Under the pieces are notes generated by a model. That model was given only the letters and a program-made list of their open reading frames with translations. It had not been told where the DNA came from and made no database searches. Below, one piece after another: positions 1-64,000 of a DNA stretch of 64,000 nt. The DNA is from Pseudomonadota bacterium (GTDB lineage: Bacteria > Pseudomonadota > Alphaproteobacteria > Caulobacterales > Caulobacteraceae). The position numbers were made by a program, and so were the translations under genes. The stretch lies in contig CAUJHO010000095.1 in NCBI GenBank assembly GCA_963205025.1, forward strand, positions 82,897 to 146,896. The letters run 5' to 3'. Within the stretch, counting starts at the first letter, position 1, and the number at the start of each line of letters is the position of its first letter.

Positions 1-2
1 AG

Positions 3-230
3 GCGACGACGCCCGAGGTGTCCGAGCTGACGACGCGCCGGATCCTGAAACGGGCCCCTGGCTCATCGCGCGTCCTGGGCTGGGGTTCGGGAGCCGGCTG
101 GGCGGCGGCGGCGGCGGGCATCGTGCTGGGGCTGTCATTCGGCAATCAGGCGCAGGTTGCCAACCAGGCCGACGAAGGGCTGGAACAGGCGATGACCTGG
201 AGCGTCGATGAGGCGGAGTATTTCGGATGA
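3..230 (+). CDS. C-terminal part of a protein truncated by the window edge (single TM segment, possibly anti-sigma/membrane regulatory protein)
   Basis: Frame open from the window start to TGA at 230; hydrophobic segment GWAAAAAGIVLGLSF; overlaps the next ORF by 4 bp. Confidence 0.45.
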   Translation, partial: ATTPEVSELTTRRILKRAPGSSRVLGWGSGAGWAAAAAGIVLGLSFGNQAQVANQADEGLEQAMTWSVDEAEYFG

Positions 231-730
231 CAGATCGGGGTCTCAAGATCGCCCTGGGTCTCTCGGTGGCGCTGAATGTGTTTGTGATCGGGGCCGTGGC
301 CGGTGTCATGGTAACGGGCGTGCGGGGGCTGGGCCAACCGCCGCACCGGCAACGCCCGCCGGTCATCCAGATGATCCAGTCACTGGATCAGGCCGATCAG
401 GCGGCCGCAGAGCAGACTCTGCGCGACGCCGGCCTGGCGGCCCGCGAGGATTTCGACACGGCCCGCAGCCATCGCTCCGAAGCGATCAACCTGGCAGGGG
501 CCGAGACCTTTGACCGCGCGGCCGTCGAGGCGGCGCTGACGCAGTCCCGCGAGGCCGAAGCGCGTGGCCGGGGCCGCCTGGAGGGCTCTCTGCTGGATGT
601 CATGGAACGCCTCGATCAGGCAGATCGCCAGCGTCTGGCTCCGGGCCTGTCCCGGCGCGGGCGGGAGGGTCGTCGGGAGCGCGGGGCCCCCCGTGGCGGC
701 GAAGCGCGCGGCGGTGGGGGCGAAGGCTAG
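227..730 (+). CDS. Periplasmic heavy-metal sensor-like (CpxP/ZraP-type) protein
   Basis: N-terminal TM segment, then helical Q/R/E-rich region typical of periplasmic heavy-metal sensor proteins; translationally coupled to upstream ORF. Confidence 0.55.
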   Translation: MTDRGLKIALGLSVALNVFVIGAVAGVMVTGVRGLGQPPHRQRPPVIQMIQSLDQADQAAAEQTLRDAGLAAREDFDTARSHRSEAINLAGAETFDRAAVEAALTQSREAEARGRGRLEGSLLDVMERLDQADRQRLAPGLSRRGREGRRERGAPRGGEARGGGGEG

Positions 731-3201
731 GCCGCTTCGGCGTGATCGCGGGTCCGGCGCACCGGCAGGATGACGGTCACGGTGGTGCCTTCGCCGGGGG
801 TACTCGCCATTTCGAAGCGGCCCTGGTGCATCTCGATCAGGGACTTGGTCAGAGCCAGCCCCAGCCCCGTGCCCTGGGTGGCCCGGGCGTGTTTGGTTTC
901 GACCTGTTCGAAGGGCTGGGCCAGGCGCGGCAGGTCCTCGGCTGAAATGCCGATGCCGTTGTCGGACACGCTCACGAAGGCCCAGCCGGATTCGATCCCG
1001 GCCCTGATGGCCACGCGGCCGCCGCGCGGCGTGAACTTGATGGCATTGGACACTAGATTGAGCAGGACCTGCTTCAGGGCCCGATAATCGGCCTGGATGA
1101 CGCTTTCGGGAGCCACCTCGGCCAGGAGCTCGATGTCGGCCTCGGCGGCGCGGCCGCGCATCAGGCGGACCCCGTCGTCGCAGAGCTCGGCCAGGTCGAC
1201 CGACTCGAAGTGCATCTGCATCTTGCCAGCTTCGATCTTGGCCATGTCGAGGACGTCGTTGATCAGCGCCAGCAGGTGCTGACCCGAGTTCAGGATGTCC
1301 TGGCAGTATTCCTTGTAGCGCGCGTCCCCGAGCGGGCCGAACATTTCGCCGGCCATGATTTCCGAGAAACCGTTGATGGCGTTCAGGGGGGTGCGTAGCT
1401 CATGGCTCATATTGGCCAGGAACTCCGACTTGGCCTGGTTGGCGGCTTCGGCCCGGATCTTGGCGACCTCATATTTGCGGGCGAGGTCCGACAGCTCGAC
1501 CTGATTGGCTTCGAGTTGTTCAACCAGTTTTTTCAGTTCGGACTCGCTGCGCGCGCGCATGGCCTCCTGGCGCTTGATCGCGGTGATGTCGGCGGCGGTC
1601 ATCACCGAGCCGCCGTCTGCCGTGCGCCGCTCGCTGATCTGAAGCCAGCGACCGTCATGCAGTTCGAACTCTCGCACGCCGGCGCGACCGTCCTGGGCCG
1701 GTCCCTGGGACTTGATCGCCAGTGACCCGATCTGCATCAGTTCGTCCTTGCGGGCGCCGGCCTTGAGCGCCTGCTCCTTGATGCCGAAGGTGTCGGCAAA
1801 GGCGTAGTTGCACAGGATCAGTCGGTCCTGACGGTCGAACAGGACGAAGGCGTCCGACACGCTGTCGATGGCATCGCGCAGGCGACCCTCCGCCGCCATC
1901 GCGCGGGCCTTGGAGCGGCGTTCGTCAGTGACGTCGATGCCGACGCCGACCAGTTGGTCATAGCCGTGTGCCTGGCGCGGGCTGGAAGCCTGGCCACGGA
2001 CCTCGATCCACCGTGACCGGCCGCCGCTGTGCGAGATGCGGAAGGTCGCCTCGAATTGGCCGTAGGCCGACGCCTGCCGGAGCGCATGAAGCAGATGCTG
2101 CTGATGCTCCTGGTTCAGCAGTCCCAGGATGTCGTCACCGGAGGCCGAAGACCCCTGGTTCCAGCCCAGCATGGCGGCCATCTGATCCGAAAGCTGGACC
2201 CGATCCCGATCCAGGTCCCATTCCCAGACCCCGCACCGGGCCGCCTCGACGGCCATCATGAAGCGGTGCTCGGAATCGGCCTGCATGCGCCGGGCGCGCA
2301 CGCCCTGAAACAGCAACAGGCCGGTCAGGCCGATCCCCAGAGCCAGCGGTCCCAGGAGAATCCAGCCCTGATCGATCATCTGTTCGAAGGTGGGGAGGCC
2401 GGACAGGCCGGACCGACCCGCAACCAGCAGCAGGCCGGTGTCGCCGACAGGCGAGGCGGCTAGGCCGAGCGGATTGCCGTCGACCTGGCCGGTGACCGTG
2501 GATCCCGTTTCGGCGGCCTCGGTCAGGGCGTCAATGCTCTCGCCGAAGGTGGCACTGACCAGGGTGCCGGCCGCTGCGTCGGTGCCCGAAAGGACGGTTC
2601 CGTCGCGGGCGACCAGGGCCGCCGTGGTCCCGCCCTCGATTTCCAGATGATCATCGACGGCGACCAGGGCCGCGATCGCCAGGGTCTCGCTGACGCGCTC
2701 GACCGCGATGACGCGATTTTCCGATGCGCCCTGCCAGGCCGGCCCGTCCTGGCCCGGGATCTGCGTCCCCGCGAACGGGCCTGAACCCGCCCGGCGGGTC
2801 ACCGCCAGGACGTCGCCCCCGGCCGCCAGCACGGCGACGGCGAGCGCATCGTCGCCGGCCAGGCGCTGACCCATCTCCGCCGCATCCAGAGGGCTCTGCC
2901 TGTTGTCCTCAAGGCGCTCGCCGGCGGCGGTCAGCGCCGCTTCGGTCCGGCCCAGCCGGGCCGCCAGCCGGGCCGACGCGATCTCGGTATCATGGCGAAG
3001 CTGGAGGGCCGCCTCGTTCGACGCATCCCGCGGTCGGTCTCGAATCTCGCGAACATAGATGGCCGAATAGGCGACCAGCACGATAGCGGCGGCGAGCACG
3101 CCCAACCGCAGCCAAGCGGGCACGACCGCTGTGCGGTGGCGCTGGCTGAGATCGCCGGTCCGGCGTCCTGGCTGTTTTCCCCTGCGGTCGGGACGCTCCA
3201 C
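727..3201 (-). CDS. PAS-domain hybrid-type membrane sensor histidine kinase
   Basis: 824 aa; TM segments, PAS regions, H-box SEFLANMSHELRTPLNAINGFSEIM, N-box NLVSNAIKFTPRGG, G-boxes DNGIGIS and GTGLGLALTKSL. Confidence 0.93.
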   Translation of the reverse strand: MERPDRRGKQPGRRTGDLSQRHRTAVVPAWLRLGVLAAAIVLVAYSAIYVREIRDRPRDASNEAALQLRHDTEIASARLAARLGRTEAALTAAGERLEDNRQSPLDAAEMGQRLAGDDALAVAVLAAGGDVLAVTRRAGSGPFAGTQIPGQDGPAWQGASENRVIAVERVSETLAIAALVAVDDHLEIEGGTTAALVARDGTVLSGTDAAAGTLVSATFGESIDALTEAAETGSTVTGQVDGNPLGLAASPVGDTGLLLVAGRSGLSGLPTFEQMIDQGWILLGPLALGIGLTGLLLFQGVRARRMQADSEHRFMMAVEAARCGVWEWDLDRDRVQLSDQMAAMLGWNQGSSASGDDILGLLNQEHQQHLLHALRQASAYGQFEATFRISHSGGRSRWIEVRGQASSPRQAHGYDQLVGVGIDVTDERRSKARAMAAEGRLRDAIDSVSDAFVLFDRQDRLILCNYAFADTFGIKEQALKAGARKDELMQIGSLAIKSQGPAQDGRAGVREFELHDGRWLQISERRTADGGSVMTAADITAIKRQEAMRARSESELKKLVEQLEANQVELSDLARKYEVAKIRAEAANQAKSEFLANMSHELRTPLNAINGFSEIMAGEMFGPLGDARYKEYCQDILNSGQHLLALINDVLDMAKIEAGKMQMHFESVDLAELCDDGVRLMRGRAAEADIELLAEVAPESVIQADYRALKQVLLNLVSNAIKFTPRGGRVAIRAGIESGWAFVSVSDNGIGISAEDLPRLAQPFEQVETKHARATQGTGLGLALTKSLIEMHQGRFEMASTPGEGTTVTVILPVRRTRDHAEAA

Positions 3202-3326
3202 GCGTCACTCCCATTGATTCGCCCACGAAGGGGAATCCTAGCCACCATCAGGGATTCGCGCGAGGCCTCCAGAGCCGGTTCCGACGGGTGGGCCCGCTCT
3301 CAGGCCTGGCCCGATGAAGCCAGACC

Positions 3327-3899
3327 CTAGGCCGCTTCGACGCCCGGCCTTGCGCGCGGATCCGAAGGGGCCACCAGGATGTCGGTGATCGACTTCAGGG
3401 CCGTGCGGGCCAGACCCGCCAGGCGGACCATCTCGGGTGGAGCATCGCTGGCACATTCGTCGACACTGGCCACCAGCTGGGCGGCGATGTCCATCAGTCG
3501 GGGCGACGCGGCAATCAGGCGGGCCTGTAGCTCCATTCGGTGCGGATCGCGGTCATATTCGGCCCCCGGCACGCGCCAGCCGCCCCAGTCCGACGTATCG
3601 GTGACCACCACCGGATAGGTACCCGGAAACGGATGATGCGGGACGTCCTCGGCCATCTGCCACTTGTTCTTGGCCCGGATCAGCCGCCAGTTCCCGAGGT
3701 CTGAAGCGGTTGCAGGGTCCTCTTCGGGCGCGGCCAGTTCGTGTGCCAGGAACTCGCGCCCCAGGCCCACATCATAGGTCACCCGCACCGGCTCGGCGAA
3801 GCCCTTGGCCCAGACCGGGTTCAGTTTCTCGACCTTGGACCAGGCCCCTACGCAATCGATCCAGACCTTCTGGCCGGGTTGAAATTGAGCACGCGCCAT
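3327..3899 (-). CDS. Conserved hypothetical protein
   Basis: 190 aa ORF with typical coding composition; no family recognised. Confidence 0.6.
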   Translation of the reverse strand: MARAQFQPGQKVWIDCVGAWSKVEKLNPVWAKGFAEPVRVTYDVGLGREFLAHELAAPEEDPATASDLGNWRLIRAKNKWQMAEDVPHHPFPGTYPVVVTDTSDWGGWRVPGAEYDRDPHRMELQARLIAASPRLMDIAAQLVASVDECASDAPPEMVRLAGLARTALKSITDILVAPSDPRARPGVEAA

Positions 3900-4022
3900 T
3901 GCGATCTTCCCATTCTAGGACGCGGCATCCTGGCACGCGGCGGTTGACGTCGGGTTCAGCCAAAGGGTGAACAAGAGGTTGCCCCTCTGGTGCGGGTGTC
4001 GGCCGGGCGCTATGCCGCGCCC

Positions 4023-5525
4023 ATGATGCAGACACCCCACGATCAAGTCGCCCGGATCCTGACCGCCTTCGGTCTTTCGCCCGCCGAGGGCACCCTGCGC
4101 GTCCAGTCGCCGATCGACGGCAGCGAGTTAGCCCGCCTGGCCGAGCATACGCCCGACGCGGCCGCTGCCGCCGTCGGGCGGGCCGTCACCGCGTTCGAGG
4201 CCTGGCGGCGGGTTCCGGCCCCGCGCCGGGGGGAACTGGTCCGTCTGTTCGGCGAGGAACTGCGCGCCGCCAAGGACGATCTGGCCATGCTGGTGACCCT
4301 GGAGGCCGGCAAGGTCACCTCCGAGGGCCTGGGCGAGGTTCAGGAGATGATCGACATCTGCGACTTCGCCACCGGCCTCAGCCGCCAGCTCTATGGCCTG
4401 ACCCTGCCGAGCGAGCGGCCCGGCCACCACATGCGCGAAACCTGGCAACCGCTGGGCCCGGTGGCTGTGATCAGCGCCTTCAACTTTCCCGTCGCGGTCT
4501 GGGCCTGGAATGCGGCCCTGGCGCTGGTCAGCGGCGATCCGGTGATCTGGAAGCCGTCCGAGAAAACGCCCCTGACCGCCCTGGCGACCCAGGCCGTGTT
4601 CGAACGGGCCGTGACCCGCTTCGGCGATGATGCCCCGGCCCACCTGTCACAGGTGCTGATCGGTGGGCGCGAGCTGGGCGAGGCCCTGGCCGGCGATCCG
4701 CGCGTCCCTCTGATCTCGGCCACCGGCTCGACGCGCATGGGCAGACAGGTGGCCCAGATCGTGGCCGGGCGGCTGGGCCGCTCGCTGCTCGAACTGGGCG
4801 GCAACAACGCCATGATCGTCACCCCCACCGCCGACCTCGAGCTGGCGGTGCGGGCCATCGCCTTTTCGGCGGTCGGAACGGCGGGTCAGCGTTGCACCAC
4901 CCTGCGGCGCTTGATCGTCCATGAGGATGTCGCCGCCGGACTGATCGAGCGGCTCGTCAAGGCCTATGGCACCCTGCCCATCGGTGATCCGCGCGAGGCG
5001 GGCACCCTGGTCGGGCCGCTGATCGATCCCGAGGCGGCTGCGGGCTTTGCCCGCGCGCTCGACCAGGCGCGGGCCGAGGGCGGCGAAGTGCTGACCGGCG
5101 GTCAGGCCCTGGACCGGCCCGGCAACTATGTGACGCCGGCGCTGGTGCGGATGCCGGGTCAGTCAGAAGTCGTCTGGCACGAGACCTTCGCCCCGATCCT
5201 CTATGTGCTGACCTATCGCGACCTGGAACAGGCCATCGCCCTGCAGAATGCCGTACCGCAGGGGCTGAGCTCGTGCATCTTCACCGGCTCGGTGCGCGAG
5301 TCCGAAGGCTTCTTGTCGGCCTGGGGTTCGGACTGCGGCATCGCCAATGTCAACATCGGCCCGTCCGGGGCCGAGATCGGCGGGGCCTTCGGCGGGGAAA
5401 AAGATACCGGTGGCGGGCGCGAGAGCGGCTCGGACGCCTGGAAAGCCTATATGCGCCGCCAGACCCAGTCGGTGAATTTCTCCGACGCCCTGCCGCTGGC
5501 GCAAGGGGTCAGGTTCGAGGTTTAG
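4023..5525 (+). CDS. Aldehyde dehydrogenase family protein (aminoadipate-semialdehyde dehydrogenase-like)
   Basis: SAFNFPVAVWAWNAALAL, NPVIWKPSEKTP-like motif, LLELGGNNAMIV, GQRCTTLRR catalytic Cys motif. Confidence 0.9.
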   Translation: MMQTPHDQVARILTAFGLSPAEGTLRVQSPIDGSELARLAEHTPDAAAAAVGRAVTAFEAWRRVPAPRRGELVRLFGEELRAAKDDLAMLVTLEAGKVTSEGLGEVQEMIDICDFATGLSRQLYGLTLPSERPGHHMRETWQPLGPVAVISAFNFPVAVWAWNAALALVSGDPVIWKPSEKTPLTALATQAVFERAVTRFGDDAPAHLSQVLIGGRELGEALAGDPRVPLISATGSTRMGRQVAQIVAGRLGRSLLELGGNNAMIVTPTADLELAVRAIAFSAVGTAGQRCTTLRRLIVHEDVAAGLIERLVKAYGTLPIGDPREAGTLVGPLIDPEAAAGFARALDQARAEGGEVLTGGQALDRPGNYVTPALVRMPGQSEVVWHETFAPILYVLTYRDLEQAIALQNAVPQGLSSCIFTGSVRESEGFLSAWGSDCGIANVNIGPSGAEIGGAFGGEKDTGGGRESGSDAWKAYMRRQTQSVNFSDALPLAQGVRFEV

Positions 5526-6154
5526 CCCCCCGCAGGCTCGATCCGGTTGGAGTTCGGGCCGCGATCGCGCTGCCAGCGGTGATACAGCTTCCACACGCCC
5601 CAGAACACCAGCAGCAGCGCCACCGGGATCAGCATCGGCATCAGGAAGGCCAGCAGCACCGTGCCGATGCTGAGGACATCGTCCATGAGGCTGAGGAAGG
5701 GATTGGCCAGGCCACCGGTCGTGGCCGTCGAGGCCGCGCGCGTCCCGCCTTGGGCCGCCCCGAAGGCCAGCGCCGTCGGGGCCCCGACGATGATGCCGGC
5801 GACGGCGGCGGCGGTCGGGTCCAGCCCGGCGAAGACCGAACCGGCGGCCACGGCCCCGGCGATGGGGCGCGCGACGATGCCGACGGCGTGCAGGGCATTG
5901 TCCAGCAGCGGGATCTTGTCGGCCACGACCTCCAGCACCGTCGCCAGGCCTAGCGCCGCAATGGCGGTGTTGGACGTCATCCAGGCCATGCTCTCGTTCA
6001 GCTCGATGCCGAACAGCTGGAACCGGGCTGCCAGGGCCGCCATCAACAGCGGAATGAAGATCCGCAGGCCCGAGGCCGCCGCCAGACCCAGGCCGAGCAT
6101 GGCCGGCAGGATCCAGGTCTGAAGGATGTCGGGCGAGGGCAGGGACTCAAGCAC
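5522..6154 (-). CDS. DUF4126-like multi-TM membrane protein
   Basis: Several hydrophobic helices; GLGLAAASGLRIFIPLL start typical of DUF4126 proteins. Confidence 0.7.
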   Translation of the reverse strand: MLESLPSPDILQTWILPAMLGLGLAAASGLRIFIPLLMAALAARFQLFGIELNESMAWMTSNTAIAALGLATVLEVVADKIPLLDNALHAVGIVARPIAGAVAAGSVFAGLDPTAAAVAGIIVGAPTALAFGAAQGGTRAASTATTGGLANPFLSLMDDVLSIGTVLLAFLMPMLIPVALLLVFWGVWKLYHRWQRDRGPNSNRIEPAGG

Positions 6155-6163
6155 GAGGGCCTC

Positions 6164-6493
6164 CTAGAACCGGCGTTGGCCGGTCACCGTCTCGAAAAAC
6201 ATCCGCCAGTCCCCCATCAGGCTCCACAAGGGATATTTGAACGTCGCCGGCCTGTTCTTCTCGAACACGAAATGCCCCACCCAGGCGAAACCGTAACCGA
6301 CAAACGGCATGGCCAGCAACCACCACGGATTCAGGGTGATGACGGCCGTCGCCAGCAGCCCCAGAACCAGGGCCGATCCGACGATGTGGATGCGCCGGCA
6401 GATCTGGTTGGAATGCTCGTGGATGTAGAAGGGATAGAACTCTGAAAAGCTCCTGAAGCGATCCCCGGAGGCGGGCGTGGGCTGATGGGTCAT
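6164..6493 (-). CDS. DUF962/Mpo1-like small membrane protein
   Basis: FRSFSEFYPFYIHEHSNQICRRIHIVGSAL...GYGFAWVGHFVFEKNRPATFKYPLWSLMGDWRMF matches the Mpo1-like family pattern. Confidence 0.88.
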   Translation of the reverse strand: MTHQPTPASGDRFRSFSEFYPFYIHEHSNQICRRIHIVGSALVLGLLATAVITLNPWWLLAMPFVGYGFAWVGHFVFEKNRPATFKYPLWSLMGDWRMFFETVTGQRRF

Positions 6494-6533
6494 GGAAAGA
6501 GGTTCGCGCGGTTGCGCCGGCTTGTCGAGAGTT

Positions 6534-6586
6534 GATCCTCCCCCGTTCACGGGGGAGGGGGACCGCTTGCGGTGGAGGGGGCGACG
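6534..6586 (+). repeat. Two-hairpin palindromic repeat (TCCTCCCCC..GGGGGAGG + ACCGC..GCGGT + GGAGGGGG tail)
   Basis: Direct reading; near-identical architecture to repeats at 8295 and 8439 (inverted). Confidence 0.8.
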
Positions 6587-6725
6587 GCTCGCACAACGGC
6601 GTGGAGGGGCCTGTCGTGCCAGGCGGCCCCCGGCGGCGAAAGCGGTGGCACCCCCGCAACCGCACGGGGAAAAACCGTTGCGTGGGCCGGGCGGACTGGG
6701 CCAAGTGGGGGCCGGGAGGCCCTGA

Positions 6726-9700
6726 GTGGACGTCGAACAGTTCATTGATCGCTGGAAGGACGCGCGCGGCGGGGCCGAACGCGCCAACTATCAGATCTTT
6801 CTGGGAGAGCTGTGCGAGGCGCTGAACCTGCCGCGGCCTGATCCGGCCAGCCATCAGACCGCCGAAAACGACTATGTGTTCGAACGCGGCGTCAAACGGC
6901 GCGACAGCGAAGAGCTGTCCTCGACCTTGAGGATCGACCTCTACAAGCGCGGCTGTTTCATCCTGGAGGCCAAACAGTCCCGCGCTTCGGACCGCCCGGA
7001 CCAGCCGCGACTGTTCACGGACCAGGAAGCCGCCTCGACCGCCGCCGCCGAGGGCAAGTGGGACGTGCTGATGCGTCATGCGCGCCGCCAGGCCGAGGAC
7101 TATGTGTTCCGCCTGCCGGCCAGCCATCCGGCCCCACCATTCATCCTGGTGTGCGACGTCGGCTATGTGTTCGAGGTCTATGCCGATTTTTCGGGCTCCG
7201 GCCGGGCCTATTCGCCGTTCCCGGACCGCAAGGGCTATCGCATCCGGCTGGAGGACCTGCGCGATGAGGCGATCCAGGATCGCCTGGAGGCGATCTGGAA
7301 AGACCCCCAGTCGCTCGATCCGTCGAAAAAAGCCGCCCAGGTCACGCGCCAGATTGCCGAGCGCCTGGCGGCGGTGTCGCGTCGGCTGGAACGCACCCAT
7401 CCGCCGGAGGAGGTCGCGCATTTCCTGATGCGCTGCATCTTCACCATGTTCGCCGAGGATGTGGACCTCCTGCCCAAGGGGAAGTTCACCGAACTCCTGA
7501 CCGAGTGCCTCGACGGCCCCGACAGCTTCGCGCCGCTGCTCAAGGAGCTCTGGCAGAAGATGGACAAGCCGAACCACGACGATCGGTTCTATTCCCTGTT
7601 CAAGACGCATCTTCGCTATTTCAACGGCGGCCTTTTCCACGACCCGCGCGCATTTCCGATGACCCGGGAAGAGATCGGCGAGCTGCTGGCGGCGTCGAAG
7701 CACGACTGGCGCTATGTCGAGCCGGCCATCTTCGGCACCCTGGTCGAACAGGCGCTGGACCCGGCGGAGCGGCGCAAGCTGGGGGCCCACTATACGCCGC
7801 GCGCCTATGTCGAGCGGCTGGTCGAGGTGACGGTGATGGAGCCGTTGCGTCAGGACTGGGACACCGCCCAGCTCAAGGCCGAGGACGCGCGGGCGCGCGG
7901 CGAAAACGACGAGGCGGTGGCCATCATCCGCGCCTTCCACAAACAGCTGTGCGCCACCCGCGTGCTGGACCCGGCCTGCGGCACCGGCAACTTTCTGTAT
8001 GTGTCGCTGGAGCTGATGAAGCGGCTGGAAGGCGAGGTTCTGGAGGCCCTGGTCGAGCTGGGCCAGGCCGACACCCTGGGTCTGGAAACGGTCGATCCGC
8101 ACCAGTTCCTGGGCATCGAGCTGAATGTGCGGGCCGCCGCCATTGCCGAGCTGGTGCTGTGGATCGGCTATCTGCAGCAGCATTACCGCAACCGCGCCGA
8201 ACACCCGGCCGAGCCGATCCTGAAGGCGTTCAACAACATCCAGCAAAAGGACGCGGTCCTGACCTGGGACGGCTATCCCGAGCTGCAGTTTCAAATCCTC
8301 CCCCGCAAGGCGGGGGAGGGGGACCCCGTAGGGGTGGAGGGGGCGGCGGACGCCACCGCGCCCGTTCCGTCGACCTCAGCCCCCGGTCCCGCCCCCTCCA
8401 CCGCGTCGCGGTCCCCCTCCCCCATGAATGGGGGAGGATCAGGCGCCGTGCAGGTCTATCCCAATGCCCGTCGCCCCGACTGGCCGCAGACCGAGTTCAT
8501 CGTGGGTAACCCGCCGTTTATTGGCGGCAAGGACATTCGCGCGCGGATGATGCCGGGCTATGCCGAGGCCCTGTGGCGGGCCCATCCGCACATGAACGAA
8601 AGCGCCGATTTCGTCATGTACTGGTGGGATCGGGCTGCTGAGCTTTTGACGCGCAAGAAGACGCCGCTGCGCCGGTTCGGCCTGGTCACGACCAACTCCA
8701 TCAGCCAGGTGTTCCAGCGCCGGGTGATGGAGCGGCATCTGAACGCCAAGGCCCCGATCAGCCTGACCTTCGCCATCCCCGACCATCCCTGGACCAAGGC
8801 CACAAAGGACAGTGCGGCGGTCCGCATCGCAATGACCGTGGGTCAGGCCGGATCATACGACGGCGTCTTGTGGGAGGTGACGTCAGAGGCCGACCTCGAC
8901 ACCGATGCGCCCGACATCGAATTCGTCCGCCGCTCCGGCAAGATCAACTCGGACCTGACGGTGGGCGTGGATGTGACCAAGGCGAGGCCTCTGATGGCCA
9001 ATGAGGGGCTGTCGTCGCCGGGGGTGAAGCTGCACGGCGCGGGCTTCATCGTCACGCCACAGGAGGCCGAACATCTGGGTCTGGGTCGCCGACCGGGGCT
9101 GGAGCGGCATATCCGCACCTATCGCAACGGGCGCGACCTGACGGCCCATCCGCGCGGCGTCATGGTCATCGACCTGTTCGGCCTGACGGCGGAAACGGTG
9201 CGGCGGGATTACCCCGAGGTCTATCAGCACGTGCTTGCGACCGTGAGGCCGGAACGCGACGCCAACAACCGGGCGTCCTACCGCGACAATTGGTGGATAT
9301 TCGGGGAGCCGCGCTCGGAGCTGCGCCCGGCGCTGGAGGGCCTGCCGCGTTACATCGCGACGGTTGAGACGGCCAAGCACCGGGTGTTTCAGTTCCTCGA
9401 TCAGAGCATCCTGCCGGACAATAAGTTGATTGCTTTGGCAGACGCCGACGCGGGCGTGCTGGCGGTCCTCAGTTCCCGACTGCACGTTCATTGGGCAACT
9501 ACGGCGGGAGGTTGGTTGGGGTTTGGAAATGACCCCGTCTATGTGAAATCCCGGACCTTCGACCCCTTCCCCTTCCCGGACCCTGCCGACACCACCCGCA
9601 CCCGGCTGCGCGAGCTCGGCGAGGAGCTGGACGCCACCCGCAAGACGGTTCAGGCCGAGCATCCCGATCTGACCCTGACGGGCCTGTATAATGTGCTGGA

Positions 9701-10238
9701 AAAGCTGAAGGCCGGCGAGGCCCTGTCGGACAAGGAGGTCGACATCAAGGATCGCGGGCGGGTGCTGATCCTGAAGGATCTGCACGACCAGATCGACCGG
9801 GCGACCGCCGACGCCTATGGCTGGCCGCACGACCTCAGCGACGAACAGATCCTGGAACGGCTGGTCGCCCTGAACGCCGAGCGGGCGGCGGAAGAGGCGG
9901 CGGGCCATGTCCGCTGGCTGCGGCCCGACTATCAGATCCCGCGCTTTGCCAGGGGCGCCGTGGCCCAGACCGACAAGCTGGACCTGGGCGAGGCCGAGGT
10001 GGCCATCGACAAGGGCCTGCCGCGCTTCCCCACCGACAAGGGCGAACAGGTCATGGCCATTCGCGCCCTGTTGCTGGAGACGGGACGCCCCCTCGACGCC
10101 GCCGCCATCTCGCGCGGCTTCAAGGGCGGCGGCAAGCGTATCGAACAGCGCGTGCATCAGGCCCTGACCACCCTGGTCCGCTACGGCGAGATCACGCTCC
10201 TGCCCAACGGCCAATACGTCACCCGCCGCGCCGCATGA
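6726..10238 (+). CDS. MmeI-like (Type IIL) fused restriction endonuclease / adenine-specific DNA methyltransferase
   Basis: N-terminal D-X9-E-A-K nuclease motif (DLYKRGCFILEAK, nt 6936-6974), SAM motif I DPACGTGNFLY (~7966-8000), motif IV NPPF (~8509), long C-terminal TRD-like region; 1170 aa. Confidence 0.88.
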   Translation: MDVEQFIDRWKDARGGAERANYQIFLGELCEALNLPRPDPASHQTAENDYVFERGVKRRDSEELSSTLRIDLYKRGCFILEAKQSRASDRPDQPRLFTDQEAASTAAAEGKWDVLMRHARRQAEDYVFRLPASHPAPPFILVCDVGYVFEVYADFSGSGRAYSPFPDRKGYRIRLEDLRDEAIQDRLEAIWKDPQSLDPSKKAAQVTRQIAERLAAVSRRLERTHPPEEVAHFLMRCIFTMFAEDVDLLPKGKFTELLTECLDGPDSFAPLLKELWQKMDKPNHDDRFYSLFKTHLRYFNGGLFHDPRAFPMTREEIGELLAASKHDWRYVEPAIFGTLVEQALDPAERRKLGAHYTPRAYVERLVEVTVMEPLRQDWDTAQLKAEDARARGENDEAVAIIRAFHKQLCATRVLDPACGTGNFLYVSLELMKRLEGEVLEALVELGQADTLGLETVDPHQFLGIELNVRAAAIAELVLWIGYLQQHYRNRAEHPAEPILKAFNNIQQKDAVLTWDGYPELQFQILPRKAGEGDPVGVEGAADATAPVPSTSAPGPAPSTASRSPSPMNGGGSGAVQVYPNARRPDWPQTEFIVGNPPFIGGKDIRARMMPGYAEALWRAHPHMNESADFVMYWWDRAAELLTRKKTPLRRFGLVTTNSISQVFQRRVMERHLNAKAPISLTFAIPDHPWTKATKDSAAVRIAMTVGQAGSYDGVLWEVTSEADLDTDAPDIEFVRRSGKINSDLTVGVDVTKARPLMANEGLSSPGVKLHGAGFIVTPQEAEHLGLGRRPGLERHIRTYRNGRDLTAHPRGVMVIDLFGLTAETVRRDYPEVYQHVLATVRPERDANNRASYRDNWWIFGEPRSELRPALEGLPRYIATVETAKHRVFQFLDQSILPDNKLIALADADAGVLAVLSSRLHVHWATTAGGWLGFGNDPVYVKSRTFDPFPFPDPADTTRTRLRELGEELDATRKTVQAEHPDLTLTGLYNVLEKLKAGEALSDKEVDIKDRGRVLILKDLHDQIDRATADAYGWPHDLSDEQILERLVALNAERAAEEAAGHVRWLRPDYQIPRFARGAVAQTDKLDLGEAEVAIDKGLPRFPTDKGEQVMAIRALLLETGRPLDAAAISRGFKGGGKRIEQRVHQALTTLVRYGEITLLPNGQYVTRRAA
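8295..8439. repeat. Inverted pair of palindromic repeats inside the coding sequence
   Basis: Left copy atcctcccccgcaaggcgggggagggggaccccgtaggggtggagggggcgg (8295-8346); right copy is its inverted relative (8388-8439) cccgccccctccaccgcgtcgcggtccccctcccccatgaatgggggaggat. Confidence 0.88.
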
Positions 10239-10272
10239 CGAACGACGACCACAGCACGACAGGATTGAGCGC

Positions 10273-10797
10273 ATGGATCCCGCCCCGCCCCTGATCACCA
10301 GCGAGTGGATCAACACCGACCGGCCGCTCGATATACCTGACTTTCGTGGGCAGGTTCTGGTGATCGAGGCCTTTCAGATGCTGTGTCCGGGCTGTGTCTC
10401 GCACGGTCTGCCGCAGGTGCAGCGGGTGGCCCAAGCCTTTGCCTCGGATCAGGTGGCGGTGATCGGCCTGCATACGGTGTTCGAACACCGCGAGGCCCAA
10501 GGCAGCCGCGCGGCCCTGGCCGCCTTTGCCCACGAGTACAAGCTGGATTTTCCCATCGGCATCGACCGTCAGGACGGCCGGCTGCCGGCCACCATGGCGG
10601 CCTATCAGATGCAGGGCACCCCGACCCTGATCATCATCGACCGGCAGGGGCGGCGGCGCTTTCAGAGGTTCGGCTCGGTCGATGACCTGAGGCTCGGCAT
10701 CATCCTGGGCAGCCTGGTGGCCGAGACGGAGCTGCCCGCCGAAGACAGCCCACAATCAACCGCCGCCGGCTGCGACGAGGACGGCTGTGCGGTGTAG
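10273..10797 (+). CDS. Thioredoxin-like/redoxin (TlpA-type) protein
   Basis: FRGQVLVIEAFQMLCPGCVSHGLPQVQ with CxxC motif, GTPTLIIIDRQG cis-Pro region. Confidence 0.8.
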   Translation: MDPAPPLITSEWINTDRPLDIPDFRGQVLVIEAFQMLCPGCVSHGLPQVQRVAQAFASDQVAVIGLHTVFEHREAQGSRAALAAFAHEYKLDFPIGIDRQDGRLPATMAAYQMQGTPTLIIIDRQGRRRFQRFGSVDDLRLGIILGSLVAETELPAEDSPQSTAAGCDEDGCAV

Positions 10798-10832
10798 GGT
10801 TCAGGCCTGAACATCGAACCGGAATACCTCGC

Positions 10833-12119
10833 ATGACCGCCACGCCACCGCCGTCTGACGCATCCTCCATGCCTCGCTGGACCCTCATCGGGCCGGGGCT
10901 GGTGGCGGCCGCCACGGGGGTGGGGGCCGGAGACCTGGTGGCGACGCTGGTGGCCGGTGCCCAGTATGGCTACGCCCTGTTGTGGGCGGCGGTGGCCGGC
11001 ACAGTGATCAAGGTGGCCCTGGCCGAGGGCGTGGGGCGCTGGACCCTGGCGTCGGGCCGCACCGTGTTCGACGGCTGGTCCAGCCTGCCGGGGCGTATCG
11101 GAACCGGCGGGCGGCTGAACTGGGCCACGGCCTATTTCGCGGTCTATGTGGTGGTCTGGGGCTTTGTGTACGGGGCGGCGGCGATGTCGGCCTCGGCCCT
11201 GCCGCTGGCGGCGCTGTTCCCGGCGGTCGACCTGAAGGTGTTCGCCATCGCCTCGGGCCTGATCGGCCTTGGGCTGACGTGGTGGGGCGGTTATCGCGTG
11301 TTCGAAACGGTGATGGCCGGCCTGGTCGGGCTGATGTTCGTCACGGTGGTCGGGCTGGCGGTCGTGGTGGCCCCGGATATTCCGCGTCTGTTGACCGGCT
11401 TGTGGCCGACCCTGCCGGAGGGGGCGCTGTTCTATACGCTGGGGCTGATCGGCGGGGTCGGCGGAACGATCACCATGGCGGCCTATGGCTACTGGCTGCG
11501 CGCCAAGGGCTGGCGTGGGGCGGGCTGGATCCGTGTCATGCGGATCGACAACCGGGTGGCCTATGGCATGACCGGCCTGTTCGTGGTGGCCATGTTGATC
11601 GTCGGGGCCGAGCTGTTGCACGCGGGCGGCGTGGCCCTGGCCGGCGGGGATCGGGGCCTGCTGGATCTGGGTGAGGTGCTTGCGGCCCGCTTCGGCCCGG
11701 TGGTGGCGACGGCGTTTCTGATCGGCTTCTGGGCCGCCAGCTTCTCGTCCCTGATCGGCGTGTGGAACGGCGTCAGCCTGATGTTCGCAGACTTCTGGGC
11801 CCACATGCGCGGCCGGCCCGAAGACGACGGCGTCGGGGCCGACGGCGCCCCGGCCTTCAAGGTCTATGCCCTGTGGCTGACCTTCCCGCCGATGGCCCTG
11901 CTGTTCATGGACCGCCCCGTGGCCCTGATCATCGCCTATGGGGCGCTGGGCAGCCTGTTCATGCCGTTTCTGGCCGGGACGCTGATCTGGCTGTTGAACT
12001 CAAACCGGGTGGCCCCGGAATGGCGCAACGGCTGGGTATCCAACGCCCTCATGGCGGCGGCGGCGGTGCTGTTCTGCGTGCTGGCGGGTCGGGAGCTGGT
12101 GGGGCTCGTTTCAGGCTAG
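10833..12119 (+). CDS. Nramp-family divalent metal ion transporter
   Basis: ~11 TM segments; GPGLVAAATGVGAGDLVATLVAGAQYGYALLW resembles the Nramp TM1 (GPG...DPGN-like) region. Confidence 0.82.
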   Translation: MTATPPPSDASSMPRWTLIGPGLVAAATGVGAGDLVATLVAGAQYGYALLWAAVAGTVIKVALAEGVGRWTLASGRTVFDGWSSLPGRIGTGGRLNWATAYFAVYVVVWGFVYGAAAMSASALPLAALFPAVDLKVFAIASGLIGLGLTWWGGYRVFETVMAGLVGLMFVTVVGLAVVVAPDIPRLLTGLWPTLPEGALFYTLGLIGGVGGTITMAAYGYWLRAKGWRGAGWIRVMRIDNRVAYGMTGLFVVAMLIVGAELLHAGGVALAGGDRGLLDLGEVLAARFGPVVATAFLIGFWAASFSSLIGVWNGVSLMFADFWAHMRGRPEDDGVGADGAPAFKVYALWLTFPPMALLFMDRPVALIIAYGALGSLFMPFLAGTLIWLLNSNRVAPEWRNGWVSNALMAAAAVLFCVLAGRELVGLVSG

Positions 12120-12148
12120 GCCGACCGGGACTGTCGCGACGCATTTGC

Positions 12149-12895
12149 CTAACGCGGTTGAGACAGATCAGGGCAAGTCTTGCTCATCCATTCTGCGATT
12201 TCGGCGGGCGCACCGGTCGACACATCCCGAATATCGAAGCGCTGCTCGGAGCCGATCTGAACGCGAACGACTGTAAAGGCCTCTTTCTTGGTGCGGCTGT
12301 TGTCCATGAAGACAGTGGCGTCGGCCACGGGTGCGGCGTGGCGAATGGCCTTCTGCGTTTTTGGGAAGCGGGTGACGAGCTTTCTCACCTCGACGTCATG
12401 TCCGCCCTCGTCCTTGCGCGTCGCCACGCGCCCGATCGACACCTGTTCATTTGTGAGGCCAACGAAAAGAAGCAGCACGAAATACCCCGCCGCCTGCATC
12501 TGGCGAATGAGATCGACCTTGGATTCGACGGCACCGTCGGTGTGCTCAACCCAATGCGAAAAAACGGTTTCCATAGCGAAGGGGACGCCCTGGGCCAGCG
12601 CCTGCGCGACAAAGGCCTGGACGCCGTTCTGCGCGACGCGCATCCAGCTTTCGTCGGTGTCTCGAAGGTTAGCGGCCCAGTCGGCCAGAAAGCCGTCATC
12701 CCCGGGTTCGGGCAGGATGGAGAGCATCATCCGGTCGGCGTTGACCAAGGGTATTCTGAGCGTCTCAGCCAGATGCCGGTACCATAATGTCGACTTGCCC
12801 GAGCCATTGTGGCCGGCAAGGACGACTGCGAGGGGCTTGTTCGATCTGCGATGGGCCTCGAGTGCGACCTGCAGCGCAGCATCAAACCCGATCAC
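12149..12895 (-). CDS. Zeta-toxin-like P-loop kinase
   Basis: Walker A VVLAGHNGSGKSTLW, ETVFSH, VLLLFVGLTNEQVSIGRVATRKDEGGHDV..RFP typical of zeta toxin/AAA small kinases. Confidence 0.8.
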   Translation of the reverse strand: MIGFDAALQVALEAHRRSNKPLAVVLAGHNGSGKSTLWYRHLAETLRIPLVNADRMMLSILPEPGDDGFLADWAANLRDTDESWMRVAQNGVQAFVAQALAQGVPFAMETVFSHWVEHTDGAVESKVDLIRQMQAAGYFVLLLFVGLTNEQVSIGRVATRKDEGGHDVEVRKLVTRFPKTQKAIRHAAPVADATVFMDNSRTKKEAFTVVRVQIGSEQRFDIRDVSTGAPAEIAEWMSKTCPDLSQPR

Positions 12896-13215
12896 GGGAC
12901 GGCTCTGAACTCGCCGTCCACAAAGGTCCCGGATTCTGTCCGACCGAGCAGTTCGCGAATAACCAGGCCGGGATTCTTCGGATCGGCGCGATAGCTGGCG
13001 ACGCCCCGCTTCTTCTGGAAACGAACGCCCGGCTCGGCGAGCTTTCTGACCGCGCGTTCCATGACCTGTTGGCCGGATATGACGTTGGCTTCAAAAACCC
13101 GACCATCCGCCCGGATCGCCTCAACCTCGACCCGACCGAAATTGATGACGATCCTGTCGCCGTCACTGTCGTCTCGAATCTGGATATGCGCGCGACGCTT
13201 AGCGGGTCTGGCCAT
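12892..13215 (-). CDS. Hypothetical protein, candidate antitoxin/partner of the downstream zeta-like kinase
   Basis: 107 aa; stop overlaps the start of the kinase gene by 4 bp (translational coupling). Confidence 0.6.
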   Translation of the reverse strand: MARPAKRRAHIQIRDDSDGDRIVINFGRVEVEAIRADGRVFEANVISGQQVMERAVRKLAEPGVRFQKKRGVASYRADPKNPGLVIRELLGRTESGTFVDGEFRAVP

Positions 13216-13238
13216 ATCTGAATCCTAGCGCGAAATTC

Positions 13239-15176
<1,938 letters not shown>

Positions 15177-15584
15177 TCAAGTCTCCGGCCGGAACGGGTC
15201 CGGTCATGCAAGAACCATGCAAATCATCCGACCGTCAGCCCCGGTCTTGATGGTCCGCACGGACGGATTCTGGCGCGGTCGATCCAGTCTGGATCCCGAG
15301 CGTTGGAAGGCATCTGGACGGGTACCGGACCGGGGCGGATGCAAACACATCGGCCACCAACGGCAAAACCGCCCCGCGCCGCCACCAGCACCGGGAGCTT
15401 GAAAGGTCATCGACCCTCGGACGGTCACATCGGCGAGGGGGGCGTCCTTGCCCTGACGGGTCGGTCGGTCATTTGCCGCCGCCGTCGCACCGCTCACATA
15501 GACGTTTCAAGGTCCGAAGGCCCCGAAATGGCGAGCGAAGGCTAGTCTGTCAAGGGAATCGACGGGCTTCTGTGGGCCAGATTC

Positions 15585-17468
15585 CTAATGCACCGTCGCC
15601 TCAGGCCACAGCTGGCCCGCGATCAGGGCGCGCGCGGCGGCGTCGCGCTCGGCCTTGAGCTGGGAGAAGGCCTGGGAATCCAGGGCCGCGCCGCCGGACA
15701 GGTCGCCCTTCAACTCTTCCAGAGCGCGGCTCAGGCTGACGGACTGTTGCACCAGTTCCAGCGCCCGGATCAGGTCGCGGCCGGCCTCGCGCTCGGGCAG
15801 GGTCCGATCCAGAAAGGCGGCGTGGGCCAGCGGCGCGGTGCGTTCGATCCGGCGCAGGGTCTCTTCGTGGCCCATCGAGGCGAGCCGTGCCCGGACGAGG
15901 CTTTCGGCGGCATCGCCCAGATCCTCGATCAGCGGGATCAGGTCGCCGATCAGTCGATCCAGTCCGTCATCCCCCACGCCCTGCACGCCCAGCAGCTCGG
16001 ATTTTTCGCGCACGACCTCGGGATGGGCGATCAGCCCCTCGACGACGGCGGCGACCAACGGGCGCGGGGCCTGGGACAGGGTGGCGGCGGCGCTGCGGGC
16101 CTCGGGTGTCACGCGCGTCAGGTCGGCGGCGGCGCGGGCCCGGCGGTCGCGATAGAGGGTCCGGTTGGCCTGCTTTCGCTCTCCCTCGGACGGGCGGGTG
16201 TGCTGGTAGAAGGCGTTGACCAGGAACTCCTTGTAGGTCCGGGCCAGTTCGGGATCGGCGATGGTGGCGGCGGCCTTGCGCAGGCTGGCGACCAACTGGG
16301 CCTCCTTTTCCGGCGTATCCAGAGCGCCGACCTCTTCGCGCTCACGCTCGAACAGCAGGGCCGAGAAGGGGGTGGTCTGGGCCAGGGCCTTCTTCAGGCC
16401 GGGCGCACCCAGTTCGCGCAGGATGTCGTCGGGGTCCAGCCCGCCTGACAGCAGGCAGAAATCAAAGGTGCGGTCCGGCTTCAGCAGGGGCAGGGCCCGA
16501 TCGATCGAGCGCATGGCGGCGCGACGCCCGGCATTGTCGCCGTCGAAACACAGAACCGGCGTGGGCGCGACCCGCCATAGCACCGCCATCTGTTCCTCGG
16601 TCAGGGCCGTGCCCATGGGCGCGACGGCAGCCAGGCCGGCCCGCTGGCAGGCGATGACGTCCATATAGCCCTCGACCACGAACAGGCGCGCATCGTCGCC
16701 GCCCTGGGCCAGCAGGCGGCGCGCCTCGGCCAGACCATAGAGGTTGGCACCCTTGTGAAAGACGCGGGTCTCTGGGCCGTTCAGATATTTGGCGCGGGCT
16801 TCCGGGTCCAGGGCCCGCCCGCCAAAGCTGATCAGCCGGCCTCGGCCATCGGTGATCGGAAAGATCAGCCGGTCGCGGAACCGGTCGTAGGGCGCACTGC
16901 CGTCTTCAGGCCGGATCAGCAGGCCGGCATCGATCAGCTCCTGCGGCTTGGCCCCTTTCTGGACCAGGGCGTCGCGCAGGGCGGTGCGGCTGGACGGGGC
17001 AAAGCCCAGGCGAAAGCGGCTCCACTGGTCCTCGGGCAGGGCGCGGCGCACCAGATAGTCGCGGGCCGACTGGCCGGCCGGGCGGCGAAGCTGGGCCTCG
17101 AACCAGCGCGCGGCCTCCTCCAGCCAGTGCTCCAGACCCTTGCGCTCCTCCTCGCGGCGCGCAGCCTGGGGATCGGGGGCGGGCAGGGCCATGCCGGCCT
17201 CGGCGGCCAGGCGCTCGACCGCCTCCATGAAGCTGAGGCGCTGGGTCTCCTGCAGGAACGAGATGACGTCGCCGTGCTTGCCCGAACTGAAATCGTGGAA
17301 GAAGCCCTTGTCGTCATTGACGAAGAAGGAGGGCGACTTCTCCTTGGTGAAGGGGCTTAAGCCGACCCATTCGCGGCCCTGACGCTTGAGCTTGACGGTG
17401 CGGCCGATGACCTCCGACGGGCGGAGTCGGCTCTTCAGCTCGTCAAGGAAACGTTCGTCCAGGCGCAT
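15585..17468 (-). CDS. dnaG: DNA primase
   Basis: MRLDERFLDELKSRLRPSEVIGRTVKLKRQGREWVGLSPFTKEKSPSFFVNDDKGFFHDFSSGKHGD (zinc-binding domain), Toprim VVEGYMDVIACQRAG; upstream of rpoD as in macromolecular synthesis operons. Confidence 0.97.
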   Translation of the reverse strand: MRLDERFLDELKSRLRPSEVIGRTVKLKRQGREWVGLSPFTKEKSPSFFVNDDKGFFHDFSSGKHGDVISFLQETQRLSFMEAVERLAAEAGMALPAPDPQAARREEERKGLEHWLEEAARWFEAQLRRPAGQSARDYLVRRALPEDQWSRFRLGFAPSSRTALRDALVQKGAKPQELIDAGLLIRPEDGSAPYDRFRDRLIFPITDGRGRLISFGGRALDPEARAKYLNGPETRVFHKGANLYGLAEARRLLAQGGDDARLFVVEGYMDVIACQRAGLAAVAPMGTALTEEQMAVLWRVAPTPVLCFDGDNAGRRAAMRSIDRALPLLKPDRTFDFCLLSGGLDPDDILRELGAPGLKKALAQTTPFSALLFEREREEVGALDTPEKEAQLVASLRKAAATIADPELARTYKEFLVNAFYQHTRPSEGERKQANRTLYRDRRARAAADLTRVTPEARSAAATLSQAPRPLVAAVVEGLIAHPEVVREKSELLGVQGVGDDGLDRLIGDLIPLIEDLGDAAESLVRARLASMGHEETLRRIERTAPLAHAAFLDRTLPEREAGRDLIRALELVQQSVSLSRALEELKGDLSGGAALDSQAFSQLKAERDAAARALIAGQLWPEATVH

Positions 17469-17656
17469 GGCGGATCTGATATCTGTCGATGAGCTATCGC
17501 GGCCAAGGGGTTGGACCGCTTTCCCCAAGTTCCTGTCGGTCAGTGGATGGATTGTGGATGGAGTCTGGATGATTCGGTGCACAGACCCGGTCGCAGACTT
17601 GACGCCTGATAACTTTATTATACAAAGAAATCATGGCAACCGTGGGGAATGGAGTC

Positions 17657-18280
17657 ATGCCGTCGAATAAAGATGCGAGTCCAAGCCTGTCTGACGATCT
17701 CGCCTTCCTGAGGCGAATGGCGATGGCGGGCCGAGGTGGTCCGGCGCCGGTGCTGCCGTTGATGGCGCTGTTCGGTGCAGCCTATGGCGTCACTTTCCTG
17801 GTCATCTATGCCGATGTGATCAGCGCCGGACGGCTGCCGGGCTGGACCCACTATCTGCCGGTGGTGGCGCATTTCACCTTTCTGGGGGGGCTCCTCTGGA
17901 CAGCGTGGCGGGCGCTGGCGACGCGGGGACGCGGCCTTAGCCGCAGTGCGGGCGCGGCCTGGAGCGCGGCCTTCATCGGCCTGTTTGTGACGGTCGCTGC
18001 CTTTCGTATCTACGCCCACGGTGAGCCGCCGACGGACCAGCTCTATACGACCTATATGCTCAGCTCGGTGCTCCTCGTGCTGTGGGGCATGGCTTGGTGG
18101 ACCAGCGCAATCGCCACCCATCGCGGCTGGATGACCGTCGTGGCTGCGGCGAGCTTCGCGGCGGCCCTGGCGGCGGCGGCGATCGGCAACAGCACCCAAC
18201 TCTTGCTGCTTGCCGGGGTCTGTCTGCTCGGCCTGGCCACCTTGCCGGCGGTCATCCTGATGCGATCCGACCGTGGATGA
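17657..18280 (+). CDS. Multi-TM hypothetical membrane protein
   Basis: About six hydrophobic segments; overlaps the following HTH gene by 8 bp. Confidence 0.65.
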   Translation: MPSNKDASPSLSDDLAFLRRMAMAGRGGPAPVLPLMALFGAAYGVTFLVIYADVISAGRLPGWTHYLPVVAHFTFLGGLLWTAWRALATRGRGLSRSAGAAWSAAFIGLFVTVAAFRIYAHGEPPTDQLYTTYMLSSVLLVLWGMAWWTSAIATHRGWMTVVAAASFAAALAAAAIGNSTQLLLLAGVCLLGLATLPAVILMRSDRG

Positions 18281-18569
18281 ACACGACCCGGCAGCGGTAT
18301 TCACACATCGCCTGCGAGCAGGGATCGTGGCCTTCCTGATGGACCGGGAGGTCGCTGCCTTCACCGAAGTTGCAGAGGTCTTGGGTGTCGCAAACAACAG
18401 CCTGTCGGGTCACCTGGCGCGACTGGAGGCAGCGGGCCTAGTCAAGCTGGAGCGTGGATTCTTTGGGCGGAAGCCGCGGACGCTCATTCGGCTAACGACA
18501 GCGGGTCGCGATACATGGGTGGCTTGGCTCGATCAGATCGGGAGGGGCGCGACCCTTAACCATCCTTAA
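18273..18569 (+). CDS. Winged-helix transcriptional regulator (HTH, MarR/ArsR-like fold)
   Basis: FTEVAEVLGVANNSLSGHLARLEAAGLVKLERGFFGRKPRTLIRLTTAGR. Confidence 0.85.
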   Translation: MDEHDPAAVFTHRLRAGIVAFLMDREVAAFTEVAEVLGVANNSLSGHLARLEAAGLVKLERGFFGRKPRTLIRLTTAGRDTWVAWLDQIGRGATLNHP

Positions 18570-18580
18570 CGATGGGTTAA
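18566..18580. promoter_or_regulatory. Candidate CtrA-type box TTAA-N7-TTAA
   Basis: ttaacgatgggttaa, with a further TTAA at 18556-18559; matches the Caulobacter CtrA consensus TTAA-N7-TTAA. Confidence 0.45.
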
Positions 18581-18734
18581 TATAATTACCTGAAATCCCT
18601 GCCTAAATTTGGACATTCCACGGAACTATCCACAGGGGTGAGGGGTTAACCATGAGCGGATGCAGGATGCGTCCGCGACTGACGTTCCGGCCCGGCAAAA
18701 GCCAGGCTTGAGAGCCCAGCGGAAGACCAAGCCC

Positions 18735-19001
18735 ATGTTTATCTCGATTACCCACCCGACCATCCGCCCTCTGGGCACCGACGCCGTCGCCACGCCGGGT
18801 GCTCCGCGCGTGGAAGAACTGAGTGCCCGCGCCCTGCATGCGCGCCTGCTGGCCAATGCGGCCGCGCGCCGGATGCGCGCCGTCGAGCGGGCGGCCGCCC
18901 AGCGTGCCGAAGACGCCGACTACTGGAAGTCGGCCTGTCCGATGGTGGTGGCCAAGGCGGCGGCGCTGCGTTCGACGCACAGCTTTCCGGCCTTGCCTTA
19001 G
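18735..19001 (+). CDS. Small hypothetical protein
   Basis: ORF MFISITHPTIRPLGTDAV...; Ala/Arg-rich; no family recognised. Confidence 0.4.
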   Translation: MFISITHPTIRPLGTDAVATPGAPRVEELSARALHARLLANAAARRMRAVERAAAQRAEDADYWKSACPMVVAKAAALRSTHSFPALP

Positions 19002-19164
19002 AGAGGTGTGGCGGCCTGCTCAGGAAGGCGGCTTGAGATATCTGGCATATCGCTGATCGTGAACGGTGACCCGAATCGGGGCACGCACGCTCGGTCGGTT
19101 GGCGACGAAATCCGGCAGAAGGCGTTGAGGCTCTGAATACAATTCGGAGCATGAAGGAACGACG

Positions 19165-20115
19165 ATGAAGATGCGCGCGCTCGGCCATAGCGGCCTGTCA
19201 ACTGCCCCACTGGTTTTCGGCGGCAACGTCTTCGGTTGGACGGCAGACAAGGCGCGGTCCTTCGAACTCCTCGATGCGTTCGTCGAGGCCGGTTTCAACG
19301 CCATCGATACGGCGGACGCCTACTCCCGCTGGGTACCGGGCCATGCGGGGGGTGAGAGCGAAACCATCATCGGGGAATGGCTGAAGGCCCGCGGTCGGCG
19401 CGACGATGTGCTGATCCTGACCAAGGTGGGGTCGGACATGGGGCAAGGTCACAATGACCTGTCGCCCGCCTGGATCGAACGGGCGGTGGAGGACAGCCTA
19501 CGTCGCCTGAACACCGATGTCATTGACCTGTACCAGGCCCATTTCCCCGATCCTGACACGCCGCAGGAAGAAACCCTGGCGGCCTTTGATCGATTGGTGA
19601 AGGCGGGGAAGGTCCGCGCGATCGGCGTGTCCAACCATTCTGCTGAGGCAACGGCAGAGGCGTTGGCAATCTCGGCACGGGAGGGGCTGGCGCGGTATCA
19701 GACGCTGCAGCCGCACTACAACCTGTACAGCCGCGCCACCTTTGAGGGCCCGCTTCAGGAGTTGGCGGTGCGCGAAGGTCTGGGCGCGATCACCTATTTC
19801 AGCCTGGAATCCGGTTTCCTCAGCGGCAAATACGCCAGTGTCGACGATCTCAAAGGCTCCCCCCGCGCAGCGAGTCTGAAGGACCGGTTTGATGAACGCG
19901 GCGTCCGGATTCTGGCGACCCTTCGCGCCGTGGCCGCGCGCAATCAGGCGACCCCGGCCCAGGTCGCCCTTGCCTGGCTGCTGACCCGGCCCGGCGTGGC
20001 CGCGCCGATCGTCAGCGCCACGACGCTGGAGCAATTGGCAGATACGTTGAAGGCGGCCGAGCTGGCGCTGTCCGACGCCGATGTGGCCGAGCTGACGGCG
20101 GCCAGCGACGCATAG
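19165..20115 (+). CDS. Aldo/keto reductase family oxidoreductase
   Basis: FNAIDTADAYSRW, ILTKVG, SLRRLNTDVIDLYQAHFPDPDTP, GKVRAIGVSNHS. Confidence 0.93.
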   Translation: MKMRALGHSGLSTAPLVFGGNVFGWTADKARSFELLDAFVEAGFNAIDTADAYSRWVPGHAGGESETIIGEWLKARGRRDDVLILTKVGSDMGQGHNDLSPAWIERAVEDSLRRLNTDVIDLYQAHFPDPDTPQEETLAAFDRLVKAGKVRAIGVSNHSAEATAEALAISAREGLARYQTLQPHYNLYSRATFEGPLQELAVREGLGAITYFSLESGFLSGKYASVDDLKGSPRAASLKDRFDERGVRILATLRAVAARNQATPAQVALAWLLTRPGVAAPIVSATTLEQLADTLKAAELALSDADVAELTAASDA

Positions 20116-20127
20116 CGACCATCGCGC

Positions 20128-21129
20128 CTACCAGACGCCGATCTTCTCGGCCTGTTTGTGGGTGATCGGATGGCCCTCGGCGGCGTGGTCCTGTTCGGCC
20201 AGGAAGCGGGCGGCTTCCAGCGCGGCCATACAGCCCATGCCCGCTGCCGTGACGGCCTGGCGATAGACGTCATCGGTGACGTCGCCGGCGGCATAGACGC
20301 CCGGGATCGCGGTTTCGGTCCGGCCGGGCGTGACTTTCAGATAGCCGGATCCGTCCATTTCCAGCTGGCCCTTGAACAGCTCTGAGGCCGGGGCATGGCC
20401 GATGGCGATGAAGACGCCGTGGACATCGAGCGTCCGGGTCTCGCCGGTCAGGGTGTCTTGCAGGCGGACCCCGGTGACGCCGAGCGGGTCGGTCTCACCG
20501 ATCACCTCGTCGATGGCCTGATTCCACATGACCTCGACCTTGGGATGGGCAAACAGCCGCTCCTGAAGGATCCGCTCGGCGCGCAGCTCATCGCGGCGAT
20601 GGATCAGGATGACCTTCTCGGCAAAGTTGGTGAGGAACAGCGCCTCCTCGACCGCCGTATTGCCGCCGCCGACCACGGCGACCGTCTTGCCGCGATAGAA
20701 GAAGCCGTCACAGGTGGCGCAGGCCGACACCCCGAAGCCTTGGAATTTCTGCTCGCTGTCCAGACCCAGCCACTTGGCCTGGGCACCCGTGGAGATGATC
20801 ACCGTCTCGGCCAGCATCTCGCCGCCGCTGTCGAGCTTGAGGCGGAAGGGGCGTTGCGACAGGTCGGCCTCGATGACGATATCATGGAGGATCTCGGTGC
20901 CGACGTGCTCGGCCTGGGCTTTCATCTGCTCCATCAGCCAGGGGCCCTGAATGACCTCGGCAAAGCCGGGATAGTTCTCGACATCGGTGGTGATGGTCAG
21001 CTGGCCTCCGGGCTGGAGGCCCGCGATGATCACCGGGTTGAGCATGGCGCGCGCGGCATAGATGGCGGCGGTCCAGCCGGCGGGACCGGAGCCGATGATG
21101 GCGACGCGGACGGTTCTGGGATTCGACAT
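20128..21129 (-). CDS. trxB: Thioredoxin-disulfide reductase
   Basis: IIGSGPAGWTAAIYAARAML, CATCDGFFYRGKTVAVVGGGNTAVEEALFLT, GVYAAGDVTDDVYRQAVTAAGMGCMAAL. Confidence 0.97.
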   Translation of the reverse strand: MSNPRTVRVAIIGSGPAGWTAAIYAARAMLNPVIIAGLQPGGQLTITTDVENYPGFAEVIQGPWLMEQMKAQAEHVGTEILHDIVIEADLSQRPFRLKLDSGGEMLAETVIISTGAQAKWLGLDSEQKFQGFGVSACATCDGFFYRGKTVAVVGGGNTAVEEALFLTNFAEKVILIHRRDELRAERILQERLFAHPKVEVMWNQAIDEVIGETDPLGVTGVRLQDTLTGETRTLDVHGVFIAIGHAPASELFKGQLEMDGSGYLKVTPGRTETAIPGVYAAGDVTDDVYRQAVTAAGMGCMAALEAARFLAEQDHAAEGHPITHKQAEKIGVW

Positions 21130-21179
21130 GGGCCTAATCTAGGGTCGATTCCGCAATTGTGCGACGGAGCCGAGCGAAT

Positions 21180-21458
21180 ATGAGCGAACCTGCCAACAGG
21201 AATGCAGCCTTCCTCCCGATCGGGATCGGGGCCGGCATGGCCATTGGCGTGGCTCTGGGCCTGGCGCTGGACAATCTGGGGCTTGGGATTGCGCTGGGCG
21301 TCGCGCTGGGGGCCGGCATGGGCACGGCGGGTGCGGCCGCGACGCCGCGCAGCGCCAGAGACGGCAAGGGCGATGGCGGGGCCACCCCTGTCGACGGCGT
21401 CGACCGCGATGGATCCGATGGCGGCGACGCCGGGGGCGGGGACGGCGGCGGCGGTTGA
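21180..21458 (+). CDS. Small glycine-rich membrane protein
   Basis: 92 aa, hydrophobic GxxxG-rich core and Gly/Asp-rich tail; overlaps next ORF. Confidence 0.5.
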   Translation: MSEPANRNAAFLPIGIGAGMAIGVALGLALDNLGLGIALGVALGAGMGTAGAAATPRSARDGKGDGGATPVDGVDRDGSDGGDAGGGDGGGG

Positions 21459-21463
21459 TTCCG

Positions 21464-21874
21464 ATGACCACCACCCAGATCCGCGTACGCTGGAGTGAGG
21501 TCGACGGCCAGGAGGTCGTCTTCAACGCCAACTATCTGATGTATGCCGATGTCGCCGTGACCGAGTTCATGCGCGCCGGCGGCATCATGGAGCATTGCCG
21601 CGAGGAGTTCGGCCAGACCTTCGTGGTCGACGCCAATCTGACGTTCAGGGCCTCGGCCCGGTTCGACGATGTGCTGACGCTGGCGGTGCGGTGCGAACGG
21701 GTTGGGCGGTCCAGCTATGTCCTGACGGTCGAGATGAGCCGTGACGGCGAGCGCCTGTGTACCGCGACCCTGACCTATGTGCGGGCCGTGGACGGACAGT
21801 CGGTGGCGTTGTCGGACGGGTTCCGGGGACGGCTGGGCCACCCGCCGGTCGCGCCCGGCCTCGATCCGAACTGA
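21464..21874 (+). CDS. Acyl-CoA thioesterase (hot-dog fold, 4HBT/YbgC-like)
   Basis: IRVRWSEVDGQEVVFNANYLMYADVAVTEFMRAGG. Confidence 0.85.
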   Translation: MTTTQIRVRWSEVDGQEVVFNANYLMYADVAVTEFMRAGGIMEHCREEFGQTFVVDANLTFRASARFDDVLTLAVRCERVGRSSYVLTVEMSRDGERLCTATLTYVRAVDGQSVALSDGFRGRLGHPPVAPGLDPN

Positions 21875-21976
21875 GGCCTGGCGGGCCCGTGCGACAGGGC
21901 CCGTCAATCGAGATGTCCGGTTGGCGGGCGACTTGGCGTTTCTGTCTGTGGGGGTTCCCTGGACAGGATTGGTACA

Positions 21977-23281
21977 ATGAAAAGAACTGCAGCAAGCCTC
22001 AGCGCCATCTCGATCGCGCTTTTGGTACCCGGCGTGGCGGCGGCCCAGAGCGGACAGTCGCTGCGGCTATTTTCCGACACCGGATTCAGCGGGGAGTCCT
22101 ACAGAGCCGACCGCAGTATCGAGAACCTCGACACTGTGCGTTTCAATGACGCGGCGCGCAGCCTGATCGCCGAAGGACGCTGGGAGGTCTGTCTGGATGC
22201 ACGCTACCGCGGCGAGTGTCGGGTGGTGCAGGGCCGGATCAGCGACATGGGCGACTGGAACGGAAGTCTGTCTTCGGTCCGCTATCTCGGGCCGAGCGAC
22301 TGGGGCGACGCCGGTGCCGGCGGGACCGGCTCTTGGGGCGCAGGGGCCGGCGCTGGAGCCAGTGGTCAAGCGCAAGGCCAGGGGGCGTACCGGGTCGATT
22401 TCGAACCGGAGGTGATCGGCAGCATCTACGACACCGGGTTTGGTCGCATGACGATCGAGCGCTGGGACCGCGACGGCGTGGCGGCGCGCTATGCCGGCCA
22501 GAATGAAGACGGCTCGGATGCAGGCCGCGTTGATGGCACGCTGGAGATCTATGACGGTGACGGGAGCGCGACCCTTCGTGGGATCTGGGCTCAATCCAAT
22601 GCGGATCAGCGTTGTGATTCCCAGAGGAACGGCACCTATCACTGGGGTCAGGTCACTCTGGTATTCAACCGCTCACGCAATGAGTTCCAGGGGTACTGGG
22701 ACTATTGTGATCGCGGCGGGGCGGCGGAATCGGCCTGGCATGGCCAGCTTGTCGGTCGTGACCCGACGATCGCGGCGGCGGTCGACGCCCAGGTCGCTGC
22801 GGGCGGCGGGCGTGGGGGACAAACCGGTGGAGCCGCGCGCCTGGTTCTGTTTGACGACAACGGATTTGCCGGACGCTCCATCAGCCTGAACCGTGACACG
22901 GCGAGCCTGCACACGGACGAACTGAATTTTGGCGATTTCTCCTACAGCCTGGCTGCCGAGGGGCGCTGGTCGGTGTGCGAGGACGTCGACTACGGTGGCG
23001 AATGCCGCACCGTCGAAGGCGATCAGGCCGATCTGCGCGACTTCGGGGGGACCATCTCGTCGGTTCGCTATCTCGGGCCGGGGGCCTCGAGCCGGGTCCT
23101 GGCCGGGAGCGGCGGTCAGCCGGGTGACCGTGCCTCCAGCGGTGGCGAGCGCCGTAGCGAGCGCGGCGGACAGCCCGGTGCCGTCGAATCGGCGGCGGAA
23201 CGGGCGGCCCGCGTCGCGGCCGAGGAAGCCGAACGCCGCGTGCATGATCGCATCCGCGAAGGGATTGGCCGGATATTCTGA
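21977..23281 (+). CDS. Secreted protein with two beta/gamma-crystallin-like domains
   Basis: Signal peptide; two related segments (LRLFSDTGFSGESYRADRSIENL...GSLSSVRYLG and LVLFDDNGFAGRSISLNRDTASL...GTISSVRYLG) flanking a distinct central domain. Confidence 0.78.
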   Translation: MKRTAASLSAISIALLVPGVAAAQSGQSLRLFSDTGFSGESYRADRSIENLDTVRFNDAARSLIAEGRWEVCLDARYRGECRVVQGRISDMGDWNGSLSSVRYLGPSDWGDAGAGGTGSWGAGAGAGASGQAQGQGAYRVDFEPEVIGSIYDTGFGRMTIERWDRDGVAARYAGQNEDGSDAGRVDGTLEIYDGDGSATLRGIWAQSNADQRCDSQRNGTYHWGQVTLVFNRSRNEFQGYWDYCDRGGAAESAWHGQLVGRDPTIAAAVDAQVAAGGGRGGQTGGAARLVLFDDNGFAGRSISLNRDTASLHTDELNFGDFSYSLAAEGRWSVCEDVDYGGECRTVEGDQADLRDFGGTISSVRYLGPGASSRVLAGSGGQPGDRASSGGERRSERGGQPGAVESAAERAARVAAEEAERRVHDRIREGIGRIF

Positions 23282-23357
23282 CGGGTTGACCCTGTCGACA
23301 CAGGCCCCGGGAGCCGCCGCGCGGCCACCGGGGTGACGTCGCCCGCACGACCGCAGA

Positions 23358-23387
23358 AACAGGCGCGTCCGGCAGGACGCGCCTGTT
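23358..23387. terminator. Putative bidirectional terminator between convergent genes
   Basis: aacaggcgcgtcc-ggca-ggacgcgcctgtt perfect 13-bp stem between convergent CDSs. Confidence 0.7.
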
Positions 23388-23408
23388 CCATATGGGCGAG
23401 AAACCCGT

Positions 23409-25109
23409 TCAGGCCAGGTCGAGTGACATGGCCCCGCCGATCCATTCGACGCGTCCGGCCGCGCGGGCGCGGGCGGCGGCGTCGGTGTCGCCCAGGGCCT
23501 CATAGGCCTCGGCCAGAACGAAATAGCTGTAGGGGTCGCTGGGCCAGTCTTCGAGCAGCTCCAGGACCTTGTCGCGCGCACCGGCGGCATCGCCCGAGGC
23601 CAGCACGGCCGCCGCCAGGCTGCGCCGGGTCGGGAACCAGATCACCGGCGGATCGCCGCCTTCGTCGCCTTCGCCCTGGAGCGCGGCGGCGCGGCTATAG
23701 GCCTGGATGGCGGCGGGCCAGTCGCGGCGGATCATGGCGGCGCGGCCCTCCAGGACCCGCTGAAAGACCTCGCTGAAGGTGTCTGTAAACCTGTAATCGG
23801 CGTTGTGCGGCAGGGCCTGGCGCAGGCGGGCGATCTCGGCAGCCTGGTGTTCGACGGCCTGGGCGTCGCCCTTGCGGGCCGCAGCCTCGCCCCGGGCATA
23901 ACGCAGGCCGATGCGTTGCAACGGCCGGGAGTCAGCGGGCTCGGTCAGGGCCGCCAACTGATCGTCCGAGCCGAAACGGCCATACAGGGCATAGGCATTA
24001 TTGGCGGTGGCCTGACCCCAGGCGGTGTCCAGGCGCGGGTGCCGGGCGGTGTAGAGGGTCAGGAATCGCTCGGCCAGACGTAAACCCTCGTCGGCGCCGC
24101 CGGACATCAGCGCCCCGCCCATGCCGAAATGGATATTGTGGCCGTGCAGGCGCATGCCCCGAACGCCGCCCGGCGGCGAGGCCATCTCGTCATAGCGGAC
24201 ATCCAGCGCCACGGCGTTGACGTTGGACATCATCGCGTCCCGATAACGCCCGACCCGGAAGAAGGTGTGCGACGGCATATGCACCAGATGACTGGCCCCC
24301 GGCGCGAGGGTCGCCAGCCGCTCGCCATAGGGAATGGCGCGGTGCGGATCGTCGGACCATTCGGTCAGGTGAATATACAGGTGGATGGCCCCCGGATCGT
24401 CGGGCGAGTGAGCCAGCGCGGCCTGCAGGATATCCACAGCCCGGGTGACGCTGGGGTCGGTGGCATGGCCCTCGTCGTCCCACCATTCCTCGACCACCAT
24501 CATCCAGGCGTCGGCGGTGATGTTGGCCACGGCGACGTCGGCGGGATGGTCGCGGGCGATCCGGTCCATGCGTCGGGCAAAGCGTCCGGCGCGACTGGTC
24601 TCCCGACCTGAATAACGCTGGATCAGGGCGTCGATCATGGCCCGGTGCATCGGGTCAGCGTCGCGCGCAAGCCGCCGGGCGTCGCGGGCGATGGCGAGGG
24701 CATTGCGGCGGACCTCTTCGCCCGTGCCGCCGCCGTTCAGGTTCGGCCCCATGGCCCAGGCCTCGCCCCAGGCGCACATGGCGCAGCTCGGGTCCAGCAG
24801 GCGCGCCCTCTGAAAGGCGCGGACCGATTCCGTGTGCTCGAACGCCCAGCGCAGTCTGACGGCGTGGTCGAACCAGGCCTGGGCTTCAGGGTTGATTGTG
24901 TCGATGCGGAAGCCGCCCGTGCCGAAGCCCTCAACCATGACCATCTCGGCCACCGGCGCGCCGGCGGCGGTCGTGGCTTCGTCGGGCGAGGCGCACAGGA
25001 TGGGATTGTCGATCAGGTCTGAGAGAGACCCCTCCACCGTCGCGTCCGCCACCGCCGGCGCGGCGGCAGCCAGCGCCAGAGCGGCGACGGCTGTCATGGT
25101 CAGTCGCAT
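23409..25109 (-). CDS. Secreted tetratricopeptide-repeat-like protein
   Basis: Signal peptide MRLTMTAVAALALAAAAPAVA; CAMCAWGEAWAMGPNLN; helical repeat C-terminal region. Confidence 0.75.
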   Translation of the reverse strand: MRLTMTAVAALALAAAAPAVADATVEGSLSDLIDNPILCASPDEATTAAGAPVAEMVMVEGFGTGGFRIDTINPEAQAWFDHAVRLRWAFEHTESVRAFQRARLLDPSCAMCAWGEAWAMGPNLNGGGTGEEVRRNALAIARDARRLARDADPMHRAMIDALIQRYSGRETSRAGRFARRMDRIARDHPADVAVANITADAWMMVVEEWWDDEGHATDPSVTRAVDILQAALAHSPDDPGAIHLYIHLTEWSDDPHRAIPYGERLATLAPGASHLVHMPSHTFFRVGRYRDAMMSNVNAVALDVRYDEMASPPGGVRGMRLHGHNIHFGMGGALMSGGADEGLRLAERFLTLYTARHPRLDTAWGQATANNAYALYGRFGSDDQLAALTEPADSRPLQRIGLRYARGEAAARKGDAQAVEHQAAEIARLRQALPHNADYRFTDTFSEVFQRVLEGRAAMIRRDWPAAIQAYSRAAALQGEGDEGGDPPVIWFPTRRSLAAAVLASGDAAGARDKVLELLEDWPSDPYSYFVLAEAYEALGDTDAAARARAAGRVEWIGGAMSLDLA

Positions 25110-25178
25110 GGTGTTCCCCCCGGTTCCCTGTTGGGAGTGTGCCCGTGGAAACGGCGTTCGCCAAGTGACCGTATTGAT

Positions 25179-25202
25179 CCTTCTCCCGCAAGGGGAGAAG
25201 GG
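25179..25202. repeat. Short palindromic repeat CCTTCTCCC-gcaa-GGGGAGAAGG
   Basis: Same stem as the repeats flanking the DUF559 gene at 42.7/43.1 kb. Confidence 0.65.
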
Positions 25203-25206
25203 CCGC

Positions 25207-25620
25207 CTAGTAGGGATTGCAGACAGGATAGGCCATTTGCCAGGTCGCCACGGCGCAAAGGACAAATACCGTCGCGATCAGCAGAGCCATAACCCAGGTG
25301 ACCGGCGAGCGGGGCTCAGCGCGGACGAAGCGGTAGGCGGCCCAGAGCCAGATGAGCATCAGCAAGGCGGGCAGGATGGTGAAGCTGATGCGGGCGAGGT
25401 CCATGCCCATCAGGACGCCATGCGGCTCACCACCGACGACACCCGGGTCCGATGCGCCCGGGCTAGTGGCTTCGAAATTTCTGGCAAATTCGTCGGGCGA
25501 GGAAATCACGTTTCGGACGGCGCATCCGAAAGTCACGCCGGCGGACGCCACCGGCCCGGCCATGGCAAGGACGATCCCCTGAAGGACGCGCTCGCCGACC
25601 GGGCCGAGGCGGAACCGCAT
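25207..25620 (-). CDS. Hypothetical membrane protein
   Basis: 137 aa with three hydrophobic segments, directly follows gap on the same strand. Confidence 0.55.
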   Translation of the reverse strand: MRFRLGPVGERVLQGIVLAMAGPVASAGVTFGCAVRNVISSPDEFARNFEATSPGASDPGVVGGEPHGVLMGMDLARISFTILPALLMLIWLWAAYRFVRAEPRSPVTWVMALLIATVFVLCAVATWQMAYPVCNPY

Positions 25621-26627
25621 TAGATCAGCTTGCTCATCGCCAGCGCCGTATCCGACATCCGCGTCGCGAAGCCCCATTCGTTGTCGTACCAGCTGAGCAC
25701 CCGCACCAAGGTGCCGTCGATGACCTGGGTTTGCGGCAGGGCCACCGTCGAGGAGGCGGCAATGTGGTTCATGTCGTGCGAGACGACCGGGTCATTGGTG
25801 GTGGCCAGGACGCCCTTCATCGGGCCGTCGGCGGCGGCCTGGAGGGCAGCGTTGACCTCTTGCACCGTGGTGGCGCGGCCAGCCACGATCTTCAGGTCCA
25901 CGACCGAGACGTTCGGGGTCGGGACGCGGATCGAGGAGCCGTCCAGCTTGCCCTTCAGCTCCGGCAGGACCAGGCCGACGGCCTTGGCCGCACCGGTCGA
26001 GGTCGGGATCATCGACAGGGCCGCACCGCGGGCGCGGTACAGGTCGCTGTGCATCGTATCCAGCGTCGGCTGGTCGCCGGTATAGGCGTGGATGGTCGTC
26101 ATATAGCCGCGCTCGATTCCGACCAGGTCGTGCAGGACCTTGGCGACCGGGGCCAGGCAGTTGGTGGTGCATGAGGCGTTCGAGACGATCACGTCGTCGG
26201 CGGTCAGGACGTCGTGGTTGACGCCATAGACGATGGTCTTGTCGGCGCCGTCGCCGGGGGCCGAGATCAGGACGCGCTTGGCGCCGGCGTTCAGGTGGGC
26301 CTCGGCCTTCGCGCGGGCGGTGAAGATGCCGGTGCATTCAAAGGCGATGTCGACGCCCAGGTCCTTGTGCGGCAGGTTGGCCGGGTCACGCTCGGCGGTC
26401 ACCTTGATCTTGCCGGTGCCGACATCGATCCAGTCATCGCCGGCCTCGACGGTGCCGGGGAAGCGGCCATGAACCGAGTCATAGCGCAGCAGGTGGGCGT
26501 TGGTGGCCACCGGGCCCAGGTCGTTGATCGCCACCACCTCGATGTCGGTGCGGCCATGTTCGGCGATCGAGCGGAGGACAAGACGGCCGATGCGGCCAAA
26601 GCCGTTGATGGCGACGCGGGTGGTCAT
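25620..26627 (-). CDS. gap: Glyceraldehyde-3-phosphate dehydrogenase, type I
   Basis: [50 protein letters not shown]. Confidence 0.98.
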
Positions 26628-26821
26628 GGGCGGGCTCCTGATACGTCAGTCGGGTCAGAGGCGCAGGCGCGCCTGATCGACCCGTGAAATGGGGATGGCG
26701 CGGTATCGGGTCCAGACCCGATTTGGTCAACCCCAAGTCCGGTCACAGGGGATGAGGGGATGTTGCGTCGAGGCCTCCTCTGCCCTGGTGGGGCGAAGGG
26801 GTCGACCCCGAGGCCGTAGCG

Positions 26822-26880
26822 CCTCACCCTCCCACCGCTTCGCGGTGGGCCCCTCCCGATCCCCGTGGGAGAGGGGTCAG
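26822..26880. repeat. Two-hairpin palindromic repeat
   Basis: ctcaccctcccaccgcttcgcggtgggcccctcccgatccccgtgggagaggggtcag; runs into the 3' end of the kinase gene. Confidence 0.75.
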
Positions 26881-28400
26881 GCGAGGGGCAGGGTCAGGCG
26901 GGCTATCAAGCCGCCACCCTCGCGATGGGACAGGACCACATCGCCGCCATGGGCGCGGGCGATGCTGCGGGCGACGGCGAGGCCGAGGCCGGTTCCGCCG
27001 GTGTCGCGGTTGCGGCTCCTTTCGCCGCGATGGAACGGCTCGAAGACGGTCTCCAGCTCATCGGACGAGAGGCCGGGGCCGCTGTCCGAGACGGTGACCA
27101 CCGCCAGCGCGCCCTCGGTCGTGACCGAGACCTCGGCGGCACCGGCGAACTTGACGGCATTCTCCACCAGATTGGCCAGGGCGCGACGCAGGTTCAGGCT
27201 CTCACCCAGGACAAAGACAGGTTCGGCGGCAGCGAAGCTGAGATTTGCGCCGATCTCGGTCAGGTCGTCGACGACGGAACCGGCCAGGGCCGAAAGATCG
27301 AGCGCCGCGCGATCCTCGCGCACGGTCTCGCCCCGGACATAGGCCAGAGCCTGGGAGATCATACCGTCCATCTGTTCGATGTCCTCGGCCATGCGGTCGC
27401 GGATGTCGGGGTCGGCCTGTTCGGCGTGGAAGCGAAGGCGGGTCAGGGGGGTGCGCAGGTCGTGGGCGATGGCGGCGACCATCTGGGTGCGGCCCTCGAC
27501 ATAGCGATTGAGTTTGGTCTGCATGTCGTTGAAGGCATGGGCGGCAGCGCGCACCTCCAGCGGGCCTGTTTCATCCAGCGGCGGCGCATGAGGATCCGAG
27601 CCGAGGCGTTCGGCGGCCTGGGCGAACAGGCGCACCGGGCGGGCCAGCCGCCGTGCCATCAGCCAGGCCAGTGGCAAGAGCAGGACCAGACAGGCCAGGA
27701 AGGTCAGGAGGATGCGGGTGTGCCAGGGCGACCACAGGCCGGTCGGCGGGCTCACCGTGGCCCACTGGCCATCGTCAAGGCGCACGCTGGCGATGAAGGG
27801 CGGAAAGCGCAGTTCCTCGGTGAAGACGGTGATCTGCTGGCGGGTCTGGCCATCGGGGGTGCCGCGAATGTCCTGGGTCAGGATCTGGATCTGGCCCCCG
27901 GGTGGCGGCGACGTCAGCGCGGGCGTGCCGGCGGGCGGACCGGCGCCATCGGCGCGGCGGATGACGATGGTTTCGGTGCGGCGCTGTCCGGTCTGAGGTG
28001 CCTGGTCTGCGCCCTGGTGGACCCAGCGCCCGCCCAGGTCTTCGTGGATGCGCCGACGCTCGTCGCCTTCGACGACAGGAACGCTGACCCGCACGGCATC
28101 GGCCGGCAGATCGAGCCGGTGTTGCAGGGCCAGGGAGATGACGCGCGCCAGCGGGTCCTGATCGGCGGCGGCGGTGACCGGCGAGGTGCCCGACAGATTG
28201 CGGCGCAGACGTCGGCCCTCGGCGGTGCGGACGGCCTGGCCCTCAAGCGCGGCCACCGCCTCGTCGATGGTGAAGCCGGGCTGGGCCGGCGGCGGCGCAT
28301 GCAGGATGACGCCGAAGGCGACGGCCATGGCGATGGCGATTGAAACCGCCACCAGCAGGGTCACCTGAAAGAAGACGGACAGGGCGGGAAGGCGGGTCAT
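26877..28400 (-). CDS. Sensor histidine kinase (HAMP, HisKA, HATPase)
   Basis: TM segments, HAMP, H-box MVAAIAHDLRTPLTRLRFHAE, N-box NLVENAVKFAG, GTGLGLAVARSIARAHGG. Confidence 0.95.
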   Translation of the reverse strand: MTRLPALSVFFQVTLLVAVSIAIAMAVAFGVILHAPPPAQPGFTIDEAVAALEGQAVRTAEGRRLRRNLSGTSPVTAAADQDPLARVISLALQHRLDLPADAVRVSVPVVEGDERRRIHEDLGGRWVHQGADQAPQTGQRRTETIVIRRADGAGPPAGTPALTSPPPGGQIQILTQDIRGTPDGQTRQQITVFTEELRFPPFIASVRLDDGQWATVSPPTGLWSPWHTRILLTFLACLVLLLPLAWLMARRLARPVRLFAQAAERLGSDPHAPPLDETGPLEVRAAAHAFNDMQTKLNRYVEGRTQMVAAIAHDLRTPLTRLRFHAEQADPDIRDRMAEDIEQMDGMISQALAYVRGETVREDRAALDLSALAGSVVDDLTEIGANLSFAAAEPVFVLGESLNLRRALANLVENAVKFAGAAEVSVTTEGALAVVTVSDSGPGLSSDELETVFEPFHRGERSRNRDTGGTGLGLAVARSIARAHGGDVVLSHREGGGLIARLTLPLA

Positions 28401-29110
28401 ACCGGACGCACCGAGACGGCCAGGCGATAGCCTTCGCCCCGGACGGTTTCGATGACGTCGCGGCCGGTGCCGTCGTCGAGTTTTTTCCTCAGGCGGCTGA
28501 TCTGGACGTCGATGGCGCGGTCGAAGGATTCGACCGTCGGGCCATGGGAGAGATCCAGCAGTTGATCGCGCGTCAGGATGCGTCCGGGGCGTTCGACGAA
28601 GGCCTGCAACAGGCGGAATTCTCCAGACGACAGGGCCGTGACGGTACCGGCCTGATCGGTCAGTTCGCGGCGCACGACGTCGAGCCGAAACGCGCCCAGC
28701 CAGACGGCCTGACCATTGGAGCGGGGTCGGTCACCGCCGCGCCGGAGCACGGCGCGGATGCGGGCCAGAAGCTCACGCGGATTGCACGGCTTGGGCAGAT
28801 AGTCGGCGGCCCCCAGCTCCAGCCCGACGATGCGGTCGGTGTCCTCGCCCATGGCCGACAGCATGATCACCGGCGGCCCCGTCTCTGCGAGGCGGCGGCA
28901 GACGGACAGGCCGTCCTCGCCCGGCATCATCAGATCCAGCACCACGACATCGGTGGGCCGGCGCGCCAGCAGCCGATCCATCTCGCGGGCGTCGGCGGCC
29001 CCCTCGGCCTGGAAGCCCTGGCGGACCAGATAGTCGGTCAGGACGTCGCGGATGCCCGGATCGTCGTCAACGACCAGGATGCGGGCCTGTGCGGAGGCGG
29101 GGGCATTCAT
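28397..29110 (-). CDS. OmpR-family response regulator
   Basis: ILVVDDDPGIRDVLTDYL, VVLDLMMPGEDGLSVCRRL, winged helix ILTRDQLLDLSHG..FDRAIDVQISRLRKKL; 4-bp overlap with the kinase. Confidence 0.96.
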   Translation of the reverse strand: MNAPASAQARILVVDDDPGIRDVLTDYLVRQGFQAEGAADAREMDRLLARRPTDVVVLDLMMPGEDGLSVCRRLAETGPPVIMLSAMGEDTDRIVGLELGAADYLPKPCNPRELLARIRAVLRRGGDRPRSNGQAVWLGAFRLDVVRRELTDQAGTVTALSSGEFRLLQAFVERPGRILTRDQLLDLSHGPTVESFDRAIDVQISRLRKKLDDGTGRDVIETVRGEGYRLAVSVRPV

Positions 29111-29232
29111 GCAGGCAATCTGACCGGGCGGCTTGGCGAAATGATTTCAACGCTGAAATATGCGCGCAAGACGGGCCTGATCAAACAGGCTGGACGGGCG
29201 AGACGGCCCGATGATCCTTGAGGAGACATGCG

Positions 29233-29922
29233 ATGAAGCTTCTGTTGTGCGCCGCCGGCCTGCTGGTGCTGGCCCCCGCCGTTGCCCAGGCCCAGCAAGA
29301 GGTCCGCCGCGAAGAACGGGTCGTCGTCATGGCCGGTGCCGGCGCTCAGCGCCTGGACATTCCCGAGGGCGGGCTGACGCGCGAGGCGTTTGAGGCGCGC
29401 CATGGCGAGATGTTCGCCCGGCTGGATGCGGATTCCAACGGCGTCGTCACCCGCGAGGAAATGGCGGCCATGGCAGCGGCGCATGGCGGCGGCGCTGGTC
29501 GCGCGATGGTTTTGCACGGGGACGGTGCAGAGGAAGTCGAACTCGACGGCAACGGCGAGTGGACCAGCGAAGACGGCTCGCGCCACGTCGTCGTACGGCG
29601 TCGTGGACCCGGCGACGAGCCGCTGGTGATTGACGGGGAAACCATCAATGGCGAGGGCGGTGACGGGGGCGAACGCCGCATCGTCATCGTGCGCCGTGGG
29701 TCTGACGGAGAGACGGTGGATGTCCACGAAGGATCGGGGGCACCGGGCGAGGGCGGCGAGCGCCATGTCATGGTTTTCCGTCATAGCGCCGAAGGCGGGC
29801 TGGATGCGGACGGCGACGGCCGCTGGAGCTTCGATGAAATGGCGGCCCCCTTGCGCGAACACTTCAACCACCTGGATGCCAACCACGATGGCTTCGTGGA
29901 TGAGGCCGAGCGCCGGCACTGA
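29233..29922 (+). CDS. Secreted EF-hand calcium-binding-like protein
   Basis: Signal peptide MKLLLCAAGLLVLAPAVAQAQ; EF-hand loops DADSNGVVTREE, DADGDGRWSFDE, DANHDGFVDEAE. Confidence 0.85.
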   Translation: MKLLLCAAGLLVLAPAVAQAQQEVRREERVVVMAGAGAQRLDIPEGGLTREAFEARHGEMFARLDADSNGVVTREEMAAMAAAHGGGAGRAMVLHGDGAEEVELDGNGEWTSEDGSRHVVVRRRGPGDEPLVIDGETINGEGGDGGERRIVIVRRGSDGETVDVHEGSGAPGEGGERHVMVFRHSAEGGLDADGDGRWSFDEMAAPLREHFNHLDANHDGFVDEAERRH

Positions 29923-29930
29923 TGACGAGG

Positions 29931-29958
29931 CTCCCTTCTCCCCCTGTGGGAGAAGGGA
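29931..29958. repeat. Short palindromic repeat TCCCTTCTCCCcctgtGGGAGAAGGGA
   Basis: Hairpin between the convergent EF-hand gene and purT; same family as 25179 and 42668. Confidence 0.65.
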
Positions 29959-29959
29959 A

Positions 29960-31162
29960 TCAGGCGCGGACCACGCGCACCCGACCGGCGGCGTCGCGTG
30001 CCCGTTCGCGGGCCTGATCCGTCGTGTCGCCGGTCGCGGTGGCCACGCCCATGCGGCGACGTTCGAAGGCCTCGGGCTTGCCGAAGAGGCGCAGATCGGC
30101 GGTCGGCACCGACAGGGCCTCGGCCACACCCTCATAGGCCACGCCGATCGCGTCCATGCCGCCATAGATGACGGCGCTGGCCCCGACGGCGCGACGGGTC
30201 ACATCGGTCGGCAGGCCCAAGATGGCGCGGGCGTGCAGCGCGAACTCGGACTGGATCTGGGTCGCCAGGGTGACCAGGCCGGTGTCGTGCGGGCGCGGCG
30301 ACACCTCTGAGAACCAGACCTGATCGCCCTTGATGAACAGCTCGACGCCGAAGACGCCAAGCCCGCCCAGATTGTCCGTGACGGCGCGAGCAATGCGTTC
30401 CGACTCGGCCAGGGCGGCGTCAGTCATGGGCTGAGGCTGCCAGCTCTCGACATAGTCGCCCTTCTCCTGGCGATGGCCGATGGGGTCGCAGAAGGTCGTG
30501 ACGACCTGGCCATCCTGCACGGAGCGGACGGTCAGAAGGGTGATCTCGAAATCGAAGTCGATGCGGCCCTCGACGATGACGCGGGCGGTATCGACCCGCC
30601 CGCCGGATTGAGCATAGGCCCAGGCCTCGGCGATCTGATCGGGGCGTTCGACATAGGACTGGCCCTTGCCGGACGAGGACATCACCGGCTTGACGAAACA
30701 GGGATAGCCGACGGCGGCGGCCCCCTCGGCCAGCTCCTGTTCGGATCCGGCAAAGGCGTAGGGGCTGGTCGGCAGGTTCAAGGTCTCGGCGGCGAGCCGG
30801 CGGATGCCCTCGCGGTTCATGGTCAGCTGGACCGCGCGCGCGGTCGGGATGACGGTGGCCAGGCCTGCTGCCTCGATGTCGGCAAGGACCTCGGTGGCGA
30901 TGGCCTCGATCTCGGGCACGATGATGTGCGGGGCCTCGGCCAGGATGACGCCGTTCAGCACCTGGGCGTCGGTCATGGGGATGATGTGGCTGCGGTGGGC
31001 CACCTGCATGGCCGGGGCGTTCGGATAGCGGTCCACGGCAATGACCTCGGCCCCGAGGCGCTGAAGCTCGATGGTGACTTCCTTGCCGAGCTCGCCCGCG
31101 CCCAGCAGCATGGCGCGCAGGCCGGTATCGGAAAGCGGCGTGCCGAGGCGGCGAACGGTCAT
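29960..31162 (-). CDS. purT: Phosphoribosylglycinamide formyltransferase 2 (formate-dependent)
   Basis: [71 protein letters not shown]. Confidence 0.96.
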
Positions 31163-32007
31163 CTGGGTTGGGGCTGCGGCGGATAGGCTTGCCGCAGGAA
31201 GGCGGGCCCCATCTGGAGAAAGATGGTGGAGTGGGTCAGGTCGTGGCGTGGTTCATACGACCAGATGAGTCCTTCGGGGGGCGCGGTGGCCAGTGCTGCC
31301 AGCAGGGCGTCGAGACCGGCCTGCATTTCCCCGCCTTCGTCTGCGATGGTCAGGAGCAACTGTCGGTCGGCCGCCGAATGTCCCGCCAGCAAGGCTGCGG
31401 AATCGGCCCCCAGGTTACCCCGATCCCACCACATCGAGGGGCTGACGGCGAGATAGCGGTCGAACAGGTCTGGCGTGTTGAGAAACGTCTCGACAATGAA
31501 CAGCGCCGCGGCGGATTCCCCGAGGACGGCGTCATCGCCGCCGGTCCGATAGTTTGTCTCGACCCAGGGCTTCACCTCCTGCTCGAGGAAGCGACGAAAC
31601 CGGTCCGACTGACCGTGGTTGGGCCATTGACGAATGATGCGTCGGTCGGCCGAACGCCAGGTCAATTCGTTCTGGCGATCCATGGAGGCGACACCGACGA
31701 AGATTACCTCTGCCATCTCGCCGGCCGCCATGAGATCGGCGGCGATGTTGGCATAGACAGGAAAGTCCTGAGCCTGACCGCCATCCAGCAGATAGACAAC
31801 CGGCCAGGTGCGGTCGGGCTGGTCGGCGTAGCCGGCAGGCAGCAGGACATTGAGCTCGCGCTCCATACCCATCACGGTGCTGGGGAGGGTGAAACTCTCA
31901 CCCACCGTCGCGGCCGGGGCGGCTTGCGGTGACTGGGCCTGTGCCGCGACGGCTCCGACGAGGGTCATCGTCACCGAAAGGGCCACGACCGCAGATAGAA
32001 ATCGCAT
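31159..32007 (-). CDS. Alpha/beta hydrolase (esterase D/IroE-like)
   Basis: Signal peptide; [30 protein letters not shown] (GxS-type nucleophile elbow), [18 protein letters not shown]. Confidence 0.8.
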
Positions 32008-32037
32008 GAGATGCTCCTGGTCACCGTCCGGGTATGG

Positions 32038-34032
32038 CTACAGCCGTGCGCGGACCGCTTCAAGCACGGCTTCGGCGGTGATGCCGAACTTCTCGTAGAG
32101 CACCTCAGCGGGGGCCGAGGCCCCGAAGCCGGTCATGCCGACGAAGCCGCCGTCCTCACCGATGAAGCGGTCCCAGCCCTGGCGGATGGCGGCCTCGATG
32201 GCGACGCGGACGGTGCCGCGATCGATCACGGAGGCCTGATAGGCCGAGGGTTGTTGCTCGAAAAGTTCGAAACAGGGAACCGAGACGACGCGGGTGGGCA
32301 CACCCTCGGCTTCCAGGGTTTCGGCGGCCTTCAGGGCCAGGGCCAGTTCGGTGCCGGTGCCGAACAGGGTGACCCTGGCATCGCCGGAGGCGGCCTTGAT
32401 CTCATAGGCACCCCTGGCTGACAGGTTGTCAGACGAGGCCGTGGTGCGAACCGCCGGGGTCTTCTGGCGCGACAGGGCCATGGCAGAGGGTGTGGTTCTG
32501 GATTGAAGCGCGACCTGCCAGCATTCCATCGCCTCGATGGTGTCGGCAGGGCGGAAGACATTGAGGTTCGGAATGGCGCGCAGCGCCGCCAGGTGCTCGA
32601 TCGGCTGGTGCGTCGGGCCGTCTTCGCCCAGGCCGATGGAATCGTGGGTCAGGACATGGACCACCCGCACCCCCATCAGGGCCCCCAGACGAATAGCCGG
32701 GCGGCTGTAGTCCGAGAACACCATGAAGGTGCCGCCATAGGGGATGACGCCGCCGTGCAGGGCCAGGCCGTTCATGGCGGCGGCCATGCCGAACTCGCGC
32801 ACCCCGTAGTTCACATAGCGCCCGTCATAGGTCGGGGCGTCGAGGATCTCGGTGCCCTTGACGAAGGTGTTGTTCGAGCCGGTCAGGTCGGCTGAGCCAC
32901 CGATCATCTCGGGGATGGCGGCAAAGAGCTGATCCAGCGCGGCACCCGACGCCTGGCGCGTGGCCTGGGCAGGCTGGGTCTGGACCAGCTCGGACATGGC
33001 GGCGTCAAGCTTGTCGAAGGCACCTGCGGGCAGGTCGCCCGTCATGGCGCGGGTGAATTCGGAGCCTTGCGGCGAGGCGGCGAGGCGCGCCTCCCAGGCC
33101 TTGCGGGGACGGGTGCCGCGACGGCCGACGGACTTCCAGGCCTTGGTGAGATCTTCGGGCAGGTCGAACGGTGCGTGGGGCCAGTTCAGCGCCTCCCGCG
33201 TCGCGGCGATCTCGGTCGCGCCCAGGGCCGCGCCGTGGGTCTTGTGGCTGCCTTCCAGGGTGGCAGCGCCCTTGCCGATGCGGGTCCTGCACGCGATCAG
33301 GGTCGGCCTGTCCTGGCGGGTGGCCCACTGCAGGGCCGAGCGGATGGCCTTGTGGTCGTGGCCGTCGACGGCCTTGACGGCCCAGCCGGCCGCCTTGAAG
33401 CGCGCCTTCTGGTCGGTGGTGTCGGACAGGGACACCTTGCCGTCGATGGTGATCTCATTGTCGTCCCACAGGACGGTCAGCTTCGACAACTTGAGGCGAC
33501 CGGCCAGGGCAATGGCCTCTTGCGACACACCCTCCATCAGACAGCCGTCCCCGGCCACGACCCAGGTGCGGTGATCCACCAGGTCCTCACCGAAGCGGGC
33601 CACCAGGTGGCGCTCGGCCATGGCGAAGCCGACCGAGGTGGCCAGGCCCTGACCTAGCGGGCCGGTCGTGACCTCGACGCCCGGCATGTGGCCGAACTCG
33701 GGATGGCCGGCGGTGCGCGAGCCCCACTGGCGGAAATTGACCAGCTCCTGTCGGGTCGCAGCCTTGTAGCCGGTCAGGTGCAGCAGGGCGTAGATCAGCA
33801 TCGACCCGTGGCCGGCCGACAGGATGAAGCGGTCGCGGTCGGGCCAGTCCGGGCGGCTGGCGTCGAACTTCAGAAACTTCGAAAACAGCACCGTCGCCAC
33901 ATCGGCCATACCCATGGGCATTCCGGGGTGGCCTGACTTGGCCTGTTCGACCGCATCCATGGCGAGGACCCGGATGGCGTCGGCCATGCGCGTCGGGGAG
34001 GGCTTGGATACGGTTGGGCTGGCGTCGGCCAT
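32038..34032 (-). CDS. tkt: Transketolase
   Basis: [72 protein letters not shown]. Confidence 0.97.
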
Positions 34033-34139
34033 GGCGGCGGTCGCTCCGGGGTCAAGTCGATTTGAAGGGCGGGGGCGCTTTACCCCGAGAGGCGCGTAGG
34101 TTCTATATGGATTCGGAAATAAGCGGACGGAGCGCACCC

Positions 34140-34367
34140 ATGTCCGACAATCTGACGGCGGCCACCGAGCGGCTGAGCCGCGCGCTGGCGGCGCTGGAAT
34201 CCAGGGCGCGGGACGTCAAGGCGCGGGCCGCGGTCAGTGACGACGACCTGTTTGCCACCGTGCCGGACGTACCCGACGATGAGTTGAGAGTTGCGGCACA
34301 GCAGGCGTCCGAGGCTCTGGGACGGGCCGCCGAGGCCCTGCGCGACGCCTTGGGCGAAGAGGGCTGA
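34140..34367 (+). CDS. DUF4164-like small coiled-coil protein
   Basis: Short helical ORF immediately upstream of zapA. Confidence 0.6.
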
Positions 34368-34371
34368 ACTG

Positions 34372-34671
34372 ATGGCCACAGTCACTGTCGACATCAATGG
34401 CCGCCCCCATCAGGTGGGCTGTGCCGAGGGCCAGGAAAAGCGAGTGATGGCCCTGGCCGCCCAGTTCGACCGGCATGTGCGCGAGGTCGCCGGCGATGTC
34501 GGCCAGGTCGGGGACCTGCGCCTGTTCCTGATGGCCGGGCTGCTGCTGGCCGATGAGAATCAGGACCTGAAATCCAGCGTCCAGCTGCAGCCGACGTCGG
34601 ACGATGCGGCGGTGCTCGAGGCCCTGAACGCTGCTGCCGAGCGGATCGAGACCCTGGCGGCGGGACTGTAG
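34372..34671 (+). CDS. zapA: Cell division protein ZapA
   Basis: MATVTVDINGRPHQVGCAEGQEKRVMALAAQFDRHVREV...LLLADENQDL. Confidence 0.88.
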   Translation: MATVTVDINGRPHQVGCAEGQEKRVMALAAQFDRHVREVAGDVGQVGDLRLFLMAGLLLADENQDLKSSVQLQPTSDDAAVLEALNAAAERIETLAAGL

Positions 34672-34678
34672 CGCTGCC

Positions 34679-35605
34679 TTAACGCAGAAGGTTCAGCAGG
34701 CTGACATCGCGAAGCTGGTTGATGACCTGGGCCGAGGCCTGGATGGCGATCTGGGACAGGTTCAGGTCGGTCACGGCCTGGGTGACGTCGGCGTCGGTGC
34801 GATTGCCGATCAGTTCCGCCAGCTGCAGCTGCTGCGCCTCCTGGGACGCCAGCAGGTTTTCCATCTGGTTCTGCCGGGCTCCGTTGCGCGATGCGGCAAG
34901 GACACTGTGCTCGCGGGCCGCGTCGAAGGCGATCACCTGCTGTGCCAGGAAGGCCTTGTCGGCATCGTCGAGCGCCCCCGAAATCGGGCCGTTGGGGCCG
35001 GTGTGATAGGCCTGGATTGCGCGCAGCGCCTCCATCAATGGTCCGCCGACGTCGCTGGCCAGGAAGCTTGACGAGATCACCATGGTTTCGTCGAGCCGGG
35101 TCGAAGAGATCAACTGATCATTGGAAAAGACGTCGTCCAAGGTGGGCTCGGCCGCCAGCTCAGCCAGATTGCTCGCTTCGACGGGGGCGTCGGTCGTGCG
35201 CCCGCCCGCGAAGAGATAGGACCCTTCATGTCTCAGGTTGAGCGCGCCCTGGGCGGCTTGAAACGCACCTTCCAGCTCAAGCATGAGGCCATCGAAACGC
35301 CCGGCCGCCAGAGCATTGGCGATGGCCTCGCGGGCCACATCCGTCGATTCGATCAGGCGATCGAAGGCCAGCGCCTGGGTATCGAGCCGGGCCTTGACGG
35401 TCTCTCCCGTCGCCATGAAGCCGGCCAGGCGCGCATCGGCGGCCTTGAGCGCATTCAAGGTCTCGGCGCTGCGTCCGAACCCGGAGAGATCGGTGGCAAT
35501 CTTGCCGGTGGCGATCCGGTTCTGGGCATCCTGCTGGCGTGACTGGGCCCGCTGGAGGTCCAGCAGGGCAGATTGGAAGCTGGCGTTGGTGGCTACACGG
35601 GTCAT
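34679..35605 (-). CDS. flgL: Flagellar hook-associated protein FlgL
   Basis: Flagellin-like N-terminus MTRVATNASFQSALLDLQRAQSRQQDAQNRIATGKIATD; C-terminal TQAVTDLNLSQIAIQASAQVINQLRDVSLLNLLR. Confidence 0.9.
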   Translation of the reverse strand: MTRVATNASFQSALLDLQRAQSRQQDAQNRIATGKIATDLSGFGRSAETLNALKAADARLAGFMATGETVKARLDTQALAFDRLIESTDVAREAIANALAAGRFDGLMLELEGAFQAAQGALNLRHEGSYLFAGGRTTDAPVEASNLAELAAEPTLDDVFSNDQLISSTRLDETMVISSSFLASDVGGPLMEALRAIQAYHTGPNGPISGALDDADKAFLAQQVIAFDAAREHSVLAASRNGARQNQMENLLASQEAQQLQLAELIGNRTDADVTQAVTDLNLSQIAIQASAQVINQLRDVSLLNLLR

Positions 35606-37722
35606 CAGATCATGTTCAGCAGGGTGTCATAGAGATCCTTGGCCGCCTGGATCATGCGGGCCGAGGCGTTGAAGGCCTGTTGGTAGGTCGTCAGATTGAC
35701 CAGTTCCTCGTCAAGATTGACCCCTTCGTGCGAGGCCTGGCGTTGACGGGCCTCCGTCCGCACGGCGGCCGATGCCTCGGCGCGCGACTGGGCCGCCGCC
35801 GCGCGGCCGCCGACGTCGCCGGCCAGTTCCGAGACATAGCGGCTGATTGACATGGACGAAGCCCCGACCGCCCCGGCGGCCTCGAAGGCGGCGCTGATTT
35901 CGCCAGCATCACCCAGGGCCAGAGCCCCGCGTCCGTCGCCGACCGCCAGTGCCGATGCGCCGGGAGCGGCATTCAGGTCCAGCCGCGCCAGGGCCAGGCG
36001 ACTGGGCTGGGCCAGAATGTCCGAGCGGACCGTCAGGCCGTCCAGGCGCGAGGCGCGAACGCCGCCGCCCAGACCGAACAGCTCAGTCATGGAGACGCCT
36101 GACGGCACCTGGGTCGTGGTGTCGCCGATGACGGAATAGGTGATCGCCTGACCGGCGGCCGGGGTGAAGCCCAGCCGCCCCTGGGCGTCCAGGGCAAAGG
36201 AACCAACCCGTCCGACGCCGGTCATGGGGTCATTCAGGGCCGTGACCAGATCGGCCATGGTGGCTCCGGCGGGAACCTGGACGGTAATATCGCGCACGCG
36301 CGCGCCGGAGGCATTGTTGAAGCGGAAGGTGAGTGCCTCGCCCGCCGTGAATCCATGCGGCGAGCTGGCCGTCAGGCCGGTGTCATAGGTGGCGGGGCGA
36401 TCCGAGCGCACCAGATCGTTCAGACCGAAGTAGTGCGAGAAGCCGCGTCCGTTCTTTTGCGAGGGGCTGGTGGCGTCGTCGGCAATGACGACGCCGTTGC
36501 CGGACGCGGTCGACTGGATCGACAGCACACCGTTGCTGAAGGAGGCCGTGGCGGCGCCGCCGAGCTGGGCGTTCAGGACACTGAGGAAGTTGGCGGGGGT
36601 CGCGGCGGCCCCGTTAATGGTCATGCTGCCGCCCGAAAAGACGATTTCGGCGCGGGCGGTTATGGCCCCGGCGGCGTTGGTCACGGCCACGTTGGTGGTG
36701 CCGGAAAAGCCGGTCAGGGCCGCTTCCAGGCCGGTGCCGATATTGCGACCGGTCAGGCTGTTGGGGGCCGGCACCGAGGTCGAGGCATTATGGGCGCGGT
36801 TCAGCTCGTCGGCGATGCGGCTCACCAGTTCGGCCAAACGCTGGGAGGCGGCCGGGGCCTCGGTGTCGCGCAGATCGACGAGACCCCGCAGTTCTCCCGA
36901 ACCGAGGTGATCCAGCATGGAGCGCCGGGCTCCGCGCGGCTCGGTCAGCCAGATGTCATCGAAGGAGGCTTCGGCATTTACCGACCCGGCGCGCTGGTAT
37001 TCGAGGGTGGCGTGGCCGTCACCGGCCAGGAGCATGCCGGTGCCGGTTCGGATCTGGACGCCCCCGACCGGTCGAACCGAGACGCGGATGTCCATGATGC
37101 CCGACAGCTGATCAATCAGAGAGGCCTGGGCCGCCTCGGCACCGGTCGTATCGCCGCCGGCGATCGAGGCCCGCGAAATCTCGACGTTCATCGCCTCGAT
37201 CTGGGAGAGAAGATCGTTGGCGCGTGCCACGCCAGCCGAAATCCGGGCGTCGGCGTCTTCGCGCACAGCCTGAATCTGACCCGAGATGCGGGAGGCTTCA
37301 TCGAACAGGGCCTGGGTCTGGGTCAGGGCCTGCTGGCGATAGGGGCCGGAAATGGCATTCTCGGACAGGGTCGAAAAGGCCGAGAACAGGCTGTTGACCT
37401 GGCTGAGCAGGCCGCCGGACCCGCCCGGGTCGCCCAGGAGCGACTGGATGCGGTCATAGAGCTCGGACTGGACGCCATAGCGCCCGGCGTCGGCCTCGGC
37501 GTTCAGGCTGGCGGCCTGGAGGAACCGATCGGTGGCCAGCCGGATACGTGCCACATCGACGCCCGCCCCGATTCCGTTGGAGGCGTAGGCGACCTGATCG
37601 GCGATCTTGCGGACATAGCCGGGCGTATTGACGTTCGAGACATTGTCCGAGACGACGCGCAGCTGCGTCTGGGCCGCCATCAGGCCCGTCGACGCCGTAT
37701 TCATGATCAGGTTCAGGCTCAT
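35605..37722 (-). CDS. flgK: Flagellar hook-associated protein FlgK
   Basis: MSLNLIMNTASTGLMAAQTQLRVVSDNVSNVNTPGYVRK; C-term EELVNLTTYQQAFNASARMIQAAKDLYDTLLNMI. Confidence 0.96.
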   Translation of the reverse strand: MSLNLIMNTASTGLMAAQTQLRVVSDNVSNVNTPGYVRKIADQVAYASNGIGAGVDVARIRLATDRFLQAASLNAEADAGRYGVQSELYDRIQSLLGDPGGSGGLLSQVNSLFSAFSTLSENAISGPYRQQALTQTQALFDEASRISGQIQAVREDADARISAGVARANDLLSQIEAMNVEISRASIAGGDTTGAEAAQASLIDQLSGIMDIRVSVRPVGGVQIRTGTGMLLAGDGHATLEYQRAGSVNAEASFDDIWLTEPRGARRSMLDHLGSGELRGLVDLRDTEAPAASQRLAELVSRIADELNRAHNASTSVPAPNSLTGRNIGTGLEAALTGFSGTTNVAVTNAAGAITARAEIVFSGGSMTINGAAATPANFLSVLNAQLGGAATASFSNGVLSIQSTASGNGVVIADDATSPSQKNGRGFSHYFGLNDLVRSDRPATYDTGLTASSPHGFTAGEALTFRFNNASGARVRDITVQVPAGATMADLVTALNDPMTGVGRVGSFALDAQGRLGFTPAAGQAITYSVIGDTTTQVPSGVSMTELFGLGGGVRASRLDGLTVRSDILAQPSRLALARLDLNAAPGASALAVGDGRGALALGDAGEISAAFEAAGAVGASSMSISRYVSELAGDVGGRAAAAQSRAEASAAVRTEARQRQASHEGVNLDEELVNLTTYQQAFNASARMIQAAKDLYDTLLNMI

Positions 37723-37878
37723 GAGATGAGCAGACACCGGCAGGCTTTGCGCCGACCCGGCTAATTCTGCCGGGCGTCGGGCGATCATTTAAGCGCGAAC
37801 TCTTTGATTTGCGCCGAAAATCTGTGAGCCGATGGATTGGCCCGCCTCGGACGGCGCAAGAGACGGGCCAGTCGGTCG

Positions 37879-38289
37879 CTAGCGAGCTCGGCTGGCGGCG
37901 AACAGGCTGCTACTCTGGATCGGCGGGCCCATCTCCCAATGCAGCAGGCCGTCATCTGGCGTGTACATCATCAACCGGAAGGTGGTCATGGCCGAGCCGC
38001 CGCCTTCAGCCTGGACGCGGGTGGTGCCGATAAAACGGGCGAATTCGTCCCGGTCGTTGCAGCCGACGGTGATGACCGCTTCATCGGGGGTGAGCGCCAC
38101 ATCGGAGGCCGTCGGCCAAGTCCAGGGCGCTGCTGCGCGTGACAGGCGCTGGAGGCGAACCGTGGGGAAACCCTCGACGGTGAGGGTCAAGCCGCCGTCT
38201 GGGCCCTCAACTGGCCCGCCGCGATCACAGCCGGCGACGATGATCAGGGTCAGGGCAGCGACGAAATGCGAGCGAATCCAGGCCGTCAC
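37879..38289 (-). CDS. Putative lipoprotein (GTG start)
   Basis: VTAWIRSHFVAALTLIIVAGCDRGG lipobox. Confidence 0.6.
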   Translation of the reverse strand: MTAWIRSHFVAALTLIIVAGCDRGGPVEGPDGGLTLTVEGFPTVRLQRLSRAAAPWTWPTASDVALTPDEAVITVGCNDRDEFARFIGTTRVQAEGGGSAMTTFRLMMYTPDDGLLHWEMGPPIQSSSLFAASRAR

Positions 38290-38359
38290 TAATTTCCCTT
38301 TGCCCTTAGAAACGGCAGGGGATCGCCACGCCTGACATCCGGTCAATCAGAAGAGCCAC

Positions 38360-38911
38360 CTAGTACGCCATCTCGCCGCGTACATTCCCCGGTGGGCTGT
38401 AGCGACAGACCAGGACCTGGCGGTCGTCCCGTTCGGCCACGGCACAGCCGACCTCGGTGGTATTGCGCCAGATCATCTGGGTGTAGTGACCGACCACGGT
38501 GGCATCGCCCGGACGCCGGACATGGGGATAGACCCCGTGGACATAGGCGGACCGTTCCTCGGTCCAGGCCTCGACCATCTCCTCCGGGGAGAAGCGCCGC
38601 CCCCATCCGGCCCAGAGGTTCTCGCCGACAAGGCCGCGAGCGCCGTCGTGCTCGAAGCGTCGGCCGGCGATCAGGGTTTCGGCCCAGACCTGGGCCTGAG
38701 CCGCCAGGGCCGGGCTCCAGCTCAGGGGCGGGACGCCGACCTCGTCGCGGGGCCGATTGTGCAGAGCCAGCAGCTGCTGGTTCAGGTCTGCCGTGCTGAC
38801 CGGGCGGCCGGGCGACCGGCGCGCCACGCTCGGCTCGCCCACCGGCGGCGTGGGTTGGTCTGTCGGCAGGGCCCCGGCAATCAGGGCGATCATCAGGCCA
38901 GGAACGATCAT
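38360..38911 (-). CDS. CAP/SCP-PR1 domain secreted protein
   Basis: LLALHNRPRDEVGVPPLSWSPALAAQAQVWA, GENLWAG, VVGHYTQMIWRNTTEVGCA, LVCRYSPPGNVRGE. Confidence 0.92.
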   Translation of the reverse strand: MIVPGLMIALIAGALPTDQPTPPVGEPSVARRSPGRPVSTADLNQQLLALHNRPRDEVGVPPLSWSPALAAQAQVWAETLIAGRRFEHDGARGLVGENLWAGWGRRFSPEEMVEAWTEERSAYVHGVYPHVRRPGDATVVGHYTQMIWRNTTEVGCAVAERDDRQVLVCRYSPPGNVRGEMAY

Positions 38912-39065
38912 GTCCGGGTCGAGTTTGACGACGATTGCGGCCAATGCGCGGCGCTCATATCTTGACGTTGACGTAAACGTAGGCTTTTTTGCGTGCGCGT
39001 TTCGATTCCAGACGTTATAAGCCCTGCACGCCCCCAAGAGCCGACCCCGGGAAGGAACACCGCCC

Positions 39066-40271
39066 ATGACCGACGCCTATATCTTTGACGCCGTCCGCAC
39101 GCCGCGCGGCAAGGGCAAGAGCGACGGCTCGTTGCACGAGATCACCGCCCTGAGCCTGGCGACCCAGGTGCTGGAAGCGCTGCGCGACCGCAACGGCCTG
39201 GACACCTCCAGGGTTGATGATGTGATCCTGGGCTGCGTCTCGCCGGTAGGCGAACAGGGGGCCGACATCGCCCGTACCGCCGTGCTGAATGCCGGCTGGT
39301 CGCAGGACACCGCCGGGGTCCAGATCAACCGCTTCTGCGCCTCGGGCCTGGAAGCCGTGAACATGGCGGCGGCGAAGGTGAAGTCCGGCGAGGCCGATTT
39401 CGCCGTCGGCGGCGGCGTCGAGGCCATGAGCCGCGTCCCGATGGGATCAGACGGCGGGGCCTGGCCGGTCGATCCGACCAGCGCCTTCAAGACCTATTTC
39501 GTGCCCCAGGGCGTCTCGGCCGACATGATCGCGACCAAGTGGGGCTTCAGCCGCGATGACGTCGACGCCTATTCCGTCGAGAGCCACAAGCGTTCGGCCC
39601 GTTCCTGGGAAGAGGGCCGGTTCAAGAACTCGGTCGTGCCGGTCAAGAACCAGCTCGGCCTGGTTCAGCTGGACCGCGATGAGACCATCCGCCCGAACAC
39701 CGACATGCAGACCTTGGGCGGCCTGAACCCCTCATTCCAGATGATGGGCGACATGGCCTTCGACGCGGTGATCAACCAGCGCTACCCCGAGGTGGCCAAG
39801 GTCAATCATGTCCATACACCGGGCAACTCCTCGGGCATCGTTGATGGATCGGCGGGCGTGCTGATCGGCAGCCTGGAGGCCGGCAAGGCTCTGGGACTGA
39901 AGCCGCGGGCCAAGATCCGGGGTGCCGCCTCGATCGGCTCGGAACCGTCGATCATGCTGACCGGCCCGGAGTTCGTGACCCACAAGCTGCTCGGCAAGCT
40001 GGGTATGTCGAAGGACGACATCGACCTGTGGGAGCTGAACGAGGCCTTTGCGGCCGTTGTGCTGCGCTACATGCAGGCGCTGGATATCCCCCATGACAAG
40101 ATCAACGTCTGCGGCGGCTCGATCGCCATGGGCCACCCGCTGGGGGCCACCGGGGCCATGATCACCGGCATCGTGCTGGATGAGCTGGAGCGGTCGAACA
40201 AGGAAACCGCCCTGATCACCCTGTGCATCGGCGGCGGCATGGGCACCGCTACGGTGATCGAGCGGGTCTGA
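39066..40271 (+). CDS. fadA: Acetyl-CoA C-acyltransferase (thiolase)
   Basis: [58 protein letters not shown]. Confidence 0.93.
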
Positions 40272-40283
40272 GTTTCTTTGAGG

Positions 40284-40394
40284 GGTTCATCACAAGGGAC
40301 ACGAAGGGATCACAACGAACACAAAGGGATCGGCGCCGTCAGCCCCATCCGCTTCGTGTCCTTCGTGCCATCCTTGTGTTCGTGGTGATGAACC
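40284..40394. repeat. Large imperfect inverted repeat/hairpin
   Basis: ggttcatcac (40284-40293) pairs with gtgatgaacc (40385-40394); inner arms rich in CACGAAGGACACGAAG-type units and their complement. Confidence 0.8.
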
Positions 40395-40446
40395 AGCAGC
40401 TGTCGGCCTCACCGGCTGACGTTTCAGAATGAAGGGCCCTGGGCCA

Positions 40447-42621
40447 ATGGAAAACTTCAAGATCGACGTCGACGCCGACGGTATCGCCCTCATCACCTTT
40501 GATGTGCCGAACCGTTCGATGAACACCCTGACTTCAGGTGTGATGAAGGAAATCCCCGAGTGGGTCGAACAGGTGAAGACCGACGCCGCCATCAAGGGCG
40601 TGGTCCTGACCTCGGGCAAGGCCTCGGGCTTTTGCGCGGGTGCGGACCTGGGCGACATGGCCGCCGGCATGCTGGGTGGCACTGACCTGCAGGCGGCGTT
40701 CGACGCCGGCTGGCGTCTGAACGGGGCGCTGCGCGCGCTGGAGACCTGCGGCAAGCCGGTCGTGGCCGCGATCAATGGCCTGGCGCTGGGCGGCGGGCTG
40801 GAACTGACCCTGGCGTGTCACTATCGCGTGGTCGGCGACAATTCGAAGATCCAGCTGGGCCTGCCCGAGATCAAGGTCGGCCTGTTCCCCGGCGGCGGTG
40901 GCACCCAGCGTCTGACCCGCCTGATCGGCGTGCAGGCGGCGATGACGGCCATGACGGCGGGGTCGTCCTGGCGTCCGAACGACGCCAAGTCGGCGGGTGT
41001 GGTGCATGAGGTCGTCCCGGCCGGCACCGAGGTCGAGGCCGCCAAGGCCTGGATCAAGAACGGCGGCAAGGCCGGCCAGCCCTGGGACGTCAAGGGCTTC
41101 AAGATCCCCGGCGGCGGCCCCTATCACCCGGCGGGTATCCAGAATTTCCTGGTCGGCAATGCGATGATCCGCAAGCAGACCTACGCCAACTATCCGGCGG
41201 CGCTGAACCTGATGAAGGCCGTCTATGAGGGCCTGCAGGTGCCGATGGATGCGGCGCTTCGCATCGAGACCCGGTATTTCATCAAGACCCTGATGACGCC
41301 GCAGGCCCAGGCCATGATCCGCTCGCTGTTCCTCAGCAAGCAGGAGCTGGACAAGGGCGCGGCCCGTCCGGCCGACATTCCAGCCTCCGACCCCAAGAAG
41401 GTCGCGGTTCTGGGTGCGGGCATGATGGGCGCGGGCATCGCCTATGTGCAGGCCATGGCCGGCATCGAGACCATCCTGATCGACCGCGATCAGGAAAGCG
41501 CCGAGCGCGGCAAGGGCTATACCGAGGACATCATCAAGAAGCGCGTCTCGCGCGGCCAGATGACCCAGGACAAGGCCGACGCCGTTCTGGCCCTCATTAC
41601 CCCGACGTCCAACTACGACCTGATCAAGGGCTCGGACCTGGTGATCGAGGCCGTGTTCGAGAACCGTGAGCTGAAGGCCGAGGTGACGGCCAAGGCCGAG
41701 GCCCAGCTGGAGCCCGGCGCGGTGTTCGGCTCCAACACCTCGACCCTGCCGATCTCAGGCCTGGCCGAGGCCTCGTCGCGGCCGGAAGACTTCATCGGCA
41801 TCCACTTCTTCTCGCCCGTCGACAAGATGATGCTGGTCGAGATCATCATGGGCGAAAAGACCGGCCCGGCGGCGCTGGCCAAGGCGCTGGACTATGTGAT
41901 GAAGATCAAGAAGACCCCGATCGTCGTTCAGGACGGGCGCGGCTTCTACACCTCGCGCTGCTTCGGCACCTATGTGGCCGAGGGCATGGCCATGCTGGAA
42001 GAAGGCATCAGCCCGACCCTGATCGACAACATCGGCCGGGCCACCGGTATGCCGCGCGGCCCGCTGGAAATGCACGACGATGTGGCTCTCGATCTGTCGG
42101 TCAAGATCGCCAAACAGACTGCAGAGGATCTGGGCGACGCCTATCAGCCGCTGCCGGGCTCGGACATCGTTCGCAAGATGGTCGAGGACCTGGGCCGCTA
42201 TGGCCGCAAGAACGGCAAGGGCTTCTATGACTATGATCAAAAGCCCAAGGTGATCTGGTCGGGTCTGGCCGAGCTGGCCCCGGTCAAGGTCGACGAACTG
42301 TCGATGGCCGAGGTCGAGGACCAGAAGCGCCGCCTGCTCTACCGTCAGGCGGTCGAGGTGGCCCGGTGCTGGGAAGAGGGCGTCATCGACGACCCGCGTG
42401 AGGCCGATGTCGGCGCCATCCTGGCCTGGGGCTTCGCGCCCTGGACCGGCGGTCCGATCACCCTGATCGATCAGGCTGGCCTGAAAGGCTTCGTCGAACA
42501 GGCGGACATCTATGCCGAGCGCTATGGTGATCGGTTCAAGGTGCCGCAGTTCCTGCGCGACATGGCCGCCAAGGGCGAGACCTTCTACGGCAAGTTCTCG
42601 GGGCAGAAGGCGGCGGCTTAA
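40447..42621 (+). CDS. fadB: 3-hydroxyacyl-CoA dehydrogenase / enoyl-CoA hydratase multifunctional protein
   Basis: Crotonase region SGFCAGADLGDMA, AINGLALGGGLELTLACHYRV; NAD-binding VAVLGAGMMGAGIAYVQAMAGIETILIDRD; FFSPVDKMMLVEII. Confidence 0.95.
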   Translation: MENFKIDVDADGIALITFDVPNRSMNTLTSGVMKEIPEWVEQVKTDAAIKGVVLTSGKASGFCAGADLGDMAAGMLGGTDLQAAFDAGWRLNGALRALETCGKPVVAAINGLALGGGLELTLACHYRVVGDNSKIQLGLPEIKVGLFPGGGGTQRLTRLIGVQAAMTAMTAGSSWRPNDAKSAGVVHEVVPAGTEVEAAKAWIKNGGKAGQPWDVKGFKIPGGGPYHPAGIQNFLVGNAMIRKQTYANYPAALNLMKAVYEGLQVPMDAALRIETRYFIKTLMTPQAQAMIRSLFLSKQELDKGAARPADIPASDPKKVAVLGAGMMGAGIAYVQAMAGIETILIDRDQESAERGKGYTEDIIKKRVSRGQMTQDKADAVLALITPTSNYDLIKGSDLVIEAVFENRELKAEVTAKAEAQLEPGAVFGSNTSTLPISGLAEASSRPEDFIGIHFFSPVDKMMLVEIIMGEKTGPAALAKALDYVMKIKKTPIVVQDGRGFYTSRCFGTYVAEGMAMLEEGISPTLIDNIGRATGMPRGPLEMHDDVALDLSVKIAKQTAEDLGDAYQPLPGSDIVRKMVEDLGRYGRKNGKGFYDYDQKPKVIWSGLAELAPVKVDELSMAEVEDQKRRLLYRQAVEVARCWEEGVIDDPREADVGAILAWGFAPWTGGPITLIDQAGLKGFVEQADIYAERYGDRFKVPQFLRDMAAKGETFYGKFSGQKAAA

Positions 42622-42665
42622 CCCCCTTCTCCCCTCGGGGGACGAGGCAGCACAGCCCAACTTGA

Positions 42666-42723
42666 CCCCTTCTCCCCCCGGGGGAGAAGGTGGGCCACGA
42701 AGTGGCTCGGTTGAGGGGGTTCT
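42666..42723 (+). repeat. Left copy of inverted two-hairpin repeat bracketing the DUF559 gene
   Basis: ccccttctccccccgggggagaaggtgggccacgaagtggctcggttgagggggttct; partial extra copy of stem 1 at about 42624-42650. Confidence 0.88.
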
Positions 42724-42729
42724 ATCCGT

Positions 42730-43143
42730 ATGGACCAGACTGCGGATCGCACACGGCGGGCCCGTCGGTTGCGTTCGGGCATGACCGGGGCCGAGTCCGC
42801 TTTGTGGGAAATGCTGCGTGGCCGACGCCTCGATGGCCTGAAGTTCCGACGTCAGGCGCCGGTCGCCGGCTTCGTCGTGGATTTCTTCTGCCCGGAGTTG
42901 GAGCTGATCATCGAGCTGGATGGCGGGGTCCATCGGCTGCGCGAGGGCGAAGACGCTCTGCGTGATGAACGGCTTCGCGTGGCTGGGTTTGAGGTTCTGC
43001 GTTTTGACAATGCGGCGTTCGAGAACAATCCCGGCGTTGTTTTGAGCGCGATCCGGGAGAAGGCGAGGCAGCGGAAAGAGCCCCCTCAACCGTCCGCCTC
43101 CGGCGGCCACCTTCTCCCCCGAGGGGAGAAGGGTGCAGACTAG
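42730..43143 (+). CDS. DUF559 (Vsr-like endonuclease fold) protein
   Basis: RARRLRSGMTGAESALWEMLRGRRLDGLKFRRQAPVAGFVVDFFCPELELIIELDGGVHRLREGEDALRDERLRVAGFEVLRFDN. Confidence 0.93.
   Translation: MDQTADRTRRARRLRSGMTGAESALWEMLRGRRLDGLKFRRQAPVAGFVVDFFCPELELIIELDGGVHRLREGEDALRDERLRVAGFEVLRFDNAAFENNPGVVLSAIREKARQRKEPPQPSASGGHLLPRGEKGAD
43075..43134 (-). repeat. Right copy of inverted two-hairpin repeat; overlaps the 3' end of the DUF559 CDS
   Basis: Reverse complement ccttctcccctcgggggagaaggtggccgccggaggcggacggttgagggggctct aligns to the left copy. Confidence 0.88.
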
Positions 43144-43236
43144 GCTTTCGGTCGCCCGGGAAAAACGGCGGGCCAATTGAACCCAACGCCCCCCATCGCA
43201 CACCTGTCTCCTGTCGGTTCAGCCGAGGAGATTGAG

Positions 43237-43593
43237 ATGACGACCATTGTTCCCCAAAGCCTGTCGGAAAACGACCAGGCGATCCTGCGCCGCCTGGAGC
43301 GCCAGCCGGGCTTCTTCGAGCTGGCGGCGGGTCTGTTCAAGGACGGTCAGGCATGGCCGACGCTGGCGATGATGGCGGCCGAGGTCGGTCTGTTTATCGG
43401 CGGGGCCTGGTGCGCCTGGCGCTTCAGCCAGTCGGGCGAGGTGATCGAGGCGCTGCGCTGGGGCTTCCCGGCGCTGGGCATGATATTGATGTCCTTCACC
43501 ATCAAATTCGCTTTCTGGCCTGTCATGCACATCAACCGCCTCAAGCGTCAGGTCGCCGAGCTGGAGCTGCGTCTGACCCGCAGCGCCCGCTGA
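43237..43593 (+). CDS. Small two-TM membrane protein (DUF6768-like), paralogue of 44146 gene
   Basis: ILRRLERQPGFFELAAGLFKDGQAW...FIGGAWCAWRFSQSGEVIEALRWGFPALGMILMSFTIKFAFWPVMHINRLKRQVAEL. Confidence 0.8.
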   Translation: MTTIVPQSLSENDQAILRRLERQPGFFELAAGLFKDGQAWPTLAMMAAEVGLFIGGAWCAWRFSQSGEVIEALRWGFPALGMILMSFTIKFAFWPVMHINRLKRQVAELELRLTRSAR

Positions 43594-43598
43594 CGGCC

Positions 43599-44153
43599 GT
43601 GCCGTCCACCGAACGCTGGCGAGTGGCCGAGCTGGTGAGCGAGGCCCAGGGTGGGTCCGAGGTCGCGTTCGCCCTGTTGGCACGCGACTGGGATGCGCGG
43701 CTCGTCGCCCATGCCTGGCGTCTTCTCGGAGACCGAGAGGCGGCGCGCGAGGCGGCCCAGTCGGCCTGGCTGGAGATTGCACGCGGGATCAAGCGGCTGC
43801 GCGAGCCGGTGGCCTTCCCGGCCTGGGCCTTTCGCATCACCACCCGTCAGGCGGCTGCGATCATTCGCGCACGGCAGGGCCAGCGCCGCCTGGCCGCAGC
43901 TCTGGAACGGGCGGCCCTGACTGAACCCCAGTCGGCGCATCCGCCTGAGCCGGGGGAGGGCGCCGCCCTCAGCGCCGCCATCGGTACCTTACCGCCCGAT
44001 CATAGGGCGGCCATCGCCCTGCATCATTTCGAGGGGCTGTCGGTGGCCGAGGCCGCCGTGGCCATGGACGTTCCCGTCGGCACCCTCAAGACCCGCCTCA
44101 TGCACGCCCGGCTCAAGCTGAGAGCCGCGCTGGAAGGAGAGACCCATGACTGA
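43599..44153 (+). CDS. ECF-type RNA polymerase sigma factor (GTG start)
   Basis: Region 2 DWDARLVAHAWRLLGDREAAREAAQSAWLEI; region 4 IGTLPPDHRAAIALHHFEGLSVAEAAVAMDVPVGTLKTRLMHARLKLRAAL. Confidence 0.92.
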   Translation: MPSTERWRVAELVSEAQGGSEVAFALLARDWDARLVAHAWRLLGDREAAREAAQSAWLEIARGIKRLREPVAFPAWAFRITTRQAAAIIRARQGQRRLAAALERAALTEPQSAHPPEPGEGAALSAAIGTLPPDHRAAIALHHFEGLSVAEAAVAMDVPVGTLKTRLMHARLKLRAALEGETHD

Positions 44154-44499
44154 CCCCGATGCCAAGATCGACGCGGCCCTGCGCGACGAAGAGCTGAAAC
44201 TGTTGCAGCAGATCGGCGAGGAACCGGGCTTTTTCGATCAGGCGCTGGGCCTGTTTCGCACCCGCAACGCCTGGGTCAACTGGCTGATGATCGTCAGCCA
44301 GACGGCCCTGTTCATTGTCGGCGCCTATGCCGCCTGGCGCTTCTTTCAGGCCACGGATGTGTTGACGGCCCTACGCTGGGGCCTGCCGTCGGGCGTACTG
44401 CTGTTGATGTCGCTGATCATCAAGCTGTCGATGTGGCCCGAGATGCAGATCCGGTCCTTGCGCGGCGACCTGGCGCTGCTCGCGCGCGACCGGGGCTAG
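44146..44499 (+). CDS. Small two-TM membrane protein (DUF6768-like), overlaps the sigma gene
   Basis: LLQQIGEEPGFFDQALGLFRTRNAWVNW...FIVGAYAAWRFFQATDVLTALRWGLPSGVLLLMSLIIKLSMWPEMQIRSLRGDLALL; 8-bp overlap with the sigma gene. Confidence 0.85.
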   Translation: MTDPDAKIDAALRDEELKLLQQIGEEPGFFDQALGLFRTRNAWVNWLMIVSQTALFIVGAYAAWRFFQATDVLTALRWGLPSGVLLLMSLIIKLSMWPEMQIRSLRGDLALLARDRG

Positions 44500-44643
44500 G
44501 TGGCCGAGGCTTCGGCCGGGATGCTCAGCCCCCGGGGTTGCCTACCCGCGCCGGCCGAGATGGCCTTGTCGAACGCCAGGGCCTGAGCTGGGATCAACGC
44601 CCACCTTTGATTCGACGCGCGGGCCTCACCCGTCGCCATGCGT

Positions 44644-45447
44644 TCAGGCCGCCGCCGCCCCCCGGGCTTCGGACAGATGCGCCAGAACCGCCATGGCGGG
44701 GCCGCGCAGCACGGGGAGCCCGGCCCCGTCGGCCTGGGCCGCCGAAACCAGATTGAACGCCGCCTCCGACAGGGGCGTGGACCCGCGCTCGGCGGCCTGG
44801 CCCATGAGGATCTCGCCCTGGGCCACCAGTGCCCGGCGCGCCTGGGCCGGGTCGCTGTCAAACTGATTGATGGCCGACAGAATGATCTTGCCGGCGCGAT
44901 CCATATCCTCGGACACCTTGCCGACAATCTCGCGCACCTCGTCCTGGCGCTTGCGCTTGCCGGTGTATTCCCCGGAGTTGAAGCGACGACGGTCAGGACC
45001 GACATAGCCCATGGCCTCGACCCAGGGACGCGGCCTGGTCGCCACATTGACGAGGCGACGGATCAGGTCGCCGGTTGTGAACGGCTTGACCATGAATTCG
45101 TGGACGCCAACGTCGCGGGCCCCCTTGATGGTCGTGGCGGTGGCCTCGGCCGTCACCATGATCACCGGGATCTTGCGCGACGACAGCGACGAGCGGCGCA
45201 GACGCCCCACCAGCGCCTCACCATCCAGGCGGGGCCCAAACCGCTCGACGAACATCAGGCTGGGTTCGAAGTCACGGATGACCTCGATGGCCCCCTTCTG
45301 ATCGGACTCGAATACGATTTCGCGGGCCCCCATGCCCTTCATGAGGTCGGCCAGCAGGCGTGCGGAATGCATGTTGGCATCGACGATCAGGACTCGACGC
45401 ACGACCGGCTCAAGGCGAGCCAGCATTTTGACGTCATCACCGATCAC
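44644..45447 (-). CDS. Receiver-domain response regulator without recognisable DNA-binding domain
   Basis: RRVLIVDANMHSARLLADLMKGMGAREIVFESDQKGAIEVIRDFEPSLMFVE...KIPVIMVTAEATATTIKGARDVGVHEFMVKPFTTGDLIRRL. Confidence 0.85.
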   Translation of the reverse strand: MIGDDVKMLARLEPVVRRVLIVDANMHSARLLADLMKGMGAREIVFESDQKGAIEVIRDFEPSLMFVERFGPRLDGEALVGRLRRSSLSSRKIPVIMVTAEATATTIKGARDVGVHEFMVKPFTTGDLIRRLVNVATRPRPWVEAMGYVGPDRRRFNSGEYTGKRKRQDEVREIVGKVSEDMDRAGKIILSAINQFDSDPAQARRALVAQGEILMGQAAERGSTPLSEAAFNLVSAAQADGAGLPVLRGPAMAVLAHLSEARGAAAA

Positions 45448-45520
45448 CGAAAACCCCCGTTACTGTCAGCCGAGCGGACTCTAGGGCGGTGTCGTAAACA
45501 AGGCCTTTAGACCCCAGACG

Positions 45521-46816
<1,296 letters not shown>

Positions 46817-46876
46817 GGTTCATGCTCCGCTGAAATGCGGGGCGGTTCTAGCGGGGATGACCGCTCCTGTCGCGCC

Positions 46877-47497
46877 CTATCCGCCGAAGCGGTGGACGAA
46901 GCGAAGGCCGACCTCGTCCAGGCCTTCGTTCTTGCCCTGGTTGAAGATCTGGCCGTTCGAGAGGTGGACATAGCTCAGCTCGACCGACGTATTGTCGGTC
47001 ACGCGATAGCCCAAGGCGATCTCGGGCTCGAACAGGATATGCGAGCCGAACTCGATCCGCTCAGACCGCAGGGCGATCCGCCGATTGACCTCCTCGACCG
47101 ACAGGCCGGGATCGCGCCAGTCGGGGAACATGTCATAGCCATCCTGATAGGCTAGGCCCATGCCCGGCTGAACGTACCAGCGCGCGTCGTCGGTGATCGG
47201 GATGTGCCAGCTCAGGCCGGCCGCGACATAGGAGGTGTCGCCCGCCGTATTGGCAGAGATGAAGATGTGGGCGCGCGGTCCGCCCATCCAGTCCGGTGCC
47301 GCGTCGATCCGGTCCGAACGCCAACCCAGATGGATATTGGCACCGCCCTCCTTGCCGGCGGCCCCCAGGCCGACCGCTTCGCCCAGAAAGGTGACGTCAT
47401 GGGCATAGACCCCGGCGATGACCTCGCCGGCGCCGGCCGGTCCTGCAGCAAGAAGAAGCGCGCTGGCTGACGCTGCGGCGACAATTGCACCACGCAT
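46877..47497 (-). CDS. PagL-like acyloxyacyl hydrolase (lipid A 3-O-deacylase family)
   Basis: Signal peptide MRGAIVAAASASALLLAAGPAGA; C-terminal HLSNGQIFNQGKNEGLDEVGLRFVHRF resembles the PagL H-S-N active region. Confidence 0.8.
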   Translation of the reverse strand: MRGAIVAAASASALLLAAGPAGAGEVIAGVYAHDVTFLGEAVGLGAAGKEGGANIHLGWRSDRIDAAPDWMGGPRAHIFISANTAGDTSYVAAGLSWHIPITDDARWYVQPGMGLAYQDGYDMFPDWRDPGLSVEEVNRRIALRSERIEFGSHILFEPEIALGYRVTDNTSVELSYVHLSNGQIFNQGKNEGLDEVGLRFVHRFGG

Positions 47498-47557
47498 GAC
47501 ATGAGCCCCCCATAAACCAGCAGAGAATGTCGTCTGCAAACGCGCCCGGGGCAATAG

Positions 47558-48694
47558 CTAGCCGGTCAATTCTGACCAGGCCCAGTCCAGCCAGGGGCCG
47601 AGCGCGGCGATGTCCGCCGTCTCGACAGTGGCTCCGCACCAGATTCTGAGCCCGGGCGGGGCGGCCCGGTGGGATTCGATGTCGAAGGCGACGCCCTGTT
47701 CCGCCAGCAGGGCGCAGAACCGGCCGACGAATTCGCGTGTGGCCACCTTCGGATCCAAAAAGCCCAGACAGACCGAGGTCTCGGACCGGCAGGCCGGGTC
47801 GTGGGCCAGAAAGTCGATCCAGGGGGTCGTCCCGATCCAGGCCGACAGGGCCTCGAAATTGGATCTGGTCCGCCTGATCAGGGCCTCAAGACCTCCGATT
47901 TCGTGGGCCCACGCCAGCGCCGCGATCCAGTCCTCCAGCGTCAGGATGGAGTAGGTGTTGATCGGCGCTCCGGTCGCCAGCTTGCGGTCAAAGCCGTCGC
48001 TCCCCCTCAGCCGCAGGATTTTCGGAATGGGGCGGTCCGGCACATACCGGTCCAGACGCGCGATCGCTCGGGGCGACAACACCAGGGCCCCGATCCCGGC
48101 GTCGCCGCCCAGGGCCTTCTGGAAGGAGAAGGTCACCACATCCAGCCGACCCCAATCCAGCGGCATGCAGAAGGCCGCCGAGGTGGCGTCACAGATCGCC
48201 AGGCCGGAACGGTCCGGTGCGATGAAGGCGGCATCAGGTACGCGCACGCCCGAGGTGGTGCCGTTCCAGGCGAAGACCAGGTCGTGGTCGGGGCGAACCC
48301 GCGCCAGGTCGGGCAGATCGCCGTAGGGGGCGGAGATGACCTCGGCCTCGAGGCCCAGGTGATCGCGGACATCGCTGGCCCACAACTGTCCGAAATTGTC
48401 ATAGGCCAGGACCTGGACCGGCCGCTCGCCGAGCAGGTTCCACAGGGCCGCCTCAACCGCGCCCGTATCCGATGCCGGCAGAAAACACAGGGCGTGGTCG
48501 GCCGGGATTTCCAGCACCTGCCGCGTCAGGGCGTGAGCGTGATCGAACCTCGCCAGCACTTCAGGTGCCCGGATATTGCGTCCCATCAGGTCTGACGAAA
48601 GGTCCTGCATCCGCCAGCCCGGAGGCTTGGCCGTCGGCCCGGAGGAGAACCAGGGCCGGGCGGGCTTCAGCTGGGGTCTGGGCGCGCGAGTCAT
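47558..48694 (-). CDS. serC: Phosphoserine aminotransferase
   Basis: MTRAPRPQLKPARPWFSSGPTAKPPGW; PLDWGRLDVVTFSFQKALGGDAGIGALVLSPRAIARL. Confidence 0.94.
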   Translation of the reverse strand: MTRAPRPQLKPARPWFSSGPTAKPPGWRMQDLSSDLMGRNIRAPEVLARFDHAHALTRQVLEIPADHALCFLPASDTGAVEAALWNLLGERPVQVLAYDNFGQLWASDVRDHLGLEAEVISAPYGDLPDLARVRPDHDLVFAWNGTTSGVRVPDAAFIAPDRSGLAICDATSAAFCMPLDWGRLDVVTFSFQKALGGDAGIGALVLSPRAIARLDRYVPDRPIPKILRLRGSDGFDRKLATGAPINTYSILTLEDWIAALAWAHEIGGLEALIRRTRSNFEALSAWIGTTPWIDFLAHDPACRSETSVCLGFLDPKVATREFVGRFCALLAEQGVAFDIESHRAAPPGLRIWCGATVETADIAALGPWLDWAWSELTG

Positions 48695-48848
48695 CGTGCC
48701 TAGGCAGACGCCTATCGCCGGCACTTGGCAAGGGTTGGCGCACATTCAGCAAGGTGAACCCGACCTGAAACAGCCCATTCAGAAGCGGCTCAGGTGGCGG
48801 CTGGCATTGTCCACCTCAACACAGGGGACCAACTCACAGGAGCCCACC

Positions 48849-49265
48849 ATGTACAAGAAAGCCATCCTCCCGCTGATCGCCGTGACGGCCATCGCTGCCG
48901 CCATGCCGGCCGCCGCCCAGAACCGCGGAGGCGGCCATGATCGCGGCCACGACCGGGGTGACCGCTACGAGCAGAACTGGGATCGCGGCTGGGACCGCAT
49001 TGATCGCCGCTTCGAGCGCCTGGACCGCCGGATCGACCAGGGGGTTCGCAACGGCCAGCTGAGCCGCCGGGAAGCCACGCGCCTGCGCTCGGAATTCCGT
49101 CAGCTGATCCAGCTCGAGCACCGCTACAGCCGCGGTGGCCTGAGCCGCTGGGAGCGCAACGACCTGGACCGTCGCTTCGATCGTCTCTCGGCCCAGATCC
49201 GCTACGAGCGCCACGACAACAACAATCGCGGCGGACGCGGTAACGGCGGCGGCCGTCGCCACTAG
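48849..49265 (+). CDS. Secreted Arg-rich helical protein (paralogue 1)
   Basis: Signal peptide MYKKAILPLIAVTAIAAAMPAAAQ; GVRNGQLSRREATRLRSEFRQLIQLEHRYSRGGLSRWERNDLDRRFDRLSAQI. Confidence 0.8.
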   Translation: MYKKAILPLIAVTAIAAAMPAAAQNRGGGHDRGHDRGDRYEQNWDRGWDRIDRRFERLDRRIDQGVRNGQLSRREATRLRSEFRQLIQLEHRYSRGGLSRWERNDLDRRFDRLSAQIRYERHDNNNRGGRGNGGGRRH

Positions 49266-49326
49266 GACCCGATCCTGGGCGTCTTCGCACCTGTCGCCCT
49301 CCCCAGCGGGGATGCCCCATCAGAGC

Positions 49327-49355
49327 GGCGCAGTCCGAAAGGGCTGCGCCGTTTT
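49327..49355 (+). terminator. Rho-independent terminator
   Basis: ggcgcagtcc-gaaa-gggctgcgcc-gtttt stem-loop with T tract downstream of the 48849 gene. Confidence 0.85.
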
Positions 49356-49475
49356 GCCTATTTATCCATCTGTTTTATTTCTTCTTTTTAATGTTCGGAC
49401 GCGACGGAGGACAAGCGGGAGCCCGTTCAATCCTGTGAGAGCGCCGCTGATGGCGCTCATGGAAAGGAAAGACCG

Positions 49476-49886
49476 ATGAGACCCTTTGTTGCCTCTGCCC
49501 TGGCCGCCCTGATCGCGGTTTCGGCCCTCTCGGCCCCGCTGGCCGCCCAGGCCCAGTCGCGCCACAACAACGACCGGGCTCCAGCCGCCGCGTTGCGCCA
49601 TGACGACAGCGGGCGCGGCTGGCAGTCGATCAATGCTCGCCAGGCCAATCTGGAACGGCGGATCATGGTCGGCGTCCGCAATGGTGCGCTCAGCCGCCGG
49701 GAAGCCACGACCCTGCGCGCCGCGTTCCGCCAGATCGCCCAGCTGGAGGCCCGCTATCGTCGCGGCGGCCTGTCGGCCTGGGAGCGCCAGGATCTCGACC
49801 GTCGCTTTGATCGGCTGAGCAATCAGGTCAGCGAAGAGCGCCGCGATAACAACAATCGCAACGACCGCGATGGCCACCGGGGTTAG
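49476..49886 (+). CDS. Secreted Arg-rich helical protein (paralogue 2)
   Basis: Signal peptide; GVRNGALSRREATTLRAAFRQIAQLEARYRRGGLSAWERQDLDRRFDRLSNQV, closely related to the 48849 protein. Confidence 0.8.
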   Translation: MRPFVASALAALIAVSALSAPLAAQAQSRHNNDRAPAAALRHDDSGRGWQSINARQANLERRIMVGVRNGALSRREATTLRAAFRQIAQLEARYRRGGLSAWERQDLDRRFDRLSNQVSEERRDNNNRNDRDGHRG

Positions 49887-49899
49887 ATGTCGTTTCCAG

Positions 49900-50406
49900 G
49901 AAGGTTGTTCACTCTGGACCATGGTGTGAGGCCATTGATGCCTGAGTGGGGTCTGTTGAGGTTGTCGTCGTCGGTCCAGGTTGGATGGCGGCGGCGCTTT
50001 CGACGGACCTCACGCCGGGTTTGGCGTAGGCCCGGTCGCGCAGGGTGGACTGGATGAAGCGTTCGACCGTTCCATTGGTGCGCGGGGTATAGGGTCGGGT
50101 GCGGATGTGGCGGATGATCTCGGGCTTTGGATCCAGCGCGGACAGTCGATCCGGGCCGAGTTGCGATCCTCATGACCCACGCCCTGACGATGACGCTTCA
50201 GCCGCTTGCGCACCGTGCGAACCGACCCCCGCCCGCAAGAGCCGCCGCCTCGGTTCGCCAGCCGCCCTCAGTCCGATCCGCCAACAAGGCTCGGCCCGAA
50301 GGTGTCAGCCGGACATTCGTGTGCATGTTCGCCCGAGAGGCTCCCCTAAGGGTTGGTTGGCTTCACAACCCCAGCTTCTCAGCACCCCCTCGGGTGAACA
50401 ACCTTC
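49900..50406 (-). mobile_element. Degenerate, internally deleted IS481-family-like element
   Basis: 13-bp perfect terminal inverted repeats gaaggttgttcac (49900-49912) / gtgaacaaccttc (50394-50406); minus-strand fragments MHTNVRLTPSGRALLADR, VRTVRKRLKRHR, EIIRHIRTRPYTPRTNGTVERFIQSTLRDRAYA, NRPHSGINGLTPWSRVNNLPGNDI resemble IS481 transposase N- and C-termini in different frames. Confidence 0.85.
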
Positions 50407-50419
50407 ATAGCTTCGACAG

Positions 50420-51265
50420 CTAGATCACATCCAGGCCGACATCGAGGTTGGCCGCCGAATGGGTCAGGGCCCCGACCGAGATCACATCCACGCCGGTCTC
50501 GGCAATGGCCCGCACGGTCGTCAGGTTTACACCGCCGGACGCTTCCAGCACGACCCGGCCCCGGGTCTGCGCCACCGCCGTTCTGAGGTCATCCAGGCCA
50601 AAGTTGTCGAGCATGATCACATCCGGCCCCTCGGCCAGGGCTTCGTCAAGCTGACCCAGTCGGTCGATCTCGACCTCCAGCTTCATCAGGTGGCCGACAG
50701 CGGCGCGGGCGCGCCGGACGGCCTCGCCGACGCCGCCGGCCAGGGCGACATGGTTGTCTTTGATCAGGATGGCGTCATCCAGGCCGAAGCGATGGTTGAT
50801 GCCGCCGCCACAGACCACGGCATGTTTCTCGAGGGCGCGCAGGCCCGGCGTGGTCTTGCGGGTGTCGGTGATGCGGGCCGAGGTGCCCTGCACGGCCCGG
50901 ACGTAGTCGCGGGTCAGGGTGGCGATGCCGCACAGGCGTCCCAGCAGGTTCAGGGCCGTCCGCTCTGCCGCCAGCAGGGCGCGAGCATCCGCCTCGACCT
51001 CGACCAGCACGGCCCCGGCCTCAAAGGCGTCGCCATCGGCGTGGCGCAGACGGATGCGGGCATCGACATCCATGGCCTGGACCGCCAGGCGCACACAGTC
51101 GACCCCGGCCAGCACACCCGGCTTGCGGGCCGCGAAGACGGCGCTCATGCGCGTGCCAGGTGGGATACAGGCCTGGGCCGTCACATCACCGGCGCGGCCC
51201 AGGTCTTCGGCCAGGGCGGCGCGGATCACCGGCGCGATGATCAGGTCGGGCAGCGCGCGGCTCAT
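50420..51265 (-). CDS. nadC: Nicotinate-nucleotide pyrophosphorylase (carboxylating)
   Basis: TARITDTRKTTPGLRALEKHAVVCGGGINHRFGLDDAILIKDNH; VVLEASGGVNLTTVRAIAETGVDVISVGALTHS. Confidence 0.97.
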   Translation of the reverse strand: MSRALPDLIIAPVIRAALAEDLGRAGDVTAQACIPPGTRMSAVFAARKPGVLAGVDCVRLAVQAMDVDARIRLRHADGDAFEAGAVLVEVEADARALLAAERTALNLLGRLCGIATLTRDYVRAVQGTSARITDTRKTTPGLRALEKHAVVCGGGINHRFGLDDAILIKDNHVALAGGVGEAVRRARAAVGHLMKLEVEIDRLGQLDEALAEGPDVIMLDNFGLDDLRTAVAQTRGRVVLEASGGVNLTTVRAIAETGVDVISVGALTHSAANLDVGLDVI

Positions 51266-52797
51266 GCCGGGATCTCCTCTTTGCGGGTGGGGGTGGGGTC
51301 GGTCGACCCTGGGCGCCTCAGCACGGTGTGGCGGGCCTGCGGCAGGGTATCGGGATAGTCCGAGCGGAAGTGGCCGCCCCGGCTTTCGCGGCGGGCCAGG
51401 GCCGATTCGGCGATCAGGCGAGCCGCCAGCAGCGGCAGGGTTCCCGGAGCCTGGCTTTCCAGCGTCGCGATCTCTTCCAGGGCCCGTTCAAGACCTGTGG
51501 CATCGCGGACCACACCCACCTGCGAACTCATCGTCGCACGCAGCCTCTGCAGGGCCGGGGTCGGCAGATCTGATGGCGACGCGAGAGCACCGACAGCCCG
51601 ACTGCCGGACGTCTCCAGGGTCGCTGCGGCGCGGCCGGTCCGGCGTCCAAAGGACGCGGCCTCCAGCAGTGAGTTTGAGGCCAGGCGATTGGCCCCGTGT
51701 ACGCCGGTCGAGGCGCATTCGCCGACGGCGAACAGGCCGGGTAAGGTGGTGGCTCCATCGGTCTCAGCGGCGATACCACCCATCGAATAGTGGGCCGCTG
51801 CCGCCACCGGGATCGGCTGGAATCGTGGGTCTAGACCGGCGCGCATGCAGGTGGCGAAGACCGCCGGGAAATGGGCCGGGAAGGCCTCCCCCACGGCTGA
51901 ACGGGCATCGAGGAAGGCCCCTTGCCCGCTTGCAACCGCCGCATGAACGGCGCGGGCGACAATGTCACGAGCTTGCAGATCGGCATCGGGTTCCCGCCCC
52001 AGCAGCAAGGCCCCTGTCGCGTCGATCAGGCGCGCGCCCTCGCCGCGCAGGGCCTCCGTCGCCAACGGCATGGGGTCGAGACCGACATTGATGGCGGTGG
52101 GATGAAACTGGACGAACTCGGGGTCGCGGATCTCGGCTCCGGCCCGCCAGGCCAGGGCCAACCCCTCACCGATCAGGGAGGTCGGCGTCGTCGTGCGCGC
52201 ATAAAGACCGCCGTAGCCGCCGGTTGCCAGCACCACCGCCGGGGCCAGGACGCGAACCAGACGCCCTTCGCGCTCGATCAGGGCACCGATCACGCGGCCC
52301 TCGGCGTTCTGGATCAGATCGCGCAGACGCGCCGAGTCCCAGGTCGTGACATGGCGGGCACCTCTGAGCGCCACCACCAGGGTCGACAGGATCGCACGAC
52401 CGGCCCCGTCGCCGCCGACACGGGCGACCCGGGCGCGCGAATGGGCCGCCTCCAGCCCCACGGCAAAGTCGCCGTCGGAGGTCCGGTCGAACGGAGCGCC
52501 CAGTCGAGCCAGCCACTCAATCGTGTCTCGACCATCCGAGGTCAGGGCATGGGCAGCCTCTGGCACCACCAGTCCGGCCCCCGCGGCCAGGGTATCGGCG
52601 GCATGAAGCTCGGCGCTGTCCTCGCCCCGCAGGGCTGCGGCCACACCGCCCTGGGCCCAGGCCGAGGAACAGGCTTCAAGCAGGGGCGCGGGCGTGATGA
52701 CCAGGGCCCGACGCGGAGCCGCCTCCAGCGCTGCCGACAGTCCGGCCATGCCGCCGCCGATGATCAGGACGCCGTCGTGGCGAAGGGTCTGGGTCAA
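51262..52797 (-). CDS. nadB: L-aspartate oxidase
   Basis: GVLIIGGGMAGLSAALEAA, SSAWAQGGVAAAL, HYSMGGIAAETDGATTLPGLFAVGECASTGVHGANRLASNSLLEA. Confidence 0.97.
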   Translation of the reverse strand: MTQTLRHDGVLIIGGGMAGLSAALEAAPRRALVITPAPLLEACSSAWAQGGVAAALRGEDSAELHAADTLAAGAGLVVPEAAHALTSDGRDTIEWLARLGAPFDRTSDGDFAVGLEAAHSRARVARVGGDGAGRAILSTLVVALRGARHVTTWDSARLRDLIQNAEGRVIGALIEREGRLVRVLAPAVVLATGGYGGLYARTTTPTSLIGEGLALAWRAGAEIRDPEFVQFHPTAINVGLDPMPLATEALRGEGARLIDATGALLLGREPDADLQARDIVARAVHAAVASGQGAFLDARSAVGEAFPAHFPAVFATCMRAGLDPRFQPIPVAAAAHYSMGGIAAETDGATTLPGLFAVGECASTGVHGANRLASNSLLEAASFGRRTGRAAATLETSGSRAVGALASPSDLPTPALQRLRATMSSQVGVVRDATGLERALEEIATLESQAPGTLPLLAARLIAESALARRESRGGHFRSDYPDTLPQARHTVLRRPGSTDPTPTRKEEIPA

Positions 52798-52831
52798 GCG
52801 AAGTCGCCCTCGGGGACGTCAGCCGAAGAAG

Positions 52832-53680
52832 TCATTGGCGGAGACCGAAATAGTCCGCGATCATGTTCAGACCCACCATCGGATCGCCGGCCAGAATCGT
52901 GGGTGCGACGGCAGCGACCGCCACACAGGCCAGCGCCGTCATCAGATAGAGGCCGAGGCTCTGCACGGTTTCCCGATTGGTCAGAGGCCGTCCCGACGGA
53001 ACCTGGGGGCCGCGACGCAGGTGCCCGAACAAGGCGAGGGCCAGAAAAATGCCGAAGATGTAGCTGCCGCGCGTCATGGCCCAGACGATGACAGCCGCAC
53101 CGATAGCCAGCAGGACGCCCTGTTCGATGCGGGGGTGGATGCGTGCCAGCAGCGGCCCGATCGCCTTGGACCCGTCGAGCGGTGGAGCCGGAGCCAGGTT
53201 GATCAGATTGATCATGCAGATCACGAAGGCCCCGAGGATCCACATGGGATCCCCGAGCAACAGATAAAGTCCGAAAAACGGGATCGTCGCCAACAGGCCA
53301 AACAGCGGGCCGGCGAGTGACACGACCACCCCGTCCCAGACGCTCTTGGGACCGCGCTGCCCCGCCGCAACCCCGCCGAGAAAAGGGATGATGTAGATCC
53401 TGGCCGGGCCCATGCCGAGCCGGTTCATCGCCAGGACGTGGCCGTACTCATGCACAATCAGGCCGAAGATCAGCGCCACGGCGATGATCCAGCTTTGGGT
53501 CAGGTACCAGATGAAGCCCGCAAACAGCAGCGTCCCGCCGATCGCCACGGCAGGGTGCTGCCCCCGGATCGGCGGCGGTTCGGCTGGGGCCTGATCCGGC
53601 CCGGTCGGAACCGAAGGCTGAGGCGGCTGGCCCGACGCGGGCGTATCCCAGGGGCCAGGTCGGCGTGTGTCGTTTGTCAT
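52832..53680 (-). CDS. Site-2-protease-like M50 family membrane metalloprotease
   Basis: ALIFGLIVHEYGHVLAMNRLGMG (HExxH), NLINLAPAPPLDGSKAIGPLL (NPxxxDG-like). Confidence 0.9.
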   Translation of the reverse strand: MTNDTRRPGPWDTPASGQPPQPSVPTGPDQAPAEPPPIRGQHPAVAIGGTLLFAGFIWYLTQSWIIAVALIFGLIVHEYGHVLAMNRLGMGPARIYIIPFLGGVAAGQRGPKSVWDGVVVSLAGPLFGLLATIPFFGLYLLLGDPMWILGAFVICMINLINLAPAPPLDGSKAIGPLLARIHPRIEQGVLLAIGAAVIVWAMTRGSYIFGIFLALALFGHLRRGPQVPSGRPLTNRETVQSLGLYLMTALACVAVAAVAPTILAGDPMVGLNMIADYFGLRQ

Positions 53681-53721
53681 GGGGTTCAGTTGAGCCTCAG
53701 GCGCGTGCTTCGCAAGCCTTG

Positions 53722-53822
53722 CTAAAGCGCGTTCCGATAGGTGGGAACCGGGTATCGGATCCAAACGCGCGTCACCAAGACCTAAAGCAGGGCTGAATCC
53801 GGTTCCGACGAAAAGAGCCCTG
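53722..53822. repeat. Dispersed-type palindromic intergenic repeat
   Basis: taaagcgcgttccgataggtgggaaccgggtatcggatccaaacgcgcgtcaccaagacctaaagcagggctgaatccggttccgacgaaaagagccctgcgc; AAAGCG..GGTGGGAACCGG..ACGCG layout resembles known alphaproteobacterial intergenic repeats. Confidence 0.55.
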
Positions 53823-53824
53823 CG

Positions 53825-54907
53825 CTAGATCATCTCGACCTGAACGCGGTGACCGCGCGCCCGCACCAGATCATAGCGGGCCGGCTTTTGCGGCGGCGGC
53901 AGGTCGACCATGCGCTGAACCGCCAGACGGGCGCGTTCGGCAATTTCCGGGTCCACCGTAACCTCGAACTTCATGTCGCGCAGGCAGTCGCGAATGTTCT
54001 CAAGCGTGATGCGGCGCATATGCGGGCACAGGTTGCACGGCCCCACAAACTCGGTGTCGGGCAGCTCGCCCTTGATGTTGGACGCCATCGAGCATTCGGT
54101 GATCAGCACGACGCGCGCCGGCCGGTGTTTCATCACATAGTCGGTCATGGCCGCCGTCGAGCCGGCGAAGTCGGAGGCCTCGAGGATCTCTTCTGGGCAT
54201 TCCGGGTGGGCCAGGATCTCGGCTTCCGGCCAGGCCGCGCGCATGTCGGCAATGTCGTCGGTGGTGAAGCGTTTGTGGACCTCGCAATGGCCGGCCCAGG
54301 CGATGATCTTCACATCCGTCTGCTGGGCGACGTTGCGCGCAAGGTACTCATCCGGGATCAGGATGACGCGGTCCACGCCCCACTCTTTGGCCGCCCATTC
54401 CACGATCTGCACCGCATTGGCCGACGTACAGCAGATGTCGGTCTCGGCCTTCACATCGGCGGTGGTGTTCACATAGGTGATGACCGGCAGGCCCGGATAG
54501 CGTTGCTTGATCAGGCGCACATCCGCACCCGTGATCGAACTGGCCAGCGAGCAGCCGGCCCGCAGGTCGGGGATCAGCACCGTCTTGTCCGGGCTGAGAA
54601 TCTTGGAGGTTTCCGCCATGAAATGCACGCCGGCCTGGACGATGACCCGGGCCTCGCTGCGCGCCGCCTCCTTGGCCAGGCCCAGGCTGTCGCCGACGAA
54701 ATCGCCGACGCCATGGAAGATTTCGGGCGTCATGTAGTTGTGGGCCAGGATCACCGCCCCGCGCTCGACCTTCAGCCGGTTGATCTCGGCGATCAGCGGC
54801 GCGTAGCTGAGCCACTCCAGCGGCGTGACCTTGTCCTTGACCTTGTCCCAGACGGGCGCAGTCTCACGCTCGATCTCAGGGGCCAGCATCAGGGCACCAT
54901 CAGCCAT
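53825..54907 (-). CDS. nadA: Quinolinate synthase
   Basis: VILAHNYMTPEIFHGVGDFVGDSLGLAKEAA, GCSLASSI, CNLCPHMRRITLENI. Confidence 0.97.
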   Translation of the reverse strand: MADGALMLAPEIERETAPVWDKVKDKVTPLEWLSYAPLIAEINRLKVERGAVILAHNYMTPEIFHGVGDFVGDSLGLAKEAARSEARVIVQAGVHFMAETSKILSPDKTVLIPDLRAGCSLASSITGADVRLIKQRYPGLPVITYVNTTADVKAETDICCTSANAVQIVEWAAKEWGVDRVILIPDEYLARNVAQQTDVKIIAWAGHCEVHKRFTTDDIADMRAAWPEAEILAHPECPEEILEASDFAGSTAAMTDYVMKHRPARVVLITECSMASNIKGELPDTEFVGPCNLCPHMRRITLENIRDCLRDMKFEVTVDPEIAERARLAVQRMVDLPPPQKPARYDLVRARGHRVQVEMI

Positions 54908-54918
54908 TTCTCGTCTCC

Positions 54919-54937
54919 TATGCTCACTATGAGCATA
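54919..54937. promoter_or_regulatory. Candidate operator upstream of nadA (perfect inverted repeat TATGCTCA-cta-TGAGCATA)
   Basis: 8-3-8 palindrome 12 bp upstream of the nadA start; a second diverged copy at 54977-54995 (TATACTAA-gaa-TGAGCATA). Confidence 0.6.
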
Positions 54938-55187
54938 TGCCGGGCCAAAAAGAAGGTCGGCGACCCGAACTTCACTTATACTAAGAATGAGCATAAGGCG
55001 TGTCAAGCCGAATGCGAAGTGACTCGTGCGACCTGGCTCTCGGCTGCCCGGCGGCGCTCTGCCGCCGTCAGCCTAACCTCTTCTCCCCCGCCTCTCGCCG
55101 CCCTGGAGGATGCCGTTGGGCGGGAACCCGCGTGACCGGCGCTCGTTTGGCCTCGAAACCGTCCGAAACTTCAGGCACACAACGATC

Positions 55188-56423
55188 ATGCTGACGCGAC
55201 TGCGAGCTTGGATGAACACGGCCCGACCGCAGCTGCGGCGGTCGGCTGAGACCGCTGCGAGCGTGGCCGACGCCTACCTCCAAAGTCCCAGCCTGGTTCT
55301 GAGCATCACGGCTCTGATCGCCGGCGGCCTGCTGATGGGGGCCAGCACGCCCTGGGGCGTTGGTCCTCAGAACCGTCTGGTCGACCCCATCGTCGCCCAG
55401 GTTGGATCCGACCTGTCGAACTCGGCGCTGTCGCGCGTGTCCTCGCGACTGGACCCGGCAGGCCTGGCCCTGGCGCGCCGCCATGACCCGGCCCTGACGC
55501 CCGCCGTCTGGGGCCTGACGCCGGGATGGGACAACCTGTCCCTGTCGGGCCGGCCACCGCTGGATGCCCTGGGCCGGGCCGGCGTCGAGATCCAGCGCCT
55601 GAACGCCGCCTCGCCGGTGGTGATCGGTGCCCTGCGTCCGATCAGCGCCTTTGCCTTTCGACCGACGTCCGATGGCGACCGCCGCCGCGCGCAGCGCTGC
55701 CTGACCCAGGCCATCTACTACGAAGCCGCGCTGGAGCCGCACGCCGGACAACAGGCCGTGGCCCAGGTGGTGTTGAACCGGGTCCGCGATCCCAATTTCC
55801 CGGCCTCGGTCTGTGGCGTCGTCTTCCAGGGCGCCGAGCGCACCACGGGTTGCCAGTTCTCCTTCACCTGCGACGGATCGCTGGCCCGGACGCCGGTGGC
55901 CTGGGCCTGGAACCGCGCGGAAGCCGTCGCCCGTGAGGCCCTGGCCGGCAACGTCGCCGTCAGCGTCGGGACCGCGACCCACTATCACGCTGACTATGTG
56001 CGACCCTGGTGGGCTCCGTCCCTGAGCAAGGTCAATCAGATCGGGGCCCACATCTTCTATCGCTGGCGCGGGGCAAGCGGCGAAACCGCCGCCTTCCGCC
56101 AGACCTATTCAGGGCATGAGCCTGTCATCGACGAGGCGCGCTTCTCGCGTCCGCGCCTGGTCCAGATCATCAATGACGCCGCCGCTCTGGAGGCCGCCGG
56201 CATCATCGAAGAAGGCCGGACCGTCGTGGTCGGCGGCCAGGTCCGTCAGGTCGGCGTCATAAGCCTCGGTGGTCGACGCCAGCCGACCCGCGATGACATC
56301 GCCGCCATCAATGCGCGTATGGCCGAATACGAAGCCAGCAACCCTGAGGGCGGCGTCCCGCTGCTGGACGTCGAGGAGGTCAATCGTCCGCCCACCGAGC
56401 GGTCTGACACAACCGGCGAATAG
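55188..56423 (+). CDS. Cell wall hydrolase (SleB-like)
   Basis: CLTQAIYYEAALEPHAGQQAVAQVVLNRVRDPNFPASVCGVVFQGAERTTGCQFSFTCDGS. Confidence 0.93.
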   Translation: MLTRLRAWMNTARPQLRRSAETAASVADAYLQSPSLVLSITALIAGGLLMGASTPWGVGPQNRLVDPIVAQVGSDLSNSALSRVSSRLDPAGLALARRHDPALTPAVWGLTPGWDNLSLSGRPPLDALGRAGVEIQRLNAASPVVIGALRPISAFAFRPTSDGDRRRAQRCLTQAIYYEAALEPHAGQQAVAQVVLNRVRDPNFPASVCGVVFQGAERTTGCQFSFTCDGSLARTPVAWAWNRAEAVAREALAGNVAVSVGTATHYHADYVRPWWAPSLSKVNQIGAHIFYRWRGASGETAAFRQTYSGHEPVIDEARFSRPRLVQIINDAAALEAAGIIEEGRTVVVGGQVRQVGVISLGGRRQPTRDDIAAINARMAEYEASNPEGGVPLLDVEEVNRPPTERSDTTGE

Positions 56424-56453
56424 GGCGCTGATCCTCGATCCGCGGGCACGCCG

Positions 56454-56960
56454 CTAGATCAGAAGCGCGCCTTCATGGGCCAGCAGCCAGGACTTTCGCT
56501 CCACCCCGCCACCGAAACCGACCATGCTGCCGTCGTGGCCGACCACGCGGTGACAGGCCAGGATCAGCGGGATCGGATTGCGGTTCAGGGCCACGCCGGC
56601 CGCCTGGGCCGCGCCCGGCTCGCCCGCGCGCCGCGCCATCTCGCCATAGGTGATGGTCGTGCCGACCGGCACCGCGGCCAGGGCCCGCCAGACCCGCGCC
56701 TGGAAATCCTCACCGGGCACGCGCCAGTTCACCCGGTCCAGCGCGTCCCTCCGGCCCGCGAAATAGGCATCCAGCGCGTCAACCACTGGTTCGGCTGCCC
56801 CACCGGCGCGGGCCTCCGCGCCCGGCCAGACCCGGCGCATGACGCGCCCCAGATCGCCGGTCCCCTCGAACGAACAGCCGACCACGACGCCGGCCTCGTC
56901 TGTCGCCAGACCCAGCGGCCCGATCGGGCTGTCGCCATAGGTCCACAGGTCGATCGTCAT
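56454..56960 (-). CDS. ogt: Methylated-DNA--[protein]-cysteine S-methyltransferase
   Basis: FQARVWRALAAVPVGTTITYGEMARRAGEPGAAQAAGVALNRNPIPLILACHRVVGHDGSMVGFGGG (CHRV active site). Confidence 0.94.
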   Translation of the reverse strand: MTIDLWTYGDSPIGPLGLATDEAGVVVGCSFEGTGDLGRVMRRVWPGAEARAGGAAEPVVDALDAYFAGRRDALDRVNWRVPGEDFQARVWRALAAVPVGTTITYGEMARRAGEPGAAQAAGVALNRNPIPLILACHRVVGHDGSMVGFGGGVERKSWLLAHEGALLI

Positions 56961-57922
56961 GGCTCCAGGCCCCGCAGGAAGCCGATCAGGGCCGCGTTCA
57001 CCTCATCCGGCCGCTCCTGCTGGATCCAGTGACCTGCTCCGTCCAGCTCGACCTGTCCCCGCAAGTCGGTCAGCCAGTCGCCCTGGGTCTTTTCGTGGCG
57101 GCCGGCATAGTGTCGGACCGGATCATCGGCCCCAACGATGAACAGGCTGGGCTGGTTGATGGTCTTGCCTTGCAGGAAGGCCGTCAGCTCCCAGTTGCGA
57201 TCCAGGTTCCGGTACCAGTCAAAGGGCCGTTTGAAACCGCCGTCGGTAAAGGCCGCGACATACTGGGCGAAATGGTCGGCGCTCATCCACGGCGGCAGGG
57301 TCGCCTGGTCGCTGATCGTCGCCAGCAGCGGCACCCCCGGCGGCAGGAATCCGGTGTGGCGATCAGCGGCTGCTGTCGCCCCGTCATAGGCCCAGAAGCA
57401 CTTTCTCAGCGCCACGGTCGGGTCGAGGTCGAGATCGGTGTGGGCGACGATGCTCTGGAAGGCAACGATATAGAGGTCGCCCAGGCCCGCCCGCGCCGTC
57501 AGTGCCTTCATCGCCTTGATCGGCGGCCCGCCGGGCGCACGCGGCTGGAATGGCACCGACATGCCCACGACGGCGCGAAACACATCGGGTCGCATCAGGG
57601 CGCACGACCAGGCCACGGCAGAGCCCCAGTCGTGGCCGACGACCACGCAAGCGTCCTCGCCTAACGCCCGCACCAGATCGACCATGTCGCCGACCAGATG
57701 CAGGATCGAGAAGTCCTCAGTCCGTTCTGGCCCGAGCGTCTGGCCATAGCCGCGCATGTCCGGGGCCACGACCCGGAACCCTGCGGCCGCCAGGGCCTCG
57801 ATCTGGGCGGTCCAGCTGATCGCCAGCTCGGGAAAGCCGTGGATCAGCAGAACCAGCGGCCCTTCGCCCGCCTCGAGTACAGACTGGGTCAGGCCGTCGG
57901 TCTGGAGGGTACGGCGCATCAT
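56957..57922 (-). CDS. Alpha/beta hydrolase (epoxide-hydrolase-like)
   Basis: LVLLIHGFPELAISWTAQIEALAAAGFRVVAPDMRGYGQT, VVGHDWGSAVAW, GAGHWIQQERPDEVN. Confidence 0.92.
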   Translation of the reverse strand: MMRRTLQTDGLTQSVLEAGEGPLVLLIHGFPELAISWTAQIEALAAAGFRVVAPDMRGYGQTLGPERTEDFSILHLVGDMVDLVRALGEDACVVVGHDWGSAVAWSCALMRPDVFRAVVGMSVPFQPRAPGGPPIKAMKALTARAGLGDLYIVAFQSIVAHTDLDLDPTVALRKCFWAYDGATAAADRHTGFLPPGVPLLATISDQATLPPWMSADHFAQYVAAFTDGGFKRPFDWYRNLDRNWELTAFLQGKTINQPSLFIVGADDPVRHYAGRHEKTQGDWLTDLRGQVELDGAGHWIQQERPDEVNAALIGFLRGLEP

Positions 57923-57956
57923 GGATCGGAGGCCCTATCTGGGTCATGGTGTGACA

Positions 57957-58388
57957 ATGATGCTCTACACCATCGGATACCAGGGCCAGGCGCAAGCCGC
58001 CTTGATCGACTCCCTGAAGGCGGTCGGGGTCGAGGTGCTGGTCGATGTCCGGGCCATCGCTGCCTCACGACGGGCCGGTTTCTCCAAGACCCTCCTGGCC
58101 GGCAGCCTGGCCGAAGCCGGTATCGACTATGTCCATCTGAGGGGCGTGGGCACCCCAAGGGCCGGTCGCGAGGCTGCGCGGGACGGGCGGACACAGGAAC
58201 TGCGCGAGATCTATGCCGGGCACATGGCCGAGCCGGCTTTCCAGCTGGATTTTGAAAGGCTGCGCGAACTGGTCGGCACGCGCAGGGCCGCGATCCTCTG
58301 CTACTGCGAGACCGCCGCCAAATGCCACCGCCGTATCCTCTCTGACCGACTGGCCGAGGAGGATGGCGTCGAAGTGGTGGACCTCTAG
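57957..58388 (+). CDS. DUF488 domain protein
   Basis: MMLYTIGYQGQAQAALIDSLKAVGVEVLVDVRAIAASRRAGFSKTLL...ILCYCETAAKCHRRILSDRL. Confidence 0.93.
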   Translation: MMLYTIGYQGQAQAALIDSLKAVGVEVLVDVRAIAASRRAGFSKTLLAGSLAEAGIDYVHLRGVGTPRAGREAARDGRTQELREIYAGHMAEPAFQLDFERLRELVGTRRAAILCYCETAAKCHRRILSDRLAEEDGVEVVDL

Positions 58389-59272
58389 CGGCTGTCAGGG
58401 CGTCGGGCGAGCGGATGATGCGCCTTGACGACCTCGCTGAGCCGCTCGCTCGAGACATGGGTGTAGATCTGGGTCGTGGCGATGTCGGCATGACCCAGCA
58501 GGGTCTGCAGCACCCTGAGATCGACGCCGCCCTCCAGCAGATGGGTCGCAAAGGCATGGCGCAGGATGTGCGGGCTGACCCCGGCCGGATCCAGGCCCGC
58601 CTTCAGCGCCGCCGTCTTCAAGAGCTGTTCAAACCGCCGGGGGGTCAGACGACCGGTCTTGCCGGTCGAGGGAAACAGCCACGGCGACCCTGCCGGTGCG
58701 CGCACGGCCAGCCAGGCCCCGATCGCCCGGCGGGCCGGCTCATTGAGAGGGGCCAGGCGCTCCTTGCCCCCCTTGCCCTTGAGCGTCAGGAAGGCCGGGT
58801 TGCCGGCAACCTGTTCGAGCTTGAGACCAAGAACCTCCGACACCCGCAGGCCAGAGGCGTAGGTCAGCTCAATCAGGCAAAGCAGCCGAACCGCACCCCC
58901 CGTCTCGGCGTCTGCCGCTGCACCCAGGAGCTGTTCGACGGCCTCGCGCGACATGACCTTGGGCAGGGGGCGGCCCCGGGCCGGTGCGGTCAGGCCGCGC
59001 GACGGATCCTCGGCACGCCAGCCCTCTTCGAGGACAAACCGGTAGAACTGCCGCACCGCAGAGCGCCGCCGGGCCGCCGTCGCCGCCGACAGGCCGCGCC
59101 GGGCCAGATCGCCGTACCACGCCTCGAGACTGGTGCTGTCGGCCTGCATCAGGCCGCCCTCGACACGGCCGTCGGTATCGTCGAGATCGCGGCGATAGGC
59201 GGCCAGGGTGTGAGGCGAGGCATCGCGCTCCACCGCCATCATTTCCAGAAAGGCCTCAATCTGCGCGCTCAT
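58385..59272 (-). CDS. xerD: Site-specific tyrosine recombinase XerD/XerC-like
   Basis: SPHTLAAYRRDL, TYASGLRVSEVLGLKLEQV, SPHILRHAFATHLLEGGVDLRVLQTLLGHADIATTQIYTHVS. Confidence 0.95.
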   Translation of the reverse strand: MSAQIEAFLEMMAVERDASPHTLAAYRRDLDDTDGRVEGGLMQADSTSLEAWYGDLARRGLSAATAARRRSAVRQFYRFVLEEGWRAEDPSRGLTAPARGRPLPKVMSREAVEQLLGAAADAETGGAVRLLCLIELTYASGLRVSEVLGLKLEQVAGNPAFLTLKGKGGKERLAPLNEPARRAIGAWLAVRAPAGSPWLFPSTGKTGRLTPRRFEQLLKTAALKAGLDPAGVSPHILRHAFATHLLEGGVDLRVLQTLLGHADIATTQIYTHVSSERLSEVVKAHHPLARRPDSR

Positions 59273-59326
59273 CGCGATCCCTGGCTGGCGAAGCGCCCCA
59301 CGCGCCGTCTATAGCTGATCCGGCCC

Positions 59327-59875
59327 ATGGATGACGCAAAAGACATTGCAAGCCGCACCATCGCCCTTGTCGGGCTGATGGGGGTCGGAAAATCCTCGGT
59401 CGGCCGCCGGCTGGCGACGTCGCTGGCGATGCCGTTCGTGGATGCCGATGCCGAAATCGAGGTGGCGGCGGGTCGATCCGTCTCGGAGATCTTCTCAGAC
59501 CTCGGCGAGATCGAGTTTCGATCCGGCGAGCATCGCGTGATCAAGCGCATCGTAGAGGGGCCGGCGACGGTTCTGGCGACCGGCGGCGGGGCCTTCGTCC
59601 ACGACGGCACGCGCGCCTTGCTCAAGGCCCGGACGGTCACGGTCTGGCTCCAGGCCGACCTCGATGTTCTGGTCGAACGCGCGACCCGGCGCGATACCCG
59701 GCCGTTGCTGCGCGGCAAGGATCCGCGCCAGGTGCTGGCCCGGCTCGCGGAGGCCCGCTATCCGCTATACGCCGAGGCCGATGTCCATGTGATGACGGGA
59801 GACGGGGCCCATCGGGATTCGGTGCGCGCCGTGACCGCCGCGATAAGGGCCTATTACGCCAGGGACACCGGATGA
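59327..59875 (+). CDS. aroK: Shikimate kinase
   Basis: IALVGLMGVGKSSVGRRLATSLAMPFVDADAEIEVAAGRSVSEIFSDLGEIEFRSGEHRVI. Confidence 0.97.
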   Translation: MDDAKDIASRTIALVGLMGVGKSSVGRRLATSLAMPFVDADAEIEVAAGRSVSEIFSDLGEIEFRSGEHRVIKRIVEGPATVLATGGGAFVHDGTRALLKARTVTVWLQADLDVLVERATRRDTRPLLRGKDPRQVLARLAEARYPLYAEADVHVMTGDGAHRDSVRAVTAAIRAYYARDTG

Positions 59876-60963
59876 AGACTTTACTGATCTCGGGCCCCGG
59901 GGTGACGCCCTATGAGGTGGTGATCGGACGTGGCCTGCTGAGCCAGGCCCAGACTTTTCTGGGCCCGTACATCGGCGCGGGGCGCGTTGTGGTGGTGTCC
60001 GACGAAACGGTGGCGGCGCTGCACGGGCCCGCTCTGATGGCGGCGCTCGGTGCGGCCGATATTCTGGCTGATCTTGTGACGGTGCCACCCGGCGAAGGCT
60101 CCAAGTCGATGCCGGAACTGTCGAGCCTGCTGGACCGGATGCTGGGCCTGGGGCTGGATCGCCGCTCGACCGTCGTGGCGCTGGGCGGCGGTGTGGTCGG
60201 CGACCTGGCCGGGCTGGCGGCGGCGCTGTTCATGCGGGGTATTCCGGTGATCCAGGCTCCGACGACGCTGCTGGCGCAGGTCGATTCCTCGGTCGGTGGC
60301 AAGACCGCGATCGATACCGCCTGGGGCAAGAACCTGATCGGGACCTTCCACCACCCGCGCCGCGTCCTTGCGGACCTCGGTGTGCTGGAAACCCTGCCGG
60401 ATCGGCAGATGCGGGCTGGGGCCGCCGAAATCCTCAAGGCTGCGATGCTGGCAGACGACGCCTTCTTTGACTGGCTGGAAGCCAACATCGCCGGTGTCGT
60501 CGCCCGGGACCCGGCGGCGCTCGAACACGCCATCGGTCGCTCGGTGGAAATCAAGGCTGAGATCGTCGCCGAGGATCCGACCGAAAAGGGCCGACGCGCC
60601 CTGCTGAACCTCGGCCATACCTTCGCCCACGCCCTGGAGGCCGAGGCGGGCTTCCTCGACGACAGTGTCCTGCACGGCGAGGCGGTGGCGCTGGGGTGTG
60701 TGCTGGCGTTTCGCCTGTCCGAACGGCTCGGGAGGGTTCCGGCTCAGGCCGTGCGACGGGTGGAGAGGCTGACGGCGCTGGCGGGCCTGCCGACCGAGAT
60801 CGAGGCCCTGGGCCTGTTCGAGCCGGACGCCCTGATCGCGCGCATGGCCGGTGACAAGAAGGCCGAAGGCGGCGTGCCGGTCCTGATCCTGGCGGACGCT
60901 ATCGGGCACGCCGAGGTTGTTCGCGACGTCGCCCCGGCAGAGCTCAGGGCCGTGCTCCAGTGA
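59872..60963 (+). CDS. aroB: 3-dehydroquinate synthase
   Basis: VALGGGVVGDLAGLAAALFMRGIPVIQAPTTLLAQVDSSVGGKTAID; NLGHTFAHALEAEAGF. Confidence 0.98.
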   Translation: MKTLLISGPGVTPYEVVIGRGLLSQAQTFLGPYIGAGRVVVVSDETVAALHGPALMAALGAADILADLVTVPPGEGSKSMPELSSLLDRMLGLGLDRRSTVVALGGGVVGDLAGLAAALFMRGIPVIQAPTTLLAQVDSSVGGKTAIDTAWGKNLIGTFHHPRRVLADLGVLETLPDRQMRAGAAEILKAAMLADDAFFDWLEANIAGVVARDPAALEHAIGRSVEIKAEIVAEDPTEKGRRALLNLGHTFAHALEAEAGFLDDSVLHGEAVALGCVLAFRLSERLGRVPAQAVRRVERLTALAGLPTEIEALGLFEPDALIARMAGDKKAEGGVPVLILADAIGHAEVVRDVAPAELRAVLQ

Positions 60964-61535
60964 AACTGAGCCATGAGGTGCTGGAGGGGCGTCACATCCG
61001 GCTGGAGCCGCTCTCTGAAGGGCATCGCGAACCGATGCGGCTGGCGCTCGACGGAGATGAGGCCGCCTGGTCGGTCATGGTCAGTGTCGCCTTTGGTCCG
61101 CATTTCGACGCCTGGTGGGAAAGGGTCATCGCCGGTCCCAGCCTGAACTACGCCGTGATCCGCCGGTCAGACGGGGAGGTCGTCGGGGTCACCGGCTATC
61201 ACGAAATCTCGGTGCCCCATTCCCGTCTTGAGATCGGCGGCACCTACTACCGCCCCGAGGCGCGGGGCGGCGCGATCAATCCCGAGACCAAGCGCCTGAT
61301 GCTGGCGCATGCTTTCGACAGCGGCGCAATGCGCGTGGAGTTCCTGACCGACGCCATCAATGATCGCAGCCGGGCCGCCCTGACCAAGCTGGGGGCCATC
61401 GAGGAGGGCGTGCTTCGTCGTCACAAGATCACCTGGACCGGCCGCGCGCGCCATACGGTGATGTTCTCGATCCTGGCCGAGGAATGGCCGGAGGCCCGCG
61501 CCAACCTGGATCAGCGCCTGGCGGCCTTCACCTAG
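60960..61535 (+). CDS. GNAT-family N-acetyltransferase (RimJ/RimL-like)
   Basis: GRHIRLEPLSEGHREPM, GGTYYRPEARGGAINPETKRLMLAHAFDSGAMRVEFLTDAINDRSRAALTKLGAIEEG. Confidence 0.9.
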   Translation: MKLSHEVLEGRHIRLEPLSEGHREPMRLALDGDEAAWSVMVSVAFGPHFDAWWERVIAGPSLNYAVIRRSDGEVVGVTGYHEISVPHSRLEIGGTYYRPEARGGAINPETKRLMLAHAFDSGAMRVEFLTDAINDRSRAALTKLGAIEEGVLRRHKITWTGRARHTVMFSILAEEWPEARANLDQRLAAFT

Positions 61536-61951
61536 CCAAGGGCAGTGCAGGCGGTCGGGTCACGATCCGAGGCCGACCAGGTCGCTTCATTGCCGCGCCC
61601 CCTGAGTTCGTAGGGACCGGACCGGTACCAGATGCCGTCGGCCGCACGCTCCTGCGGCAGGTCGACCGCTGTCATGTCGCGCATGCGGATGGTGGCCAAT
61701 TCGCGCGGGTTGTCGAACACCACCGACAGGCGCTCGCCATTCACACAGGTGTATTCCGCCCGAACCAGATGCTGGGCATCCTCGGCCTGGATCTCAGCCC
61801 CGGGGTTCGCATCGGCCAGGCCGGCGTCGATCACGCGCTGGCGCACCTCGGCCCCGGTTGCCGGCAGTTCGTCCTCACCCGACGCGCTACAGGCGGCTAG
61901 CGGTGCGACGATGGCGGCGAGGATGGCAAACCGGGTAAGTCTCATAGCCAC
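61532..61951 (-). CDS. Putative lipoprotein
   Basis: LTRFAILAAIVAPLAACSASG lipobox; overlaps convergent GNAT gene by 4 bp. Confidence 0.7.
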   Translation of the reverse strand: MAMRLTRFAILAAIVAPLAACSASGEDELPATGAEVRQRVIDAGLADANPGAEIQAEDAQHLVRAEYTCVNGERLSVVFDNPRELATIRMRDMTAVDLPQERAADGIWYRSGPYELRGRGNEATWSASDRDPTACTALG

Positions 61952-62443
61952 CTAACGCTCACCCGTGCCGGCTGTTCCGCGAGACCTGCGGGCGCGGAAG
62001 AAGCCTTTCAGGAGGTCGGCGGACTCTTGGGCCAGGACCCCGCCTTGCGTTTCGGGCCGCCAGTGGCAGGTCGGCTGGTTGAAATACTGTGGGCCGTGGA
62101 TCACGGCACCGCCCTTGGGATCGTCGGCCCCCCAGACCACCCGTCCGATGCGGGCATGGCTGATGGCGCCGGCGCACATGGCACACGGCTCCAGCGTCAC
62201 ATAGAGGGTCAGGCCGGTCAGCCTGTAATTGCCCAGCGCCGCGCCGGCCGCGCGCAGGGCGACAATCTCGGCATGGGCGGTCGGATCGTGATCGCCGATG
62301 GGCTGGTTGGCTCCCTCGGCGACGAGGGTGCCGGTCGCGGGGTCGATGATGACACAACCCACCGGTGCCTCGCCGGCCTCGGCGGCGGCCCTGGCCAGAT
62401 CAAGGGCGCGGCGCATCATCTCGGTATCGTCAGGCGGGGCCAT
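61952..62443 (-). CDS. tadA: tRNA-specific adenosine deaminase / nucleoside deaminase
   Basis: HAEIVALRAAGAALGNYRLTGLTLYVTLEPCAMCAGAISHARIGRVVWGADDPKGGAV. Confidence 0.94.
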   Translation of the reverse strand: MAPPDDTEMMRRALDLARAAAEAGEAPVGCVIIDPATGTLVAEGANQPIGDHDPTAHAEIVALRAAGAALGNYRLTGLTLYVTLEPCAMCAGAISHARIGRVVWGADDPKGGAVIHGPQYFNQPTCHWRPETQGGVLAQESADLLKGFFRARRSRGTAGTGER

Positions 62444-62539
62444 GCAGTCTTCTGTTGTGTCCGGGTTTTCCGACCGACGCCAGCCCTGATCCGTGCGCCG
62501 CCCCTTCGCGCGCGGCCCCGGCTCGTGTATGGCGCGCGC

Positions 62540-63958
62540 ATGGACAAGCCGCCTGCCAAGCCCTTCGCCAAGGGCAAACCCAAGCATTCCGACAGATCGA
62601 AAGACAAGGTGCCCGCCGAGTCCGTTCGCAAGGAGCGCATCGCCAAACGCCTGGCGCGCGCAGGTGTGGCGTCGCGCCGCGAGATCGAACGCCTGATCGG
62701 CCTGGGCCGGATTGCGGTCAATGGCCGGGTGTTGGACACGCCGGCGGTGCTGGTCAGCGCCCAGGATGTGGTGACCGTCGACGGTCGCCCGGTCGAGCGG
62801 CCCGAGGCCACGCGGGTCTGGCGGTTCCACAAGCCGGTCGGTCTGATTACCGCCGCCAAGGATCCGGCCGGGCGGCCCACCGTCTTTGACGCCCTGCCCG
62901 AGGGGATGCCGCGCGTGGTCAAGGTCGGGCGGCTGGACATCAACTCCGAAGGTCTGCTGCTCCTGACCAATGACGGCGAGCTGGCACGGGCGCTTGAGCT
63001 ACCGACGACGGGCTGGGTGCGGCGCTATCGGGCGCGGGCGCGCGGCTCGGTCACCCAGGACAGGCTGGACACGCTCAAGAACGGCATCGTCATCGAGGGG
63101 GTTCGCTACGGCCCGATCGAGGCGACGCTGGACAAGGCCAAAGAGAAGTCGGCCGACGGCAAGGCTCCGGCCAATCTGTGGATTTCGGTCGCCCTGACCG
63201 AGGGCAAGAACCGCGAGGTCCGCAAGGTGCTGGAGCATCTGGGCGTGACGGTGAACCGCCTGATCCGGCTGTCCTACGGTCCGTTCCAGCTGGGCACACT
63301 GGCAGAGGGTGAAGTGGCTGAGGTCGGGCCGCGCGTAATCCGCGAGCAGCTGGCCAGCATGATCCATCCTGAAAGCCTGCCCCTGGGCGATGATGTCGAG
63401 GCCCTGCCGTCGGCCCCGAAGAAGGCGCGCGCCGGCCTGGCCGATCCGTCGATGAAGCCGTCCAAGGTTCGCGCCCATGCGGCGAAACAGGCGGCCCTAG
63501 CGGCCGAGATTTCCGAGCGGGCCCAGCGCCGCGAAAGCCGCCGCGACGAGGATGATCGCCCGCGCCGCAGCGGACCGGGCCGGGACGGAGGCCCCCGCCG
63601 CGAGTTCAAACCGCGCGATGGCGACGGTGGGGATCGCCCGAAGCGGGCCTATACCCCGCGCGACCGGGCCGAAGGGGATCGCCCGCGGCGTCCGTTCAAG
63701 CCGCGAGACGGTGAGGGCGGGGATCGCGCGAAACGGGACTTCAAGCCTCGGGATCGCGCCGAGGGAGGGGATCGTCCCAAGCGCGACTTCAAGCCCCGAG
63801 ATCGCGCCGAGGGTGGGGATCGTCCCAAGCGGGACTTCAAGCCTCGGGATCGTTCTGAGAGCGGCGACCGCCCCAAGCGCGATTTCAAGCCGCGTTCAGG
63901 TCCCGGCGGCCCGCGCCCGGGGGGGGCTCCGCCTGGCGGGCCGCGTAAGCCGCGTTAG
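62540..63958 (+). CDS. RluB-like pseudouridine synthase with Arg-rich repetitive C-terminal tail
   Basis: S4-like ERIAKRLARAGVASRREIERLIGLGRIAVNGRVL; GRLDINSEGLLLLTNDGELARALELPTTGWVRRYRARARG; ALTEGKNREVRKVLEHLGVTVNRLIRLSYGPF. Confidence 0.94.
   Translation: MDKPPAKPFAKGKPKHSDRSKDKVPAESVRKERIAKRLARAGVASRREIERLIGLGRIAVNGRVLDTPAVLVSAQDVVTVDGRPVERPEATRVWRFHKPVGLITAAKDPAGRPTVFDALPEGMPRVVKVGRLDINSEGLLLLTNDGELARALELPTTGWVRRYRARARGSVTQDRLDTLKNGIVIEGVRYGPIEATLDKAKEKSADGKAPANLWISVALTEGKNREVRKVLEHLGVTVNRLIRLSYGPFQLGTLAEGEVAEVGPRVIREQLASMIHPESLPLGDDVEALPSAPKKARAGLADPSMKPSKVRAHAAKQAALAAEISERAQRRESRRDEDDRPRRSGPGRDGGPRREFKPRDGDGGDRPKRAYTPRDRAEGDRPRRPFKPRDGEGGDRAKRDFKPRDRAEGGDRPKRDFKPRDRAEGGDRPKRDFKPRDRSESGDRPKRDFKPRSGPGGPRPGGAPPGGPRKPR
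63690..63897 (+). repeat. In-frame tandem repeat, ~48-bp period (16 aa GDRPKRDFKPRDRAEG)
   Basis: Repeated GDRxKRDFKPRDRAEG units visible in the translation and at DNA level. Confidence 0.9.
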
Positions 63959-64000
63959 GGCTGCCACCCGGATCTGAGGCTTGCTGCAAGCCTCAGGGTC

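Follow-up and report, generated by a model that had tools for sequence, protein, structure and literature searches.

The window analysed here, a 64,000-nucleotide stretch of a Caulobacteraceae genome, contains at 42730-43143 (plus strand) an open reading frame for a DUF559 protein, which, as had been predicted, is bracketed by inverted copies of one repeat. The left copy (42668-42718, plus strand) reads CCTTCTCCCC(CCG)GGGGAGAAGG - TGGGCCACGAAGTGGCTC - GGTTGAGGGG: its stem 1 is formed by positions 42668-42677 and 42681-42690 around a CCG loop, a hairpin linker of the 'CTC' type (stem 2) occupies 42691-42708, and the tail GGTTGAGGGG (42709-42718) mirrors the purine arm of stem 1. The right copy lies on the minus strand and reads, from 43132 to 43082, CCTTCTCCCC(TCG)GGGGAGAAGG - TGGCCGCCGGAGGCGGAC - GGTTGAGGGG, with stem 1 at 43132-43123 and 43119-43110 (loop TCG), a stem 2 of the 'GAC' linker type at 43109-43092 and the tail at 43091-43082. 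This second copy falls within the 3′ end of the ORF and encodes the last ~20 residues of the DUF559 protein. As the left repeat is of the CTC and the right one of the GAC linker type, the pair is a heterodimer. No recombinase was detected within the cassette, which is therefore unlikely to be a classical IS or MITE.

The stem-1 motif had also been predicted to occur elsewhere in the window, and it does, in reduced form. At 42625-42648 (plus strand), directly 3′ of the stop codon (42621) of a fadJ-type gene, another copy is represented by its decayed stem 1, while the motifs at 25179-25201 and 29934-29956 are bare stem-1 hairpins without linker or tail, either left over from full copies or of the common terminator-like kind and merely similar in sequence. 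Beyond the cassette, at 43353-44499, inspection of the translation by eye suggests a gene like those of ECF-type sigma factors amid small membrane-protein ORFs.

When single-stranded, each window repeat folds into two hairpins (z = -2.3 for the left and -3.0 for the right copy, relative to dinucleotide shuffles). Chance is excluded as the source of these repeats: the inverted-repeat score at the locus is 69, with a score of 40 reached by 1 of 815 control windows, and the strict stem-1 pattern has 31 copies in the 2.54-Mb genome, as opposed to none for the reversed pattern. The original prediction of a two-hairpin repeat was correct for both hairpins, but it missed the tail, which would belong to the folded structure as well. 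It also missed that the source genome has a second DUF559 gene (contig C35, 33338-33655), bracketed by an inverted pair of another two-hairpin repeat, CTCCTCCCC...GGAGGGGT.

A survey of 126 copies at 67 loci, 116 of them good matches, revealed a common plan: stem 1 is followed by a linker, either ~3 nt long or folded into a hairpin (stem 2), and then by a tail in mirror symmetry to the purine arm of stem 1, T being allowed for A. The tail shifts with the arm. For instance, the window-type arm GGGGAGAAGG is paired with the tail GGTTGAGGGG or GGATGAGGGG, GAGAGAGGG with GGGTGAGTG, CGGGAGAAGG with GGATGAGGGC, GGGGGAAGG with GGATGGGGG, AAAGGGGGA with AGGGGGATT, and GGGCGGAGA with AGAGGCGGG. The mirror register leaves 5 mismatches over 41 distinct arm/tail types; as the tail position was picked as the best mirror match, the evidence lies not in this number alone but in its contrast with swapped tails, which give 130 mismatches on average (minimum 100 in 2000), the direct register giving 129. 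Since mirror repeats are not a product of DNA rearrangement, they are most naturally explained by selection on a fold-back structure. It had also been claimed that stem 2 differs in sequence and yet keeps its pairing, and this is general: pairing is kept in 79 of 83 hairpin linkers, compared to 30% after shuffling, although their sequence is nearly free (52 different 5′ arms), and among 38 cassettes the left and right stem-2 sequences differ in 35 and both pair in 35.

Both window copies offer 10 out of 10 triads, their pyrimidine (Y) arm, purine (R) arm and mirrored R segment being able to form G*G.C, A*A.T and T*A.T. Judged by this architecture, the repeat belongs to a known class, the intrastrand triplex motif (BoxC/PIT/TM), with the qualification that the window copies, whose hairpin linker is 18 nt long, are outside the ITxF search definition, which admits loops of 1-6 nt only (PMC4666352). 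Other DUF559-linked copies have linkers of 3 nt. Triplex motifs, on which earlier work by Hoyne and Maher is cited in the same paper, are present in more than 260 genomes, and the E. coli TM has been shown by CD and NMR to fold into a triplex in vitro, although a stable triplex was not seen by in vivo footprinting (Holder et al. 2015, PMC4666352). The repeats with hairpin linkers may fold likewise. Rfam contains no RNA family that comes near its cut-offs. Like our repeats, those of E. coli form inverted two-type pairs, five in number and always type A with type B (PMC4666352), the counterpart here being mostly CTC with GAC. By contrast, they have been described without a companion gene, and no transposase- or integrase-like activity or remnants were found next to TM sites (PMC4666352).

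The window protein comprises a full DUF559 domain (PF04480, E=7.5e-34, 116 bits against a cut-off of 20.6). Residues E22, D51, E62, D64, H68 and D75 are invariant in 49 homologues and intact in the window protein, and E22, D51, E62/D64, H68 and D75 are putative active-site residues. The closest fold to its predicted structure (pLDDT 87) is 3hrl, a solved Neisseria protein related to DUF559, followed by I-Bth0305I and, more weakly, E. coli Vsr; profile comparison also matches I-Bth0305I, a homing endonuclease. Sequence and model together indicate that the gene product is a Vsr-like PD-(D/E)XK nuclease. A dN/dS of ~0.1-0.16 against relatives implies that the gene is maintained under purifying selection. 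DUF559 genes, of which there are up to 13 per genome, are nearly absent from phages (1 of 50,697) and rare on plasmids (39 of 72,556), which fits a mostly vertical, REPIN-RAYT-like life and not that of an infectious transposon. A role in anti-phage defence was considered and rejected, PADLOC giving weak matches only, to restriction-type nucleases. Caulobacter crescentus VsrA and E. coli YcjD belong to the same family and have corresponding active-site residues. VsrA has been read as a mismatch-repair enzyme linked to a cytosine methyltransferase and tied to the SOS response, with repeats not linked to it (PMC12907096). In the open-access literature, we found no paper tying DUF559 or ycjD to repeats and none on the function of YcjD. 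The original prediction placed its novelty in the link between nuclease and repeat, and this link is indeed unreported in the literature we found, but the known triplex class of the repeat (PMC4666352) had gone unrecognised.

The association was measured as the inverted similarity between the 300 bp on each side of the DUF559 domain. Inverted repeats flank 53 of 70 DUF559 loci in the family, compared to 1 of 815 control windows, and 15 of 30 loci phylum-wide, compared to 3 of 184 controls. When each gene is considered with its own flanks, DUF559 genes have inverted pairs in 29 of 41 cases and other genes in 3 of 159 (p=4e-22), so that the predicted excess over other genes is borne out. Among cross-phylum named loci, fetched with E. 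coli YcjD as the query, inverted flanks are found at 24 of 72 (0 of 419 controls), and a structure-only detector identifies the triplex motif in either flank of 32 of 72 (3 of 419 controls). The pairing of DUF559 and repeat recurs across many bacteria of several phyla, including E. coli, and some cases are on plasmids, e.g., in Deinococcus and the cyanobacterium Pseudanabaena. On a plasmid of Sphingomonas parapaucimobilis, a DUF559 cassette with inverted triplex repeats lies between the subunit genes of an NAD(P) transhydrogenase operon. Repeats of this kind also lie between other genes. Chance or intergenic bias as a source of the association is ruled out by the window, gene and cross-phylum controls.

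The repeats also show cognate specificity, their type following the nuclease. On a tree of 61 DUF559 proteins, the repeat type changes 18 times, against 37.4 when shuffled (0 of 200 shuffles as low), a clear signal of the covariation with phylogeny that had been predicted. A simple Mantel test of repeat against protein distance gives a weaker one, with a rho of 0.14 in the whole set (largest of 2000 permutations, 0.15) and of 0.27 in the genus (permutation maximum, 0.26). Paralogues within one genome differ in repeat type, as observed for the two DUF559 genes of the source genome and for a relative (G135) in which four genes have four types. Repeat number likewise tracks DUF559 gene number across 149 family genomes (rho 0.59; within-genus permutation p=2e-4), the median being 1 copy in genomes without DUF559 and 31 in those with it. 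Repeat-rich genomes without the nuclease had been named as something that would speak against the link, and they exist in part: more than 10 copies are kept in 9 of 35 family genomes without DUF559, an absence call that may overlook some members, as the PF04480 search was silent in the E. coli control, even though YcjD of K-12 is annotated as a DUF559 protein. Nevertheless, repeat number rises with DUF559 number both overall and within genera. Five genomes with no DUF559 match (G001, G081, G111, G121 and G080) have 30-95 copies, with 95 in G001, and recent loss, incomplete assembly or another enzyme could each account for such cases.

Further tests took the repeat, and not DUF559, as the starting point in the genome examined. 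The repeat type that flanks one DUF559 locus (L097) is confined to 3 of 61 genomes of the genus. One of these (G188) has an inverted pair of it with a spacing of 450 bp, in which an orthologous DUF559 gene is located, as well as a gene-less pair of the same repeat. In the complete genome G127, 78 of 91 full copies form 39 close pairs, all 39 tail-to-tail; 38 of the pairs are gene-less, with gaps of 43-72 bp, and the sole wide gap (330 bp) encloses DUF559. On contig C1 of G127, the two repeats of a pair differ in linker type, the usual combination being CTC with GAC, and the window cassette has the same make-up. Dispersed gene-less inverted pairs occur in the source genome as well as in G127. 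Internal deletion of the cassette was considered as their origin and is not claimed, shared interior 5-mers not being above shuffles and the interiors of gene-less pairs showing no significant similarity to the cassette ends.

Related genomes differ in the state of individual sites, in agreement with the empty sites that had been predicted. At the G188 locus, the full cassette is present in G188, G443 and G135, a solo repeat in G195, G476 and G460, and an empty site, where the two neighbouring genes overlap, in G139, G444, G192 and others. In G475 the window site is empty and its neighbours are the same, and in further relatives the end of the same upstream gene carries gene-less pairs. This presence/absence polymorphism shows gain or loss; as most statistics come from species representatives, recent movement is not datable from it, and the sites compared give no exact ends and no clean target-site duplication.

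The association led us to expect that ycjD, the E. coli DUF559 gene, adjoins a TM element, and this was borne out. The published TM element no. 9 (1,351,204-1,351,239) lies between fabI and ycjD, ~170 bp downstream of the latter, and the 3′ end of ycjD is a TM-like remnant that encodes the terminal SPSP. In this region of K-12 (NC_000913.3, 1348500-1354500), the fabI-ycjD gap also contains part of the ycjD 3′ end a second time and, with the published motif, looks like a decayed tandem DUF559 cassette. In the Enterobacteriaceae, where ycjD orthologues are widespread, the inverted pair around the gene is mostly gone, and some genomes retain a downstream motif alone.

Among known systems, the closest in organisation is that of REP/REPIN-RAYT (TnpA-REP), in which the enzyme gene is also located between inverted palindromic repeats, gene-less inverted pairs are numerous, the enzyme is specific for its repeat and the location is mostly chromosomal. 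However, RAYT is an HUH Y1 transposase, whereas the enzyme here is a PD-(D/E)XK nuclease (PF04480), and the GTAG tag of REPs is replaced by a triplex-forming tail. As DUF559 is not an HUH transposase, the cassette is not a RAYT system and the likeness is one of organisation only. RAYT was also considered as the driver of the repeats and rejected for this genus, the Y1 transposase (PF01797) being absent from the source genome and from 60 of 61 genus genomes. Alphaproteobacterial palindromic repeats without a dedicated transposase have been reported before, namely the CGTC-tagged REPs, but these are other repeats, with an 8-9 bp stem and a CGTC tag (PMC3733652). Of the characterised mobile nucleases, I-Bth0305I, a Vsr-like enzyme of the EDxHD family, comes closest in both fold and profile; it is, however, an enzyme of a mobile intron, whereas DUF559 genes stand free in the chromosome and have triplex repeats on their flanks.

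We consider it probable that the locus is a cassette whose two parts, the DUF559 nuclease and the triplex repeats inverted tail-to-tail, belong together, and that the cognate nuclease recognises and cuts the fold and host repair copies the pair. In this model, stem 1 would fold when the repeat becomes single-stranded, on the lagging strand or at a stalled fork; the linker, be it 3 nt or stem 2, would reverse the strand, and the tail would then lie as a third strand on the purine arm. The cognate DUF559 would recognise this fold and nick or cut at its base, and host repair or recombination would copy the pair, either alone or together with the gene, to another site, which may be new or allelic. 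These host steps must be assumed, because a lone PD-(D/E)XK nuclease lacks strand-transfer chemistry. Gene-less pairs would be non-autonomous copies of the cassette, as REPINs are to RAYTs. DUF559 is therein best read as the dedicated nuclease of these repeats, analogous and not homologous to RAYT; of the RAYT-like mobiliser or domesticator that had been proposed, the association between nuclease and repeat is observed and the mobilising role would follow from the model. Against the cassette reading count the 9 repeat-rich genomes without DUF559, the loss of most ycjD pairs in the Enterobacteriaceae and the reading of VsrA as a mismatch-repair enzyme (PMC12907096).

The same observations might be explained if DUF559 served the host, removing or resolving triplexes or hairpins at the repeats during replication, or acting in a VSP-like repair; the flanking repeats would then provide autoregulation, or retention of the gene through dependence on the nuclease, and the repeats would spread otherwise. 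Such a role would agree with the purifying selection on the gene, its scarcity in phages and plasmids, the wide distribution of ycjD orthologues, the tie of VsrA to the SOS response (PMC12907096) and the block of DNA polymerase by PIT elements in vitro (reported in PMC4666352). We regard it as unlikely, however: the many DUF559 genes of some genomes, with paralogues that have different repeat types, look like selfish diversification, and a mere clean-up enzyme predicts the opposite of what is seen in genomes without DUF559, which are usually nearly repeat-free.

If the gene alone homed, the nuclease cutting gene-less pairs (or alleles) and the gene being copied into the break by recombination, the repeats would be only its target, spread by something else. 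The match to I-Bth0305I in fold and profile points in this direction, as do the shared orientation and heterodimer make-up of cassettes and gene-less pairs and the finding that, at one site, some relatives have the full cassette and others a solo repeat. Homing by itself nonetheless leaves unexplained why repeat number and type follow the nuclease, and phages, a common home of such nucleases, nearly lack the gene, so that we give this alternative only a small chance. Finally, DUF559 genes could simply be small, poorly constrained genes that tolerate insertions of an intergenic repeat whose mobility depends on some unrelated transposase, making the association a by-product. Repeats do occur between other genes and inverted pairs at a few control genes, but the size of the enrichment, the cognate specificity, the repeat-first finds, the recurrence across phyla and the absence of RAYT from nearly all genomes of the genus make hitch-hiking of this kind very improbable.

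The pairing of DUF559 with these repeats connects two old puzzles. BoxC/PIT/TM repeats, known since the 1990s, have been linked to genome instability, with no function or mobility gene found, and DUF559 is a widespread nuclease family of unsettled function; at present, DUF559 is the strongest candidate for the enzyme behind the spread of these repeats. The cognate pairing is directly testable in E. coli K-12, which has ycjD and 23 TM copies, or in Caulobacter, through vsrA. More tentatively, and with somewhat less than even confidence, we propose that the cassettes may represent a cross-phylum class of mobile elements, in which a lone Vsr-like PD-(D/E)XK nuclease would read a DNA triplex and spread paired repeats, a non-homologous reinvention of the REPIN-RAYT strategy that would give DUF559 a primary function and BoxC/PIT/TM repeats an origin. 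With the cognate pairing, DUF559 would also be a triplex-reading enzyme, and the damage that VsrA does to DNA would have an alternative reading.
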